A stretch of 64,000 nt of DNA, from contig JAEESZ010000001.1 in NCBI GenBank assembly GCA_016286535.1, positions 62,001-126,000 on the forward strand, read 5' to 3'. A program made the translations under genes and the position numbers. Under the pieces are notes generated by a model. That model searched no databases and was not told the DNA's origin. It worked only from the letters and a program-made list of their open reading frames with translations. The DNA is from Treponema sp. GTDB taxonomy: Bacteria > Spirochaetota > Spirochaetia > Treponematales > Treponemataceae. Shown in pieces: positions 1-64,000 of the stretch; the first letter of the stretch is position 1; every line of letters starts with the position of its first letter.

Positions 1-265
1 CCTTCATACAATGTATCAGCTGACTGATGAATACCATATGGTATATGTAGGTCTTGGATTTTTGACTACTTTGAATTTTCCTTTAACCGAAAGATGGACC
101 ATCATCAATTCTTATTTTTTCAGCATTGATGATGCAAACCTTGGCAGTAATAAAAATGTTCAGCCCTTTAAGATTTCTTACCAGTATCACATAGATTTAG
201 GCTTCAGATATTCAAAAAGAGCAAAAAACGATTATTACTACATTGCAAAAAAACAAAGTCTATGA
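1..265 (+). CDS. C-terminal fragment of an unidentified protein; start is probably upstream of the window
   Basis: ORF 11..265 sits at the window edge; no RBS seen at its first ATG; reads like a beta-rich envelope protein tail. Confidence 0.4.
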   Translation, partial: LHTMYQLTDEYHMVYVGLGFLTTLNFPLTERWTIINSYFFSIDDANLGSNKNVQPFKISYQYHIDLGFRYSKRAKNDYYYIAKKQSL

Positions 266-343
266 TAAATTAATACATCATTTGAAAATTCAGGGAAGGT
301 TCTTTTTGTGTGTTATCCTTCCCTATACCAATGGAGGAAGCAG

Positions 344-736
344 ATGGGTGCACGTGGAGAACTTTTTACAACTCAGGTTTATTTAGATAATCGTTCATAT
401 TTTTTTAATGTAAAAGAAAACCGCACAGGAGACGTATTTTTACAGATTGTAGAAAGTAAAAATCGTGATGGTGCAGAACAGGATCGTCTTCAGATTGCAA
501 TTTTTGCAGAAGACATGCAGAAATTCTTACAGGGAATGGACAAATCTTTAGAGTTCATTGAAAAAGAACGCAAGGCAAGACAGAAGCAGCAGAGAGAAAA
601 GAAGGCTGCAAAAGATGCTAAATACGGAAAGAAGATTTACAAGGTTAAAGTAGAAAAAGAAGAAAAAGCTGAACCTTCTGTAAAGAAAACCGGAAGAGTG
701 CACGTAGTTTCTAAAAAAGCTTCAGAAGATAAATAA
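344..736 (+). CDS. PUR-domain nucleic-acid-binding protein (DUF3276, BpuR-like)
   Basis: MGARGELFTTQVYLDNRSYFFNVKENRTGDVFLQIVESK matches the spirochaete PUR pattern; GGAGG just upstream supports ATG at 344 rather than 308; Lys-rich C-terminal tail. Confidence 0.85.
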   Translation: MGARGELFTTQVYLDNRSYFFNVKENRTGDVFLQIVESKNRDGAEQDRLQIAIFAEDMQKFLQGMDKSLEFIEKERKARQKQQREKKAAKDAKYGKKIYKVKVEKEEKAEPSVKKTGRVHVVSKKASEDK

Positions 737-756
737 ATTTTTATAAACAATTTTAT

Positions 757-1353
757 TTAATATTTAAAGGTTCGTCTTTGTATTGGAGACGGACCTATTT
801 TTTTGCAGATTTCCCTGTGTTCTTTTGTAGGATAGCCCTTATGCTTTGCATATAAATATTCAGGGTAGATTTTATCCATTTCTTTCATGATGCAATCGCG
901 GTGAACTTTTGCAAGAATACTGGCCGCCATTACACAGGGATATTTTGCATCAGCTTTAACAACTGCTTGGCAGGGAATAGCAAGGTCTGGAACTTTATTT
1001 CCGTCTGCAATTGCCCTTAATTCTATCTTATTAAAATCTATATTGTTTTTTTTGCACCAGTCAGGCAGGCTTAGAAGCATTTTTTCACAAGCCTGCTTCA
1101 TGGCAAGTAAAGAAGCCTGTAAAATATTTATTTCGTCAATTTTTGTATGAGAAAGGTCTGCAATTCCATAGCAGGCCTTTTCTTTAATTATAATTTCTGC
1201 TGCATCCCGTTTTTTTTCTGAAAGCTTTTTTGAATCGTTTAAAATTTCAAGAGGAAAATCCTGCGGCAAAAGCACACAGGCTGCAGTAACGGGACCTGCT
1301 AAAGGCCCCCGCCCTGCTTCGTCTAAGCCAACATAAAAAAGATTAGAAGCCAT
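757..1353 (-). CDS. rnhB: Ribonuclease HII
   Basis: YVGLDEAGRGPLAGPVTAA and ASILAKVHRD motifs. Confidence 0.96.
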   Translation of the reverse strand: MASNLFYVGLDEAGRGPLAGPVTAACVLLPQDFPLEILNDSKKLSEKKRDAAEIIIKEKACYGIADLSHTKIDEINILQASLLAMKQACEKMLLSLPDWCKKNNIDFNKIELRAIADGNKVPDLAIPCQAVVKADAKYPCVMAASILAKVHRDCIMKEMDKIYPEYLYAKHKGYPTKEHREICKKIGPSPIQRRTFKY

Positions 1354-3439
1354 AGTTTTCGTTTTGAAGAAGATTTAAGACAGAAATCTTATCTGCAAAA
1401 ACCGGCATTACAGAGTTTGTAGTTTTTGAAAGCTCGCCTTTAAATACGTTGTCATTAAAGTTGCCGCTTGCTCCAAAAAGTTCTGCAATTCTTCCTGTTT
1501 TGCCGTTTACCCTGAAGGAATTGGCATTGCAGTTTACTTCTCCACCAGAAGCAGAAATTAAAACCGAAGTCTCTGCAAAAGAAGAAATGTTGGAATTTTT
1601 TATGTTGATTTTTGAATTAACTCCGCTTATAAAAGAAGAATACGTAAAGGAAGTAACGGCACAAATTGAATGGTCAATGTAAACAAAAGAATCAACAGCA
1701 TCAATTATTGTTCCGTTCTTTTCAAAATTTCCGTAAACAAGACAATCATCAAAAATTAAAATAGAACGTTCACCTTTAAACAAAGGAACTATTTTTGTTG
1801 ATCTTTCATCCTTAAGATTTTTGATATTCAGCCCCCTTATTTCTAAGGTTGAATCGGTTACAATAAGCTGGGCATCTGAATCAAAGGTGATTGAACTTTC
1901 TTTATTGCCTGTAATAAGGCAGTTTGACTGCAGGATATTTTTACCGGCAGGAATGAAGAGTTCACCATTAATATTTAAGCCTACACTTCTGCTTAAATTA
2001 ACAAATTTTAAAAGATCTTCAAAATTATTAAAAGGATGTTCTGCAGTACCATTAGAATCATCTTTTGTATAGAAAGAATCATAATAATAATTATACTGGT
2101 CAATTATTACGCTGTATTCAGAAACTTCGCTGTCGTTTGCTCCGTTTGAACTGTAAGCCCTGATTTTGTAGTAAACCCCGCTGTCTTTTAAGCCGGTAAG
2201 CTGGAACTCTATTTTGTTTCCTTTTGCTGCAATAAAATTATCGCATTCAATCTGCTGGAAAACTTCGCTGTCTGCATTATAAATATTTCCGTTTACAGAA
2301 AAAGGTTCGCTTACAGCATAATAAAGCTGACCTTCTTCATCGGTTTCAATTTGAAGGTTTACGTCTTCCCTGGTGTAAAAATCTTCAACACTGGAAGTAA
2401 TTTGAGGAATGGCTGGAGGCCTTTTGTTTATCTGGTAAGGAATATCCATCTGGCCCTGGTAAAGTCCGTTGGAGAAAATTCCAATTTTTAAAGAGGAAGA
2501 TACCTTATCTCCATAAAAAACATCAAAGCCAATTTCATCAAAAAGTTCCTGATAAGTTGAATCTTCTGTCAGAACAGACATTTTGTAAGAAGGGTCTCCC
2601 TTTAAGGTAAGGCGCAGTTCTCCGTCTTCGCCTTCGCTCAAAACTGGCTCAGGTTTTGGTGGAAGAACTATAAACTCAACAGGATTTCCATATTCGTAGG
2701 CAAGGTTCTGCCAGCTTATCATATGGCTTACAGAGCGGTCCAGAGTCTTTGGAGTTTTTGGAAGCTCCCAGTATTCGGAATCAACCTTGTATATTAAGTT
2801 TTCGTCAAGAAATTCAAGGGTTTCCCAGTCGGTTACCTTTACAGGTAAATCGCGGCGGCTGAAGGTGCCTGCTGCTAAAGGATAGGTTTTAATTATAAAG
2901 CGCCACTGTTTTTTAGTAAGGTTATCTTTTACAGTACAGGGAATGGTTCTTGCAAGAACTGAATGTTCCGAAGTCTGTAAAGACTGACCTTTAATAAAGG
3001 AATCCGGAGGTAAACCAAGACTGTAATAAAGGTCAGAAGGAATAGTTAATACAGAACCTGCTGTATAATTAATTAAACCGGAATCAAAAAAAGAAGAAAT
3101 AAAATCATAATAGGAAGTAGAATAGGCTTCGTCTGGAACTACTGTATAATTTACGGTAAGGTTTTCCTGCTTTTTTCTTGAAGTTACCTTTGTAACTTTT
3201 AAGGTAACATCCCCTTCTACATCAAGCAGAACAGGACCGTCGTAGGCAAAACCAAAAACAGAAGGATCTGAACCGTCGATTGAATAAAAGTAATCACCTT
3301 CTATGCTTGTATCTATTACCAGCATCTGTTTGTTAGACCATTTTCCCTTTACAGGATTCAAAAGACTTATCTGGGCAAACAAGGCAGATTCAAGAGATAA
3401 AATCAAAATACAAAAATAGAGCAAAAACCTTTTTTTCAT
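1343..3439 (-). CDS. Secreted protein with chitobiase-C-like domain and probable right-handed beta-helix region
   Basis: Signal peptide; YSIDGSDPSVFGFAYDGPV motif; repeated short beta-strand pattern in the C-terminal half. Confidence 0.55.
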   Translation of the reverse strand: MKKRFLLYFCILILSLESALFAQISLLNPVKGKWSNKQMLVIDTSIEGDYFYSIDGSDPSVFGFAYDGPVLLDVEGDVTLKVTKVTSRKKQENLTVNYTVVPDEAYSTSYYDFISSFFDSGLINYTAGSVLTIPSDLYYSLGLPPDSFIKGQSLQTSEHSVLARTIPCTVKDNLTKKQWRFIIKTYPLAAGTFSRRDLPVKVTDWETLEFLDENLIYKVDSEYWELPKTPKTLDRSVSHMISWQNLAYEYGNPVEFIVLPPKPEPVLSEGEDGELRLTLKGDPSYKMSVLTEDSTYQELFDEIGFDVFYGDKVSSSLKIGIFSNGLYQGQMDIPYQINKRPPAIPQITSSVEDFYTREDVNLQIETDEEGQLYYAVSEPFSVNGNIYNADSEVFQQIECDNFIAAKGNKIEFQLTGLKDSGVYYKIRAYSSNGANDSEVSEYSVIIDQYNYYYDSFYTKDDSNGTAEHPFNNFEDLLKFVNLSRSVGLNINGELFIPAGKNILQSNCLITGNKESSITFDSDAQLIVTDSTLEIRGLNIKNLKDERSTKIVPLFKGERSILIFDDCLVYGNFEKNGTIIDAVDSFVYIDHSICAVTSFTYSSFISGVNSKINIKNSNISSFAETSVLISASGGEVNCNANSFRVNGKTGRIAELFGASGNFNDNVFKGELSKTTNSVMPVFADKISVLNLLQNENYGF

Positions 3440-3461
3440 ACTTCCTCTTTTTTAATTTTAT

Positions 3462-4079
3462 TTACTTTCCAAGATATGGACCAAGAACCTTTTCTAATTC
3501 AGGATCCTGTTCATAATAGTATTTCTGTAATTCTTCTTTTGAAAGTCCTACAAGCTCATGACTCATATAGTGAATCCAGCGGTTTTCGTCAGGACTGTTA
3601 ATTTCGAATTTACGGCAGTAGTAATCAGGCTGAATAGGAAGCTGTTCCTTGTAATAGGTAAAATATTTGTAATCGTGAACAACTACCTTAATATCTTCTC
3701 TTTTAAAACCGCGGCTGTTCATTAAAGTTTCTACAAGAGAGTTGATGGTGCGGCCGGAATCAAAAATATCATCAACAAGAAGGATTTTATCTCCAGGACG
3801 AAGATTCTCAGGCGGATATGTCCAGCCGTCAATGTAAACTTTTGTGTGCTGGGCAATATCAGAATAAGAGCGGGCAACTACGCCTGCATAAAGACATGGA
3901 TGTAAATTTTCTGTTTTACAGATGATTTTAAAATATTCACTGATAACGTTTGCCATATAAGCACCGCCTCTAAGTGAACAATAAATTACATCGGGAATAA
4001 ATCCGTCATTCTTAATTTTGTGTGCAATTTTTAATGCATTGTTTCTAACTGTGTTATAGTCTAAAAATTCTTTAATCAT
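3462..4079 (-). CDS. Phosphoribosyltransferase (purine PRTase family)
   Basis: PRPP-binding motif ILLVDDIFDSGRTI. Confidence 0.85.
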   Translation of the reverse strand: MIKEFLDYNTVRNNALKIAHKIKNDGFIPDVIYCSLRGGAYMANVISEYFKIICKTENLHPCLYAGVVARSYSDIAQHTKVYIDGWTYPPENLRPGDKILLVDDIFDSGRTINSLVETLMNSRGFKREDIKVVVHDYKYFTYYKEQLPIQPDYYCRKFEINSPDENRWIHYMSHELVGLSKEELQKYYYEQDPELEKVLGPYLGK

Positions 4080-4099
4080 ATATCCTCGTATCTTTACAA

Positions 4100-4852
4100 T
4101 TATAATTGATTATGGTTTTCTTTACAACTAAAGAGAAAATGGACAAATTTTTGAATTAAAAAGCAGAATAAAATTAAAAGTAAAGTTGCGGCTATGACAT
4201 TTGCACTTTCCAGGTGCAGGCTCTTCTTTTGAATGTAAGAACCAAGGGCATTTTTTGGAAGGCATAAAACTTCGCCCGCGATCACAGCCTTCCAGCTCAA
4301 ACCAAAAATGGAATCGAGCGCGCTGTAAAGGTAACTTTTTACCTGGGGAAGCTTAATAAGAAAAAAGGTCTTAAGGGGCGAAAGCTTATAAACTAAGGCA
4401 AGTTCATTGTATTCGTTATTAAGATTCATAAAACCTTTTGCAACATTAGTAATCATAAGGGGTAAGGTAATTAAAACGGCAATAATAACCGGAACAAAAG
4501 AGGATTTGAACCAGAAAAGTGCAATAAGGATAAGGGCAACAACCGGGCAGACCCTGAGAATTATTAAAAAGGGTTCAAAAAAATACCTTAAAAAGGCGCT
4601 TTTAGAAGTGAGCCAGCCAAATAAAAAGCCTGCGAGGGCGCTGATAAAAAAGGCTGACAGGATTCTTACAAGGCTCAGTAAAAATGAAAGCCAGACCCCC
4701 CCTGACAAAATTAAGAGGAAGGCGATGCGGAGGGTGTGGCCGGGGGAAGGGAGAATTAAATCTGAATTGATAAAATAAGCTGCTCCCTGCCAGACTAATA
4801 AAAGAAAAATTATTGAGCTTATATAGGCAATATATTTAATTTTTACTTTCAT
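4100..4852 (-). CDS. ABC transporter permease (SsuC/ThiX-like)
   Basis: Multi-TM protein with permease loop near AVIAGEVLCLP; abuts the binding-protein gene. Confidence 0.8.
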   Translation of the reverse strand: MKVKIKYIAYISSIIFLLLVWQGAAYFINSDLILPSPGHTLRIAFLLILSGGVWLSFLLSLVRILSAFFISALAGFLFGWLTSKSAFLRYFFEPFLIILRVCPVVALILIALFWFKSSFVPVIIAVLITLPLMITNVAKGFMNLNNEYNELALVYKLSPLKTFFLIKLPQVKSYLYSALDSIFGLSWKAVIAGEVLCLPKNALGSYIQKKSLHLESANVIAATLLLILFCFLIQKFVHFLFSCKENHNQL

Positions 4853-5793
4853 TAATAATAAAAGGCTGAATCCGGAAGTTTTCCACCTATTGAGCCGGCA
4901 TCATTTTGTAAAAAGATTGTAAAAAGCTTTTCAAGGGCTTTTTTAGCCTTCTTTGCAGGAAGATAAACATAGTTTGCCTTTGGAATTGAAGCTGTAACGA
5001 TTTCTTTATTTAAGCCCAGCTGCAGTTCTTCGCACAAAATACCTGCTTCCACAGGATTTTCTAAAGTCCAGCTCAAAGATTCCTTATATTCCAGAAGGAA
5101 TTTATTTAAAGAAGAAGTATTTTCTTCTGCAAACTTTTTACTTACAACCATAACAGTTAATGGATAAACTGCATTTTTTCCTTCAAGTTTTGCATATTCA
5201 TTCTGGATATTGCAGCAAACATTAATATCCGGATTTTTTAAGCCGGCAAGAGAGACAAAGGGCTCCGGTAAAAGTGCATAAGATATTTTTCCGCTTAATA
5301 AAAGTGGAACCAGCTGCTGAGTTGGAATGGAAAAATCAAGAGTGATTCCTTCAGGGCTGTCTGCCTTAATGCCTTTTTTTGAAAGGATATAACGAAGCAT
5401 GTATTCCGGTGTTGCACCGGCACCTGCCACATTCAAAGTCTTACCCTTTAAGTCTTCAAGACCGGTAACAGCCTGGTCATTTGTAATAATGCTTAAGTTT
5501 CCATAGCCGGTTACTGCAGCGCAAAGGATTTCTCCACCGGAGGTGTTATAAACCTTGGCAGCTACATTTGGAGGTAAAAAGGCAATATCAATTTCATCCT
5601 TAAGCATTTTTGGCAAAAGCTGATTTGGATTGGCAAAGCTTTCGTATGTAAGGTCAGTATCATTTATACTTACCACACTTTCAAGAAGATGAGCGGCCGG
5701 AATACAGCTTGGTCCGGTTAGAACTCCAACTCTAATCTGTGCAAATAATGAAACACAGAGCAAAAAAAGCAAGGATGCAATTAATTTTTTCAT
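4852..5793 (-). CDS. ABC transporter substrate-binding protein (SsuA/THI5/NMT1-like)
   Basis: Signal peptide; DIAFLPPNVAAKVYN and LKGKTLNVAGAGATPEYMLRYIL; overlaps the permease gene. Confidence 0.8.
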   Translation of the reverse strand: MKKLIASLLFLLCVSLFAQIRVGVLTGPSCIPAAHLLESVVSINDTDLTYESFANPNQLLPKMLKDEIDIAFLPPNVAAKVYNTSGGEILCAAVTGYGNLSIITNDQAVTGLEDLKGKTLNVAGAGATPEYMLRYILSKKGIKADSPEGITLDFSIPTQQLVPLLLSGKISYALLPEPFVSLAGLKNPDINVCCNIQNEYAKLEGKNAVYPLTVMVVSKKFAEENTSSLNKFLLEYKESLSWTLENPVEAGILCEELQLGLNKEIVTASIPKANYVYLPAKKAKKALEKLFTIFLQNDAGSIGGKLPDSAFYY

Positions 5794-5808
5794 ATTCCCT
5801 TCTCCCTT

Positions 5809-8406
5809 TTATTTTTCAACAAGTACTTTTACTTTTACGTCTTTTTTTACAAGTTTTACTTTAAGTTTATCCTGAGCACATTCAATGCTTACGGTATTTG
5901 CAGTCTGGTCTTTATTATCCAGAATTGCAAGGGCCAGAGGATCTTCAATTTCCTTACGGATTAATCTGCTCATTGGTCTTGCACCCATTGCAGGATTATA
6001 CCCCTTTTCTACAAGATATTCCCTTGCTTTTGGCTTTATTGAAATACTAAGATTTCTGTCTTCAAGGGCAGTCTTTAATTCTTCAAGCTGAAGTTCAAGA
6101 ATCTTAGAAATTTCTGCCTTTGAAAGGGCATTGAATACAATAACATCATCAATACGGTTAAGAAGTTCAGGACTTAAAAATTTCTTAAGTTCTGTCATGG
6201 CAGAAGATTTTATTTCTGAATAAGAAAGCAAACCTTCATTTGTTCCAAAGCCTACCCTGCCTTCGCTGGTAATCTGTCTGGCTCCCGCATTAGAAGTCAT
6301 GATGATTACTGTATTTTTAAAGTTTACTGTATGACCAAGATTATCGCTCAGCTGGCCTTCTTCGAGCATCTGTAAAAGAAGATTAAAAATATCCGGATGA
6401 GCTTTTTCAATTTCATCAAACAAAACTACCGAATATGGATGACGTCTTACCTTTTCTGTAAGAATACCGCCGTCTTCGTAGCCCACATATCCCGGAGGGG
6501 AACCTACCAGTCTTGAAGCATTATGTTTTTCCATAAAGTCAGACATATCAATTCTTATAAGGGCTTCTTCGGTTCCAAAAAGATATTTTGCCAGAGCCTT
6601 TGCAAGAGATGTTTTACCAACTCCGGTTGGACCTAAGAAAATAAAGGAACCGACAGGATGCTTTGGAGAAGACAAACCAACCCGGCTTCTTCTGATTGCA
6701 CTTGAAATTACATTTACAGCTTCATCCTGACCAATTACAGTTTTATGAAGCTCGTCTTCCATTCTTACAATTCTTTCTGCTTCGCTTGAAGTAAGATGTT
6801 CAACCGGAATCTGAGTCATCTCAGAGATGATGTGTTCAATATCTGCAACTGTAACATGCTTTTTTTGAACGCAGGCATTTTCAAACATAAGATTGCTGTA
6901 GGAATTTAATTTCTGTCTTAAATCTATAACCTTGTCCCTTACTTCTGCCGCTCTTTCGTATTTTTGATTTTTTACCAGATTCTTTTTTTCTTCAACAAGC
7001 TCTGCAATATTGTTTTCTATATCAATAATTTCAGTAGGTTTTGTTTCTTCAAGAATCTTCTTTGCGGCTCCAGCCTCGTCCATAATATCAATGGCCTTGT
7101 CCGGAAGAACTTTTTCCGGAATATATCTTTTAGAAAGTTTTACAATGGCAGGAATTACATCATCATCATAAACTACATGATGATATTTTTCGTAACGTTC
7201 CTTTATGCCGTGAAGAATAAGTTCTGTATCTTTATCATCTGGTTCTTCAACCTTTACAACCTGGAATCTTCGCTCCAGGGCAAGGTCTTTTTCTATATGC
7301 TTTGTGTATTCCTTTGTAGTTGTTGCACCAATAATCTGGATTTCTCCACGCGAAAGTGCAGGCTTCATAATGTTTGAAGCATCCATTGTACCTTCGTTTC
7401 CGCCGGCTCCAATAATTGAATGAAGTTCATCAATAAAGATGATGATATTTTTATCTTCCAGAACTTCTGCAAGCATTTTCTTCATTCTCTCTTCAAATTC
7501 GCCACGGTATTTGGTTCCTGCAACAATGGCAGTTAAATCCAGAGAAAGAACTTTTTTCTGTAAAAGGTCATGAGGAACTTTGCCTTCTGCAATGTACTGG
7601 GCCAGACCTTCCACAATGGCAGTTTTACCTACCCCGGGTTCCCCGGTTAAAACAGGATTATTTTTTGTTCTTCGCGACAAAATCTGAATAATTCTTTTAA
7701 TTTCCTTATCGCGACCGACAACCGGGTCCAGTTTACCAAGTCTTGCCAGGTCTGTTAAATCGCGGCTGTACTGGGCAAGGAATGAATCCTTTTTTACAGT
7801 CCTTGATTTATCGGCATTTTTCTCTGCAGCAGCCTCGGGAGTTTTAACGTTATTGCCTTCCATATCAACATCTGCTTCCGAAGTTAAATCTGATAAAAGT
7901 TTATCTACAATAGAAATTCCTGCAAGAATTGAATCCTTTAATTCATCTGTATGATTAGAATTTATATGTTCACTTCTTATGTCAAAAAGAATTGAACGGT
8001 AGTCATCAAAAGTAAATTTATTTTCTTTACGAAGATTTATAAAAGCTAGGCAGGAAGGATCATCCAGTTCTGCAAGAATAAAATGCTCCGGAAGAATCTC
8101 ATCATCATTTAGTTCGCTTGCAACATAGTCTGCAGTCTTAAGCATCTGCTTAAAACGGTAGCCCGGTCTTATCTGTTCCAAAGTTGGATTATTGTTTGTC
8201 TGATTTAAATAAACCAGAAGATTCTGCTTAATTTCAAGAATGTTTGTTTTTAGTCTTATAAAACAAGCATATGCATCGCCTGTTCTTTTGTTTAAAACTG
8301 CTAGAATTACGTGTTCCGGTAAAAGCTCGCTGCTTCCAAGTTTTCTTGCTTCATCCTGAGCATAAGTTGTAATTAAATTTCGTGCCTGAATAGAGAAAGA
8401 TTTCAA
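5809..8406 (-). CDS. clpC: Clp protease ATP-binding subunit ClpC
   Basis: Clp N domain, two Walker A sites ([16 protein letters not shown]), UVR-like [22 protein letters not shown]. Confidence 0.93.
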
Positions 8407-8415
8407 TTCCTTACC

Positions 8416-9477
8416 TCAAATTAACCTGACATTCTGAATGCAATCTTGAAAAACTACAGCCCTTAATCTTTGTATTAATAAAGCAGGTTCATTTTTTATA
8501 TCATCATCATAAGAAAAAGTATAATTCTCGTTTATGACAACAAGATAAATTGTATTCAGTTTATAAATCATAGAATTTAATTCGGTATGACTTATTCCTG
8601 TTAGCACGCCCGTTTCCAGGCCCCACTTTAGAATGGCAATTGCATTAATTGCTTCTTCATAGGTTAATAACAGAGAGTTTAAAAGCTTTGCAAGTGTAGA
8701 TTTTACAATATGCAATACTCTGGTAGGATTATTATCGGCAAATTCACGACAAATCTTGCGTTCTGTTTTTAAAATATAATCACCAAGGGTTTTAATCTGG
8801 GCTAAAAGTTCTACTTCCGAGGTGGACTGGCAGTTCCAGTTGTAAATGTCAAAAAAGAAGTTTGAAAAATAATCTTCATATTTATTTTTAAAACATGGAA
8901 TTGCACATAAATTATTTTTTTCTATAACCGAGGCGAGTTCTGCAAATTTTCCGGCTGCACAAATTGAAGGAACAAAGATTCTTAAAGAAAGCTTTAGCCC
9001 TGTTCCCGAGTTTTTTAAGCGGGCTGTAAGATAACCAAACTTTTCGTTGGAAACAAATTTTAATTTTTTCTGTAGCTTGTTTTCGTAATCGTAGGTGCGC
9101 GAAAAGATTTCCTGGCAGGAAAAACCGGAAGCAAAAGTGATGATTTTTAAATGCTCATCCTGATTAATTATAAAAAGCATTCCCTGACTTAAGTCTAAGG
9201 CTATGGCATAAAAATAGCGGTCGTCTATCATACACTGCTCTTTTAAGGAAACTAAGAGAGTATAGGGAATTTCTTCTTTTTTATAAAAAATTACGTCCTG
9301 ACCCAGGGCTGTAAGAATCTTATCTGATAATTCCTTACATGAGGTATTTGACATCAAAGAAGGAAAAAGATAGTCCTCAAGGTTACGGACAAGTCTTATT
9401 CTGGAAGAAATTATAATATCATTTTCTTTTCCATCCTGGTTATACCAGCTGAAAAGTTTTTCATTGTCTTTACTCAT
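8416..9477 (-). CDS. McsB-like ATP:guanido phosphotransferase-domain protein, probably catalytically degenerate
   Basis: NDIIISSRIRLVRNLEDYLFP and GYLTARLKNSGTGLK align with McsB; key residues changed (see findings). Confidence 0.85.
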   Translation of the reverse strand: MSKDNEKLFSWYNQDGKENDIIISSRIRLVRNLEDYLFPSLMSNTSCKELSDKILTALGQDVIFYKKEEIPYTLLVSLKEQCMIDDRYFYAIALDLSQGMLFIINQDEHLKIITFASGFSCQEIFSRTYDYENKLQKKLKFVSNEKFGYLTARLKNSGTGLKLSLRIFVPSICAAGKFAELASVIEKNNLCAIPCFKNKYEDYFSNFFFDIYNWNCQSTSEVELLAQIKTLGDYILKTERKICREFADNNPTRVLHIVKSTLAKLLNSLLLTYEEAINAIAILKWGLETGVLTGISHTELNSMIYKLNTIYLVVINENYTFSYDDDIKNEPALLIQRLRAVVFQDCIQNVRLI

Positions 9478-9781
9478 ATTTATTTTTCTGATTATCCCGT
9501 TCCAAAGCCTTTAAAAAATCTCTGTAAAAAGCAGCCTTTTCGTAATCTTCGTTTTCTACAGCAGAATCCAGTTTTGCCTGTATAAACTCTTTTGTAATTA
9601 CGGATGAAGAAGAGTCTGCCTTTTTGTCAGGAAGCAGGCCTTTATAATGTTTAAAATCTATATTCTTTTCAAGAATCTGCTGAATTTCCACTTCAAAAGT
9701 CTGATAGCAGTAGGGACAGCCCAGAATCTGATTATTCAGAAAATCATCGAATTTTGTTCCGCAATAGCTACACTGTTTCAT
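9470..9781 (-). CDS. McsA-like zinc-finger/UVR protein
   Basis: CSYCG...GCPYC zinc motifs and UVR-like KLDSAVENEDYEKAAFYRDFLKAL; 8-bp overlap with the McsB-like gene. Confidence 0.85.
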   Translation of the reverse strand: MKQCSYCGTKFDDFLNNQILGCPYCYQTFEVEIQQILEKNIDFKHYKGLLPDKKADSSSSVITKEFIQAKLDSAVENEDYEKAAFYRDFLKALERDNQKNKYE

Positions 9782-11125
9782 TTAATTTTTCCTTAATATA
9801 TCCAGAGGCTTTTCCTTTCCGGCTTTTACAGAAGGTATAAGAGACACTAAAAGGGAAAGTATAAGGGTAAAAAGGCAGATTAAAAGAATTTTGTCTGCCG
9901 GAATTATTACAGGGATTTTCTGCAGATAATAGGCAGGATCCATAAGTTTTACCAGTCCCTGCATTGAACTTCCCTTAAAATGATAATAAAGCCTTACAAA
10001 AAAGTTTACAACTTTTTCTATAAAGGCTACACACTGATTCGAAAAAAGAGAAATTATTATTCCGCAGGGAATACCTATAATTAAGCCGCCAAGACCGCAG
10101 GCTAAACCGCTTATTACAAAGCTGAGGGTTATATTAGAAGGCTTTTCGCCAAGGCTTTTTAAGATTGCAATTTCTTTTTTTCTTTCCATTACCAGCATTA
10201 CAATTGCAGAGGCAATATTTATACTTGCGACAAGTAAGATAAGCATCATTACAAAAACCAGCAGAACCTTTGTTGAACTGAAGTTTTCAAACTCTGCGTA
10301 ATGAATCTGATCCCATCTGTAAACGTTTGCATAAAAAGAAAAATAGGATTTAAGCTGGGACTGAAGGCCTACAAGAGCAGGACTAAAGGCATCCTGACTT
10401 TCTACGCTTAAAACAAAACTTGCATTTGAAAAATTTAAGAAGGTATAGGCACTTTCAAGGGGAATAAAACACCATAAGGCATCAAGTTCCTGGTAGCCGC
10501 TTGTTACAATGGCAGCAACCTTAAAAGTTGTAAGTTTTGGAATCAGCTTTCCATCTGAATTTTTTGTTGTAATAATTCTAAAAGAATCGCCTGCGTGAAG
10601 ATTCAGTGTTGAAGCAATCTTCTGTCCAAGAACTGCAACTTTTGCATTTCCGGCCTTTTCAAAATCTTCAAGATTTCCTTCTACAGTTTCAAAAAGATTT
10701 TTAAAGGAAGCATTTGCAGTAAAAATATCATTCTGCATGGCCCTGATTTCTATTCCGCTTCTAATATTTTTATTAACTGCAAGAGAAGATGATTGTATCT
10801 CCGGCCAGGCATTCACTACTCCCTTTTCTTCTTTTACTTTACCGGCAAGGCCCATAAAGCTCTGTGCTGACTGCAGGTCTTCGTAAGAGTCCATAATATA
10901 ACAGCCGATATGAGAAGAACTTAAGCCTATGATTCTGTCTGTCATTCCATCAATCATTCCACTGGTTACCGATACAACAACCACGAGAGGAACTATACTT
11001 AAGGCAATACAAATTAAGGCGCCAAAAAAACTTCTTCTTGCAGAAGATTTTTTTTCGGCTTTTGGGAATACCAGACTTTTTGCAAACATTAAGGAAGATT
11101 TAATTGTCATGCTGTAAAGCTCCAT
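9782..11125 (-). CDS. Lipoprotein-releasing ABC permease, LolC/LolE family
   Basis: FtsX-type topology; VMERKKEIAILKSLGEKPSNI motif; adjacent to lolD-like ATPase. Confidence 0.87.
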   Translation of the reverse strand: MELYSMTIKSSLMFAKSLVFPKAEKKSSARRSFFGALICIALSIVPLVVVVSVTSGMIDGMTDRIIGLSSSHIGCYIMDSYEDLQSAQSFMGLAGKVKEEKGVVNAWPEIQSSSLAVNKNIRSGIEIRAMQNDIFTANASFKNLFETVEGNLEDFEKAGNAKVAVLGQKIASTLNLHAGDSFRIITTKNSDGKLIPKLTTFKVAAIVTSGYQELDALWCFIPLESAYTFLNFSNASFVLSVESQDAFSPALVGLQSQLKSYFSFYANVYRWDQIHYAEFENFSSTKVLLVFVMMLILLVASINIASAIVMLVMERKKEIAILKSLGEKPSNITLSFVISGLACGLGGLIIGIPCGIIISLFSNQCVAFIEKVVNFFVRLYYHFKGSSMQGLVKLMDPAYYLQKIPVIIPADKILLICLFTLILSLLVSLIPSVKAGKEKPLDILRKN

Positions 11126-11798
11126 CTACAATACGGTATATTAAGTCTCCCCTGGAAGCAAGCTTCATATCATGGGTTACAAGGAAAAGTGTTTTATGAT
11201 ATTTATCTACCATAGAAAAAAGCAGGTCACCAATAAGACGGGCATTTGCAGGGTCAAGATTTCCGGTTGGTTCATCTGCAAGAATCAGCTGGGGATCATT
11301 TATTAAGGCCCTTGCAACGGCAACCCTCTGTCTTTCGCCGCCACTTAACTGACTTGGCAGGTGGGACTGACGGTCTATAATTCCTACATCCTGTAAAAGG
11401 GCTTTTGCCTTTTCTATTGCTTCCTTTTTGGGACAGCCTGCAATTATGGCAGGCATGTAAACATTTTCAAGGGCTGTAAAATCTTTTAAAAGATAATGGA
11501 ACTGAAAAATTAAGCCCAGATAGTTTGATCTGTATTCACAAAGGGCCTTTTCCTTTAAATGAGAAACCTTGTATTTTCCGGCAATAACTTCGCCTTTATT
11601 AACTGAATCTATTCCGCCAATTATATTAAGAAGGGTGGATTTTCCGCTGCCAGACTCCCCTACAATTACAATTTTCTTTCCTTCTTCAACTTCCAGATTA
11701 CAATCTTTTAATACTGTAAGCTGTTCAAACTGGGTAACATAAGTTTTTTCTACATTTTTTATACTGACAACACTACTCATAATGGAGTACCTCCGCAA
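11100..11798 (-). CDS. lolD: LolD-like ABC ATPase
   Basis: GESGSGKST, LSGGERQRVAVARAL, LILADEPTGNLD. Confidence 0.9.
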   Translation of the reverse strand: MRRYSIMSSVVSIKNVEKTYVTQFEQLTVLKDCNLEVEEGKKIVIVGESGSGKSTLLNIIGGIDSVNKGEVIAGKYKVSHLKEKALCEYRSNYLGLIFQFHYLLKDFTALENVYMPAIIAGCPKKEAIEKAKALLQDVGIIDRQSHLPSQLSGGERQRVAVARALINDPQLILADEPTGNLDPANARLIGDLLFSMVDKYHKTLFLVTHDMKLASRGDLIYRIVDGALQHDN

Positions 11799-13077
11799 TT
11801 GTGAGCTTTAATACATTTTTACTGGCCGCAAAAGAGGCAAAAACAGGCGAAAGAAAACCAAAAAGGCTTATAAAAAAAACTTCCAGTCCCTGAACTCTTG
11901 CCGGAATTGAAGCATATAATAAATATGAAGAATTCTGACTTATATACTGCAGGTTTTCATGATTGAAAATTGCAGTAACAAGGTATTGAAGGCCGTACAT
12001 TACTTTTGAAGCAAGAATGAAGACCACATCTGTATTATAACTGATTAAAAGGCCGGCAAGGAGACCCGTAAAGGCACCAAGAAAACCGGTTATGATTCCC
12101 CGCATTACAAAGACACACTGGATTTCGGAAGGTGGAGCTCCAAGGGCAGAAAAAATTGCTATTTCGCTGCGTCTGTCAAAAACAAGGCGCCTCATTCCGT
12201 TGTAAATATTAATTGCAACAACAACAAAGATAAGGGCAACCAGTAATAAAAGCATATTTTTTTCAATTTTAAGGGCGCCAAAAAAGGCCTTGTTATAGGT
12301 TCTCCAGGATTCCACCTTTGCCTCAGGAAACTCCTTTTGCAAGGCATGAATTACAGGCAAATCTTTATTTACATTTTGAATTTTTATTCCCTGAATTACT
12401 ACAGGCTCAGAGCCAAAATACTTATAACCGTCTTCAAGGCTGATAAAGGCAAAAGAAGAATTAATCTGGGCATAACCGCAGGAAAAGACACCGCTTACCT
12501 TAAAAGTACGGTCCTGGGAAAATAAATCAACATCACTTTTTCCGCTCAAAACAAGAAGATTTACATTCTGTCCTACCCTTACTCCAAGGTCACGGGCAAG
12601 TTTACTGCCAAGAATAATCTGACCGCCGGAAGATAAATCAAAAGTCCCCTGAACCATATTTACCTTTTCATAAAAGCCCTGGTCCAGGTAATACAAAGAA
12701 GGATCTACTGCCCTGATTATTGCAGCCCCCTCTGCCCCTCTCTGGCTTGAAATTAAAGACTGGGCTTCGAGAACTTTTGTATAACTTTTTATGTGTTTGT
12801 TTGAATCACAATATTCTTCAAGTTTGATTTCCTCTTCAAGAGGTAAATCATTTACCCTTATATGAAAAGAAGATATTTCCTGAATTGCATCTATAAAGCT
12901 CAGCTGAAAACCGTTCATTACGCTCATTACAACTATTAAGGTCATAACTCCCGCTGCAATTCCAAGGGTTGCAAGCCTTGAAGTTACTGCAGAACGTCCC
13001 TTGCGGTCTATTCGCGAAAAGCGTCTGGACACAGAAAGAATCCATTTGAACCTTACAATCAAGCTGCGTTTATTCAT
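11773..13077 (-). CDS. Lipoprotein-releasing ABC permease, LolC/LolE family
   Basis: SRLATLGIAAGVMTLIVVMSVMNGFQ and FDRRSEIAIFSALGAPPSEI. Confidence 0.88.
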   Translation of the reverse strand: MNKRSLIVRFKWILSVSRRFSRIDRKGRSAVTSRLATLGIAAGVMTLIVVMSVMNGFQLSFIDAIQEISSFHIRVNDLPLEEEIKLEEYCDSNKHIKSYTKVLEAQSLISSQRGAEGAAIIRAVDPSLYYLDQGFYEKVNMVQGTFDLSSGGQIILGSKLARDLGVRVGQNVNLLVLSGKSDVDLFSQDRTFKVSGVFSCGYAQINSSFAFISLEDGYKYFGSEPVVIQGIKIQNVNKDLPVIHALQKEFPEAKVESWRTYNKAFFGALKIEKNMLLLLVALIFVVVAINIYNGMRRLVFDRRSEIAIFSALGAPPSEIQCVFVMRGIITGFLGAFTGLLAGLLISYNTDVVFILASKVMYGLQYLVTAIFNHENLQYISQNSSYLLYASIPARVQGLEVFFISLFGFLSPVFASFAASKNVLKLTIAEVLHYE

Positions 13078-14149
13078 AATAATTCTCCCTGATAACTTTA
13101 TTTCCCTTTGAATAAATCTCTTTTACAATTCTTCCGTTTTTATAGAAAACAGAAACACAATAGTCGTCATCAAAATAAATATAATTTGTGTAAGTGCCCT
13201 TTTCTTTAGTACAAAGTTTTTTTACCTTAAGGACTTTGTTTTCATAATATTCAAAATCTGCAGGAATATCCTCTTCAAAAGAATACTTATAGACATACTT
13301 TTTTTCAAAAACTTTTGAAAGCTTTTTATAGGAATCTGCTGCATAATCATATTCCCGGCTTTCTTCCAGAGTCAGGCGGTTTTTATCATCATATTCATAA
13401 AAGCATTCAAACAAGAGAGCTTCTTTTTCCCGGTCCTTTTCTGTGTAAAGGGCGTATTTTTTTTCGCTGCTTAAAAGCAGTTTATCTGTATAGGCATAAT
13501 AGCTTTTTGTCTGATTTTCTATAATTATTTTATTTTTAAGAGAAAAGGAATTTTCCTGATATTCATAAAACTCTGTCTTTAAAAGTTTTGTATTACTGAT
13601 ATCTGAAATTTTCCAGTCTTCTTTTTTTATGATTCTTGAGTTTTTGTCGTAAAACTTTCTGACAATTTTTTTCTTATTGGCAAAAACTAAAACTGTATAG
13701 TCTTCTGTGTGCTGGGGAAAAAGAGCTTCATCACTTAGGGCATTTAAGGAAAGTTCTCCCTTTTTAGAAACAAGAGTTAATTCCTTTTCTTCTTCCTCTT
13801 CAGATTGATGTGGCTGAAGATTTCCCTGCTCAAGGCTTTCTATAAAATCATCAAGGTTTTCTAAATCTTCGGCTAAGAGGCCTTCCTGGCCATCAAAAAA
13901 AGCTTCCCCGTCCGAAGTAAGGGTTTCACCGTCAGAAGTATTGTTTTCCTCGTCCGGAAAAGTTTCCCCTTCCGCGGCAGGATTCTCCTGGCCTGAAGCA
14001 GAGGCTATCTCGTCTGAAGAGATAACTTCCCCGCCTGCCGCTTCTTTCTCACTTTTTTTTGCCCGGCAGGAGCTAAGCGAGAGCAGGATTATAAGAGAAA
14101 AACTTAATAACAGAAAAAGATATTTTAATTTCACCACTTTTTCCCGCAT
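13070..14149 (-). CDS. Hypothetical lipoprotein with acidic N-terminal region
   Basis: Lipobox-like LSLSSC; long Glu/Asp-rich stretch. Confidence 0.6.
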   Translation of the reverse strand: MREKVVKLKYLFLLLSFSLIILLSLSSCRAKKSEKEAAGGEVISSDEIASASGQENPAAEGETFPDEENNTSDGETLTSDGEAFFDGQEGLLAEDLENLDDFIESLEQGNLQPHQSEEEEEKELTLVSKKGELSLNALSDEALFPQHTEDYTVLVFANKKKIVRKFYDKNSRIIKKEDWKISDISNTKLLKTEFYEYQENSFSLKNKIIIENQTKSYYAYTDKLLLSSEKKYALYTEKDREKEALLFECFYEYDDKNRLTLEESREYDYAADSYKKLSKVFEKKYVYKYSFEEDIPADFEYYENKVLKVKKLCTKEKGTYTNYIYFDDDYCVSVFYKNGRIVKEIYSKGNKVIRENYYE

Positions 14150-15021
14150 TAAAGTCCTAAAAACTCATCAATATATTTTTCTGAATTAAAGAAGTCTATA
14201 TTATCGTATTTTTCTCCGGTGCAGACAAAAGCTACCGGAAGGTTAAGTTCCTTTCCAATGGAAATGGCAACTCCACCTTTGGCAGAAGAATCGTATTTTG
14301 TAAGGATGATGGCATCAATTCCTACGGCTTCATTAAAAACTTCTGCCTGTCTTAAGGCATTCTGGCCGGTTGTTGCATCAATCACAATTACTTTTTTATA
14401 GCAGCCCTGGTCCGCCTTCAAAGCGCAGGTTTTATCTATTTTTTGTAATTCCCTTACAAGATTTTCTTTATTATGAAGACGGCCGGCAGTATCTGCAAGA
14501 ACAATTCCATTGCCTTTGGCCTTTAGGGCCTCTGCTGCGTCAAAAACTACGGCACTTGGATCACTGCCATGCTGATGGCTTACAACTCTTACTCCAACCT
14601 TATCTGCATGCATGGCAAGCTGTTCTATGGCGGCTGCACGGAAGGTATCTGCACTTGCAAGAACAATATTTTCTATGCCTTCTTTTTTAAACATATTTGC
14701 AAGCTTTGCGGTAGAAGTTGTTTTTCCAACTCCGTTTACGCCCAGCATCATCCATACATTTATTTTTGAAAGATCCGGCTGCAGTTTTATTTCCTTTACG
14801 TAAGAAAGGAGGATTTCCTTTAATTTAAGGAGAATCTCCTGCTGACCTTCAATTTTTTCCTTGCGGCAGCATTCTTCCAGCTGATCTGAAATTTCAAAGG
14901 CTGTTTTTGCACCAACATCCCCTTCAATTAACATATCAGTAAGATCTTCAAAAAACTCCTCGTCAAGCTTCTTTCCAAAAAGACCTTTAATTTTTTCTGC
15001 AAAAGACTTTTTCATCTGCAA
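14149..15021 (-). CDS. ftsY: Signal recognition particle receptor FtsY
   Basis: MLGVNGVGKTTSTAKLA, DTFRAAAIEQL, DTAGRLHN. Confidence 0.95.
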   Translation of the reverse strand: MQMKKSFAEKIKGLFGKKLDEEFFEDLTDMLIEGDVGAKTAFEISDQLEECCRKEKIEGQQEILLKLKEILLSYVKEIKLQPDLSKINVWMMLGVNGVGKTTSTAKLANMFKKEGIENIVLASADTFRAAAIEQLAMHADKVGVRVVSHQHGSDPSAVVFDAAEALKAKGNGIVLADTAGRLHNKENLVRELQKIDKTCALKADQGCYKKVIVIDATTGQNALRQAEVFNEAVGIDAIILTKYDSSAKGGVAISIGKELNLPVAFVCTGEKYDNIDFFNSEKYIDEFLGL

Positions 15022-15024
15022 CCT

Positions 15025-16734
15025 CTATTCCTCTATATTTTCGTAATTATTTATATCCTTGTTTTCGCCGGATTCTTCACTGATATTTTCGCTCTTGTCT
15101 TCAATATTTTCTGCAGCACTTACCGGCTCTTCTTCACTGTAAACAAACTTACTTTTCTGTACTTTCTGCGGTAAAACAGAATTTGCCGCAAGCAGATAGC
15201 GTACAAGTTCATAGCCAAAGAAAATTCCACAGCCTACAGAAAGACAGGTGGCTGCAGTATTTGCCTTCTGCCATTTTAAGGCATTCTGCAGATTTTCTTC
15301 AGAAGAGTTTACCCCATACATGCCAACTGCTTCTGCATACTGACCATAACAAAAAAACTTTGGCATTAAGGAAATCATAAGTGATGAGTAGGCACCGTAC
15401 ATCCACTTTCGGCGTTTATCTATATAATCCTTTTCATTATGTTTTTTAATTTTAAGCATTACAGTCTTGTTCTCGCCAACTAAAGAAGGCGGAATATAAA
15501 AGGTTGAGGAATTACCTTCAAGATCTACCAGCTGGCCTAAAACCGTGTTTCCGTCAATTTTTATTCTTGAAATAGAATCATCGATTTTTGCAGCACTTTC
15601 TCCGTTCGAAAAAAGATTAGCCTGCAAAGGCTGCTTTAACTGCAGGTTCATAAAAGCTTCATTAAGAGGACTCAGATTTACTTCAATTTTATAGATTCTG
15701 TTTCCTTCAAAGTTATAGGTTGCATAGGCTGTTTTATAATTATCTGCCTGAAACTGCAGGGTGTGGGAACCTGATTGAATTAAATAATCCTTCATATCAA
15801 GATTTTGAAGAACATCGTCCATGTAAAACTTAAGATTTTCTGCATCTTTAGGATTTATATCTAATTCCAGTTTTACCGGAAGAGCATTTGTTATATAAGG
15901 AAGAAGTTTATTTGCCAGGGCAGAAGTTAAAAAATCAATTTCTTTTACAGACCCCACTTCCATTACAGAGGCAATTTTTTTTGCACCGGGAAAAAGCCAG
16001 GCATCCACCTGAACGCTTATATAATCACCATAAGAAGAAATATTTCCCATCAAAAGACAGTTAATTTTTGCACTTACCACCTGTTTTTGAAAGTTATAGG
16101 ATTCAATTCCTTCTTCAAGATAATTTGAGTCCGGAGCATAAAGAGTTGCTGAATTATTGTTATAGAGGCTGATTGTTTTTTCTTCAATCAGATTATTGTC
16201 TTTTACAAAAAGATTTTTAAAAAGATAAAGCCACTTCTGCCCTTCAGTCAAAAGTTTTTCTTCCCTGTAGTCCCCCTCATCAACAAGCTTCTGATTTTTA
16301 CGGGCAGTCAGCAGGGCTTCCTTTTCTTCTTCTATACTGTCTGATATTTTTTTTTCTATTTCTAAAATCTTCTCGTTCTGTTCTTTAATTTTCTTTTTTA
16401 ATTCCTTTTTACTGTAATTCTGCAGAACAAGAGCATCGCGGGTTTTATAGGCACTGGAAAGCTGAAGATAAAGAGAAAGTCTTTCTGTCTGATAGTCATA
16501 AGTATTCTGCAAAGAAGCTTCCTCTGGAGTTACAGACCTTGTTAGAGAAGTTCCAAGGTTTTCCAGTATTGCAGAAGGAATCATAGTTATAAGAGAGTCA
16601 GAAATACTTATGGCAGTTTTATTTATGCCGAATTTACTTGCCGCAATTACCCAGTTATCGTCTGCATAAAGGCAGTTAAAAGTCAGGATGAAAATTATGA
16701 AAATGTAAAAAACAGAAGAGTTTTTTTTAGTCAT
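15025..16734 (-). CDS. Hypothetical envelope protein with PEGA-like segment
   Basis: Start probably at internal MTKKNSSVFYIF (16734), giving an 8-bp overlap with prfB; hydrophobic N-terminus. Confidence 0.55.
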   Translation of the reverse strand: MTKKNSSVFYIFIIFILTFNCLYADDNWVIAASKFGINKTAISISDSLITMIPSAILENLGTSLTRSVTPEEASLQNTYDYQTERLSLYLQLSSAYKTRDALVLQNYSKKELKKKIKEQNEKILEIEKKISDSIEEEKEALLTARKNQKLVDEGDYREEKLLTEGQKWLYLFKNLFVKDNNLIEEKTISLYNNNSATLYAPDSNYLEEGIESYNFQKQVVSAKINCLLMGNISSYGDYISVQVDAWLFPGAKKIASVMEVGSVKEIDFLTSALANKLLPYITNALPVKLELDINPKDAENLKFYMDDVLQNLDMKDYLIQSGSHTLQFQADNYKTAYATYNFEGNRIYKIEVNLSPLNEAFMNLQLKQPLQANLFSNGESAAKIDDSISRIKIDGNTVLGQLVDLEGNSSTFYIPPSLVGENKTVMLKIKKHNEKDYIDKRRKWMYGAYSSLMISLMPKFFCYGQYAEAVGMYGVNSSEENLQNALKWQKANTAATCLSVGCGIFFGYELVRYLLAANSVLPQKVQKSKFVYSEEEPVSAAENIEDKSENISEESGENKDINNYENIEE

Positions 16735-17858
16735 CTTCGTCGTCACCACTGTCCATTGGAAGACCTTTCCATTTTGCAAGAAGATAGGCGTTCATAAATT
16801 CGTCAAGGTCTCCGTCCATAACTCCCTGAATATTACCAACGCTGTATTTTGTTCTGTGATCTTTTACCATTGTGTAAGGACAGAAAACATAGGATCTTAT
16901 CTGGCTTCCAAAAGAAATATCCTTTTTTTCGGCCGCAAATTTTGCATTTTCCTTTTCTTTTTCTTCCCTGTAATATTCGTAAAGTCTGGCCTTTAACATA
17001 TTCATACAAGACTGACGGTTCATAAGCTGGCTTCTCTCTGTCTGACAGGCAACAACAATTCCTGTCGGAATATGAGTAAAACGAACGGCTGAATCAGTCT
17101 TGTTTACGTGCTGACCACCCTTTCCACCGGCCCTGTAAGTATCTACGCGCAAATCTTCCGGCTTAATATCAACTTCAATTGTATCATCCAGAACAGGATA
17201 AACATAAACAGAGGCAAAAGATGTATGACGTCTTGCATTAGCATCAAAAGGAGAAATTCTTACAAGACGGTGAATTCCACCTTCCCCTTTTAAGTATCCG
17301 TATACAAAATCGCCGGAAATCTGAATGGTTATAGATTTTAATCCCCCTTCCGCCTCCAGCTCATCCATTATTTCTGTTTTATAGCCGTGCCTTTCTGCCC
17401 ACCTTAAATACATTCTGCTTAACATATAAACCCAGTCGCAGGCTTCTGTACCACCGGCTCCCGAATGTACTGTTAAATAAGCATCATTCTGGTCAACTTC
17501 GCCGCTAAGAAGATTGAGGATATTTAATTTTTCAAATTTTTCTTTTGCCGCATTGAGCATGCTGCGAACTTCATCTTCATCATTAGAATCCTGAGATTCC
17601 ATTGCAAGTTCGTACATGGCTTCTAAATCATCAATATCTGAAAGGAGTTTTTTCCAGGGTTCAATTCTGTTCTTTAATTTACGAATCTGAGCCATAACCT
17701 TTTCGGCTTCTTCATGGTTATCCCAGAAATTTGGAACCTCTGTAAGTTTTTCTTTTTCTTTAATTAATTTTTCAATTGCGTCCGAGTCAAAGACGCCCCC
17801 ATACATTGTTAATTTCTTCTTTTAATTCTTCGATAGGGATTTTTAATTCTTCAATCAT
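16727..17858 (-). CDS. prfB: Peptide chain release factor 2, expressed by programmed +1 frameshift
   Basis: GGQHVNKTDSAVRFTHIPTG motif; ORF-track start 17806 is out of frame with an upstream 23-codon ORF (ATG 17858) ending CTT TGA; join 17858..17790 and 17788..16727. Confidence 0.95.
17786..17792 (-). promoter_or_regulatory. RF2 programmed +1 frameshift site CTTTGAC with SD-like GGGGG upstream
   Basis: Minus strand reads TGG GGG CGT CTT TGA CTC; same layout and spacing as the E. coli prfB site (AGG GGG TAT CTT TGA C). Confidence 0.93.
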
Positions 17859-17929
17859 ATTATTTAAGATAACAATAATTAACAAAATTTACAATTGATT
17901 TTATATAATGCAAAAATTATAATAAATAT

Positions 17930-18796
17930 ATGAAGAAATTATTTACCTTTTTATTTTTAACAACTTTTACCCTCTCTATTTTTGCACAAAGACCTATAGT
18001 ACAGGATATTACAGCCTTCAGCGGAAAGGGAAAAACCATTAACATAAACTGGACTCTGCCAGAAAATCCTGATGCAGAAATTACAGAACTCCTTATTTAC
18101 AGAAGCACAGAACAAATTTCTTCTTACAGTGATATAGAAAAACTTGAACCCCTTGCAAGACTTGAAGGCTGGTACACAAATTACCAGGACAAGGTGGATG
18201 ATTTTAAAGATTATTTTTATGCAGTAATTGCCGTAACAAATGCTCCTTACAAACTTGTAATTATCAACGTAAACTCTACAGTAAATGGGGCTCATATTAA
18301 TCCTAAAAAGATTATCAATAAAAAGGCAGAAAAAACTCAGGAAGAAAGAGTTTATGAAAACGGAAAATTAAGGGAAACACCACTTCCTTTTGTAAGTTTT
18401 GTTGAAGGCTTAAACCAGGAAGGTTCAATTTCGGAAGAAACAACCGAAGCCGCAAAAACCCTTTCCTTTACAAAAGCAGATAAAGATGATTTATTAAGAC
18501 CCTTTATTTTTGAGGAAGATTTAGTTTCTCCGGATGGCGGCGATGACTACCTGCTTTTTGAAATCTTAAAAAATAATTTTGCTCCCAAAAATTATGAAGG
18601 CGCCATTGAACAGCTTTTAAAACTTCTTGGAACAAATATTAATGAAAACACAAGAAACCGTGCATATTTTTATATTGGCGAAAGCTATTACTTCCTTGAA
18701 AATTACAACGAAGCCATTATGAACTTTATTCGTGTAGAGAACGTCTTTCCTATTCAGGCAAAAAGATGGATTGATTCTTCTTTAGACCAGCTCTAA
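17930..18796 (+). CDS. Hypothetical secreted protein with FN3-like N-terminus and TPR-like C-terminus
   Basis: Signal peptide; YFYIGESYYFLENYNEAIMNFIRVENVFP. Confidence 0.6.
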   Translation: MKKLFTFLFLTTFTLSIFAQRPIVQDITAFSGKGKTININWTLPENPDAEITELLIYRSTEQISSYSDIEKLEPLARLEGWYTNYQDKVDDFKDYFYAVIAVTNAPYKLVIINVNSTVNGAHINPKKIINKKAEKTQEERVYENGKLRETPLPFVSFVEGLNQEGSISEETTEAAKTLSFTKADKDDLLRPFIFEEDLVSPDGGDDYLLFEILKNNFAPKNYEGAIEQLLKLLGTNINENTRNRAYFYIGESYYFLENYNEAIMNFIRVENVFPIQAKRWIDSSLDQL

Positions 18797-18812
18797 GAGC
18801 TGATCCGTCAGA

Positions 18813-20894
18813 TTAATAGATATTTCTAAGTAAATCTAAAATAGCAGGTTTTTCTACACCCTTTTTAATTTCATTTACAAGGTCTTCGCCGCTAACGGTG
18901 TTGTTTACAAGGGTATTTCCGTTTTCGTCAGAGTTTGGAACTGTATCCATACCGCTTTCTTTTTCTTCCGGCATGGAAACAAGAATAATTTCGTCTCCGG
19001 TATTTACCCTGTTATAAAAACCGTGAGAAGTAATTTCTGCTTCTGAAACTTCTTCTCCGCATTCAGTAACTACTAAGCTGCCTACAACATCATCATCCTT
19101 GTAAAAAAGACCCGTTCCGGAATCTGCAGTTTTTACCCTGCCCTTCTTTACAATTTTAAACTCAGCACCCTTAATTATGTTTTCTGATTTTCCAAGATCT
19201 ATTAAAACGGTTTTTCCGTTTATGTTAAGGATTTTTCCCCTTACAGTAAGTTTTTCAAGTACAGAATTTCTGAATCTTCTTAAGACTGTAGAAAAACTGT
19301 TGTTTCCGGTTGAATAGTAAGAGTTTGTAAAGGTCTGAGTTCCGGTTCTTCCTGAATACATTGTTGCCTTTAAGTTGTAATCTTCGTCGCCTTCGCTTAA
19401 AGAAACAAGGATAAAGTAATCGAAATTATTCTGTCTTGCGTTGCGGAAGGCTTCGCCAAAAGAAGTAACAGGGGTTACCTGAGTTTTTACAGAAGTGATT
19501 GCAACTCCCGAAAAAATATCTGCACAGGCAAGAGCTGTAAGTTTATCTGAAGCTGCATGTTTTAAAGATGCATTACTTTCCATATAGAAAATTGCAATAT
19601 TCCATCTTGTTTTATCAAGATAAAATGGATCCACCTTCCACTTTTTAGCCAGCGTATTGGTAAGTAAAGATTCATAGGCTTCAATTGTATCTTCCAGAGA
19701 AGTTTCCAGCGGAGTCTTAGAATGATTTTTTATAAAGTTCAGCTGCTCAAGATAAAGCTCATTCATGCCGTTCAGCTGCAGGGCCTTTGCATAATTTCTT
19801 CTGGCAGGAATGTTCATAGGATCCAGCATCAGAGCTCTCTGATACTCGTAAGAAGCTCCGGATTTATCGTAATGAGTTTCATAATAAAGGGCATTCTGAT
19901 AATGATAATCAGCCCAGAGAGAACGGCGCGGATCTTCCAGAGAAAATTCTTCCCTTATTGTAAGCTCCATCTGAGTTCTCATTATTTCATCCTGAGGATT
20001 AATATTTAAACCTGTAGACCAGGTATTAATGGCATCTGTCTTATCACCCTTTTTATACTGGGCAATTCCCTTCAAATACCAGGCTGAAGAATTATTTCTG
20101 TCGCGGTTAATTAAAAAGTCGCAGAGGTTGATTACTTCATCACTTCTGTCCTGAAAGTAAAGAATTGTAGAAAGAATCTGATAAGCTTTATTTAAATTGC
20201 CGTTAAGTTCAACAGCAATTCTTGCCTGTTTTTCTGCAGTTTTATAATCTCCCCTCATAAGGTAAATTACACTTGAAAGATAGTGAACTTCGCTGTCTCC
20301 CGAATAATACTGCAGGGCCTGTCTTAAATATTTTTCGGCCTGGGCATAGCGGTCGGTTTCTGCACACAAAAGGGCAAGAGAAAGCAGGGCCTTACGGTTT
20401 GTATTCTGTCTTTTTAATGCTTCAACATACTGGGCTTCTGCACCTGAAAATTTTCCGTCATAAAGTTCTATTTCTGCAAGACCAAAATGAGAATCTATAT
20501 CGTTAGGATATTTTACAAGAACATCATTAAAGATTTTTTTAGCTTCTTCGGTTCGTCCTAAGGCAAGCAGAATCATTCCCTTAAGGTTTTGAACCCGGCT
20601 GTTATTTTTTTCAAGTTTTTCTGCGTTTTCAAGGTAAGTAAGGGCAAGGTCATACTCTCCAAGTCTGTAAGAACAGTCAGAAAGTCTGTACCAGGCATCA
20701 AAATAAGAAGGATTAATTTCTACTACTTCTATATAATTCTGGGCAGCGGCATAATAATTTTCATCATTCTGAAGTTTTACGCCTTCATTAAAAAGCTCTA
20801 CTGCAGATTTTTGTGCAGCAAAAGCAGAAAAGAAAATGCCTGCAAGCAAGAGAAAAGAAAAGAGTTTTTTATTCAGTCTTATCCTGTTTACCAT
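18813..20894 (-). CDS. TPR-repeat protein with signal peptide
   Basis: Many TPR units, e.g. ESYFDAWYRLSDCSYRLGEYDLALTYLENAEKL-type repeats. Confidence 0.75.
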   Translation of the reverse strand: MVNRIRLNKKLFSFLLLAGIFFSAFAAQKSAVELFNEGVKLQNDENYYAAAQNYIEVVEINPSYFDAWYRLSDCSYRLGEYDLALTYLENAEKLEKNNSRVQNLKGMILLALGRTEEAKKIFNDVLVKYPNDIDSHFGLAEIELYDGKFSGAEAQYVEALKRQNTNRKALLSLALLCAETDRYAQAEKYLRQALQYYSGDSEVHYLSSVIYLMRGDYKTAEKQARIAVELNGNLNKAYQILSTILYFQDRSDEVINLCDFLINRDRNNSSAWYLKGIAQYKKGDKTDAINTWSTGLNINPQDEIMRTQMELTIREEFSLEDPRRSLWADYHYQNALYYETHYDKSGASYEYQRALMLDPMNIPARRNYAKALQLNGMNELYLEQLNFIKNHSKTPLETSLEDTIEAYESLLTNTLAKKWKVDPFYLDKTRWNIAIFYMESNASLKHAASDKLTALACADIFSGVAITSVKTQVTPVTSFGEAFRNARQNNFDYFILVSLSEGDEDYNLKATMYSGRTGTQTFTNSYYSTGNNSFSTVLRRFRNSVLEKLTVRGKILNINGKTVLIDLGKSENIIKGAEFKIVKKGRVKTADSGTGLFYKDDDVVGSLVVTECGEEVSEAEITSHGFYNRVNTGDEIILVSMPEEKESGMDTVPNSDENGNTLVNNTVSGEDLVNEIKKGVEKPAILDLLRNIY

Positions 20895-21657
20895 TTTTAA
20901 TTACCTTTACCTGATTAATTCTATGACCTTCCATATCCTGAACAATAAAATCATATTCATTCCATGAGGCCTTTTCGTATTTTACCGGAACTTTACCAAA
21001 CAAATCGAAAACAAAGCCGCCAAGAGAATCAAAATCTTCATTTGGAAATTCTGAATCCAGAGCTTCATTTAAATCATCAAGATTTACCCTGGCATCACAA
21101 ATCCAGACATTTTCATTTATAGAAAGAATATCTTCCTGTTCCTTATCAAATTCATCCTGAATATCGCCTACAATCTCTTCAATAATATCTTCCATGCAGA
21201 CAATACCAGAAACTCCGCCATATTCATCTATGGCAATTGCAATATGCAGGTGTCTTCTTTTAAACTCTCTGAGCAGGGAGTCAATTCTCTTTGTTTCAGG
21301 AACAAAAAATGCCTTTCTAACAATTTTCTGAATATCAATTTCTTCTTTTGCGGCAAGAAGCTTAATGATGTCTTTTACATAAAGAACTCCAATTACGTTA
21401 TCAATGGAGTCTGTGTAAACAGGAAAACGGGAATGTCCGCTTTCTACAATTTTTGAAAAAAGTTCGTCAGTTGCAACATTCGAAGGAATAAAATCAACAT
21501 CAATGCGGGGAACCATTACTTCCTTAACAGAAGTTTCAGATAAATCTTCAACCCCCTGAATCATATCCTGCTTTTCTTCGGCAAGAATTTGTTTTTGATG
21601 TTCACTAAGACTTTCTGTATTATGATTTTCTTTTTTCTTTTTTCCAAATAAACTCAT
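20869..21657 (-). CDS. CorC/HlyC-family CBS-pair protein
   Basis: VKEVMVPRIDVDFIP, CBS pair, transporter-associated C-terminal domain; last gene of the phoH-ybeY set. Confidence 0.88.
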   Translation of the reverse strand: MSLFGKKKKENHNTESLSEHQKQILAEEKQDMIQGVEDLSETSVKEVMVPRIDVDFIPSNVATDELFSKIVESGHSRFPVYTDSIDNVIGVLYVKDIIKLLAAKEEIDIQKIVRKAFFVPETKRIDSLLREFKRRHLHIAIAIDEYGGVSGIVCMEDIIEEIVGDIQDEFDKEQEDILSINENVWICDARVNLDDLNEALDSEFPNEDFDSLGGFVFDLFGKVPVKYEKASWNEYDFIVQDMEGHRINQVKVIKNGKQDKTE

Positions 21658-22133
21658 TTTATTATTATCTCATCCTTTAATTTTATAAGCAAATCTTCCT
21701 GAATTTTTAGCATTTCGCATTCAGGGGCTTTTCCTTTTTCTATATGCTCTTCTCCATGGTCATAACCATTAAGATGCAAAAGTCCATGCACTAAAAGTCT
21801 TTTTAATTCTGCGTTCTGGTCTACTTCAAAATAAGAAGCATTTACCGGCAGCATATCAAGACTTATAACAATATCGCCTGCGCAAAGCCATTTACCTTCT
21901 TCGTCCTCGTACTCTTCTCCGTTCTCAAAAGAAAGAACATCTGTAGGAGCATCAATGTTACGAAAGTTATTGTTTAACTGCTGAATATAAGGGTCATCAC
22001 AAAAAAGAATGGAGATTTCTTCCCTGTCAAAGTCTGGTAAGAGAGACAGGGCCTTGTGCATAAAGGCTTCAACATTATTAAACCATTCAGGCTCGCTTAA
22101 ATTTTCTAAAATACTTACATATATTCTGTTCAT
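21654..22133 (-). CDS. ybeY: Endoribonuclease YbeY
   Basis: HGLLHLNGYDHGEEH and NIDAPTDVLSF. Confidence 0.95.
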   Translation of the reverse strand: MNRIYVSILENLSEPEWFNNVEAFMHKALSLLPDFDREEISILFCDDPYIQQLNNNFRNIDAPTDVLSFENGEEYEDEEGKWLCAGDIVISLDMLPVNASYFEVDQNAELKRLLVHGLLHLNGYDHGEEHIEKGKAPECEMLKIQEDLLIKLKDEIIIK

Positions 22134-23905
22134 TTTTTTACCTTTGGAGCAGGAGCTTCTGTTTTAACTTTTGGAGCAGGAGCTTCTGTTTTAACTTTTG
22201 GAGCAGGAGCTTCTGGTTTAACCGGAGCTTCGGCTTTGTTTTCTTCGCTGTCAGGGTCCTGCTGATTCTGATACTTAATTCTGTTGTGATACTGACCGGT
22301 CAGAATGTGTACAAAAGATTCCTTTATTTTTGAAAGATCGCGGAAAGTTAAATCACAGTTATCCAGCTGCTTATGTTCAACTTTGGCATTAATCAAAGTA
22401 GAAATAAACTTTTCAAGACGTGGGGCGGTAGGATTTTCCAGAGTACGGCAGGCAGCCTCAACGGTATCTGCAAGCATTACAATGGCAGACTCTTTTGTGG
22501 AAGGGGGATTTCCCGGATAAGAAAAATCTTCCGGCTGTAAAGTATCATCCTTTACCTTTCCTTCATTATAAAAATAAGTAATTACACTGTTTCCGTGATG
22601 TTCAGAAATAATATCTATAACGGCAAGTGGCAGATGCATCTGTCTTGCCTTTTCAACCCCCTTCTTAACATGACTCTTAATTACAGAAGCAGAAAGTGTC
22701 GGATTTAATTCTATAAGTTTATTTTCTCCGTTTGCCTGATTTTCAACAAAGTATTCGCTCTGGTCAATTTTTCCAATATCGTGGAAGTAGGCACCAACTT
22801 TTGCAAGCAGGGCATTTGCCCCAATTTCGCGGCAGGCATTTTCTGCAAGAAGGGCAACATTCATAGAATGATAGTAGGTTCCGTTTGCCTGAATCTGCAT
22901 CTGTTTAAGGACAGGATTATCGGTATTACTTAAATCCATAAGGCGGAAAACAGAAGCTGTATTTAACATAGCCTCTAAAGGAGTTAAAAGTCCCAGGGTT
23001 AAAACACCGGTCAGGAAGCCGTTGGCAAAAACTCCAAGGAAGAGTTTTAAAAGGCCTGTAAGTTTTTCGTTAAAGACAACCATAAACAAAAGCATAAAGG
23101 CAATATTTATAATTGCAATTAAAAGTCCTGACCAGATTAACTGAAGGCGTTTGTCTGTTTTATGTACAATTGCGGCAGAAGAAAGGCTTGTAGAAAGAAC
23201 ATAAAGGAAGGTTGGAAGCTGCCAGTTAGAAGCAATTAAAACGCCAAGGGCCAGAATAAAAGAGAATAAAACTGCAGAAAGGTTTCCGTACAAAATTGCA
23301 ATAAGCACTACACACAAGGTAGCCGGTATTACAATACAAATTGAATATGATGAACTGAAAAAGGAAAGTTTTAAACAGAAAGCAGTAACTGCAAAAACAA
23401 TGGCAAAAAGAATTACCTGCAGTAAAGGTTCCTTTAAGCGGATTTTTCTGTGAAAGTTAATTGTTGAATACAAAAGAAACCAGAAGATTGCAAGAATGAT
23501 AATGGCAAGTTCACCGTTTGCAAAAGCCCTGTAGTCTATGTACTTTGGTGAAGAAGACATTTTCTTTAATTTTGCATAATCTTCATCTGTAATAGGGAAA
23601 CCGTTTTTTATGATTTTCTCCCCTTTTTGAATCATAATAGGATCACTGGAATCAGGTAAAATTGTCCTGTCAGCAATAATTGTTCTGTCAGAAATCTGTC
23701 CAATTTCATAATTATCAATATCAAAGCCAGCAACGGTTTCTACTGTTGTTACCTTTGCAAAATAAAGGGCAGAAACTACAAGCAGTCCAAAAAATAAGAG
23801 AATTAAGAAAGGATAGTATTTTTTAATGTATGCTGCCATTGCAGAAAAAAAAGGATTTTTAGCCTTTTCTTTTTTTTCATTCATCATTTTGTTTTTCTTC
23901 GTCAT
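22130..23905 (-). CDS. Membrane HD-domain phosphohydrolase, PgpH/7TM-HD family
   Basis: YFHDIGKIDQSEYF HD motif, multiple TM segments, between phoH and ybeY; start may be internal (23884). Confidence 0.87.
   Translation of the reverse strand: MTKKNKMMNEKKEKAKNPFFSAMAAYIKKYYPFLILLFFGLLVVSALYFAKVTTVETVAGFDIDNYEIGQISDRTIIADRTILPDSSDPIMIQKGEKIIKNGFPITDEDYAKLKKMSSSPKYIDYRAFANGELAIIILAIFWFLLYSTINFHRKIRLKEPLLQVILFAIVFAVTAFCLKLSFFSSSYSICIVIPATLCVVLIAILYGNLSAVLFSFILALGVLIASNWQLPTFLYVLSTSLSSAAIVHKTDKRLQLIWSGLLIAIINIAFMLLFMVVFNEKLTGLLKLFLGVFANGFLTGVLTLGLLTPLEAMLNTASVFRLMDLSNTDNPVLKQMQIQANGTYYHSMNVALLAENACREIGANALLAKVGAYFHDIGKIDQSEYFVENQANGENKLIELNPTLSASVIKSHVKKGVEKARQMHLPLAVIDIISEHHGNSVITYFYNEGKVKDDTLQPEDFSYPGNPPSTKESAIVMLADTVEAACRTLENPTAPRLEKFISTLINAKVEHKQLDNCDLTFRDLSKIKESFVHILTGQYHNRIKYQNQQDPDSEENKAEAPVKPEAPAPKVKTEAPAPKVKTEAPAPKVKK
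22141..22221. repeat. Three tandem 27-bp units encoding (TEAPAPKVK)n at the C-terminus of the HD protein
   Basis: cctttggagcaggagcttctgttttaa repeated nearly exactly. Confidence 0.9.
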
Positions 23906-24827
23906 ATTCGTATGCCTTTACAATCTTTTTTACAAGATGATTTCTGACAACATCGTCTGCCGTCAGTTCCATAAATCCAATATCTTCAATTGAAGATAAA
24001 ACTTCTATTGAATGTACCAGACCCGAATTTACTTTTTTAGGAAGATCTATCTGGGTTGGATCTCCTGTTATAAACACCTTAGAATTATCACCCATGCGGG
24101 TTAAAAACATTTTTAACTGAGCATAGCTGGTATTCTGGGCTTCATCCAGAATTATAACAGAATTATTAAGGGTTCGTCCCCTCATGTAAGCAAGGGGAGC
24201 AACTTCTATAATGCCTGCTTCAAAAAGTCTCTTTACGGTTTCCATTGGAAGCAGAGTTTCCATAGCATCCCTTAAAGGGCGCAGATATGGATCTATTTTC
24301 TGTTCCAGATCGCCGGGAAGATAGCCAAGTGATTCTCCTGCCTCAACAACAGGACGGCTTATAATCATCTTATTTTTTTTGTGGGTAAGAATTAAGCGGA
24401 GGCCTTCTGCAACTGCAAGGAAAGTTTTTCCGGAACCTGCAGAGCCTGTACAAAATACCATGTCTTTAGTCTGCAGTAAGTGTATATAATCTGCCTGATT
24501 TTGACTTCTGGCATAAACCTTGCGCAGGGCTCCGGGAACCTGAATGCAGATTTCGTCCATATTTGCATGATAATTTGTATTTAAAACTGAACGAACAATA
24601 TCTTCGGCGTCTTTTTCGCCCGAATTAACCTCATCAACAATGCGGTCAACAATAAACTGAAATTCCTGACAAAGTTCTCTTCTGTCATCCATTATGGAAA
24701 GTTCGTTTCCTCTGGTAAAAACCGGAATACCTAAATGTTCTTCGATGAGTTTTAAGTTTTTATCATTTGTTCCGCATACACAGGAAAGCACATCATTATC
24801 TGGAACAACAATTGTATACTCGTTCAA
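23877..24827 (-). CDS. PhoH-like ATPase
   Basis: GSAGSGKTFLAVAEGLRL, RPVVEAGESLGYLPGD, ILDEAQNT. Confidence 0.94.
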   Translation of the reverse strand: MNEYTIVVPDNDVLSCVCGTNDKNLKLIEEHLGIPVFTRGNELSIMDDRRELCQEFQFIVDRIVDEVNSGEKDAEDIVRSVLNTNYHANMDEICIQVPGALRKVYARSQNQADYIHLLQTKDMVFCTGSAGSGKTFLAVAEGLRLILTHKKNKMIISRPVVEAGESLGYLPGDLEQKIDPYLRPLRDAMETLLPMETVKRLFEAGIIEVAPLAYMRGRTLNNSVIILDEAQNTSYAQLKMFLTRMGDNSKVFITGDPTQIDLPKKVNSGLVHSIEVLSSIEDIGFMELTADDVVRNHLVKKIVKAYEYDEEKQNDE

Positions 24828-24888
24828 TTTTTCCCCTTTTAATAATTATCTTTATTAATTCTAAATATGTCAATTTAGTTTTATCATT

Positions 24889-27800
24889 TTAACTGTCTGA
24901 GTTTAACTTCCAGGTAACATTGGCAGAAGTAGAAGATTCCGGCTCCCTGATGATGGTTGTCTTCATACTCTGCATTGGAGTCCAGACAATTCCAATGGAA
25001 ACGTAAGGACTAAAATCATAATAGCGCTGGCTGCCATCTATAACCATTCGAGGTGTAATCTTCATTGTAAAATTAAAGGTCCAGTCGTGAAGTTCATGGG
25101 TCATAGTCAGATTCATGGATTTTAATTTAAAGCCTGAAGCCTGTCTTAAAGCCTCGTTTCCAAAGGCAAAGGAATTTAACAAATCTTTAAAGATGTTTTC
25201 TTCACCGGGAATAAGGCCTTCGTGACCAAGCATTTTCTGGAAGTATCTGTATAAAACAGAGTTTCTTGAAGTTGAACTGAAGGTCAAATAGAAGAAATCT
25301 GTAATTTTGAAGGTAAGGCCTGGAGTAAAGACAAAGTAAGAGTTTGTTGGAATAACTAAATCTGCGGTAAGGCTTGTTGTTAAAGTTGGTGTAAAGGTGA
25401 TTCTGTTAAACCAGGTATAAAAAGTCTTACTTGAAGGTGTATATGAAAGATTTAAAGAATATGGTCTGAAGCGAAGATCACTGTTATATTCCCAGCCTGA
25501 ATCTTCTCCCTTAAAATCAGCTCCCTTACTGTAAGAATAAACAAAAGAAGAAGAAAAATTATACCAGCTGAAGGCAAATTTTAAAGAATCTGAATACTGA
25601 TTTTCTATATTGTAAGTATAACTCTGCGAAAGACTTAAAGTAGAATTAAAGATTTTTTTAGAAAAAGAAAGGGACTGGGTAAAAGGTGTTTTTGTCCATT
25701 CACTGAAGGCACAGCCCTTGCTGGTTTCTTTTAAACCTGTAGATAAAGTAAGGCTTGTATATGGGAAAGTAAAATTAAGCTTTGCAGTATACTGCCTTAA
25801 TAAAGGAGGTAGTATGGAAGTTAAAACAAAGGACTGCTTAAAATTATCTGATTCTTTTACACTTGCAGTTACATTTACACTATTTACGGTAATGCAGGAA
25901 TCATCATCCCAGTCGACAAAAAGATTGTCCCATTCCGGATTATCTGCATCACCTGTAAAAGTACGCTGGTAAAGTTTAATTGTAGATGACCAGCTTATGC
26001 CGGAATCTGCAAACATATCGGTATAGGCAAAAGGCTTAAAACTTAAAGAGTTAGTATTTGAAATTGTCTGAGACTGAGCCTTATAGTCGGCTAATTTTAA
26101 GGTTGCTTTTTCTGTATCTGAATAGCCGTCTGTATTAGGGTGGCCCTGCCATATAGGACTGTAAGACAAGGCATTTGTAAGGCTTAAAAAGTTACCGTAA
26201 TAACTGGCCGCAGAATTAATGGTAAAAGGCATTTTTACGGTATACATTGTTGATTTTATATTTTTCCACTGAAAATCTTCTGCAGTGGTAAGGGAGGCAG
26301 AATCATAAGAAACCTGAGACTTTAAGGTAGATGACAGGTTGTAAGAAAGTTTATAGGTAAAAGGTACAATCTGAGTTACAGTCGGACTGCTTGTTGCAAG
26401 AAGAGGAAGAGTTGGTTCAAAATATGTCTCTTCACTCTGAGTTTCACCTTGACCTTCCGCCAAAGCTGATTCTTCCGCAGTTTTCTGACCTTCCGCCAGA
26501 ACTCCTTCCGCCGGCTCGCCTTCAGCCGCTTCCTTTTTATCTTCCTCAGTCTTTTCTTCAGCTGCCGCCTTTATAAGTTCAGGCTCGTTCAAAGAATATG
26601 GAAGAGAAGCTGTATTTGACTTACTTGTACTTGAAGTCTTTGGATACTGGAAGATAGTTCCACTTAAAGAAAAACTTGCAGAAAGAGGTGTTACGCTTGA
26701 AGGATAGTAAAACTTTCTTAAAGGGGTATTTGCCAGCCAGTAGGAAGATTTTCCGCTTGCCAGAGAAGATGAAGAAAGTCCGCTTGCACTTTTTGAGCTG
26801 ATATCAATCTGAGAAGTAAGGGAAAAAGATGTAGAAGAAAGATATGGCTTTAAAAAGGACGGAATAGTCGGAGAATAAGAAGAAGTCATATTCCAGGCAA
26901 AGGAAGAAACTTCGGTAATGGAAACAGTCTGGCTGGAAGTTGAATCCATAAAGTAACTGATCCAGTCCATAGATTCGCTGCGGTTAGTCAAAAAATCGTA
27001 GGCAAAGAAAGGATCAGAATATATTGGAAGGGAAAGTGTCAGTTTAAAAGGCTTTGACAAAGTCATTGCAAAGTTACCGGCATAGCGGAAAGGCAGCTTA
27101 AGTCCCATAAAATAGGAATAATCATAACTTTTTTCTGCAGTTAAAGGGTCGTAAGAAAGATATGAACTTCCGTAATTAAAGACTGTATTAGAAAAGCCCA
27201 TATAAAAGTCCAGATCCAGGCTGGTAAGATATTTTGTAGATGGAGCAAACTTTGAATCAAAACCTGCAAAAGTTCCAAGTCTTGAGTACCAGTCCACAAA
27301 AAGCTTTGCATAAGTGGAAGTATCTCCGGTATAGTCCTTGTCAAGATTATGAAGGACCAGACCTTCCAGCTTCTGCTCTTTTAAGGAAGAAGGCTTCATA
27401 AAATTGTAAAGGGCAGCCAGAGAATCTGTGGAAGAATCAGATGACGTGGATGAGGTGGTTTCCAGAGGCTTTCTTCCGTAGAGGTAGGTGGTTGTCTGGA
27501 AAGAATACCCTTCCCTTGTACGGTAAGTAAAAACCGGATTAAAAACCAGTTCATCTTTTGGATAATAAAAGGCCGGAAAGTAAAAAACCGGAACAGAACC
27601 TACATACAAAAGGGCATTAAAAAAGGCAAACTCGCCGCCTGGTAAAAGCCAGGTTCTGCTTGCATCAATATGCCAGTGAGGAATTTCTTCGTCACAAAAA
27701 GTAAGGCTCGAATTTTTAAAGGTGATTGTATTTGTCTGATTGTTGGCAAATAAATCTGAAAAAACAATAAGGGTTGAGCCCGAAGGAAGATTAATGGCAT

Positions 27801-28185
27801 CAGTCTGAGTCTTTACTACTCTGCCCCCGTCAAAAACGCCTTCCAGGGTGGCAGTGTTCAGTAAAAGAGAAGAAGCACTTGTTGTTTCTGCCCCCGAAGA
27901 AGAAGACTTTGTTGTAATTTCTACATTTCCTTCTGCATATAAAATTTCTGTTTTACGGTCATAGGTAATTTTATCGGCCTTAATTTCAGAAGTAGAAGAA
28001 CCGTTTTGCACGGAAAGTTGAACAGAACCTTCGAGCAAAATTAAATCATTACCGGTAACTTCATCTTTTTTATAGGAAGTCTGTCTTGCGTTTGTAATCG
28101 TAATGGTTGTTGTAACCGTCTCTGCAAGAGCATAAGCCAAAAGAAGAGTAAAAAATGACAGAAACAGAAAAAGACGTTTTATCAT
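24889..28185 (-). CDS. LptD/OstA-like outer-membrane protein
   Basis: Signal peptide, OstA-like N-terminus (LEGSVQLSVQNG..IKADKITYDRKTEILYAEGNVEI), long beta-rich body. Confidence 0.72.
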   Translation of the reverse strand: MIKRLFLFLSFFTLLLAYALAETVTTTITITNARQTSYKKDEVTGNDLILLEGSVQLSVQNGSSTSEIKADKITYDRKTEILYAEGNVEITTKSSSSGAETTSASSLLLNTATLEGVFDGGRVVKTQTDAINLPSGSTLIVFSDLFANNQTNTITFKNSSLTFCDEEIPHWHIDASRTWLLPGGEFAFFNALLYVGSVPVFYFPAFYYPKDELVFNPVFTYRTREGYSFQTTTYLYGRKPLETTSSTSSDSSTDSLAALYNFMKPSSLKEQKLEGLVLHNLDKDYTGDTSTYAKLFVDWYSRLGTFAGFDSKFAPSTKYLTSLDLDFYMGFSNTVFNYGSSYLSYDPLTAEKSYDYSYFMGLKLPFRYAGNFAMTLSKPFKLTLSLPIYSDPFFAYDFLTNRSESMDWISYFMDSTSSQTVSITEVSSFAWNMTSSYSPTIPSFLKPYLSSTSFSLTSQIDISSKSASGLSSSSLASGKSSYWLANTPLRKFYYPSSVTPLSASFSLSGTIFQYPKTSSTSKSNTASLPYSLNEPELIKAAAEEKTEEDKKEAAEGEPAEGVLAEGQKTAEESALAEGQGETQSEETYFEPTLPLLATSSPTVTQIVPFTYKLSYNLSSTLKSQVSYDSASLTTAEDFQWKNIKSTMYTVKMPFTINSAASYYGNFLSLTNALSYSPIWQGHPNTDGYSDTEKATLKLADYKAQSQTISNTNSLSFKPFAYTDMFADSGISWSSTIKLYQRTFTGDADNPEWDNLFVDWDDDSCITVNSVNVTASVKESDNFKQSFVLTSILPPLLRQYTAKLNFTFPYTSLTLSTGLKETSKGCAFSEWTKTPFTQSLSFSKKIFNSTLSLSQSYTYNIENQYSDSLKFAFSWYNFSSSFVYSYSKGADFKGEDSGWEYNSDLRFRPYSLNLSYTPSSKTFYTWFNRITFTPTLTTSLTADLVIPTNSYFVFTPGLTFKITDFFYLTFSSTSRNSVLYRYFQKMLGHEGLIPGEENIFKDLLNSFAFGNEALRQASGFKLKSMNLTMTHELHDWTFNFTMKITPRMVIDGSQRYYDFSPYVSIGIVWTPMQSMKTTIIREPESSTSANVTWKLNSDS

Positions 28186-28188
28186 GTT

Positions 28189-31026
28189 TTATTTTTCCAG
28201 CATTTCCTTAATAAACTGACCGGTATAACTTTCCTTACACTCAGCAACCTTTTCAGGGCTTCCTGTACAAATAATATTTCCACCCCTGAAACCGCCTTCC
28301 GGACCAAGATCTATCAAATAATCTGCCTGACATATTACGTCCAGGTTATGTTCTATCATTACAACAGAATTTCCCTGATCTACCAGGCGCTGAATTACAC
28401 TCATAAGCTGCTTTACATCTGCAAAGTGAAGACCGGTTGTAGGTTCATCAAGAATATAGAGGGTCTTGCTTGTGGCAGGACGGGCAAGTTCATTTGCAAG
28501 TTTAACTCTCTGGGCTTCTCCTCCACTAAGGGTAAGGGCATTCTGACCTAAAGAAATATAGCCCAGACCTACCGATTGCAGGGTAGCAAGTCTTTTATAT
28601 ATGTGTGGAATTCCGGAAAAGAAATCGCAGGCTTCATCAATAGACATATTCAAAACATCATTTATTGATTTACCCTTAAATTCTACTTCCAGAGTTTCTT
28701 TATTAAAGCGTTTTCCGTTACAAACATCGCACTGAACATAAACGTCCGGAAGGAAGTTCATTTCAATTACGTTTTCGCCGGCTCCCTGACAGGCTTCGCA
28801 GCGACCGCCCTTTACGTTAAAACTGAAGCGGCCTTTTTTATAACCGCGGGCCTTACTTTCAGGTAAAGAGGCAAACAAATCACGGATAGAATCAAAAACC
28901 CCAACATAGGTTGCAGGATTAGAACGGGGAGATCTTCCAATAGGACTCTGGTCAATGTTGATTACCTTATCAAGAGCTTCAATACCTGTAATTTCTTCGC
29001 ACTTACCTACCGGATAAGCAGTACGCATAAGTTTGTTTGAAACTGCAGGGTACATTATATCGCTGAGTAAGGTAGATTTTCCCGAACCGCTTACTCCGGT
29101 AATACAGGTAAAGGTTCCTAAAGGAATATCTACACTGATATTTTTAAGGTTATGTTCACACGCCCCTTTTATATGAATAAAGTTTCCGTTTCCGCTTCTG
29201 CGCTTTTGAGGAATATCCATTTTAAGGGTTCCTGCCAGATACTGACCTGTAAGACTTTCCGGAACTTTTGCAACTTCTTCCGGAGTTCCTGCTGCAACTA
29301 TTTTTCCACCGTTCACTCCGGCACCAGGTCCCAGATCTATAAGATAATCTGCCGTACGAAGGGTCTGCTCGTCATGTTCAACAACAATAACGGTATTTCC
29401 ATTATTTTTAAGGCTGATTAAAGTGTCTATTAAACGCTGATTATCCCGCTGGTGCAATCCGATACTAGGTTCATCAAGAATGTACATTACCCCGCAGAGG
29501 GCAGAACCAATTTGAGTTGCAAGGCGGATTCTCTGAGCTTCACCACCACTTAAACTTTCAGCAGAACGTTCCATTGTAAGGTAGTCCAGGCCAACATCCT
29601 TTAAGAATCTGAGACGGGCTTTAATTTCCTTTAAAATCTGTTCTGCAATTTTTAATTCCGAACTTGTAAACTCCAGAGAATCAAAAAAATCTATGGTTTC
29701 AAGAACAGAAAGCTTACAAAGCTCATAAATATTTTTATTGCCGACTGTAACGCCTAAGGCTTCCGGTCTTAATCTCTGACCATGGCAGGTATTACATTCA
29801 CTTATAGTCATGAATTTTTCTTCAATATTTGCCCGCTGATTTTCACCCCAGGCTTCATTGTGCCGTCTCTTCATTTCGGCAAAAACACCGCACCAGGGAC
29901 GGTTATACTCTGAATAGCCTTCCCCACTCTGCTTTTTGTAAATCCAGTGAACCTTACGGTTTAAATCACCATTCCACAAAAAGTCAAACTGTTTGTCTGT
30001 CAGTTCATTTATCGGGGTATCAAGAGTAAAACCTGCTTCATTAGCAACTGCTTCAAACATTGAATGATTCCATTCGCTGTCTGGATTAAAGAAAGGAAAG
30101 GCCTTTTTATTAAAGCTTAAACTTCTGTCGGGAAGGATTTTATTAATATCCCACTCCATTTTTTCTCCAAGACCTGTACATTCAGGGCAGGCACCGAAAG
30201 GATTATTAAAGCTGAAGAGTCTTGGCTGCAGTTCCGGAATGGAAATTCCACAATCCGGACAGGCATTTTTCTGGCTGAAAAAGACTTCGCTTTCTTTGTC
30301 GCTGCCAGGTTCGTTTTTAGTAACAATTACAATGCCGTTTGCATTTTTTAAGGCAATTTCAATTGAATCTGCAAGACGGGGACGAATATCATCGGTTTTG
30401 CGGATTCTGTCTATAACAATTTCTATTGTATGTTTTTTCTGTTTATCAAGTTTTATATTTTCTTCAAGGTCGGCCATTACGCCGTCAATTCTTGCCCTTA
30501 TAAAACCGGACTTTCTTGCGTCTTCAAGGATTTTTTCATGCTCACCCTTTTTTCCCCTGATTACAGGTGCAAGAATCTGCATTTTAGTCTGGTCAGGCCA
30601 TTTAAGAATTGAATCAATAATCTGATCTACAGTTTGTTCCTGAATCTCCCTTCCGCAATTAGGACAATGAGTTTTACCAATTCTTGCATACAATAAACGA
30701 TAGTAATCGTATATTTCTGTGATTGTACCAACTGTAGAACGGGGATTTTTATTTGTAGATTTCTGTTCAATAGAGATTGCAGGGCTTAAACCTTCAATTA
30801 AATCAACATCAGGTTTATCCATCCTGCCCAAAAACTGTCTTGCATAAGAAGACAGACTTTCCATATAACGGCGCTGACCTTCAGCAAAAAGAGTATCAAA
30901 AGCTAAGGATGATTTACCTGATCCGCTAAGACCAGAAATTACGACAAGTTTATTACGAGGCAGGGTAACATCAATATTTTTAAGATTGTGTTCCCTGGCC
31001 CCTTTTATGATTATTTTTTCTTCCAT
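28189..31026 (-). CDS. uvrA: UvrABC system protein A
   Basis: GLSGSGKSSLAFDTLFAEGQRRYMESLSSYARQFL, zinc motifs, SIGLHQRDN. Confidence 0.98.
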   Translation of the reverse strand: MEEKIIIKGAREHNLKNIDVTLPRNKLVVISGLSGSGKSSLAFDTLFAEGQRRYMESLSSYARQFLGRMDKPDVDLIEGLSPAISIEQKSTNKNPRSTVGTITEIYDYYRLLYARIGKTHCPNCGREIQEQTVDQIIDSILKWPDQTKMQILAPVIRGKKGEHEKILEDARKSGFIRARIDGVMADLEENIKLDKQKKHTIEIVIDRIRKTDDIRPRLADSIEIALKNANGIVIVTKNEPGSDKESEVFFSQKNACPDCGISIPELQPRLFSFNNPFGACPECTGLGEKMEWDINKILPDRSLSFNKKAFPFFNPDSEWNHSMFEAVANEAGFTLDTPINELTDKQFDFLWNGDLNRKVHWIYKKQSGEGYSEYNRPWCGVFAEMKRRHNEAWGENQRANIEEKFMTISECNTCHGQRLRPEALGVTVGNKNIYELCKLSVLETIDFFDSLEFTSSELKIAEQILKEIKARLRFLKDVGLDYLTMERSAESLSGGEAQRIRLATQIGSALCGVMYILDEPSIGLHQRDNQRLIDTLISLKNNGNTVIVVEHDEQTLRTADYLIDLGPGAGVNGGKIVAAGTPEEVAKVPESLTGQYLAGTLKMDIPQKRRSGNGNFIHIKGACEHNLKNISVDIPLGTFTCITGVSGSGKSTLLSDIMYPAVSNKLMRTAYPVGKCEEITGIEALDKVINIDQSPIGRSPRSNPATYVGVFDSIRDLFASLPESKARGYKKGRFSFNVKGGRCEACQGAGENVIEMNFLPDVYVQCDVCNGKRFNKETLEVEFKGKSINDVLNMSIDEACDFFSGIPHIYKRLATLQSVGLGYISLGQNALTLSGGEAQRVKLANELARPATSKTLYILDEPTTGLHFADVKQLMSVIQRLVDQGNSVVMIEHNLDVICQADYLIDLGPEGGFRGGNIICTGSPEKVAECKESYTGQFIKEMLEK

Positions 31027-31031
31027 TTGTT

Positions 31032-31589
31032 TTATTCAACTGAAACAGCACCATTATCATCAATATTAATAATAGCGTTACAGTTTATACATCTGAATCT
31101 TCCCGCCTTCTGAGCCTTTAAGCTTTTACCGCAGGAAGGACATGTTACAATTTTAGGAAAGATAGAAGCAGCATCAGCTCCGCCTGAATTTGCAGACAGG
31201 AACATTACGGCTTCTTCCAGCGAAGGTAAAATCTTAAAGAACTGGGTAAAACCTAAAAGTTCAATTGTCTCATAAATATTCTGCTGAACATTTACTAAAA
31301 GAATTTCACCTCTGTTAAAATGAACAACCTTTAACAGATTTGTAAGAACTCCAAAGCCTGTAGAAGCAACTCCTGTAAGCTTTGAACACTCAAGAATAAT
31401 ATTTACAAAACCGTTTGCAATTACCTTATTAATCTGAGCCTGAAAGAAAGAGGAATTGTATGTATCTATGTACCCTGAAACAGAAACAACGCATCCTTTT
31501 TCTATGTTATTAATCTTTTGAAGTTGAAACTTTAATACATCATTTTGTTCATCATCGAATCCAGGTACTAAATCATTATTAGATTCCAT
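31032..31589 (-). CDS. STAS-domain protein with C-terminal zinc ribbon
   Basis: ECSKLTGVASTGFGVLTNLLK STAS core; CPSCGKSLKAQKAGRFRCINCNAII. Confidence 0.85.
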   Translation of the reverse strand: MESNNDLVPGFDDEQNDVLKFQLQKINNIEKGCVVSVSGYIDTYNSSFFQAQINKVIANGFVNIILECSKLTGVASTGFGVLTNLLKVVHFNRGEILLVNVQQNIYETIELLGFTQFFKILPSLEEAVMFLSANSGGADAASIFPKIVTCPSCGKSLKAQKAGRFRCINCNAIINIDDNGAVSVE

Positions 31590-31619
31590 ACAAGTCCTCC
31601 TCTGGTAAGATAATTTATG

Positions 31620-33125
31620 CTAGTTAGCTTTAATGCTGTTCTTTACAATAACATCATGGGCACCGCCTTCACGAATTGAAGCAGGGCTAACCATTGTTAT
31701 TTTAGCATCTTTTTGTAAATCGGCAATAGTGGTAACTCCGCAATTGCACATAGCGTGAATTACCTTACTGATTGTAAGAGTTACGTTGTCATGAAGACTT
31801 CCGGCATAAGGAACATAAGAGTCTACACCCTCTTCAAAAGCCATTCCTTTTTTACCGCCAAGGTCATAACGCTGCCAGTTGCGGGCACGGTTAGAACCTT
31901 CACCCCAGTACTCTTTTACATAGTTACCGTTTACAATTAATTTATTTGTTGGAGATTCATCAAAGCGGGCAAAGTAGCGGCCGAGCATTACAAAGTCTGC
32001 ACCCATTGCAAGGGCAAGAGTAACGTGATGATCATAAACAATACCACCGTCAGAACAGATAGGAATATAAATACCTGTTTCTTCATAGTATTTGTCCCGG
32101 GCCTTTGCTACTTCAATTGTTGCAGTTGCCTGACCACGGCCAATACCCTTCTGTTCACGGGTAATACAGATTGAACCACCGCCAATACCAATTTTTACAA
32201 AGTCAGCACCGGCTTCTGCAAGGAATCTAAAACCGTCTGCATCTACAACGTTACCGGCTCCAACCTTTGCATCCGGCCATTTAGCGTGAATATCCTGCAA
32301 AGCTCTTCTCTGCCATTCTGTAAATCCCTCAGAAGAATCAAGAGTCATAACATCAACTCCGGCTTCTAAAAGAGCAGGAACACGGTCCATATAGTCACGG
32401 GTATTAATTCCGGCACCTACAATATATCTTTTCTGTGAATCAAGTAATTCAAGAGGATGTTCCTGATGACTTGCAGCGTCCTTACGAAAAACAAAGCTTA
32501 AAAGTTTACCGTTCTTGTCTACGATTGGAAGCTGATTAACTTTTTTCTGCCAGATGATTTCGTTTGCTTCTTCAAGGGTAATTCCTTCGTGTCCCATAAC
32601 AAGAGAATTGAGAGGAGTCATATATTCGCGAACCTTTGCATCCGGAGCGCAGTGAGAAATTCTAAAATCGCGGTCTGTAATAATTCCAAGTAATTTACCG
32701 GTTGCAGTTCCATCTTCAGTTACAGCTACAGTTGAGTGACCTGTTTTTTCAATTGCTGCAACAAGTTCAGTTAAGGTCTGATCTGGTCCGATATTTGTAT
32801 CTGAAGAAACAAATCCAGCTTTATAGGCTTTTACTCTGGCAACCATTGCTGCCTGATTTTCTATTGTTTGAGAACCATAAATAAAAGAAATTCCGCCTTC
32901 CTTTGCAAGAGCTACAGCAAGTTTATCATCTGAAACTGCCTGCATAACAGCACTTGTCATTGGGATGTTCATTGTAAGAGGACATTTTTCTCCTTTACGT
33001 TTATTGTAGCGGACAACCGGTGTCTGCAAAGAAACATTAGCAGGAATGCAGTCTGGTCCTGTATAACCTGGTACCAGAAGATATTCGTCAAATGTGTGTG
33101 ATGGTTCTTCAAAAATGTAAGCCAT
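31620..33125 (-). CDS. guaB: IMP dehydrogenase
   Basis: [26 protein letters not shown] pair, [15 protein letters not shown] flap. Confidence 0.95.
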
Positions 33126-33332
33126 TTGTTACTCCTAAGAAATTGTTAAAATAATATTTTAACACCTAATTATATTCTTTTTTTACAATTAAGTAAATTA
33201 GGGGACTTCCCGGACAAAAGAATCTTCACCATCGGCTTCAACGCTTACGCCGAGCGGACAAGACTGAGGCCTGGCGCCTTGCGAGCTGCATTCTAACTTA
33301 CTTTAATAAAATCTTTTTTTGTGCTACTATGC

Positions 33333-33426
33333 TTTTATAAAGTTGAGATGACTCTTCGGCTTTATAAAACCGTTTAAAACGGTAGAAAAAAAAGATTCTT
33401 TTAATTTTCGCGATGATGCTGCGAAA
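33333..33426 (+). promoter_or_regulatory. Hairpin-rich purA leader
   Basis: TTTTATAAAG/CTTTATAAAA (33333-33342/33360-33369), ACCGTTT-A-AAACGGT (33369-33383), TTTCGC/GCGAAA (33406-33411/33421-33426), then AAGGAG. Confidence 0.5.
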
Positions 33427-33441
33427 TAAGGAGAAAAATCC

Positions 33442-34665
33442 ATGAATGTAGTAGTAATGGGTGCCCAGTGGGGCGATGAAGGCAAGGGAAAAATTGTTGA
33501 TTACCTTGCACAGGATGCTAAATACGTTGTTCGTTTTGCCGGCGGCGCAAATGCAGGTCACACAATTGTAGTTGATGGAAAAAAATATGCCCTCCATCAG
33601 GTTCCATCTGGAATTCTCTACCCTGAAAAATCAGTTTTCTTAGGTTCCGGAATGGTAATTGACCCTGAAGCTCTTTTCAAGGAACTTCAGATGCTTAAAG
33701 ACAACGGTATTAACTGGGAAGGCCGTGTATTTATTTCTGACCGTGCCCACCTCACTCTTCCAGGCTACAGAGAGATGGATAAGAAGCGCGATGCTGCCCG
33801 TAAGCGTCCAATTGGAACTACCGGTCGCGGAATTGGTACAACCTATTCTATGAAATCTGAACGCGATGGTATTCGTGTTGCAGACCTTGACTGGGAAGAA
33901 AAATGGAATGATCTTGATGATGAAGATAAAAAATTCCTTGAACAGTACAAAGATCAGCTTATTAAAATGCGCGTAAATATCGCTGCAAAGATGTATGAAT
34001 ACAGAAACGAAAACATCCTTTTTGAAGGTGCCCAGGGAGCCATGCTTGATATCGATTCAGGTACTTACCCTTACGTTTCTTCAGGAGCTTCTGGTTCTTA
34101 CGGAGCTTCTTCAGGTTCAGGAATCGGACCAAAAGCCCTGGACAAAATTTATGGTGTATTCAAGGCTTACGAAACCCGTGTTGGAAACGGTCCAATGCCA
34201 TCTGAATTCAATGCAGAAACAGAAGGTGAACTTTGCGACTATGTTCGTAACACAGGTAATGAATTTGGTGTAACAACCGGTCGTCCACGCCGCTGCGGTT
34301 ACCTTGACCTTGTAGCATTAAGATATGCCTGCCACGTAAACTCAATTGACGGTCTTGTTCTTACTCACCTTGATATCTACGACGACATGAACGAAATTGA
34401 GGCCTGCGTAGCTTACGATATTGATGGAAAAATTGTAACAGACTTCCCTGCTTCTATTCCTGAATTAAACAGAGCAAAACCTGTATTACAGAAATTTGCC
34501 GGCTGGAAAGAAGACATTACAAAATGTACATCATACAAAAAGCTTCCTAAAAATGCTAAAGAATATGTAAAATTTATTGAAGATTTTACCGGTACAAAGG
34601 TTAGCATTGTATCTGTAGGTGCAGATAGAAATCAAACTTTCTTTAGAGAAAAGCTTTGGAAATAA
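33442..34665 (+). CDS. purA: Adenylosuccinate synthetase
   Basis: GAQWGDEGKGKIVDYLA, NAGHTI, RPIGTTGRGIG, TGRPRRCGYLD. Confidence 0.97.
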   Translation: MNVVVMGAQWGDEGKGKIVDYLAQDAKYVVRFAGGANAGHTIVVDGKKYALHQVPSGILYPEKSVFLGSGMVIDPEALFKELQMLKDNGINWEGRVFISDRAHLTLPGYREMDKKRDAARKRPIGTTGRGIGTTYSMKSERDGIRVADLDWEEKWNDLDDEDKKFLEQYKDQLIKMRVNIAAKMYEYRNENILFEGAQGAMLDIDSGTYPYVSSGASGSYGASSGSGIGPKALDKIYGVFKAYETRVGNGPMPSEFNAETEGELCDYVRNTGNEFGVTTGRPRRCGYLDLVALRYACHVNSIDGLVLTHLDIYDDMNEIEACVAYDIDGKIVTDFPASIPELNRAKPVLQKFAGWKEDITKCTSYKKLPKNAKEYVKFIEDFTGTKVSIVSVGADRNQTFFREKLWK

Positions 34666-35882
34666 AAAATAAATTTCAGGCGGTAAAACATTTATTAATT
34701 TTTTCTTTAATTTTAATAAGCACTTTTACCGCTTGTACGTCTTCTAAAGTAGTAAGTGATGAAACAGTTTCTCCTTCCCCTGCTTTAGAAGATTCTTCTC
34801 CTTCTTCCTCAAATCAAATCACATTACTTTTTGCCGGCGACATAATGGCCCATTCCGTAAACTACAATGTAAAAAGCTACAGTAAAATCTGGGATGCCAT
34901 AAGAGAAGAAGTTCAAAGCTGCGATTTTGCCCTGGCAAATATTGAAGCCCCAATTGATACTACAAAATCTACAAGTTCCTATCCAAACTTTAATATGTCA
35001 AAAGCCTATGTAAAGGCTGCCGTAGACGCAGGTTTTAATGTATTTTCCCTTTGTAACAATCACACAAACGATCAGCTGCTTTCTGGCATAAAAGAAACTA
35101 AAAAAACAACCGATACCCTTACAAAAGAAGCAGCAGAAGAAGGAAAAGCCCTTTATTTTTCGGGCCTAAAAGAAAAAAAGGAAGATTCATTCAGCTGGAA
35201 TTATATAGAAAAAGACGGATGGAATATCATTTTTTTACCGGTTACAGAACTCTTAAACAGACCGGATTCCTCTGATTACATAAACTATGTAAAAACTGAC
35301 GAAGCAAGCAGAAAAAAACTGAAAGACTTTATAACAAAACTGGATTCAGAATATCCGAATGATTTATTTATTCTTTCCCTTCATACTGCGGAAGTGGAAT
35401 ACATAAGAAAGGTAAGCAGTGAACAGGAAGCATTTTATAAATCACTTTTGGAATGCGGAGTTGACGTTTTGTGGGCAAATCACACTCACTTAATAAAAGA
35501 CAGAAAATATATTTTTAATACAAAAGATATGAGCCGTAAGCTGATTATGTATGCAAACGGAAATACTATCAGCGGCCAGAGAACAAAACCGGATTTTACC
35601 TCTAAAAAACCAAACGGAGAAAGAGATAATACCGGAGACGGACTTATGGTAAAGGTCACCTTCCAAAAATCAGAAAATGGAAAAAAGGCAGTGATTTCAT
35701 CTGCCCAAAACCTTTTTATCACCACTTATATAAACACAGCAAATGAATATTTAATAAAAGTCATGGACCAGGATTTTATTGATTATCTTTATGATATTCC
35801 CCGCCTGGACTGGGCTGAATATATTAAAAGAAGAATTAAAATTAACAGCGAAGAAACAAAGGATTTAATAGAATGGCAATAG
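34656..35882 (+). CDS. CapA-family protein (metallophosphatase-like), putative lipoprotein
   Basis: ITLLFAGDIMAHS, NIEAPID, SLCNNHTND; lipobox-like STFTAC. Confidence 0.82.
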   Translation: MEIKNKFQAVKHLLIFSLILISTFTACTSSKVVSDETVSPSPALEDSSPSSSNQITLLFAGDIMAHSVNYNVKSYSKIWDAIREEVQSCDFALANIEAPIDTTKSTSSYPNFNMSKAYVKAAVDAGFNVFSLCNNHTNDQLLSGIKETKKTTDTLTKEAAEEGKALYFSGLKEKKEDSFSWNYIEKDGWNIIFLPVTELLNRPDSSDYINYVKTDEASRKKLKDFITKLDSEYPNDLFILSLHTAEVEYIRKVSSEQEAFYKSLLECGVDVLWANHTHLIKDRKYIFNTKDMSRKLIMYANGNTISGQRTKPDFTSKKPNGERDNTGDGLMVKVTFQKSENGKKAVISSAQNLFITTYINTANEYLIKVMDQDFIDYLYDIPRLDWAEYIKRRIKINSEETKDLIEWQ

Positions 35883-38455
35883 ATTATAAAAATTTACCCG
35901 TATATGCACAAAAACAAAAGATACTTGATTGTCTTGAAAATAATCAGGTAGTAATCGTAGAAAGCCCTACCGGGTCAGGAAAAACAACACAGATACCGGT
36001 CATTTTGTATGAGGCAGGCTACGCAACCAACGGAATTATTGGAGTTACCCAGCCAAGAAGAATTGCAGCTTTAAGCGTAAGTGAATTTATTTCAAAGCAG
36101 ATGAATACTCCTTATCCGGGACTTGTCGGTTATAAGATGAGGTTTGAAGATGTAACAAACCACGACACAAGAATAAAAATCATGACTGACGGTATTCTTC
36201 TTCAGGAAATGAAGCTGGATCCCTGGCTTTCTAAATACTCTGTTTTAATGATAGACGAAGCCCATGAAAGAAGCCTTAACATTGACTTTGTTCTGGGTCT
36301 TGTAAAAAGAGTTTTAAAAGAAAGAAAAGATTTTCATGTTATTGTAAGTTCGGCAACCATGAATACCCAGGTATTCAGCGAATATTTTGATAACGCCCCT
36401 ATAGTTTCCATAGATACAATAACATATCCTGTAAGCGTAATTTACGACCCTATTCCGGGAGGCGCAAGCACACTGACAGAGGCCGGCTGTGATGCTATTC
36501 TTTCAAAAATTACTAACACAGTTGAAAGAATCTTAGATAATGACGAAGAAGATAAGGGAGGAATTCTAATTTTCCTTCCGGGCGAAAAAATCATTAAAGA
36601 TTGTCTGGACCGACTTTACCACGTGCCATTTTCTAAAAAACTTCATATTCTGCCCCTGTACGGACGTCTTCCAAAGGAACAGCAGGAAGAAGTTTTTAAG
36701 GAAGCACCATCTGGAAAACGCAAGGTTATTATTTCTACAAACATTGCAGAAACTTCCGTTACAATTCAGGACATTTCTACCGTAATTGATTCGGGCTTAT
36801 GTAAATTAAACTTTTACAGTCCAAGAACCTTTACTTCTTCTTTAATTGAATCAAGCGTTTCAAAAGCCAGCTGCAATCAGAGAAAAGGAAGAGCCGGAAG
36901 AACTCACGAAGGAAGCTGCTACCGTCTTTATTCAAGAAAAGATTTTGAAGCAAGACCTTTATATACAACAGAAGAAATCTACCGTACAGATTTAAGCGAA
37001 GTTGTTCTGCAGATGGCAGATTTAGGCATTACAGATTTTGAAAATTTTGATTTTATTTCTAACCCTGGACAGGAAGGCATAATCGGAGCAATCCAGACCT
37101 TAAAAATGCTGGGAGCCCTGGAAGAAGACAACACTCTTTCTTCTATAGGTAAGATGATGTGCTACTTCCCTCTTGAACCAAGAATAAGCCGCATTATTGT
37201 TGAAGCAATTATGCGCTTTCCAGATGTTATTCACAAAACCCTTATTGCCGCGGCTTTCTTAAGTGCAAACTCACCTTTTGTACTTCCTCCAAACGAAGAA
37301 ATGGAAGCTAGGAAAGCCCATCATCGTTTCCGCGACCTGACCGGCGACTTCGGCACTTATATCAACCTCTTCCGCGCCTACAAGCAGACCGACAACCGCG
37401 AAAAGTTCTGCAAGAAAAATTACCTTGACGAAAGGGTAATGCTTGAAATTGAAAACATAAATCTTCAGCTCAGCCAGATTGTAAACGAAAAAATGGGCAT
37501 CCCGATTATGGAAGAAAGCGGAACCATGAGCGATTACCTCTGCTGTATTTCTGCCGGTATGATTCAGTTCGTCTGCATAAGAAACGGAAGAGACTCTTAT
37601 TCTTCCCTGACCACAGACCACATCTGCATACATCCTGGCTCGGTTTTATTTAAGCAGGATCCTCTTTACATAGTAGCAGGAGAAATTGTAAAAACCTCCC
37701 GCATTTTTGCAATGAGCGTTTCGCCACTTACAAAACCAATGCTTGATATAATTAATCCGGAACTTGCACAAAAACTAAGCAATGCAAAAAAATCTAAACA
37801 GAACGTAAAAACAGAAAGCATCATAGAAGACAGAAAAAAGAAAAAGGATAAAAAAGCTCCTGCTAAAACAAAGGCAGAACTTGATCCTGAAAAAATTGAC
37901 AATGCCCTTTCTATTGGAAACTTCCTTTTTGAGACAAAGAAAATTAAAGGAAAGAAAACTGCCATTCTGCCTCTGGATTACTTCCGCCTTGCAGTTCTTG
38001 AAGAAAAGGATAAAAACAAATTAAATGCCTGCGCAAATCTTAAGGGCACAATAGTTACAAAAGACAAGGGAAGTCTGCTTGACGGCGAAAAAATGTCTCT
38101 TATAATCAATGCGGTTAAAAAGCTTGACTTGAGTCCACTTTCCGAAAAAAAATGGAACAGACATTTAAATGCCGATATTTACAAACCTCTTGGAAAAGAA
38201 AGCTTAATTGATTCCCTGGACTGGGTAATGAGAACTGCCATAGCAAAGCAGAAAAATAAGGAATACGGTTTTATAACCCTTTACAATGATCAGAAGGGAA
38301 ATTACTGGTACAAGGTTTCAAGAGGATTCTCAACAGCCCTTACAGAAACACATTCTTCATTAGAAACTCTTATAGAAGAAAATGTAGATTTTACTGCTGA
38401 AGAAAAAAAGAAGATAAGCGAAAAGCTGGGCCTGGTAAATAAACTTTACGAATAG
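35873..38455 (+). CDS. DEAH-box ATP-dependent helicase, HrpA-like
   Basis: ESPTGSGKTTQIP, DEAHERS, QRKGRAGRTHEG. Confidence 0.92.
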   Translation: MAIDYKNLPVYAQKQKILDCLENNQVVIVESPTGSGKTTQIPVILYEAGYATNGIIGVTQPRRIAALSVSEFISKQMNTPYPGLVGYKMRFEDVTNHDTRIKIMTDGILLQEMKLDPWLSKYSVLMIDEAHERSLNIDFVLGLVKRVLKERKDFHVIVSSATMNTQVFSEYFDNAPIVSIDTITYPVSVIYDPIPGGASTLTEAGCDAILSKITNTVERILDNDEEDKGGILIFLPGEKIIKDCLDRLYHVPFSKKLHILPLYGRLPKEQQEEVFKEAPSGKRKVIISTNIAETSVTIQDISTVIDSGLCKLNFYSPRTFTSSLIESSVSKASCNQRKGRAGRTHEGSCYRLYSRKDFEARPLYTTEEIYRTDLSEVVLQMADLGITDFENFDFISNPGQEGIIGAIQTLKMLGALEEDNTLSSIGKMMCYFPLEPRISRIIVEAIMRFPDVIHKTLIAAAFLSANSPFVLPPNEEMEARKAHHRFRDLTGDFGTYINLFRAYKQTDNREKFCKKNYLDERVMLEIENINLQLSQIVNEKMGIPIMEESGTMSDYLCCISAGMIQFVCIRNGRDSYSSLTTDHICIHPGSVLFKQDPLYIVAGEIVKTSRIFAMSVSPLTKPMLDIINPELAQKLSNAKKSKQNVKTESIIEDRKKKKDKKAPAKTKAELDPEKIDNALSIGNFLFETKKIKGKKTAILPLDYFRLAVLEEKDKNKLNACANLKGTIVTKDKGSLLDGEKMSLIINAVKKLDLSPLSEKKWNRHLNADIYKPLGKESLIDSLDWVMRTAIAKQKNKEYGFITLYNDQKGNYWYKVSRGFSTALTETHSSLETLIEENVDFTAEEKKKISEKLGLVNKLYE

Positions 38456-38481
38456 CCCATCCTCCGGCACTGCAGACTTAT

Positions 38482-39963
38482 TTACTTTGCATCTGTAGTG
38501 TCTTTTTTTGTCTGCTCTTCTTCTATGCCAAGAAGTTTCTGAGCTCTTTTCTTATTGCCGGAGTTTGCCTTCGAATCTTCTGCAATAAGACGCACTTTGG
38601 CTTCCAGAGCCTTTGGCTTTCCGTTTTTATACATATCAAGGCCAAGGCTCTGACTTGTTGTATCCTTTGACTCAAGATAAAGTTCACAAATATGTTCAAA
38701 AGAAGGCTTATAGTTTTTTGCAAGTTCTTTACCGATTGCATAACGTAAATCCTTCTTTTTATCATCCTTTATACATTCTTCTGCAAGCTCAAGGATTTCT
38801 TTTTCGCCGGCATGACCTTCTTTTAAAAGAACTTCAATTACCTTCTTTTTAGTCGCGTCCCCTGTTTTTTTATCACTTAATCTTGAAACAAGAAAATCAT
38901 TACCCTCTTTTGTATTCAAAAAAGCAAGAGTCGTAATTGCTTCATCTTTAATAAGTTTTTCTGAATCATTTTTAATACGGTAAACCAGAAATGGAGAAGC
39001 TTCTTTTATATCAAGTTCTTTTACAGATTTTATTGCTTCCTGTCTAACCTTCCAGTGTTCATCTCTTACAGCCTGCATAATAGTAGATTTAGCCTCAATT
39101 ACATCAGGAAAATTAACAAGGCCTTTTATAACATACTGCCTTAAGTTTGGATCGCTGGCACTATAGTTTTCTACAAGAACCGGAACAGATTTTTCTGTCT
39201 TCATAAGACCTATACTTTCTGCAGCATACATCCTTACAAAGGCATTTTCATCTTCGTCAGATAAAATTTCGACCATTTTATCCCAGGTAGAAAGGGCATG
39301 CATTTTTCCACAGGCCCTCATTAAACTTTGACGCTGAGCCGGAGTTAAATCATCTCTTTCCATATATTCAGCAAGAAAAAGAGCTTCCCCTTCCCCGCCA
39401 ATTTCGCCTAATGTGGCAATTGCATCATTAAAATAATTTTCGTTTTCGCTTTCAATAAGATTTATTACTGCAGGAATTGCTGCACTTGTTTTACATACCT
39501 GAATGTATTTAAAAGAAGCCTTTACAAGTTCATTTTTTTCGTCGTAGGGGTCGTTTAAAAGGTTTACGGTAAAATCTTCCAGGCAGGGATCTTCAATTTT
39601 TGTAAAATAACTCAGGGCCTTTTCCTTTATTACAGAATTACTGCTTTCCCAAAAAACATCATATATTTCGTCAGTAAAACGGGGATCTTCCTTTGAAATT
39701 AAATCGTCAAGAAGACTTGATATTTCGGAAGGGAGTCCATAGCGGATTGTATTTTTAAAATTTTCTTCATCTTCTGCACTTTCGTCCTTTTCTGAAGCAG
39801 CCTGCAGTTTTTCAGGATCAACCGGACGGGGTCTTTTTGCCTCAGGAACTTCTGCATAACCGCCCTTTGTTGCTTTTACTTCTTCTATAACGTCTTCTGC
39901 CTCCTGTGAATAAAAAGAAGGCATCAGCAGAAAAAGACAGATAAAAAATAAAAATCTCTTCAT
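38482..39963 (-). CDS. HEAT-repeat protein with signal peptide
   Basis: Repeated alpha-helical units such as VRDEHWKVRQEAIKSVKEL and DENAFVRMYAAESIGLM. Confidence 0.75.
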   Translation of the reverse strand: MKRFLFFICLFLLMPSFYSQEAEDVIEEVKATKGGYAEVPEAKRPRPVDPEKLQAASEKDESAEDEENFKNTIRYGLPSEISSLLDDLISKEDPRFTDEIYDVFWESSNSVIKEKALSYFTKIEDPCLEDFTVNLLNDPYDEKNELVKASFKYIQVCKTSAAIPAVINLIESENENYFNDAIATLGEIGGEGEALFLAEYMERDDLTPAQRQSLMRACGKMHALSTWDKMVEILSDEDENAFVRMYAAESIGLMKTEKSVPVLVENYSASDPNLRQYVIKGLVNFPDVIEAKSTIMQAVRDEHWKVRQEAIKSVKELDIKEASPFLVYRIKNDSEKLIKDEAITTLAFLNTKEGNDFLVSRLSDKKTGDATKKKVIEVLLKEGHAGEKEILELAEECIKDDKKKDLRYAIGKELAKNYKPSFEHICELYLESKDTTSQSLGLDMYKNGKPKALEAKVRLIAEDSKANSGNKKRAQKLLGIEEEQTKKDTTDAK

Positions 39964-39969
39964 ATAAAC

Positions 39970-41106
39970 CTAAACTCCACTATTGTATCGGGCTAAAAAA
40001 TCCTTTCTATACTGTTCAAACCTGTTTTCATCAATTGCGTTACGAATTTCTTTCATCATATTATTTAAAAAGTAGAGATTATGATAAGAAGCAAGTATTG
40101 AACTTAAAATCTCCTGTTCTTTAAACAAATGACGCAGGTAAGCCTTTGTATATGTTCGGCAGACTTTACAATTACATTCACTGTCTACCGGAGTAAAATC
40201 GTGGGTCCATCTTTCCTGTTTTATAGAAAGCTGGCCTTTATGTGTAAAATAAGCCCCGTTTCTGGCATTTCTTGTTGGAAGTACACAGTCAAACATATCA
40301 ACGCCTGCCTGAACTGCATCAAGAATATACTCAGGAGTTCCAATTCCCATTACATATTTTGGCTTGTCTTCAGGAAGCTGCTGACAAGTATAATTCATAA
40401 AATGAACAAATTCGTCATGAGGCTCACCTACACTAAGTCCTCCAATGGCAATGCCCGGCATATCTAAAGAAGCAACAAACTGGGCACTTTCTTTTCTTAA
40501 TTCTTCATTAAAATGTCCCTGAACTATAGGAAAAAGAAGACCTTTATAGCCCTTTTCCTTTTGAATTTCCCATTCTTTTTTAGCCCTTAAAAGCCAGTCT
40601 GAGGTAATTTTTAAAGCCTTTACAGCATTCTTTGCAGGCTCATCATAGCCGGTACAAACATCCAGCTGCATTTGAATATCTGAATTAAACTTTGTCTGAG
40701 TTTGAACTACATTTTCAGGAGTAAACATATGATAACTTCCGTCAACCGTACTTTGAAAGCGCACCCCCTCCTCTGTAATTTTACGAAGCTTGCTCAAAGA
40801 AAATACCTGAAAGCCACCGGAATCGGTAAGGAAGTTCTTTTTCCATTGAGAAAATCCATGCAGGCCGCCGGCTTCCTTAATTAAATCTGGACCAGGCCTT
40901 AAATAAAGGTGATAAGTATTTGCAAGAATGATATCAAAATCAATTTCTTCAAGAAAATCTTTTGGCATGGCTTTTACGGTTGCATTGGTACCTACCGGCA
41001 TAAAAACCGGAGTCCTTACATCGCCATGAGGCAGATGAAGAAGACCGGTTCTTGCTCTGCCGTCAGAAGACTTATGCTTAATATCAAAAAATTTAAGTTC
41101 GCTCAT
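39970..41106 (-). CDS. tgt: Queuine tRNA-ribosyltransferase
   Basis: ANTYHLYLRPG, LTDSGGFQVFSL, GIAIGGLSVGEP, C.CxxC zinc site CNCKVC. Confidence 0.97.
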   Translation of the reverse strand: MSELKFFDIKHKSSDGRARTGLLHLPHGDVRTPVFMPVGTNATVKAMPKDFLEEIDFDIILANTYHLYLRPGPDLIKEAGGLHGFSQWKKNFLTDSGGFQVFSLSKLRKITEEGVRFQSTVDGSYHMFTPENVVQTQTKFNSDIQMQLDVCTGYDEPAKNAVKALKITSDWLLRAKKEWEIQKEKGYKGLLFPIVQGHFNEELRKESAQFVASLDMPGIAIGGLSVGEPHDEFVHFMNYTCQQLPEDKPKYVMGIGTPEYILDAVQAGVDMFDCVLPTRNARNGAYFTHKGQLSIKQERWTHDFTPVDSECNCKVCRTYTKAYLRHLFKEQEILSSILASYHNLYFLNNMMKEIRNAIDENRFEQYRKDFLARYNSGV

Positions 41107-41115
41107 AAATTATCC

Positions 41116-42192
41116 TTAGGTTCTTGAATATTTTAATAGAATTATACTTGCAATTATAAAGAAAAATACAGGGAACCAGGCTCCCATAAAAGGAGTCATG
41201 TATCCATGCTTTGCAAGTACCATAGTAATCATCATCATAACATAAAACAAGACTGCAGCCGCAATGCAGGAAGCAAGGCTTACAATCAGTACATTCTTTT
41301 TTGTTTTTCCGGTTAATCCAATTGAAAGAAAGACAACAAGAAAAACAATAAAAGGAAAGGCAAATTTTTTGTAATATTCGGCAAGCTGCTCGTGGAAAGG
41401 AAGGCCTGCCTTTTTTAAATGCTGAATATAGGTTTTAGCTTCGCGGGCAGAAACAGACTGAACATCTACAATAGATTTTCTGAATATTGAGTAAGGTTCC
41501 GTAAGCTGGTCTGTATATTTTTTTGAAACCGGAGTGATTTTTATTTCGCCTTCCGACATTGTATACTGCAGAGGATTATTTAAAATCCATTTTTGAAGTT
41601 CTTCATTCCATTCGGCATTTCTGGCATAGATAATTGCCTGCAGCTGATTTTCATCATCTCTAAAAACCACATAAAGGCCTGTAAGCTTTTTATTGGATTC
41701 GGTATATTTGTTTGCCTTATAAATGATGCGGCTGTTATTTGAAAGTACAATTATATCTGTATTATTTTCGTTCTTTACCCTGCCAAGGAGTTTGTCCTGA
41801 AAGTCAACTTTTTTTTCATAAGTCCAGACTACAAGGCGGTTTTCAAAATGGTAGAGGCCAAAAGAAAGCAGAACAGAAAGAATTAATACCGGCAGAGTAA
41901 ACCTAAAAAGCGAAACCCCGGAAGCAAAAAGAGCCTCCAGCTCATTTGTGGCATACATATCACTTAAAACATAAGAAGTAGAAAAAAGCATGCCAACCGG
42001 AATAGAGTACCAGAGGGTTTTAGGTGTATAATAAAGCATTACTGTAAGGACATCTTTTATGCTGGCCTGATTCTGCAGATAATTTGTAAGATTCATAAAC
42101 AAATCTACAAGATTTAATACCAGAGAAAAGAAAAAGACTGAGCCTAAGAGAAAAGGTAATAGTTTCTTAAAAAGATATCCTACTAATTTCAT
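41116..42192 (-). CDS. LptF/LptG-family permease
   Basis: YjgP/YjgQ topology; ELEALFASGVSLFRFTLPVLI. Confidence 0.85.
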   Translation of the reverse strand: MKLVGYLFKKLLPFLLGSVFFFSLVLNLVDLFMNLTNYLQNQASIKDVLTVMLYYTPKTLWYSIPVGMLFSTSYVLSDMYATNELEALFASGVSLFRFTLPVLILSVLLSFGLYHFENRLVVWTYEKKVDFQDKLLGRVKNENNTDIIVLSNNSRIIYKANKYTESNKKLTGLYVVFRDDENQLQAIIYARNAEWNEELQKWILNNPLQYTMSEGEIKITPVSKKYTDQLTEPYSIFRKSIVDVQSVSAREAKTYIQHLKKAGLPFHEQLAEYYKKFAFPFIVFLVVFLSIGLTGKTKKNVLIVSLASCIAAAVLFYVMMMITMVLAKHGYMTPFMGAWFPVFFFIIASIILLKYSRT

Positions 42193-43385
42193 TTTTTTGT
42201 TAATACAAGGTAGAATATTAATCCAAAAAGAGCAATGGCCATATTAGGTACCCATATACACCAGAAAGGATTCCAGCCCATTCTTACAACAAACATCTGT
42301 CCTAAAATCTGCATTGCCCAGTTTATAACGCAAATTACAATTCCGAGGAAAAGCCCCATTGTAATACCGTTGTGCTTGCCAAACAAAAAGGCAATTGAAA
42401 AAGCCAGAAAAGAAAAGAAAAGTGAACCAAAAGGAATGGAAAACTTTTTATAATATTCCATAATCCAGAAAGAAAGATTCTGTTCATCCATATTTTCTAT
42501 ACTTTTAAGGCGCTTAATTTCCTTGTGAACATCAGCCGTAGTCATTTCTGAAGCAGAATGCCTTCTGTTTCCAAGAACGGTTGTTTCAAAAACATTGTAG
42601 GTAGATTTGCCGGCTTCCAGAACATCATAGTTCTCGCGGTTAGTTCTGTTTATGGAAATTACCTTTGCATCATTCATGGCAAGTTCCATTAAAACACCGG
42701 GAACCTGCGAACCTTTTAAGGTGGACTGCCCTGCAATGATTATGGAATCAGATTCATTATCTGAACTGAAAAGCACCAGATCCGAAACTGTATTATCGCT
42801 TACCGTTCCCATGATGATATTTGAATTATCAAGATGCTTTACCGTATTTGATTCCAGTTCAATTGTAGGAGTTGACTGCATAATGCTTCTAAAAAGCTGA
42901 TTGTACTTTATTTTTCCAAGGGGCATTAAATAATCATTTACAAAAAAAGAAATTATAGAAATGATTAAGCCCATTGTAATTACCGGAAGAAGAATTCTGA
43001 AAAAAGAAAAGCCTGCTGCCCTGAAAATAAGAATCTCGTTATTGCTCATCATACCGCCAAGGCACATTAGAAAACCTACCAGGGTTGCATAAGGGGCTGA
43101 CTGAGCAATAATCATTGGAATACTGTAAATCATTATTCGTATTACATCATCAACAGGGGCAGATTTAGAAAGCAGACTTTCCATATCCAGAAGAATCTGG
43201 TTTACGAAGAAAATCATAAAAAAAACAAAAAAGGATACAATAAAATAAATAAAAAGATCTTTAATCATGTAACGTATTAAAAGAAAATTTTTTAATTCCC
43301 CTTTATGAAGATACTTTACAAGAAAATCATCTGTGAGAGTCTTTATATTTTTTATTTTTTTCTGACTTTCCTCTATAAATGACAT
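42189..43385 (-). CDS. LptF/LptG-family permease
   Basis: NNEILIFRAAGFSFFRILLPVI; 4-bp overlap with the paralogue. Confidence 0.85.
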   Translation of the reverse strand: MSFIEESQKKIKNIKTLTDDFLVKYLHKGELKNFLLIRYMIKDLFIYFIVSFFVFFMIFFVNQILLDMESLLSKSAPVDDVIRIMIYSIPMIIAQSAPYATLVGFLMCLGGMMSNNEILIFRAAGFSFFRILLPVITMGLIISIISFFVNDYLMPLGKIKYNQLFRSIMQSTPTIELESNTVKHLDNSNIIMGTVSDNTVSDLVLFSSDNESDSIIIAGQSTLKGSQVPGVLMELAMNDAKVISINRTNRENYDVLEAGKSTYNVFETTVLGNRRHSASEMTTADVHKEIKRLKSIENMDEQNLSFWIMEYYKKFSIPFGSLFFSFLAFSIAFLFGKHNGITMGLFLGIVICVINWAMQILGQMFVVRMGWNPFWCIWVPNMAIALFGLIFYLVLTKK

Positions 43386-43841
43386 TTACACACCAGTCGA
43401 ACCAAAACCAGACGAACCTCTTTCTGTCAGGCTTAATTCCTGAACAGGAAGAAATGCTGCCTGAATTACAGGTGCAAATATAATCTGGGCAATTCTGTCT
43501 CCCCGGTGAATGGTAAAATCTTCTTCGCCAAGGTTTATCAGAATTATTTTTAATTCACCTCTGTAATCGCTGTCAATTGTACCAGGGGTGTTTAAAAGTG
43601 TTACACCATTTTTAGCTGCAAGACCGCTTCTTGGTCTTACCTGAATTTCATAGCCTTCAGGTATTTCAAAAAAAAGTCCTGTAGGAATAATTGCCCTGCT
43701 GCCCGCTTTTAAAATCAGGTCACTTTCTATTAAGGCACAAACATCAGCACCCGCAGCACCTGCAGTTTTATATTCAGGAATTACGGCTCCTTCTTTTGCA
43801 AGAACTTTTAATTCCACTTTACTCATTTTTATTTTCCTCAT
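43386..43841 (-). CDS. dut: dUTP diphosphatase
   Basis: [45 protein letters not shown]; start possibly at internal MSKVELKV. Confidence 0.96.
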
Positions 43842-44766
43842 CTTCTGATGATTTTATCTTTTTTGCAAACTTTTTTCCGCTTAATTTGTAAAATAATTTT
43901 TTAAGAAGTCCTAATTTTCCAAGTAAAAGCCAGTATAAAAAGGCTATAAAGGCAAGAAGAGGAATTCCATAAATAACAATATAAATAATTACTTTTACAA
44001 AAGAAATCATAAAGTTTGCAATGTTATAGAATATTTCTTTCCACTGAAAACCTTCAATTGAATAAGATGGAGAAATATCAACATTAGGAGTGCTTAAATT
44101 TATTGAAATTGTAGAATAATCAATCTGATTATTAAGAAGTTTTAAGCTTCCCTCCATAGATTCAATTTCTGATACAACATTATTTAACTGCCGCTCAACT
44201 TCAAGCATATCTTTTACATTTTCAGCTTTTTTAAGATATTCGTTGTACTTATCCCTTAAGATTTTTTTTGTCTGTAATCTTGTTTCAAGATCGTAATAAC
44301 GGTCAGTAACATCCTGAACAGAAATACTTCTATTGGTTACCTTTCCCAGTTTTCCCAGAGAATTCATTGCCTGATCAAAAACCGAAGAAGGAATTCTAAC
44401 GGTATAATTACAATAATTATTATAATTATTAGAAAAGGAAATATAACCGCCAAAGCCTTTTACCCATTCTTCTACAGAAAGCATTGCCTTTTCTAAAGAA
44501 GGCACCTGAATTGAAATGTTACCGTCTTTAATAAGCTTTCTTTCATATGCAGCTTCATTAGCCTGAGAAGGACTTTCCACAGACTCTGCAAGACTTTCGC
44601 TTTCAAAAGCCATATCTGAGTAAAGATTTGTGGTCATTTTTGAATCTGTAAAAGCAGCAGTTTTTACAGCACTACGATTATATCCTGTACCGGCAAATTC
44701 TGCTTTTTTTGAACAGGAAAGAAACAATAAAGAAATAATTAAAACTAAAGGATATATTTTTTTCAT
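43819..44766 (-). CDS. DUF4349-like lipoprotein
   Basis: Lipobox LLFLSC after [11 protein letters not shown] (start 44766); coiled-coil with [22 protein letters not shown]. Confidence 0.75.
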
Positions 44767-44869
44767 AACATTAAAAATAACAAGGTCAAAAGCAAGAAGT
44801 TTCATAAATAAGAATTTTCTTACTTTTGACCTGTATAATTAACCCCATAAAGAGGTAAAAGAGGCTTTT

Positions 44870-46969
44870 TTATTCTTCAATAGCATCAATATAAGAAAGG
44901 TTTAATCTTCCCTGTTTGTCTACTTCAAGCAGTTTTACAGGAATTACCTGACCTTCTTTAAGAACATCAGTTACCTTGTTTACACGCTGTTTTGAAAGTT
45001 TAGAAATGTGGCAGAGGCCTTCTTTTCCAGGAAGGATTTCAATAAAGGCACCAAATTCCATAATGCGTTTTACTGTTCCCTGGTATACTGTTCCAACTTC
45101 TGGATCTTCTGTAATACCTTTTACTGCTTTTTTAGCAGCTTCAGCATTCATGCCGTTTTTAGCATAAATAGTTACAGTTCCGTCGTCTTCTGTATTAATT
45201 GTTACATCATACTGTGAACAGAGAGCCTTAACATTCTTTCCGCCAGGTCCGATGAGGGCACCAATCTTGTCTACAGGAATCTTCATTGTAAGAATCTGTG
45301 GAGCGTTCTTTGCAAGTGGAGCTGGTTTGTCGATGCATTTTTCCATGATTGAAAGGATGTGTAAACGACCCTGACGAGCCTGTTCCATAGCCTTCTTCAT
45401 GATTTCAGTTGTTACACCGGCAATCTTAATATCCATCTGGAAACCGGTAATACCGTCTTTTGTTCCGGCAACCTTAAAGTCCATATCGCCAAGGTGGTCT
45501 TCTTCACCAAGGATATCGCTCAAAATCTTATAGCGTCCGTATGGATTGTCTCCTTCTGGTTCTGTAATAAGACCCATAGCAATACCGGCAACCATCTTCT
45601 TCATTGGAACACCGGCTGCGAGCATACAAAGGGTTCCACCACAAGTAGAAGCCTGTGATGAAGAACCGTTAGATTCCATAATTTCAGAAACTACACGGAT
45701 TGTGTAAGGGAATTCTTCGCGGCTTGGAACCATTGCTGCAAGTGAACGGCGGGCAAGGTTTCCGTGACCAATTTCACGGCGGCCAGTTGTAAGTTTTCCG
45801 GTTTCACCAACTGAGTATGGTGGGAAGTTATAGTGGAGGATGAAGTGTTCGCTTCTGTCTCCATCGATATCGTCATAAGACTGTTCGTCCATTGCAGTAC
45901 CAAGTGTACATACAGCAAGAGACTGTGTTTCACCACGAGTAAAGAGTGCTGATCCGTGTGGAGTTGGCAATACATTTACTTCACAGGTAATTGGACGGAT
46001 TTCATCAACCTTACGACCGTCAACACGAACTCCTTCATCAAGAATTGATTTACGAAGAAGCTTGTACTGAATATCATCCATTAAAGTACAGAAAAGTTTT
46101 GCCTGAATTGGGTCAGAAAGCTGTTCAGCATATTTTGCAGCAAGGTCCTTCTGAACCTGAGCAATTGCTTTTCCACGGCTGATTTTACTGTCTTTAAAGC
46201 ATGCTTCTTTAAGAAGAGGAGTTGCTTCAGCTTCAATAGCTTCTGCGTTGTCCAAAGTAACATCAAGAGGATTAAGTGGAAGTTTTTCCTTTCCTGCCTT
46301 TTTAACAAGTTCTTCCTGAAGAAGACACATATCTGTAATAAACTTCTGGGCTCTTTCCAAAGCACCAAGCATTAACTCTTCAGAAACTTCGTTGGCACCA
46401 CCTTCTACCATTGTAAAGCCGTCTTTAGTTCCGGCAACAACAATTTCAAGTTCACCCTTTTCAATCTGTTCAAAGGTTGGGTTGATGATATATTCACCGT
46501 TTAAATATCCAACACGGCAGGCAGCAACTGGTCCATGGAATGGAATATCAGAAATACAAGTTGCGGCAGATGCAGCAATAACTGCAAGAATATCCTGTGT
46601 ATGAACACCATCACAAGAAACACAGGTTGGAACAATCTGAAGTTCATGACCAAAAGATGGTTCAAAAAGAGGACGCATTGGGCGGTCAATAAGACGTGAA
46701 ACTAAGATTTCCTTATCTTTTGGACGACCTTCGCGTTTTACAAAGCCACCAGGAATTTTTCCGGCAGCATAGAATTTTTCGTTGTACTCAACAGTAACAG
46801 GAACAAAATCCTGACCTTCTGTAACACTAGATGAAGCACAAATAGTTGCAATAATAGCGGCTCCGCCCCACTGAGCGTAAACACAACCATTAGCCTGTTT
46901 TCCGATTTTTCCTGTTTCAAGGATGAGATCGGCATCTCCAAGTCGGTAAGTTACTCTTTCTACTGACAT
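44870..46969 (-). CDS. pnp: Polynucleotide phosphorylase
   Basis: RPMRPLFEPSF, two RNase PH domains, KH and S1 (GKEGLCHISKLS). Confidence 0.98.
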   Translation of the reverse strand: MSVERVTYRLGDADLILETGKIGKQANGCVYAQWGGAAIIATICASSSVTEGQDFVPVTVEYNEKFYAAGKIPGGFVKREGRPKDKEILVSRLIDRPMRPLFEPSFGHELQIVPTCVSCDGVHTQDILAVIAASAATCISDIPFHGPVAACRVGYLNGEYIINPTFEQIEKGELEIVVAGTKDGFTMVEGGANEVSEELMLGALERAQKFITDMCLLQEELVKKAGKEKLPLNPLDVTLDNAEAIEAEATPLLKEACFKDSKISRGKAIAQVQKDLAAKYAEQLSDPIQAKLFCTLMDDIQYKLLRKSILDEGVRVDGRKVDEIRPITCEVNVLPTPHGSALFTRGETQSLAVCTLGTAMDEQSYDDIDGDRSEHFILHYNFPPYSVGETGKLTTGRREIGHGNLARRSLAAMVPSREEFPYTIRVVSEIMESNGSSSQASTCGGTLCMLAAGVPMKKMVAGIAMGLITEPEGDNPYGRYKILSDILGEEDHLGDMDFKVAGTKDGITGFQMDIKIAGVTTEIMKKAMEQARQGRLHILSIMEKCIDKPAPLAKNAPQILTMKIPVDKIGALIGPGGKNVKALCSQYDVTINTEDDGTVTIYAKNGMNAEAAKKAVKGITEDPEVGTVYQGTVKRIMEFGAFIEILPGKEGLCHISKLSKQRVNKVTDVLKEGQVIPVKLLEVDKQGRLNLSYIDAIEE

Positions 46970-46981
46970 TAATTTTCTCCT

Positions 46982-47008
46982 ACATACGTCACTACATCCG
47001 ACGCATGT
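46982..47008 (-). promoter_or_regulatory. Hairpin in the pnp leader
   Basis: Minus strand ACATGCGTC-ggatgtagt-GACGTATGT, 9-bp stem (one G-U), just before AGGAGAA. Confidence 0.55.
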
Positions 47009-47131
47009 TTTTTATCTATTTATTAGTTATACTAATATGCAATAATATAATACTTAATTTTAGAGCATAACGGTAAATTATTCAATGGAAGTTTTGCAGG
47101 ATGTATTTTTTACAGAAAAGTTTTACAGGGC

Positions 47132-47180
47132 AAAAAAAAATCCGCCGGATAAAGCATATTTATTATGCGCTCCGGCGGAA
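47132..47180 (-). terminator. Rho-independent terminator after the OMP pair
   Basis: Minus strand TCCGCCGGA...TCCGGCGGA followed by a run of T. Confidence 0.9.
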
Positions 47181-47202
47181 AATCTTTAAAATTATCTGCT
47201 GA

Positions 47203-48471
47203 TTAGAACTTATAAGAAACCTGGAAGGAAATATTATGAATAAAAGCATAATTAAAATTCTGCCAGAAATTATAACCAGCTCCTTCATAAAAATCAGTAG
47301 TTAAATCCTCATATAAGATGTAAGACAAAACATTCCAGCTGCAATCAAAAGAAAGATTCTTTACAGGATTAATCTTAAAACCTGTAGAGAAGGTTAAATC
47401 TGCATCAGAACCATTCCAGCTAGAGGTAACTGTCTTTGTATCTGTTGCAGTATCTGTTTCAAATACTAAAGAATAATCTGGAACAGCAACATCTATGCCT
47501 GCATTCAATACAACCTTTTTTAAGGTATCATACTGTATTCCACAATATAATGTGTTACCTAAATTTATAGCATTTCTTTTTTCTGTATCACTTGTTTTAT
47601 AATAAGTAAATGAAGGGTTTACAGAAGCTCCTAAACCAAGTGAAAGTTGTTTATTAACATAAAAAACACTTCTTAAGGTTAAAGGTAATTCTACACAGAA
47701 TCTATCATTTGTATATAAATCTTTATTTCTAGGCTTTTGAAGATAAGAGCTCAAAGATACCTGAAGAGTAGTTTTGTTTGCTGAATTATCTGTTAAAGTT
47801 GCAGTTCCCCCAGCTCCACCAGTAATTCTCCATGCACGTTCATCAGCAGTAACAACTCCATCTGTAACAGTTTTGGCTTTTTCATTGTAATTATTATCAA
47901 AGTTAAACCAGGCATATGGAGCAATTTTATACTTTCCAAAATCTAAAGCTTTTAATCCAAATCTGGTATAAATTGCAAGATCAGAGCGGTCAGTAATTAC
48001 AACAGGAGTTACATTTTCGTTCACGCTTGAATCATAATTAGAATAGTAAAAACCAAGTCTTATACCTACATTACCTATACCAAGTAAATTATAAAAGGAA
48101 AAAGCTGTACTATCGGAAGTTCCCACTTCTTTTTCTGTAGTTGTAGAATCTCCTGTTTTTGTTACAGTCTTCTCGTAATTACCAAAATCTCCAGAAAAAT
48201 AAGAGCCCCAGTAAATATTTTTAAACTGTTTTGCAAAACCAAGATTATATGAACTAGCATATGAACTAGCTCCACCAGAAAACATCATAAAGGCATTTTC
48301 TGCTTTTACTGCAGACCAGCTGTTTACATTCATAAACTTATCTACATCTGTAGTAAAAAAGCTGTTGGTTGCAGAACTTGTTCTTGAAGTCTGAGCAAAA
48401 AGAGAAAGACCTGTAAAGAAAAGTGCTGTTACAATAAATATTTTTTTAAAACTTTTCATAAAAGTCTCCAA
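47203..48471 (-). CDS. Outer-membrane-type beta-barrel protein, paralogue of the next gene
   Basis: Signal peptide; VNSWSAV...SSYNLGFAKQFKNIYWGSYFSG; C-terminal HNISFQVSYKF. Confidence 0.65.
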   Translation of the reverse strand: METFMKSFKKIFIVTALFFTGLSLFAQTSRTSSATNSFFTTDVDKFMNVNSWSAVKAENAFMMFSGGASSYASSYNLGFAKQFKNIYWGSYFSGDFGNYEKTVTKTGDSTTTEKEVGTSDSTAFSFYNLLGIGNVGIRLGFYYSNYDSSVNENVTPVVITDRSDLAIYTRFGLKALDFGKYKIAPYAWFNFDNNYNEKAKTVTDGVVTADERAWRITGGAGGTATLTDNSANKTTLQVSLSSYLQKPRNKDLYTNDRFCVELPLTLRSVFYVNKQLSLGLGASVNPSFTYYKTSDTEKRNAINLGNTLYCGIQYDTLKKVVLNAGIDVAVPDYSLVFETDTATDTKTVTSSWNGSDADLTFSTGFKINPVKNLSFDCSWNVLSYILYEDLTTDFYEGAGYNFWQNFNYAFIHNISFQVSYKF

Positions 48472-48488
48472 TTAAAGGCTAAAAAAGC

Positions 48489-49727
48489 TTAGAGTTTTAT
48501 AGAAAAGTCAAAACCAATATTATGAACAAGAATACTATTTACAGTGTTCCAGAAATTGGTATTTCCAGTTGATGTCAAATCTGAACTTGTATCACTTCCA
48601 AAGAGGCTGAATAAAGCTTCATAAGAACAATCAATTAAGAAATTTTTTGAAACTTTAATTGCAAATCCAGAAGAGAATGTTAAGCTTGCATCATTTCCAT
48701 CCCATGAAGAACTTTTTGTTGTAGTAGTTGTAGTAATACCTTCAACTGTAGTTTTACCATATGTATAAGAAGGAAGAGCAAATTCTACACCGGCATTAAG
48801 ATCGATATTCTTTTTTGTAGCGTAAGTAAGGCCAAAAGCAGCAGATGGAGTCAGACCAAAAGAAAAAGCACCTTTACCAAATCCTAAAGAAGGTTCAAGA
48901 CTTGCTGTAAAACCAAAAGCAAAGTTACTTGAAGCATTAACAAGACCTGTATAAGTAACAGGAATCTGGATTCCAAAAGTTCCATTGTCAGCGCTAACAG
49001 CTTTCTCTGTATAGAACTTTACAGAAGGAGAAAGAGTCTGTTCAAAAGTCTTTGAACCTTTAAGTGGAAGTGTAGCACCGGCTTCTACAGAGAAAAGAGA
49101 AGTACGATTATTTGTTATATCATCTCCACTTTTTACTTTAGTTCCGTCTCCAATTGAGTAATTAATTGCAGCATAAGGAACAATCTTTGTTTTTTTGATT
49201 GCATACTCTTTTAAACCGGCTTTTAATGTAATATCTAAATCTGTATCTTTAGTATAATTGGTAGTATCTCCTGTTTTTGTTTTTGTTGAACCGTCATCAA
49301 AGAAATGAAGATTTAAAGCAAGACCAAGATTTCCAATACCGATAGTATTATTAAATACCCATTCAGAATCACCTGTAGTTTTTGTTTTTGTGGTTGTACC
49401 ACCTACGGTTGTTGTTGTATTTGTTGATGTTCCAAGATTTCCAGAGAAATAAGTACCCCAGTAAATCTTCTTAAAATATTTTGCAAAACCAATGTCATAA
49501 GAAGAAGCTAATTCAGAAAGACCATTATCCATTCCAAAATATAAATAGAAATCTTTTGGATTAACGTTAGACCAGCTGTTTACATTTGTAAAATCATCTA
49601 AATCTGTAGAAAAAATACCTGCTGTAGCAGCGTTAGTTTTTGAAACAGGTTCTTTTGTTTCTGCAAAAAGACCAAGACTAAGAGTTGCCATTGCAGCAAC
49701 TGCCATGCACTTTTTAAAAGTAATCAT
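48489..49727 (-). CDS. Outer-membrane-type beta-barrel protein
   Basis: Signal peptide; VNSWSNV...SSYDIGFAKYFKKIYWGTYFSG; C-terminal HNIGFDFSIKL. Confidence 0.65.
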   Translation of the reverse strand: MITFKKCMAVAAMATLSLGLFAETKEPVSKTNAATAGIFSTDLDDFTNVNSWSNVNPKDFYLYFGMDNGLSELASSYDIGFAKYFKKIYWGTYFSGNLGTSTNTTTTVGGTTTKTKTTGDSEWVFNNTIGIGNLGLALNLHFFDDGSTKTKTGDTTNYTKDTDLDITLKAGLKEYAIKKTKIVPYAAINYSIGDGTKVKSGDDITNNRTSLFSVEAGATLPLKGSKTFEQTLSPSVKFYTEKAVSADNGTFGIQIPVTYTGLVNASSNFAFGFTASLEPSLGFGKGAFSFGLTPSAAFGLTYATKKNIDLNAGVEFALPSYTYGKTTVEGITTTTTTKSSSWDGNDASLTFSSGFAIKVSKNFLIDCSYEALFSLFGSDTSSDLTSTGNTNFWNTVNSILVHNIGFDFSIKL

Positions 49728-49788
49728 ATATTTTTATCTCCTTTTTGAACTATGTGCTTTTTTTTAATACATAATTCTTAATCGTGAG

Positions 49789-49816
49789 AATATAACAAAA
49801 ATTTAAAAAGTGTCAA
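49789..49816 (-). promoter_or_regulatory. Sigma-70-like promoter for the OMP pair
   Basis: TTGACA (49816-49811), 16-nt spacer, TATATT (49794-49789). Confidence 0.7.
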
Positions 49817-49861
49817 TATGTCGGATATAGAACTTTTCTATAGCAGTAATAGGAAAAAGGC

Positions 49862-49896
49862 AAAAAAAAACTGCCCCACCGGAGTGAAGCAGTTTT
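49862..49896 (-). terminator. Terminator after rpsO
   Basis: Minus strand AAAACTGC...GCAGTTTT followed by a run of T. Confidence 0.88.
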
Positions 49897-49913
49897 CTGT
49901 AAAGAAAAAGAAC

Positions 49914-50183
49914 TTACTTGCGAAGTCCAAGTTCTTTAATAAATGCACGGTATCCTTCAAGATCAGTTCTTTCAAAATACTTAAGCATTTTACGACGCTG
50001 TCCAACAACTTTAAGAAGAGCACGTTTACCAGCAGCATCTTTTGGGAATGCTTTTGTGTGTTCTGTTAACTGCTGTACACGCTGTGTAAGCAATGCGATC
50101 TGTACTTTTACAGATCCAGTGTCTTTTTCGTTTGCACCGTATTTTTTTACAGTTGCAACAGTTGTTTCTTTTGCAAGTGCCAT
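49914..50183 (-). CDS. rpsO: 30S ribosomal protein S15
   Basis: GSVKVQIALLTQRVQQLTEHTK, GKRALLKVVGQRRKMLKYF. Confidence 0.97.
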   Translation of the reverse strand: MALAKETTVATVKKYGANEKDTGSVKVQIALLTQRVQQLTEHTKAFPKDAAGKRALLKVVGQRRKMLKYFERTDLEGYRAFIKELGLRK

Positions 50184-50343
50184 AATGGAACCCCTTAAAA
50201 ATATAAAATATTTGTTTTACATTCGCGTAATATTTGCAGGTCATCAGCTGGATTCTAAAGCCGAAAATCACAAAAACCACGTAATAATAAAACTTAATAA
50301 ATCTTATTAAAAATATAAGAAATAATCAAGGCATGATTTTTTC

Positions 50344-51153
50344 TTAATCAAAAAGAATCTTCGAAACCATTTTTAAGGTCTGAAGTTCTATACTTTCATC
50401 CTTAATGCAGATTCTAAAATCTTTAGAAAAAGAATCTTTTACATGATAAATTCCTTTTGGCGGAAGCACCTGAAGTATATCTTTTTTATTAATAATAAAG
50501 GCTTTGCCCTTTTCGGTAAAATCCACATTTTCTAAATCAATTTCATAAGGTCTGCAAAGCAATTCCTTAACAGATTCAAAAAATCCTTTTTGAATCATTG
50601 TCCTTATATAGGAAGAAGATATTCTTTGAGCTTCCGAAGCAGCCTCATTATCATAAACAGGCTCTACAAAAATTGTTTTTAAATTGTTCTTTTGGGCAAA
50701 ATATTTTATTGCCTCAGCATCTGTAGCTCCCTTATAACCGCAGCGGAAATCCTCTCCTTCTGCAATAAGTTTCATATTACAGATATTCATTAAAATAGAA
50801 AGAAAATCAGCTCCAAGCATGGAAGCAAAACTTTCATCAAAATCAACAACAATAACAAAATCAATTTCTTCTTCTTCAAAGAGTCTTAAGCGCTGTTTTA
50901 AGCTTGTAATATCTCCATTATAATCCTTTGAGTGCTTAATACTTGGTAAGGGTCTTTTAAAGGTAACAAGACCGGCGTTCAGATTTTCTTTTCGACAGGC
51001 AGCCTTTAATTCACTAAGAAGCAGTCTGTGTCCCTTGTGAAGTCCATCAAAAGAGCCGATTGAAATACCGCAGGCTTTAGAAAAAAAGTCCTCTTCCCTG
51101 CCGGTATTGAGCAGGGTCTGAATATCATTCCAGGAAAAGATTTTCATAATCAT
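50344..51153 (-). CDS. FAD synthetase-like RibF homologue with no obvious flavokinase domain
   Basis: ISIGSFDGLHKGHRLLL, SSSYIRTMI-like motif; short divergent C-terminus. Confidence 0.8.
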   Translation of the reverse strand: MIMKIFSWNDIQTLLNTGREEDFFSKACGISIGSFDGLHKGHRLLLSELKAACRKENLNAGLVTFKRPLPSIKHSKDYNGDITSLKQRLRLFEEEEIDFVIVVDFDESFASMLGADFLSILMNICNMKLIAEGEDFRCGYKGATDAEAIKYFAQKNNLKTIFVEPVYDNEAASEAQRISSSYIRTMIQKGFFESVKELLCRPYEIDLENVDFTEKGKAFIINKKDILQVLPPKGIYHVKDSFSKDFRICIKDESIELQTLKMVSKILFD

Positions 51154-51248
51154 ATTATATCTTATAGCCCTGCCATTTACTAGTTTTCCGAAAAAATTTA
51201 TAATAAGAAATACTTTTATTAGTGGGCAGGTCCCACATCGAGGATATT

Positions 51249-52271
51249 ATGGGAAAAAAGAATTTGGATTGGGGAAATCTTCCTTTTGGTTACATAAAGA
51301 CTTCTAAAAGTTTTGTTGCAACTTACAAAAATGGTGAATGGAGCGAAGGAAAATTAACTTCTAACCATTCCATTAAGATTAATGAATGCGCTGGAGTTTT
51401 ACAGTATGCACAAACCTGTTTTGAAGGCCTTAAAGCTTATACAACAGAACATGGTGAAATTGTAACTTTCCGTCCAGACCTTAATGCTGATCGTATGGCA
51501 GATTCTTGCCGCCGCCTTGAAATGCCGGTATACCCTAAAGAAAAGTTTATTGAAGCTGTATTAAAAACAGTTGAAGCTAACAAAGACTGGGTACCTCCTT
51601 ACGGTTCAGGAGCAACACTTTATATTCGCCCTTATATGTTCGGTTCAAATGCTGTTATTGGTGTAAAGCCTGCTGATGAATATCAGTTCAGAATCCTCGT
51701 TACACCTGTAGGACCATATTTCAAAGGTGGTGTAAAACCTATTACTGTTAGAATTTCTGATTTAGACAGAGCCGCTCCTCACGGAACCGGTGATATTAAA
51801 GCAGGCTTAAACTATGCTATGAGTTTACACAACATTGTTGATGCACACAAAGCTGGTTATGCAGAAAATATTTATCTTGATCCTGCAACACATACATATC
51901 TTGAAGAAACAGGTGGAGCAAACATCATTTTAATTACAAAAGATGGAAAACTTGTTACTCCTAAATCATCTTCTATTCTTCCTTCTATTACACGCCGTTC
52001 TTTACTGGTTGTTGCAAAAGATATTTTGAAAATGGAAGTTGAAGAAAGACAGATTAACGTAAATGAACTTTCTGATTTTGCTGAATGCGGTTTGTGCGGA
52101 ACTGCAGCCGTAATTTCTCCAATCGGAAAGATTGATGATCACGGAAAAGAAATTATCTTTAATGAAGGAAAAGCAGAAATGGGTCCTGTATTAAAGAAGA
52201 TTTACGACACTTTAACAGGAATCCAGATGGGTTCCCTCCCCGCCCCTGAGGGATGGATCTACACAATATAA
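51249..52271 (+). CDS. ilvE: Branched-chain amino acid aminotransferase
   Basis: YAQTCFEGLKAY, YIRPYMFGSN, ETGGANIILI, CGTAAVISPIG; GAGGA upstream of ATG 51249 favours it over GTG 51222. Confidence 0.95.
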   Translation: MGKKNLDWGNLPFGYIKTSKSFVATYKNGEWSEGKLTSNHSIKINECAGVLQYAQTCFEGLKAYTTEHGEIVTFRPDLNADRMADSCRRLEMPVYPKEKFIEAVLKTVEANKDWVPPYGSGATLYIRPYMFGSNAVIGVKPADEYQFRILVTPVGPYFKGGVKPITVRISDLDRAAPHGTGDIKAGLNYAMSLHNIVDAHKAGYAENIYLDPATHTYLEETGGANIILITKDGKLVTPKSSSILPSITRRSLLVVAKDILKMEVEERQINVNELSDFAECGLCGTAAVISPIGKIDDHGKEIIFNEGKAEMGPVLKKIYDTLTGIQMGSLPAPEGWIYTI

Positions 52272-52295
52272 TCCGCAGGATTATATGGTGTAAAA

Positions 52296-52351
52296 ACAGG
52301 TTTGTCATAGAGCTTGAATGAGCGTCAGCGAATGTCTCTTGACAAACCTGT
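52296..52351. repeat. Structured element copy A (tandem pair)
   Basis: Perfect 12-bp inverted arms ACAGGTTTGTCA/TGACAAACCTGT plus inner AGAG/CTCT. Confidence 0.85.
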
Positions 52352-52386
52352 ATCTTAAGGTAAACAACTAGTTTTATGCTGTAGAA

Positions 52387-52442
52387 ACGAGTTTGTCATA
52401 GGCTTTAAGCGAGCCACCGCGAGCGTGCCTTGACGAACTCGT
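52387..52442. repeat. Structured element copy B (tandem pair)
   Basis: 12-bp arms ACGAGTTTGTCA/TGACGAACTCGT (one G-U) plus inner AGGC/GCCT; 91 bp after copy A. Confidence 0.85.
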
Positions 52443-52452
52443 ATATTAAGGC

Positions 52453-52488
52453 AAAAAAAAACCGGACTTGCAAAGCCCGGCTTTTTTA
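52453..52488. terminator. Probable bidirectional terminator between ilvE and efp
   Basis: A-run, CCGG...CCGG stem, T-run between convergent genes. Confidence 0.8.
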
Positions 52489-52503
52489 TTTAACTAATAT
52501 TGA

Positions 52504-53073
52504 TTAGTCTTTTGCTCTTTCAAGGAATGAACCGTCACGTGTATCAATTACGATTCTGTCATCAGTGTTGATAAACAATGGAACACGAACTTCAATACCT
52601 GTATCGAGAGTAGCAGGTTTCAAAGATTTTCCAGAAGTATCACCTTTTACACCTGGTTCACAATAAGTTACAGTACGTGTAACACGAACAGGAAGATCAA
52701 TACCTACTGGTTTTCCTTCGTAGAATGTAAGGTTGATTTCAAGATCATCTTCAGGAGTGATATAACCTGCATAGTCACCTAAATCTTCCTTTGCAAGTTC
52801 AAACTGTTCATAAGTTTCCTGATCCATAAATACAAAAGTATCTCCATCAACATAAGAAAGCTTTGTTGTATGGCTGTCAAGATCTACTTCGTCAAATTTT
52901 TCTCCAGCATCAATACCAAGATCCATAGTTGAGTTTGTAACAAGATTCTTTACACGGAAACTGGTTACCATACCTGCACGACCAGAGCGCTGTCCAAGCA
53001 TCTTCTGAACGATAAGGGCATTTCCTTCATACATGAAAGCTGTTCCAACTTTTAACTGTGATGTCATTAACAT
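52504..53073 (-). CDS. efp: Elongation factor P
   Basis: GQRSGRAGMVTSFRVKNL, C-terminal TDDRIVIDTRDGSFLERAKD. Confidence 0.96.
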   Translation of the reverse strand: MLMTSQLKVGTAFMYEGNALIVQKMLGQRSGRAGMVTSFRVKNLVTNSTMDLGIDAGEKFDEVDLDSHTTKLSYVDGDTFVFMDQETYEQFELAKEDLGDYAGYITPEDDLEINLTFYEGKPVGIDLPVRVTRTVTYCEPGVKGDTSGKSLKPATLDTGIEVRVPLFINTDDRIVIDTRDGSFLERAKD

Positions 53074-53105
53074 AAAATATAACCTCTAAAAATAAGTTTA
53101 CAAAT

Positions 53106-54197
53106 TTATATATCCATTATATTAAATTTTTGAATAAATGTCATTAAGTTACTACACAGGTCACCATTTTTTCTAAGGTCTTCTGCAAAAGCCCTGAAAC
53201 CGTAAATGAGTTTTTCCCTCTTATCCAGAAAAGAGTCGGCATCTTTTTCCATCTTCTCTTCGCTTATCTGCTCCAAAGGAAGATTAAAATCCGTCCAGAT
53301 ATTCTTTACAATAAGAAAATCTTCGGGCTTAAAATAGTTTTTTATTCTTTCGAGAAGGGCATTTACCTTTACCAGCTGGTATTCATCACTCTGAGGATAA
53401 GCATGCCACACAAAAGGAATTCCGCTCAGACAGGCCCGGCTTAAACTTTCTTCTCCACGAATAAAAAGTACCGATGAGCCTTTTAAAACTTTATCCCACT
53501 CATCCTGTTTTAGAAAAGGAAGCTTTTCTATATTATCAGAAATCTTTATATATTCGGAATAAAAGGAATCCATCCCCCTTCCCTGCGCCAGCTTCACCTT
53601 CAAATTATGCTTTTTTATCGCTCTGCATAAGCCGGCCCAGTTTTTTTCGTAGGTAAAAACAAGAGCAGGCCCCTTTATATTTACCTCTTCCAGCTTTTTC
53701 CATTCCCGGTCAATTATGAGCCCACCGGTTTTTGCCGTAAAGCCCGGCATAAAGTTTACCTTCTGAACTTTTGCACTTCTTGTAAGGCTTTGTAAACAGT
53801 GAAAATCTTCTGCATATTTTTCTGCAGTAAGATAATCTATCATTATAATATGTACAGTTCTTTTTAATTTTTTTTGAAAAAGGATATCTTCAAGCCAGTC
53901 AGGCCTTCCGCATTGAAAAGTTTCCAGAATGATTTCCAGCTTTTCGCCGTCCTTTTCCAGAAACTTTTTACTGCAAAAATCAGCTGCTTCCCACCTGTAA
54001 ACATCAATTCCATCTACCGCCTGAAAGTCTTTATTTACATCTACCTTGGGCCAGATTTTATTAAAGGAAGATAAATCATCAACTATAAGGTGAAGTTTTA
54101 AATCAGGATAGTCCAGAAATAACTGGCGGCACATACGCCATACAACGCCAATGTCACCAAAATTATCTACAACCTTGCACAGTACACTTATATTCAT
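53106..54197 (-). CDS. earP: EF-P arginine rhamnosyltransferase EarP
   Basis: CKVVDNFGDIGVVWRMCRQL, ETFQCGRPDWLEDILF, FMPGFTAKTGGLI; adjacent to efp. Confidence 0.9.
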   Translation of the reverse strand: MNISVLCKVVDNFGDIGVVWRMCRQLFLDYPDLKLHLIVDDLSSFNKIWPKVDVNKDFQAVDGIDVYRWEAADFCSKKFLEKDGEKLEIILETFQCGRPDWLEDILFQKKLKRTVHIIMIDYLTAEKYAEDFHCLQSLTRSAKVQKVNFMPGFTAKTGGLIIDREWKKLEEVNIKGPALVFTYEKNWAGLCRAIKKHNLKVKLAQGRGMDSFYSEYIKISDNIEKLPFLKQDEWDKVLKGSSVLFIRGEESLSRACLSGIPFVWHAYPQSDEYQLVKVNALLERIKNYFKPEDFLIVKNIWTDFNLPLEQISEEKMEKDADSFLDKREKLIYGFRAFAEDLRKNGDLCSNLMTFIQKFNIMDI

Positions 54198-54656
54198 TTA
54201 ATTTACTTTAGAATATAATTCGCTGATTTCGTTTCGCCATTCAGGCTTTTGTTCCCGGTCTTCCCATTCTATTATTTTTTTGATTGTAAAATTTCTCTGA
54301 TCGCGTGGATTTTCAAAATATAAGACGCCAAAACGTCCCTGTCCAATGTAGGCAATTTTTTCGTTTTCGCCAAGTTTTTCGTCTTTTGAAACTTCGCCTA
54401 AAGCACATTCAAAATGAACAGGAGAACCTGAAGCCTTGTCATGCATGGAAGAAGCAATATCAGTTATTGGCTGACCGCATTTTGGACAGATAATTTGTCT
54501 GGCTTTTATTTCTTCAATTGCCTTTATTTTTTCTTTTTCAGTATCTTCGTTAATATAATTTGTAGGTTTAAATTGCAAACCCTTTGGTTTGTTATCTGCA
54601 GAATTCTGTTTGTTCTGCTGATTTTTCCAATTATTACGTTTTCTATTACGATGCAT
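54198..54656 (-). CDS. Hypothetical protein with zinc-binding-like motif
   Basis: ICPKCGQPI...FECALGE; basic Asn/Lys-rich N-terminus. Confidence 0.65.
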   Translation of the reverse strand: MHRNRKRNNWKNQQNKQNSADNKPKGLQFKPTNYINEDTEKEKIKAIEEIKARQIICPKCGQPITDIASSMHDKASGSPVHFECALGEVSKDEKLGENEKIAYIGQGRFGVLYFENPRDQRNFTIKKIIEWEDREQKPEWRNEISELYSKVN

Positions 54657-54674
54657 ACTAACTCCTTGCAGGAA

Positions 54675-54887
54675 TTAGTCCCGCAATTTCAATTCTTCAG
54701 GATTCTCAACAAGTTTTGTACTAATTACATGGGCAATTCTTAAAATTGCATTATTGAGATATTCTTCGCTATGTATTTTTTTACGCAATTCTAAAATGCG
54801 TGGAGGTAAATCCTCAACTTCAGTTTTTTCAAGTACTAAAGTTGCTACCTCATTTGATGTAAAACCAGAAATCATAAAGGCTCCCAC
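54675..54887 (-). CDS. Small protein, possibly FlgM-like
   Basis: RILELRKKIHSEEYLNNAILRIAHVISTKLVE resembles a FlgM C-terminal helix pair. Confidence 0.5.
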   Translation of the reverse strand: MGAFMISGFTSNEVATLVLEKTEVEDLPPRILELRKKIHSEEYLNNAILRIAHVISTKLVENPEELKLRD

Positions 54888-54908
54888 TAAACTTAAGTGA
54901 CTTCATCA

Positions 54909-55265
54909 TTATTCTGAAAAAGCATTTTCGATATGATATACAGATGGTAAATTCTGCATATCCATAATAATCACATCAAAACGAATGTAACTATTACTAT
55001 ATTCTCGATGATTTAACAAAAAACGTTTAGCAGTTTTTATAATTCTCTTTTGTTTCTGGTAATTTAACACCCTTGTAAGCATATCAATTGTGGCATGAGG
55101 CATAGTTTTTACCTCAACAAAGACCAGAACTGAATCCTTACTGACTATTATATCAATTTCTCCACCTTTTGTTCTATAATTTTGCTCAATTATTGTGTAT
55201 CCCTTTGAAATAAGAAAATTACAGGCCCGAATCTCACCATTATTCCCTATCAGTTTAGAATCCAA
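54909..55265 (-). CDS. UPF0102/YraN-family nuclease-like protein
   Basis: GEIRACNFLISKGYTIIEQNYRTKGGEIDIIV...LVFVEVKT. Confidence 0.93.
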   Translation of the reverse strand: MDSKLIGNNGEIRACNFLISKGYTIIEQNYRTKGGEIDIIVSKDSVLVFVEVKTMPHATIDMLTRVLNYQKQKRIIKTAKRFLLNHREYSNSYIRFDVIIMDMQNLPSVYHIENAFSE

Positions 55266-55266
55266 T

Positions 55267-55512
55267 TCAGTCTCCTTCTTTCAGAATAAAGGCAAAAATA
55301 ACCGCCAGAGCTTCCCAGGCCTCTTCCATTACAAGTTCCCCTTCCTGACAAAAAGACAGAAGGTTTATAAGTTCGGTATCTTCTTTTATATATATCTCAT
55401 TTTCTTTTGCAAGTTCAATTATTCTTTCTGCGGCAGGTCCATTACCTTTTGCAGTCACCACAGGAGCAGTAAAACCTTCAGGATATTTTAATGCAATCGC
55501 CTTTTTTTCCAT
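55267..55512 (-). CDS. FlhB C-terminal-domain-like protein
   Basis: AIALKYPEGFTAPVVTAKGNGPAAERIIELAKENEIYIKEDTELINLL. Confidence 0.88.
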   Translation of the reverse strand: MEKKAIALKYPEGFTAPVVTAKGNGPAAERIIELAKENEIYIKEDTELINLLSFCQEGELVMEEAWEALAVIFAFILKEGD

Positions 55513-56489
55513 TAAACTTCCCCCGAAAAAGTATAAAGCTCTTCAAAATCGCTGCCACTTACTTCAAACATATCTTTCTGACACCAGGAAACTTCTACAT
55601 TTTTTCCAGCCTTAGTAAAAAGCGAGCTGATTTTTTTCTCAAGTTCACTTACAGAAGAAGCTTCATTCTCTATATAAAACTTCACTTTTTCCATTCTGGA
55701 ATTCTTATAGTTTATATAAAAATAATATTCTTTACCCCTGTAATTACAGTTAAAATTCAGTTTTTCAATTTTTTCTGCACTGTTTAAAAAGATTTTTATA
55801 CAGCCTTTTCCATAAAGCTCCCGGCTTTTATAGTTTATAAGTTCAAAAGGATAAAAAAGCCAGCCCTGTTGTATAGAATTATTTCTTTTTAAAAGTTCAA
55901 AAGCTTCTTTTCCGCCTCTTTGACCATTCCTGCCGCGGTCACTTTCCGCTTCAAAAGAGCCGTCAAGATAAGAAAGCAGCTCCAGAAGTTCATCTTCGCC
56001 CACTTCCATCTTTTTTTTGTAAAGGATCATTAAAAGCTGTAAGGCTGATTTTTCTTTTCCTTTAAATTTCAAAGCAAGGTTGTAAAACTTTTTTAGAGAA
56101 AAAGCGTCCATTTTAAGCTCAAGCTGATACATCTGCTTTATAAGATTTAAGGAAAGATTGTTTTGAGGAAGACCTGAGGCAGAAAGAAGACCTGCAATTT
56201 CTTTATTTGGTAAAGAAGTTAAGGCCCTTTGTAAAAGATTTTCTTTATTTAAGGAGATGATGATTTCGAGTTTTCCGTTATTAATGTTGACTTTTGCCGG
56301 GAAGGAAGAGCCGACCTGCAAAGGCCTTTTTGAATTTAATGTGATTTTTGCTCCGGAAAGCATAGCTTCGTATTTTCCCTGCCCCTTATCTGCTGTTACC
56401 CTTACAAAAACACTATCTCCCTGGGAAAGAACTTTTGATGAGGAGATTTTATTTAAGGGTAAAGTTTGATTAATTGAAGCAGTATTCAC
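55512..56489 (-). CDS. Hypothetical, possibly FliK-like
   Basis: KVLSQGDSVFVRVTADKGQGKYEAMLSGAKITLNSKRPLQVGSSFPAKV; the ORF-track start (56534) lies inside a terminator, GTG 56489 is more plausible. Confidence 0.5.
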   Translation of the reverse strand: MNTASINQTLPLNKISSSKVLSQGDSVFVRVTADKGQGKYEAMLSGAKITLNSKRPLQVGSSFPAKVNINNGKLEIIISLNKENLLQRALTSLPNKEIAGLLSASGLPQNNLSLNLIKQMYQLELKMDAFSLKKFYNLALKFKGKEKSALQLLMILYKKKMEVGEDELLELLSYLDGSFEAESDRGRNGQRGGKEAFELLKRNNSIQQGWLFYPFELINYKSRELYGKGCIKIFLNSAEKIEKLNFNCNYRGKEYYFYINYKNSRMEKVKFYIENEASSVSELEKKISSLFTKAGKNVEVSWCQKDMFEVSGSDFEELYTFSGEV

Positions 56490-56504
56490 AAAAGTAATTT
56501 TAAC

Positions 56505-56548
56505 ATAAAAAAAGCCCCTGGTAAAATTTTTCAATCTTACAGGGGCCT
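56505..56548 (-). terminator. Terminator after rplS
   Basis: Minus strand GCCCCTG...CAGGGGC followed by TTTTTTT. Confidence 0.87.
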
Positions 56549-56569
56549 TATAGTCAAAAACTAAATTAA

Positions 56570-57001
56570 TTAGTTCTGAGCATTTTCAGCAGCAGCTTTA
56601 GCTTCAGCAGCAGCAGCGGCAGCAGCATTTCTTGCTTCAAGAGCTGCATTAACTTTTGCTCCAACCAAAGTCTTAACTTTTGCGTCTTTACCAATCTTAT
56701 CTCTTAAGTAGTAAAGTTTAGCGCGGCGTACTTTACCAGGGCGAACAACTTCTACCTTCTGGATACGTGGGCTGTTATAAGGGAATACACGTTCTACACC
56801 TACACCGTAAGAAATCTTACGTACAGTAAAAGTCTGGCGTGCACCTGCATTTTTCTTGCAGAGTACGATTCCTTCGTATACCTGAATACGTTCAGTTTTT
56901 CCTTCAACAATTTTGAAGAATACTTTTACAGTATCACCAACATTAAAATCCTGAGCACCAGGACGTTTTTGTGTTTCTTCAATAGTTTTAATAAGATCCA
57001 T
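56570..57001 (-). CDS. rplS: 50S ribosomal protein L19 with Ala-rich C-terminal tail
   Basis: [42 protein letters not shown]. Confidence 0.97.
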
Positions 57002-57031
57002 ATTGATCTCCTATTATCAGACAAGCTGATA

Positions 57032-57769
57032 TTATTTTTTTGTACAAGTAATTTCCTCAATCATACTTTCGGCTTCTTTTGAAAGCTGTCCTTTTAATCT
57101 TGCAAGGCTGATTAAATCAGGTCTGTTGGCAAGAGTTTTTTCAAGCCGCTTTCTAAGCCTCCACTTTCGGATCTCCTCATGATTTCCACTCAATAAAATT
57201 GGAGGAACCTTCATACCCTTCCAGTCTTCCGGATGAGTATACTGAGGATACTCTAAAAGCCCGTCACAGTAACTTTCTTCTTCCAATGATTCATGTGAAA
57301 TTACACCATCTACCAGACGGTAAACAGTATCAATTACAACAGTTGCTGCTACTTCTCCTGAAGACATAACATAATCTCCAATAGAAATTTCTGCATCAAC
57401 ATAAGAATCAATAATTCTCTGGTCTATACCTTCGTAACGACCACAGATAAAAACAAGTTCGTCCTTATGACTTAATTCTTCGGCAACTTTTTGTGTAAGT
57501 GTTTTTCCGCTTGGAGTAACGTATATTACGTACTTTTTGCGGGCATTTACAGAATCAAGTGCCTTTGAAAGTGGTTCAGGTTTCATTAATTGACCAGCTC
57601 CACCTCCATACGTTCCGTCATCACAGGTATGGTGTTTATCATTCGCAAAGTCTCTGATGTTCACCAAATCGTAAGCAATAATTTCCTTTTCTACCGCTTT
57701 GGCCATGATTGAGTTTTCAAAAAAAGCCCTAACGATATCTGGAAATAAGGTCAGCACAGTAAATTTCAC
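57032..57769 (-). CDS. trmD: tRNA (guanine-N1-)-methyltransferase
   Basis: TLFPDIV, HHTCDDGTYGGGAGQLMKPEPL, CGRYEGIDQRI. Confidence 0.97.
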   Translation of the reverse strand: MKFTVLTLFPDIVRAFFENSIMAKAVEKEIIAYDLVNIRDFANDKHHTCDDGTYGGGAGQLMKPEPLSKALDSVNARKKYVIYVTPSGKTLTQKVAEELSHKDELVFICGRYEGIDQRIIDSYVDAEISIGDYVMSSGEVAATVVIDTVYRLVDGVISHESLEEESYCDGLLEYPQYTHPEDWKGMKVPPILLSGNHEEIRKWRLRKRLEKTLANRPDLISLARLKGQLSKEAESMIEEITCTKK

Positions 57770-57774
57770 AGGAA

Positions 57775-58332
57775 TTACTCCAGAATCCAGAGGTGCATCA
57801 ATTGCACCGTACCATTCTTAATATCTACCTTACCAATAAATTCTTTATTAAAAGGTACAAGAACTTTTCGGTCACAACTATCGGAGAGAGAAACTTCTAA
57901 CAAGTAACCTGCTCCGCCTTCCAATACGTCTGTAATTTTACCCAGTACACGACTTTCGCCTTTACCAGGTGCAATCAACGTTGCCGGATCGTTATTCCCA
58001 TCATAAATCAGGGAACAATTTCGTAAATCTTCAATATACCATTCGTCTTTTTTCAAAGGCTTACAGTATTTTCTTGGTACCAGAATTTCAAACCGGTTAT
58101 ATTTTAATATTTCCGTGTCTGAATTAATACCTTCAAACTTAACATAAGCAATATTATTTCCAAGAGAAACCGATTCAACCTTTATTTCTCTTTTAATATC
58201 ACCCTGTTGTAAAGTAACTTCCTTTAAGTCCAGCAGATGTTCGTAATAACCAGAAGTACTCTCTACCTTACATTCACCCGAAAAACCATGGGTTCCACGA
58301 ATGACGCCAACTACTAATTGTGCTTTTTCCAT
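57775..58332 (-). CDS. rimM: 16S rRNA processing protein RimM
   Basis: VGVIRGTHGFSGECKV, position between trmD and khpA. Confidence 0.93.
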   Translation of the reverse strand: MEKAQLVVGVIRGTHGFSGECKVESTSGYYEHLLDLKEVTLQQGDIKREIKVESVSLGNNIAYVKFEGINSDTEILKYNRFEILVPRKYCKPLKKDEWYIEDLRNCSLIYDGNNDPATLIAPGKGESRVLGKITDVLEGGAGYLLEVSLSDSCDRKVLVPFNKEFIGKVDIKNGTVQLMHLWILE

Positions 58333-58341
58333 CAGCTGACC

Positions 58342-58578
58342 TTAGTTATCAAGGATATCAAGGCTGTAATGTTTACCATCTTTTACAGCTGATGCACTTA
58401 AAACAGTTCGCATAGCTTTTGCAATACGACCATATTTACCAATAACTTTACCAATGTCGTTATCGGCAACTTTAAGTTGAAGCACCATTCCACGTTCGCC
58501 TTCAGTTTCGTTTACAGATACAGCAGACGGATCATCGACCAATGATTTTGCGATGTATTCAATCAGGTCTTTTTCCAT
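58342..58578 (-). CDS. khpA: KH-domain RNA-binding protein (KhpA/YlqC-like)
   Basis: LKVADNDIGKVIGKYGRIAKAMRTVLSA. Confidence 0.93.
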   Translation of the reverse strand: MEKDLIEYIAKSLVDDPSAVSVNETEGERGMVLQLKVADNDIGKVIGKYGRIAKAMRTVLSASAVKDGKHYSLDILDN

Positions 58579-58597
58579 TGATTAGCTCCTCTGTAAA

Positions 58598-58849
58598 TTA
58601 TTTTGCCTGAGTTGCAGACTGAACGTTCATCAACTTCTTAACGATGTCAGTAGGCTGTGCACCAACACCAATCCAGTACTTAGCTCTGTCAAGATCGATT
58701 GAAACCTGTTTACCTTCAGCAGCGATTGGCTGATAGGTTCCGATTTCTTCGATACAAGCACCGTCACGTGGTTTGCGTGAGTCTTGAACAACTACACGAT
58801 AGCAAGGACGTTTCTGAGTACCAAATCTCTTAAGTCTGATTTTGACCAT
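58598..58849 (-). CDS. rpsP: 30S ribosomal protein S16
   Basis: [38 protein letters not shown]. Confidence 0.97.
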
Positions 58850-58861
58850 TTATTCCTCCAT

Positions 58862-58915
58862 GGCACTGTTTCCAGCACCAAATTTTCATTTTTGGACACA
58901 ATAAGTTCTATTGTG
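58862..58915 (-). promoter_or_regulatory. Two hairpins in the rpsP leader
   Basis: Minus strand CACAATA-gaact-TATTGTG and GGTGCTG-gaaa-CAGTGCC (GNRA loop), before GGAGGA. Confidence 0.5.
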
Positions 58916-58966
58916 AATATAGACTAATATATTATAGAAAAACCTTATTTTATTCAATATAAAAAG

Positions 58967-59719
58967 CTATTTATTGAATCTTGAAAGGAAAGATTTTGTT
59001 CTTTCTTCTACAGGATTATTAATAACATCGCAAGGTTTACCCTGCTCTACAATTACACCCTGGTCCATAAAAATGATATGTGTTGAAATATCTCTGGCAA
59101 ATGCCATTTCATGAGTTACAACAACCATTGTCATTTTTTCATCTGCAAGTTCTTTTATAACGCTTAAAATCTCTCCGGTTAATTCAGGATCAAGGGCCGA
59201 AGTTGGTTCATCAAAAAGAAGAACTTCCGGCTTTAAGGCAAGGGATCTGGCAATTGAAACCCTCTGCTGCTGACCGCCACTTAATTCACAGGGATAATTA
59301 TTTGCTTTATGTTCAAGCCCCATTCTTTTTAATAAAGGCAGGGCATCATTTACAGCTTCTTCCTTAGATTTTTTTAAAACCCTTATCTGAGGTTCTACAA
59401 CATTCTGCAATACAGAATAATGAGGAAAAAGATTAAAGTTTTGAAAAACAAGTCCGGTTTTTAAGGTAATCTGCTGGAGTTCTTTTTTAGGAGAATAAAG
59501 TCCGTCTTTTACAAGAGTCTTTCCACAGATTTCTATTGTACCACCTGAAACACTTTCCAGCTGTGAAATACATCTTAAAATTGTAGATTTTCCAGAACCG
59601 CTTGGTCCAATTATTCCAAGAACTTCACCTTTTTCTACATTAAAAGAAATATCTTTTAATACCTGTACGCCATCATTAAATGTTTTCTGTAAATTTTTTA
59701 CCGAGATTATATTTGTCAT
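58967..59719 (-). CDS. Polar amino acid ABC transporter ATPase (GlnQ-like)
   Basis: [41 protein letters not shown]. Confidence 0.93.
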
Positions 59720-59721
59720 AA

Positions 59722-60441
59722 TTATTTATAATATGATAGTTTCTTTTCCAAAGTTGTAAAAACAAAGGAAACCAGCCAGTTCATAACAAAATAGAAGATT
59801 CCTGCAATCAGAAGAGGTGTAAAAGAAACCATTCTGTTAGATGAACTTTTTGCAAAATACATAAGTTCCTGAACACTTAAAATTGTTACTAAAGAGGTAT
59901 CTTTTACCAGGGTTATAACTTCATTACCCATGGCAGGTACAATTCTTTTTATAACCTGTGGCAGAATGATTCTGAAAAAAGTCTGCACTTTAGTATAGCC
60001 AAGAACTTTTGCTGCTTCATACTGACCTACCGGAATGGAATTAATTCCTCCCCTGTAGATTTCTGCAAAATAAGCAGCATAATTTATAGAAAAAGCTACA
60101 ATTGCAGCCAGGAAAGATGACCAGTTTAAGGTTGACTTAAAGCAGTTTACAGCTATCAGCTTTGGAACAAAATATACAATTAAAAGCTGCAGCATCAATG
60201 GAGTACCCCTTATAATTAAAAGAAAAACGTTGGTAACTCCCGATAAGATTTTTGAACGGGACATTCTTCCCATTGCAACAAAGAGTGCAAGAGGAATAGA
60301 AAATAAAAGAGTAAGAAAAAATATGCTTAGAGTTGTAATAGAGCCATTCAACATTGAATGTAACATATTTAAATAATTACTTACATTTTTAGGGCTGCTA
60401 TTAAAAATTTTAACAAAAAAATCAATCAAAATAAAATCCAA
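59722..60441 (-). CDS. Polar amino acid ABC transporter permease
   Basis: [16 protein letters not shown] and [27 protein letters not shown]. Confidence 0.93.
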
Positions 60442-60476
60442 AAAAAAGAGCTGCCGTATAGAAAGGCAGCCCTCTT
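60440..60476 (-). terminator. Terminator-like hairpin between binding-protein and permease genes
   Basis: Minus strand GAGGGCTGCC...GGCAGCTC followed by TTTTTTTT. Confidence 0.8.
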
Positions 60477-60485
60477 ATAATTTAA

Positions 60486-61265
60486 TTATTTTCCAATTAC
60501 AGAAATATCAGAACCGAACCATTTTAAAGAAATCTGTGCAACTGTACCGTCAGCAGACATTTCTTCAAGAGTCTTCTGTACATCATCGCGGAGTTTTGCA
60601 CCTTTTTCATCTTTTCTAAAGCCGATTCCGTAAGCTTCTTTAGCAAGAGCTTCGTTTACAACTTTAAGGTTCTTTTTACCAGTTGCAATAGTATAGTTTG
60701 CAACAACAGAATCCATTACAACAGCATCAACACCACCAACTTCAAGGTCTGTTAATGCAGTAAGATTTTCTTCATAGAATACAAGTTTACCTAAAGAAGC
60801 TGCAAAATCTGCATTGTCATTAATTGCATCTTCTGCGCTTGAACCAGACTGGCAGCCAACAATTTTTCCTGCTGCATCTTTTAAACTTTCAATTCCACTG
60901 TCAGCACGTACAACAAGTACCTGATCATTATTTAAGTATGGCTTTGTAAAAGACATAGCATTAAGACGTTCTTCTGTAATAGTAAATCCGTTCCAGATAC
61001 AGTCAATACTACCAGAAGAAAGTTCCATTTCTTTAGCTTCCCAGTTGATTGGTTTAGCAACAAATTCCAGATTAAGACGTTTTGCAACTTCTTTTGCAAG
61101 GTCAATATCATAACCTGTAATTTCACCATCAGCTTCGGTATAACCCATTGGTGGGAAAGATGCATCTAATCCAAGAACAAATTTTCCTTCATTAGAAGCC
61201 TTTTTACAGCCAGCAAAACTTAAAACTGTAAGGAGTGCTGCAATACTTAATAATGTTTTTTTCAT
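60486..61265 (-). CDS. Polar amino acid ABC substrate-binding lipoprotein
   Basis: Lipobox VLSFAGC; LGLDASFPPMGYTEADGEITGYDIDLAKEVAKRL. Confidence 0.93.
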   Translation of the reverse strand: MKKTLLSIAALLTVLSFAGCKKASNEGKFVLGLDASFPPMGYTEADGEITGYDIDLAKEVAKRLNLEFVAKPINWEAKEMELSSGSIDCIWNGFTITEERLNAMSFTKPYLNNDQVLVVRADSGIESLKDAAGKIVGCQSGSSAEDAINDNADFAASLGKLVFYEENLTALTDLEVGGVDAVVMDSVVANYTIATGKKNLKVVNEALAKEAYGIGFRKDEKGAKLRDDVQKTLEEMSADGTVAQISLKWFGSDISVIGK

Positions 61266-61282
61266 TTTTTACCTCGAAACAT

Positions 61283-62701
61283 TTATTTAGAATTATTTTT
61301 TATAAAATCTGATAATTCACTTATTTGTTTTTCAACCTGCTGAACTGAAGGACCACCGGTTGTATTTCTCTGTTCAACACAGGCTTTTACGCTGATAAAA
61401 TCATAAATATCCTGATCAATTAAAGGAGAACATTCCTTCCAATCTTCTATCTTCAATTCTTCAAGTTCACAATTTCTTTCAATTGCAATTCTGACAGCCC
61501 TGGCACTAACACCGTGAGCGGTTCTAAAAGGCAGCCCCTTTCTTACAAGGTAGTCAGCAACATCGGTCGCATTAAGATAACCGCCCTTACAGCCCTGGCT
61601 CATTTTTTCTGTATTCCATTTTGCAGTAGAAATCATATATGTAAATACTTTTACGCATGATAAAACTGTATCGTATGCTTGGAACAAAGGTTCCTTATCT
61701 TCCTGCATATCTCTGTCGTAAGAAAGAGGAAGAGCCTTCATCATTGTAAAGAGGGCAAATTGATTTCCATACACTTTTCCGGTTCTACCGCGAATTAATT
61801 CTGCAAAGTCAGGATTTTTTTTCTGTGGCATGATTGATGAACCTGTTGACCATTTTTCGCTAAGGTCCACAAAACCGAATTCTGTTGTTGCCCAGTATAC
61901 AATTTCTTCACAAAAACGGCTTAAGTGCATTTGAAGAATACTAAAATCAGAAGAGAACTCAAGACAATAGTCTCTGTCTGAAACTGTGTCCAAAGAGTTT
62001 AAAGTTACACAGTCAAAGCCGAGCAGTTTTGCTTCGTATTCCCTGTCTAATGGTAAGGTGGAACCTGCAAGAGCACAGGCACCTATAGGTGAAATATTTA
62101 TTCTTTTTAAGCTGTCTTCCAGTCTTTCGAAGTCTCTTTTAAGCATCCAGGCCCAGGCCAGAAGATGATGAGCCAGAGTTACAGGCTGGGCATGCTGCAT
62201 ATGAGTAAAGCCAGGAATAAAAGACAATTTATGTTCTTTTGCAATATCAACAAGAGCCTGAATGAGTTTTAAAATATTATCCTGTAATAAAGGAATTGCA
62301 TGACGTAAGTAAAGTCTTTCATCTAAAGCAATCTGATCATTTCGGCTTCGGCCGGTATGAACTTTTTTACCTGCTTCGCCAATTCTATCTGTAAGGGTTG
62401 CTTCAATAAAAGAATGAATATCTTCTGCAGAATAATCTATTTTTAAGTTTCCGCTTTCAAGGTCTTTTTTTATACTTTTTAAGCCTTCTACAATTTCTTG
62501 GGCTTCTTTATCTGAAATGATTTTTGAATGGGCAAGCATTGTGGCGTGGGCAATACTTCCTTCAATATCATCAAAAGCCATTCTTTCGTCTACAAAAATA
62601 GAAGTTTCAAATGCAACTGCTTCTGCATCCGGACCTTCCTTAAATCTTCCATGCCATAAAGCAGCATGGTTATCCTGTGTAATTGTTCCGTGTTGACTCA
62701 T
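61283..62701 (-). CDS. argH: Argininosuccinate lyase
   Basis: HTGRSRNDQIALDERLYLR, GSSIMPQKKNPDFAELIRG. Confidence 0.97.
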   Translation of the reverse strand: MSQHGTITQDNHAALWHGRFKEGPDAEAVAFETSIFVDERMAFDDIEGSIAHATMLAHSKIISDKEAQEIVEGLKSIKKDLESGNLKIDYSAEDIHSFIEATLTDRIGEAGKKVHTGRSRNDQIALDERLYLRHAIPLLQDNILKLIQALVDIAKEHKLSFIPGFTHMQHAQPVTLAHHLLAWAWMLKRDFERLEDSLKRINISPIGACALAGSTLPLDREYEAKLLGFDCVTLNSLDTVSDRDYCLEFSSDFSILQMHLSRFCEEIVYWATTEFGFVDLSEKWSTGSSIMPQKKNPDFAELIRGRTGKVYGNQFALFTMMKALPLSYDRDMQEDKEPLFQAYDTVLSCVKVFTYMISTAKWNTEKMSQGCKGGYLNATDVADYLVRKGLPFRTAHGVSARAVRIAIERNCELEELKIEDWKECSPLIDQDIYDFISVKACVEQRNTTGGPSVQQVEKQISELSDFIKNNSK

Positions 62702-62753
62702 ATATTTAAAATTATATTAAATTTTGCAATATGTGTAAATTAGATAAAAAAAA

Positions 62754-62804
62754 CAAAAAAAAAGACTGCACTCCGGAATCATCTTCCTGAAGTACAGTCC
62801 TTTA
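62754..62804 (-). terminator. Terminator after the sugar-binding protein
   Basis: Minus strand GGACTGTACTTCAGGAAGATGATTCCGGAGTGCAGTC followed by a T-run. Confidence 0.85.
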
Positions 62805-62827
62805 TTAAAAGTTATGATTTATATAAC

Positions 62828-64000
62828 TTAGCGGTTACATTCATCAACAAGAGCCTGCCACTGGTTTTTAGCACCTTCCCAAGCTTCTGCTGGTGTCATA
62901 TATCCACCTGTAATACCCCAAATCATATCTCCCTGGCTTAAACCAGAAATAAGTGTATCGAAACGTGGGTTAGCTGTTTTAGCCATTAATTCAAGTGTTT
63001 CATCTACAGCACGTGAATCACGGAATCCAGCGTAGTAACCTTCTTTCCAAGAATCTGGTTCATCATATCCTGGAACATCTTCGAGCCAGAGGTCAACTGC
63101 TTTAGCAATTTTTTCTGCACGTTTGTCATCATAGCAAGATGGGATTACACACATGTTTGTATCGTGAATAGTCTTGTATACACCGTCTCCATGAGGTCCC
63201 AGTGGGAAACATACGAATCCCCAGTCGTCTGCCATCTGAGCAAAACGTCCACCTGGCTGTGCATTGTATTCCTGGTCAGCTAAGAATGCTGTTTCACCAT
63301 TAATGAATGCTGTGTAGAAGTAATCCCAGTTAGCACCTTCTGCCTGTGGTAACTGATAGTTCTGCCACATTTTCTGGATCCAGTTCCATGCTTCCATAGA
63401 GTTTTCTGAACCTGCATCGAGATAATATTTTCCGCTTGAATCACGTTTTACAATTCCGCCACCGTTTGAATCGAGTGCTGAATATGTAAATTCTGTGTTG
63501 AATGAAGACATAGCATACTGATCGATTACACCATCGTTATCTGTATCGCGTGTCATTTTCTTACACATTTCTTCGAAAACAGCCCATGTCCATTTTCCAG
63601 ATTTCTGAAGATCATATGGAAGATCTGGATCATATCCGTTTTCTTCAAGAATTCTCTTGTTAAAGAACATACCGTTCTTTGGTTCTGGTTTTCCCCAGTT
63701 GAATGCATAGAATGAGTCGCCTTTAGCGAGTTTCATTACAGCACCCTGATCATATTTTGCAGCGTTATGGTAATCTACAGATTTGATTTTTGACAAATCG
63801 TAGAATAAGTTAGCTTTTACACCTGTAACAGCTGAACGTCCATCAATAATAAATACGTAGTTTTCTTCACCGCCAGTGATACAGAAGTTTGTTACAAACT
63901 GTGGGTTTGAACCCCATCCAGAAACTGCTTTCTGAACAACGTTTACATTGTAAACATCATTTGTAAACTGTCTCCATGTAGCCAAATCTTCCTGCTGTTT
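62828..64000 (-). CDS. Sugar ABC transporter substrate-binding protein, N-terminus outside the window
   Basis: FNWGKPEPKNGMFFNKRILEENGYD; the reading frame stays open past the TTG at 63985 to the window edge. Confidence 0.85.
   Translation of the reverse strand, partial: KQQEDLATWRQFTNDVYNVNVVQKAVSGWGSNPQFVTNFCITGGEENYVFIIDGRSAVTGVKANLFYDLSKIKSVDYHNAAKYDQGAVMKLAKGDSFYAFNWGKPEPKNGMFFNKRILEENGYDPDLPYDLQKSGKWTWAVFEEMCKKMTRDTDNDGVIDQYAMSSFNTEFTYSALDSNGGGIVKRDSSGKYYLDAGSENSMEAWNWIQKMWQNYQLPQAEGANWDYFYTAFINGETAFLADQEYNAQPGGRFAQMADDWGFVCFPLGPHGDGVYKTIHDTNMCVIPSCYDDKRAEKIAKAVDLWLEDVPGYDEPDSWKEGYYAGFRDSRAVDETLELMAKTANPRFDTLISGLSQGDMIWGITGGYMTPAEAWEGAKNQWQALVDECNR

Follow-up and report, generated by a model that had tools for sequence, protein, structure and literature searches.

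What are the structured elements that lie between ilvE and efp in a 64-kb stretch of Treponema DNA (the window)? A sequence-only reading had found two similar hairpins there at a 91-bp period and had offered three guesses: a REP/MITE-like palindromic element, an RNA in the ilvE 3' untranslated region (UTR), and a standalone noncoding RNA. The two hairpins are present at an offset of 91 bp, and they share the fold that had been described, namely, a 12-bp stem, an unpaired T, a 4-bp stem, an internal loop of 5 versus 2 nt, and an apical hairpin in which GA faces GA. Their fold energies are low (z = -5.2 for copy 1 and -5.6 for copy 2), and 0/200 shuffles folded as well. Counting the alignment by eye reproduced the approximately six compensatory changes and one G-U of the earlier reading: six double changes, at outer pairs 3 and 4 (A-T to G-C and G-C to A-T), at two inner-stem pairs, and at two apical pairs, plus one T-A to T.G. 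The claimed tail, TATnTTAAGGyAAA, follows both copies.

The earlier reading missed another hairpin, H1, which lies immediately 5' of the first copy and spans the ilvE stop codon. One repeat unit consists of H1, AA(A), and the hairpin first described, here called H2. The second H2 is preceded by the right arm of H1 alone, and the 91-bp period in the window reflects tandem repetition of the H1 right arm together with H2 and a spacer. The features are as follows; bit scores are those of R2, a covariance model built from 79 copies of the repeat.

51222-52271, plus strand: ilvE-like ORF (branched-chain aminotransferase), so named by the sequence-only reading and by sequence; its last codons are within H1.
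52258-52351, plus strand: full repeat copy, T-H1-AAA-H2, left flank ...GGA, matching the family plan AT-H1-AA-H2-GT(AT).
52260-52292, no strand assigned: hairpin H1, with 15-bp arms (52260-52274 and 52278-52292), loop GCA, and a stem score of 12; the arms covary in orthologous copies, and the left arm is the ilvE 3' end, including the stop codon at 52269-52271.
52296-52351, plus strand: hairpin H2, copy 1 (the first element originally described), from its fold and an R2 score of 66.3 bits.
About 52372-52384, plus strand: second H1 right arm, TTTTATGCTGTAG, without a left arm, by sequence reading; a like arrangement occurs at L084, L108, and L228.
52387-52442, plus strand: hairpin H2, copy 2 (the second element originally described), from its fold and an R2 score of 78.8 bits.

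Between the repeats and efp, AAAAAAAAACCGGACTTGCAAAGCCCGGCTTTTTT at window positions 52460-52490 is likely a bidirectional intrinsic terminator. Arrays of H1 right arm, H2, and spacer also occur elsewhere, with four copies at the ilvE gene of G119 (L084/L089), and comparable tandem arrays are present at other genes with periods of ~74 to 91 bp.

Both hairpins proved to belong to a large family. R1, a covariance model built from the two window copies, found no further copy in this genome and matched in 58/200 genomes of the genus. R2 gave 20 matches in this genome, of which four are readings of the opposite strand, leaving 16 copies; only the two known copies lie in the window, where the remaining matches were weak (E of 0.6 to 1). 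Nine copies in this genome are near-identical. Among congeners, R2 matched in 129/196 genomes; 27 candidates per genome were scored, and the copy counts from this search, like all genome copy counts from search matches, are lower bounds. In a phylum-wide R2 search, convincing matches were confined to several genera of one family, Treponemataceae; none outside it was convincing, three matches with E of 0.003 to 0.006 being taken as chance. A pattern scan of sequence collections for the H2 core gave only spirochetes among the matches listed, including Treponema bryantii, T. porcinum, Treponema sp. JC4, and Treponema sp. C6A8. The repeat is scattered in gut and rumen Treponema genomes, usually just 3' of a gene end or, bringing its own ribosome-binding site, exactly 5' of a start codon. 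Comparison with Rfam gave no match above the gathering score, and a phage or plasmid origin was rejected after no real match was found in annotated phage and plasmid collections. One contig of a viral collection, IMGVR_UViG_3300025146_000011 (161 kb; L364:1002-1031), carries one H2 core. The repeat was not found described in the open literature searched. We conclude that this small mobile repeat family of Treponemataceae is real and, within that literature, apparently undescribed.

Evidence of mobility comes from copies at unrelated places. A 76-bp subfamily (ATTGAGGGTTTATTACAAAACCCTCAAAACGGCGAAG...GACTCGACGTAT) occurs in exact or near-exact form at unrelated places in many species, several of which hold 100% identical copies. 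Among 27 equal-length 76-bp copies, mean identity is 97% within the element and 34% in the flanks. Spread by homologous exchange of flanking genes would give matching flanks, which is not what is seen. Filled and empty versions exist both of a site at an ACT-domain gene and of the ilvE site, and L048 and L059 form a filled/empty pair of one site. Elsewhere the element interrupts an HD-domain-like gene (G015) or lies within an additional copy of the 3' end of pgi (G104 and G115). The junctions of L059/L048, pgi, and the G015 gene are compatible with no target duplication or with one of a single A. A T-run lies just to the left of the 76-bp element in 34/51 distinct places and just to the right in 10/51, so that insertion is favored behind terminator-type T-runs. 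Near-identical copies, unrelated flanks, and empty sites, the general marks of a dispersed mobile repeat, are thus all present. At ilvE itself, copies are common to several species and have therefore been long inherited there, so that mobility at this gene is not directly seen.

At several loci, a partial second gene 3' end holds the element, with an intact 3' end upstream: pgi (L048 and L059), ilvC-like (L062, L063, L083, and L086), and gdhA-like (L066). The duplicates of pgi and the ilvC-like gene begin ~13 to 15 nt ahead of where the element is inserted; in pgi, roughly one residue in four differs between the two 3' ends. Tandem duplication and a foreign gene end are both candidate origins for these duplicated ends.

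The covariation that had drawn attention to the locus holds across the family. Over 122 non-overlapping copies, the consensus plan is that given above, a unit of ~76 to 105 bp with two adjacent hairpins and without coding capacity. Of 121 copies, 79% have a good H1 hairpin immediately adjoining H2, compared with 5% for shuffled and 13% for downstream sequence, and its stem begins directly after AT in 71/95 copies; H1 is variable in sequence and its pairing is kept. The H2 core, GTCA(N)AGGCTTTAAGCG..GCGTGCCTTGAC, is nearly invariant, and the outer stem covaries freely. H2 covaries strongly over 137 distinct sequences. Its covariation score was 0.346, versus 0.109 for shuffled and ≤0.09 for slid structures, and another covariation count gave a similar result; the alignments were fitted to the structure, and their counts thereby lean toward it. 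Departures from pairing in H1 are strand-neutral (G.T 13, A.C 10). Those in H2 (30 versus 18) show a weak RNA-strand bias, apart from one fixed T.G position. The sequence-only reading had taken the compensatory changes as selection on structure. Conservation of pairing stands; selection on an RNA fold is unsupported, since H1 has no G.U excess and H2 is only weakly biased apart from that position. From these sequence comparisons, we read the hairpins as mattering at the DNA level, probably kept by recognition, by templated correction, or by both, with RNA roles possible for single copies.

The position of the repeat relative to genes was scored on 107 copies with distinct left flanks. An opposite-strand start codon is abutted in 16/107 copies, the stop codon of the upstream gene lies in or beside H1 in 17/107, an opposite-strand stop lies near the H2 end in 10/107, and 64/107 have none of these contacts. 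A Shine-Dalgarno sequence is present in H1 of 16/16 start-type copies versus 6/91 others (Fisher P of about 2e-14, for copies that are not all independent events). A near-identical H1 (AATGGCTTTTTATCAGGAGGATAAAGCACATT|ATG) precedes at least three unrelated genes, which implies that the Shine-Dalgarno form moves as a unit; its placement at start codons may reflect targeting or only persistence. So strict a link between start codon and Shine-Dalgarno sequence implies a host role for some copies, and we counted it against the main reading given below. Judging by position and sequence, some copies appear to have been recruited into 5' or 3' UTRs. Two start-type copies lie directly before small ORFs that read as antitoxin-like (L026 and L074; Phd-like before a PIN-like ORF, and DUF1778-like).

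Could the repeat instead be a cis-acting structured RNA, an ilvE 3'-UTR or leader element selected for its RNA fold, the transcript folding into H1 and H2 and these governing mRNA stability, termination, or translation? The strong covariation, the Shine-Dalgarno sequence in H1 of every start-type copy, the ilvE arms that covary with synonymous codon changes, the slight G.U excess, and the T.G wobble that 37 copies have at one H2 position would all suit such a role. The repeat nevertheless occurs in both orientations to genes and mostly in places without gene contact by the criteria used, its presence at any single gene is patchy, G.U is not above A.C in H1, and Rfam holds nothing like it above the gathering score. 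We consider this explanation very unlikely. The same Rfam result, the unrelated neighborhoods, and the two orientations also leave the guess of a standalone noncoding RNA unsupported. A different process may contribute to the H1 pairing, namely templated (quasi-palindrome) correction in replication, with paired changes arising without selection and H1 a secondary consequence of hairpin insertion. At ilvE, the left arm of H1 consists of codons of the gene itself; across that clade, both arms change in step, at synonymous substitutions and at one Thr-to-Ser replacement, so that the right arm follows even an amino acid change. The strand-neutral departures fit as well. Against this, H1 is held at a fixed place beside H2 in most copies, which suggests that the element also needs H1. 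Templated correction as the source of the paired changes seems possible, at rather less than even odds, and could also hold together with the reading that we prefer, a mobile DNA element. The ilvE codons in H1 had also prompted the idea that H1 is remade from the target flank at each insertion; unrelated loci have one H1 in common, and the idea was therefore not accepted as generally valid. The ilvE 3' end of G150 (L382) carries a different palindrome built on the gene end, CGATATAACGACAATTTGC-TCT-GCAAATTGCGTTATATCG.

Alternatively, the repeat could be of REP/BIME type and depend for its movement on the RAYT-like Y1 (HUH) transposases found in the genus, where Y1 transposases are present in 63/196 genomes. 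The repeat does consist of small palindromes at intergenic places, and the long Y1 type and R1-detected copies co-occur in 14/22 genomes (kinship uncorrected). Yet the long Y1 genes (~245 to 260 aa) are mostly flanked by a different repeat, of the GGGGACAG type, which is a TIRYT signature (PMC3733652), only one weak R1 match lies near 40 long-Y1 loci, and this genome, with its near-identical copies, has no Y1_Tnp match (assembly 93% complete). The RAYT/TIRYT Y1 transposases were rejected as cognate on account of their flanking repeats, and we hold this account to be very improbable. RAYT-like Y1 genes of this length with GGGGACAG-type flanks (L161-L198), apparently TIRtrons, occur in about 20 genomes of the genus. 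IS200 was likewise rejected as the source: its ends in the genus are unlike H1 and H2, and at 12 IS200 loci R1 matched only where a separate copy was nearby. IS200-type elements (153-aa TnpA; L149-L160) often lie right behind terminator-type T-runs, like the 76-bp repeat. Two partial matches to an autonomous copy, in which a gene would separate H1 from H2, proved to be a contig edge (G172:C30) and an H1 variant (G168:C21); among the loci looked at, no autonomous copy or parent element with the same ends was found, and examination of the Y1 and IS200 loci of the genus yielded no cognate transposase.

The repeat is REP/MITE-like, yet for every named class tested some defining feature is missing. 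Integron attC sites have consensus ends RYYYAAC...GTTRRRY, and the H2 ends, AAAC...GTAT, led us to reject that identity. GTAG-tagged REPs and BIMEs with their RAYTs (PMC3733652) are also short, dispersed, mostly extragenic palindromes that form dimers, arrays, and DNA hairpins, whereas the Treponema repeat has two unequal hairpins in fixed order, no unpaired GTAG beside a hairpin (H1 follows AT, and H2 is bounded by AAAC/GTAT), and no RAYT gene found flanked by it. CGTC-tagged REPs and Rickettsia palindromic elements, reported in Spirochaetes, likewise are without a known dedicated transposase and can sit in genes; their stems of 8 to 9 bp carry loops of 4 to 5 nt, and the CGTC tag lies beyond the stem (PMC3733652). 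Alignment against that description ruled out this identity, CGTC occurring only inside the H2 stem. Other palindromic repeats lie at the same gene boundaries (L128, L101, L110, and L121), of the forms CGTCATTGCGAGC...GCAATCC (CGTC REP type) and GTCATTGTCGGGCTTGACCCGACAATCTC, and sequences resembling typical CGTC REPs stand apart from the repeat at these sites (L128). MITEs (such as ERIC, NEMIS, Correia, and BOX/RUP) share small size, non-autonomy, and a gene-adjacent position from which they can affect expression (PMC3733652). By contrast, the ends of the 76-bp unit (ATTGAGGG and GACGTAT, the latter reading ATACGTC in reverse complement), compared by eye, are not terminal inverted repeats; the junctions allow a target duplication of one A at most, and no parent insertion sequence was found among the loci looked at. 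IS200/IS605-derived palindrome elements resemble the repeat in having a hairpin near each end and inserting without target duplication, and the genus IS200 in often lying behind T-runs; the ends of the genus IS200 do not match H1/H2, and the repeat has no constant target tetranucleotide.

Of the three original guesses, the REP/MITE-like element is therefore the one supported, as a dispersed, mobile, covarying family; homologs and covariation are plentiful, and copies are not confined to decayed ends beside transposase genes. With a probability of roughly 0.85, the family is a non-autonomous REP/MITE-like element with DNA-level hairpins that is dispersed, has recently moved, and inserts cleanly, often behind T-runs. 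At ilvE, the copies are unexceptional members that have been duplicated in tandem, and the feature behind ilvE is very probably a tandem pair, one full and one truncated copy, of this mobile Treponemataceae repeat. The anatomy suggests a trans-acting enzyme that would recognize both hairpins in folded DNA, probably in single-stranded form, reading H2 through its near-invariant GTCAaGG...CCTTGAC core and H1 through its shape. Local tandem arrays of H1 right arm, H2, and spacer might then arise, and gene-adjacent copies would be tolerated or used by the host: 5' of start codons, the H1 loop could supply the ribosome-binding site, and 3' of stop codons, H1 could become a gene-end palindrome, as at ilvE. 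A bolder version is doubtful, namely, that two-hairpin mobile DNA is a new class moved by an unrecognized non-Y1 enzyme, with a Shine-Dalgarno subtype that inserts exactly at start codons and acts as a portable translation-initiation cassette replacing the 5' UTRs of unrelated genes.

The repeat adds an abundant family of small mobile elements to a clade for which the open papers searched held no similar one. Its mobilizing enzyme becomes a searchable question. The family may also offer a case of repeats supplying a ribosome-binding site to unrelated genes, and ilvE is a natural test bed for the coevolution of paired arms inside a coding sequence.
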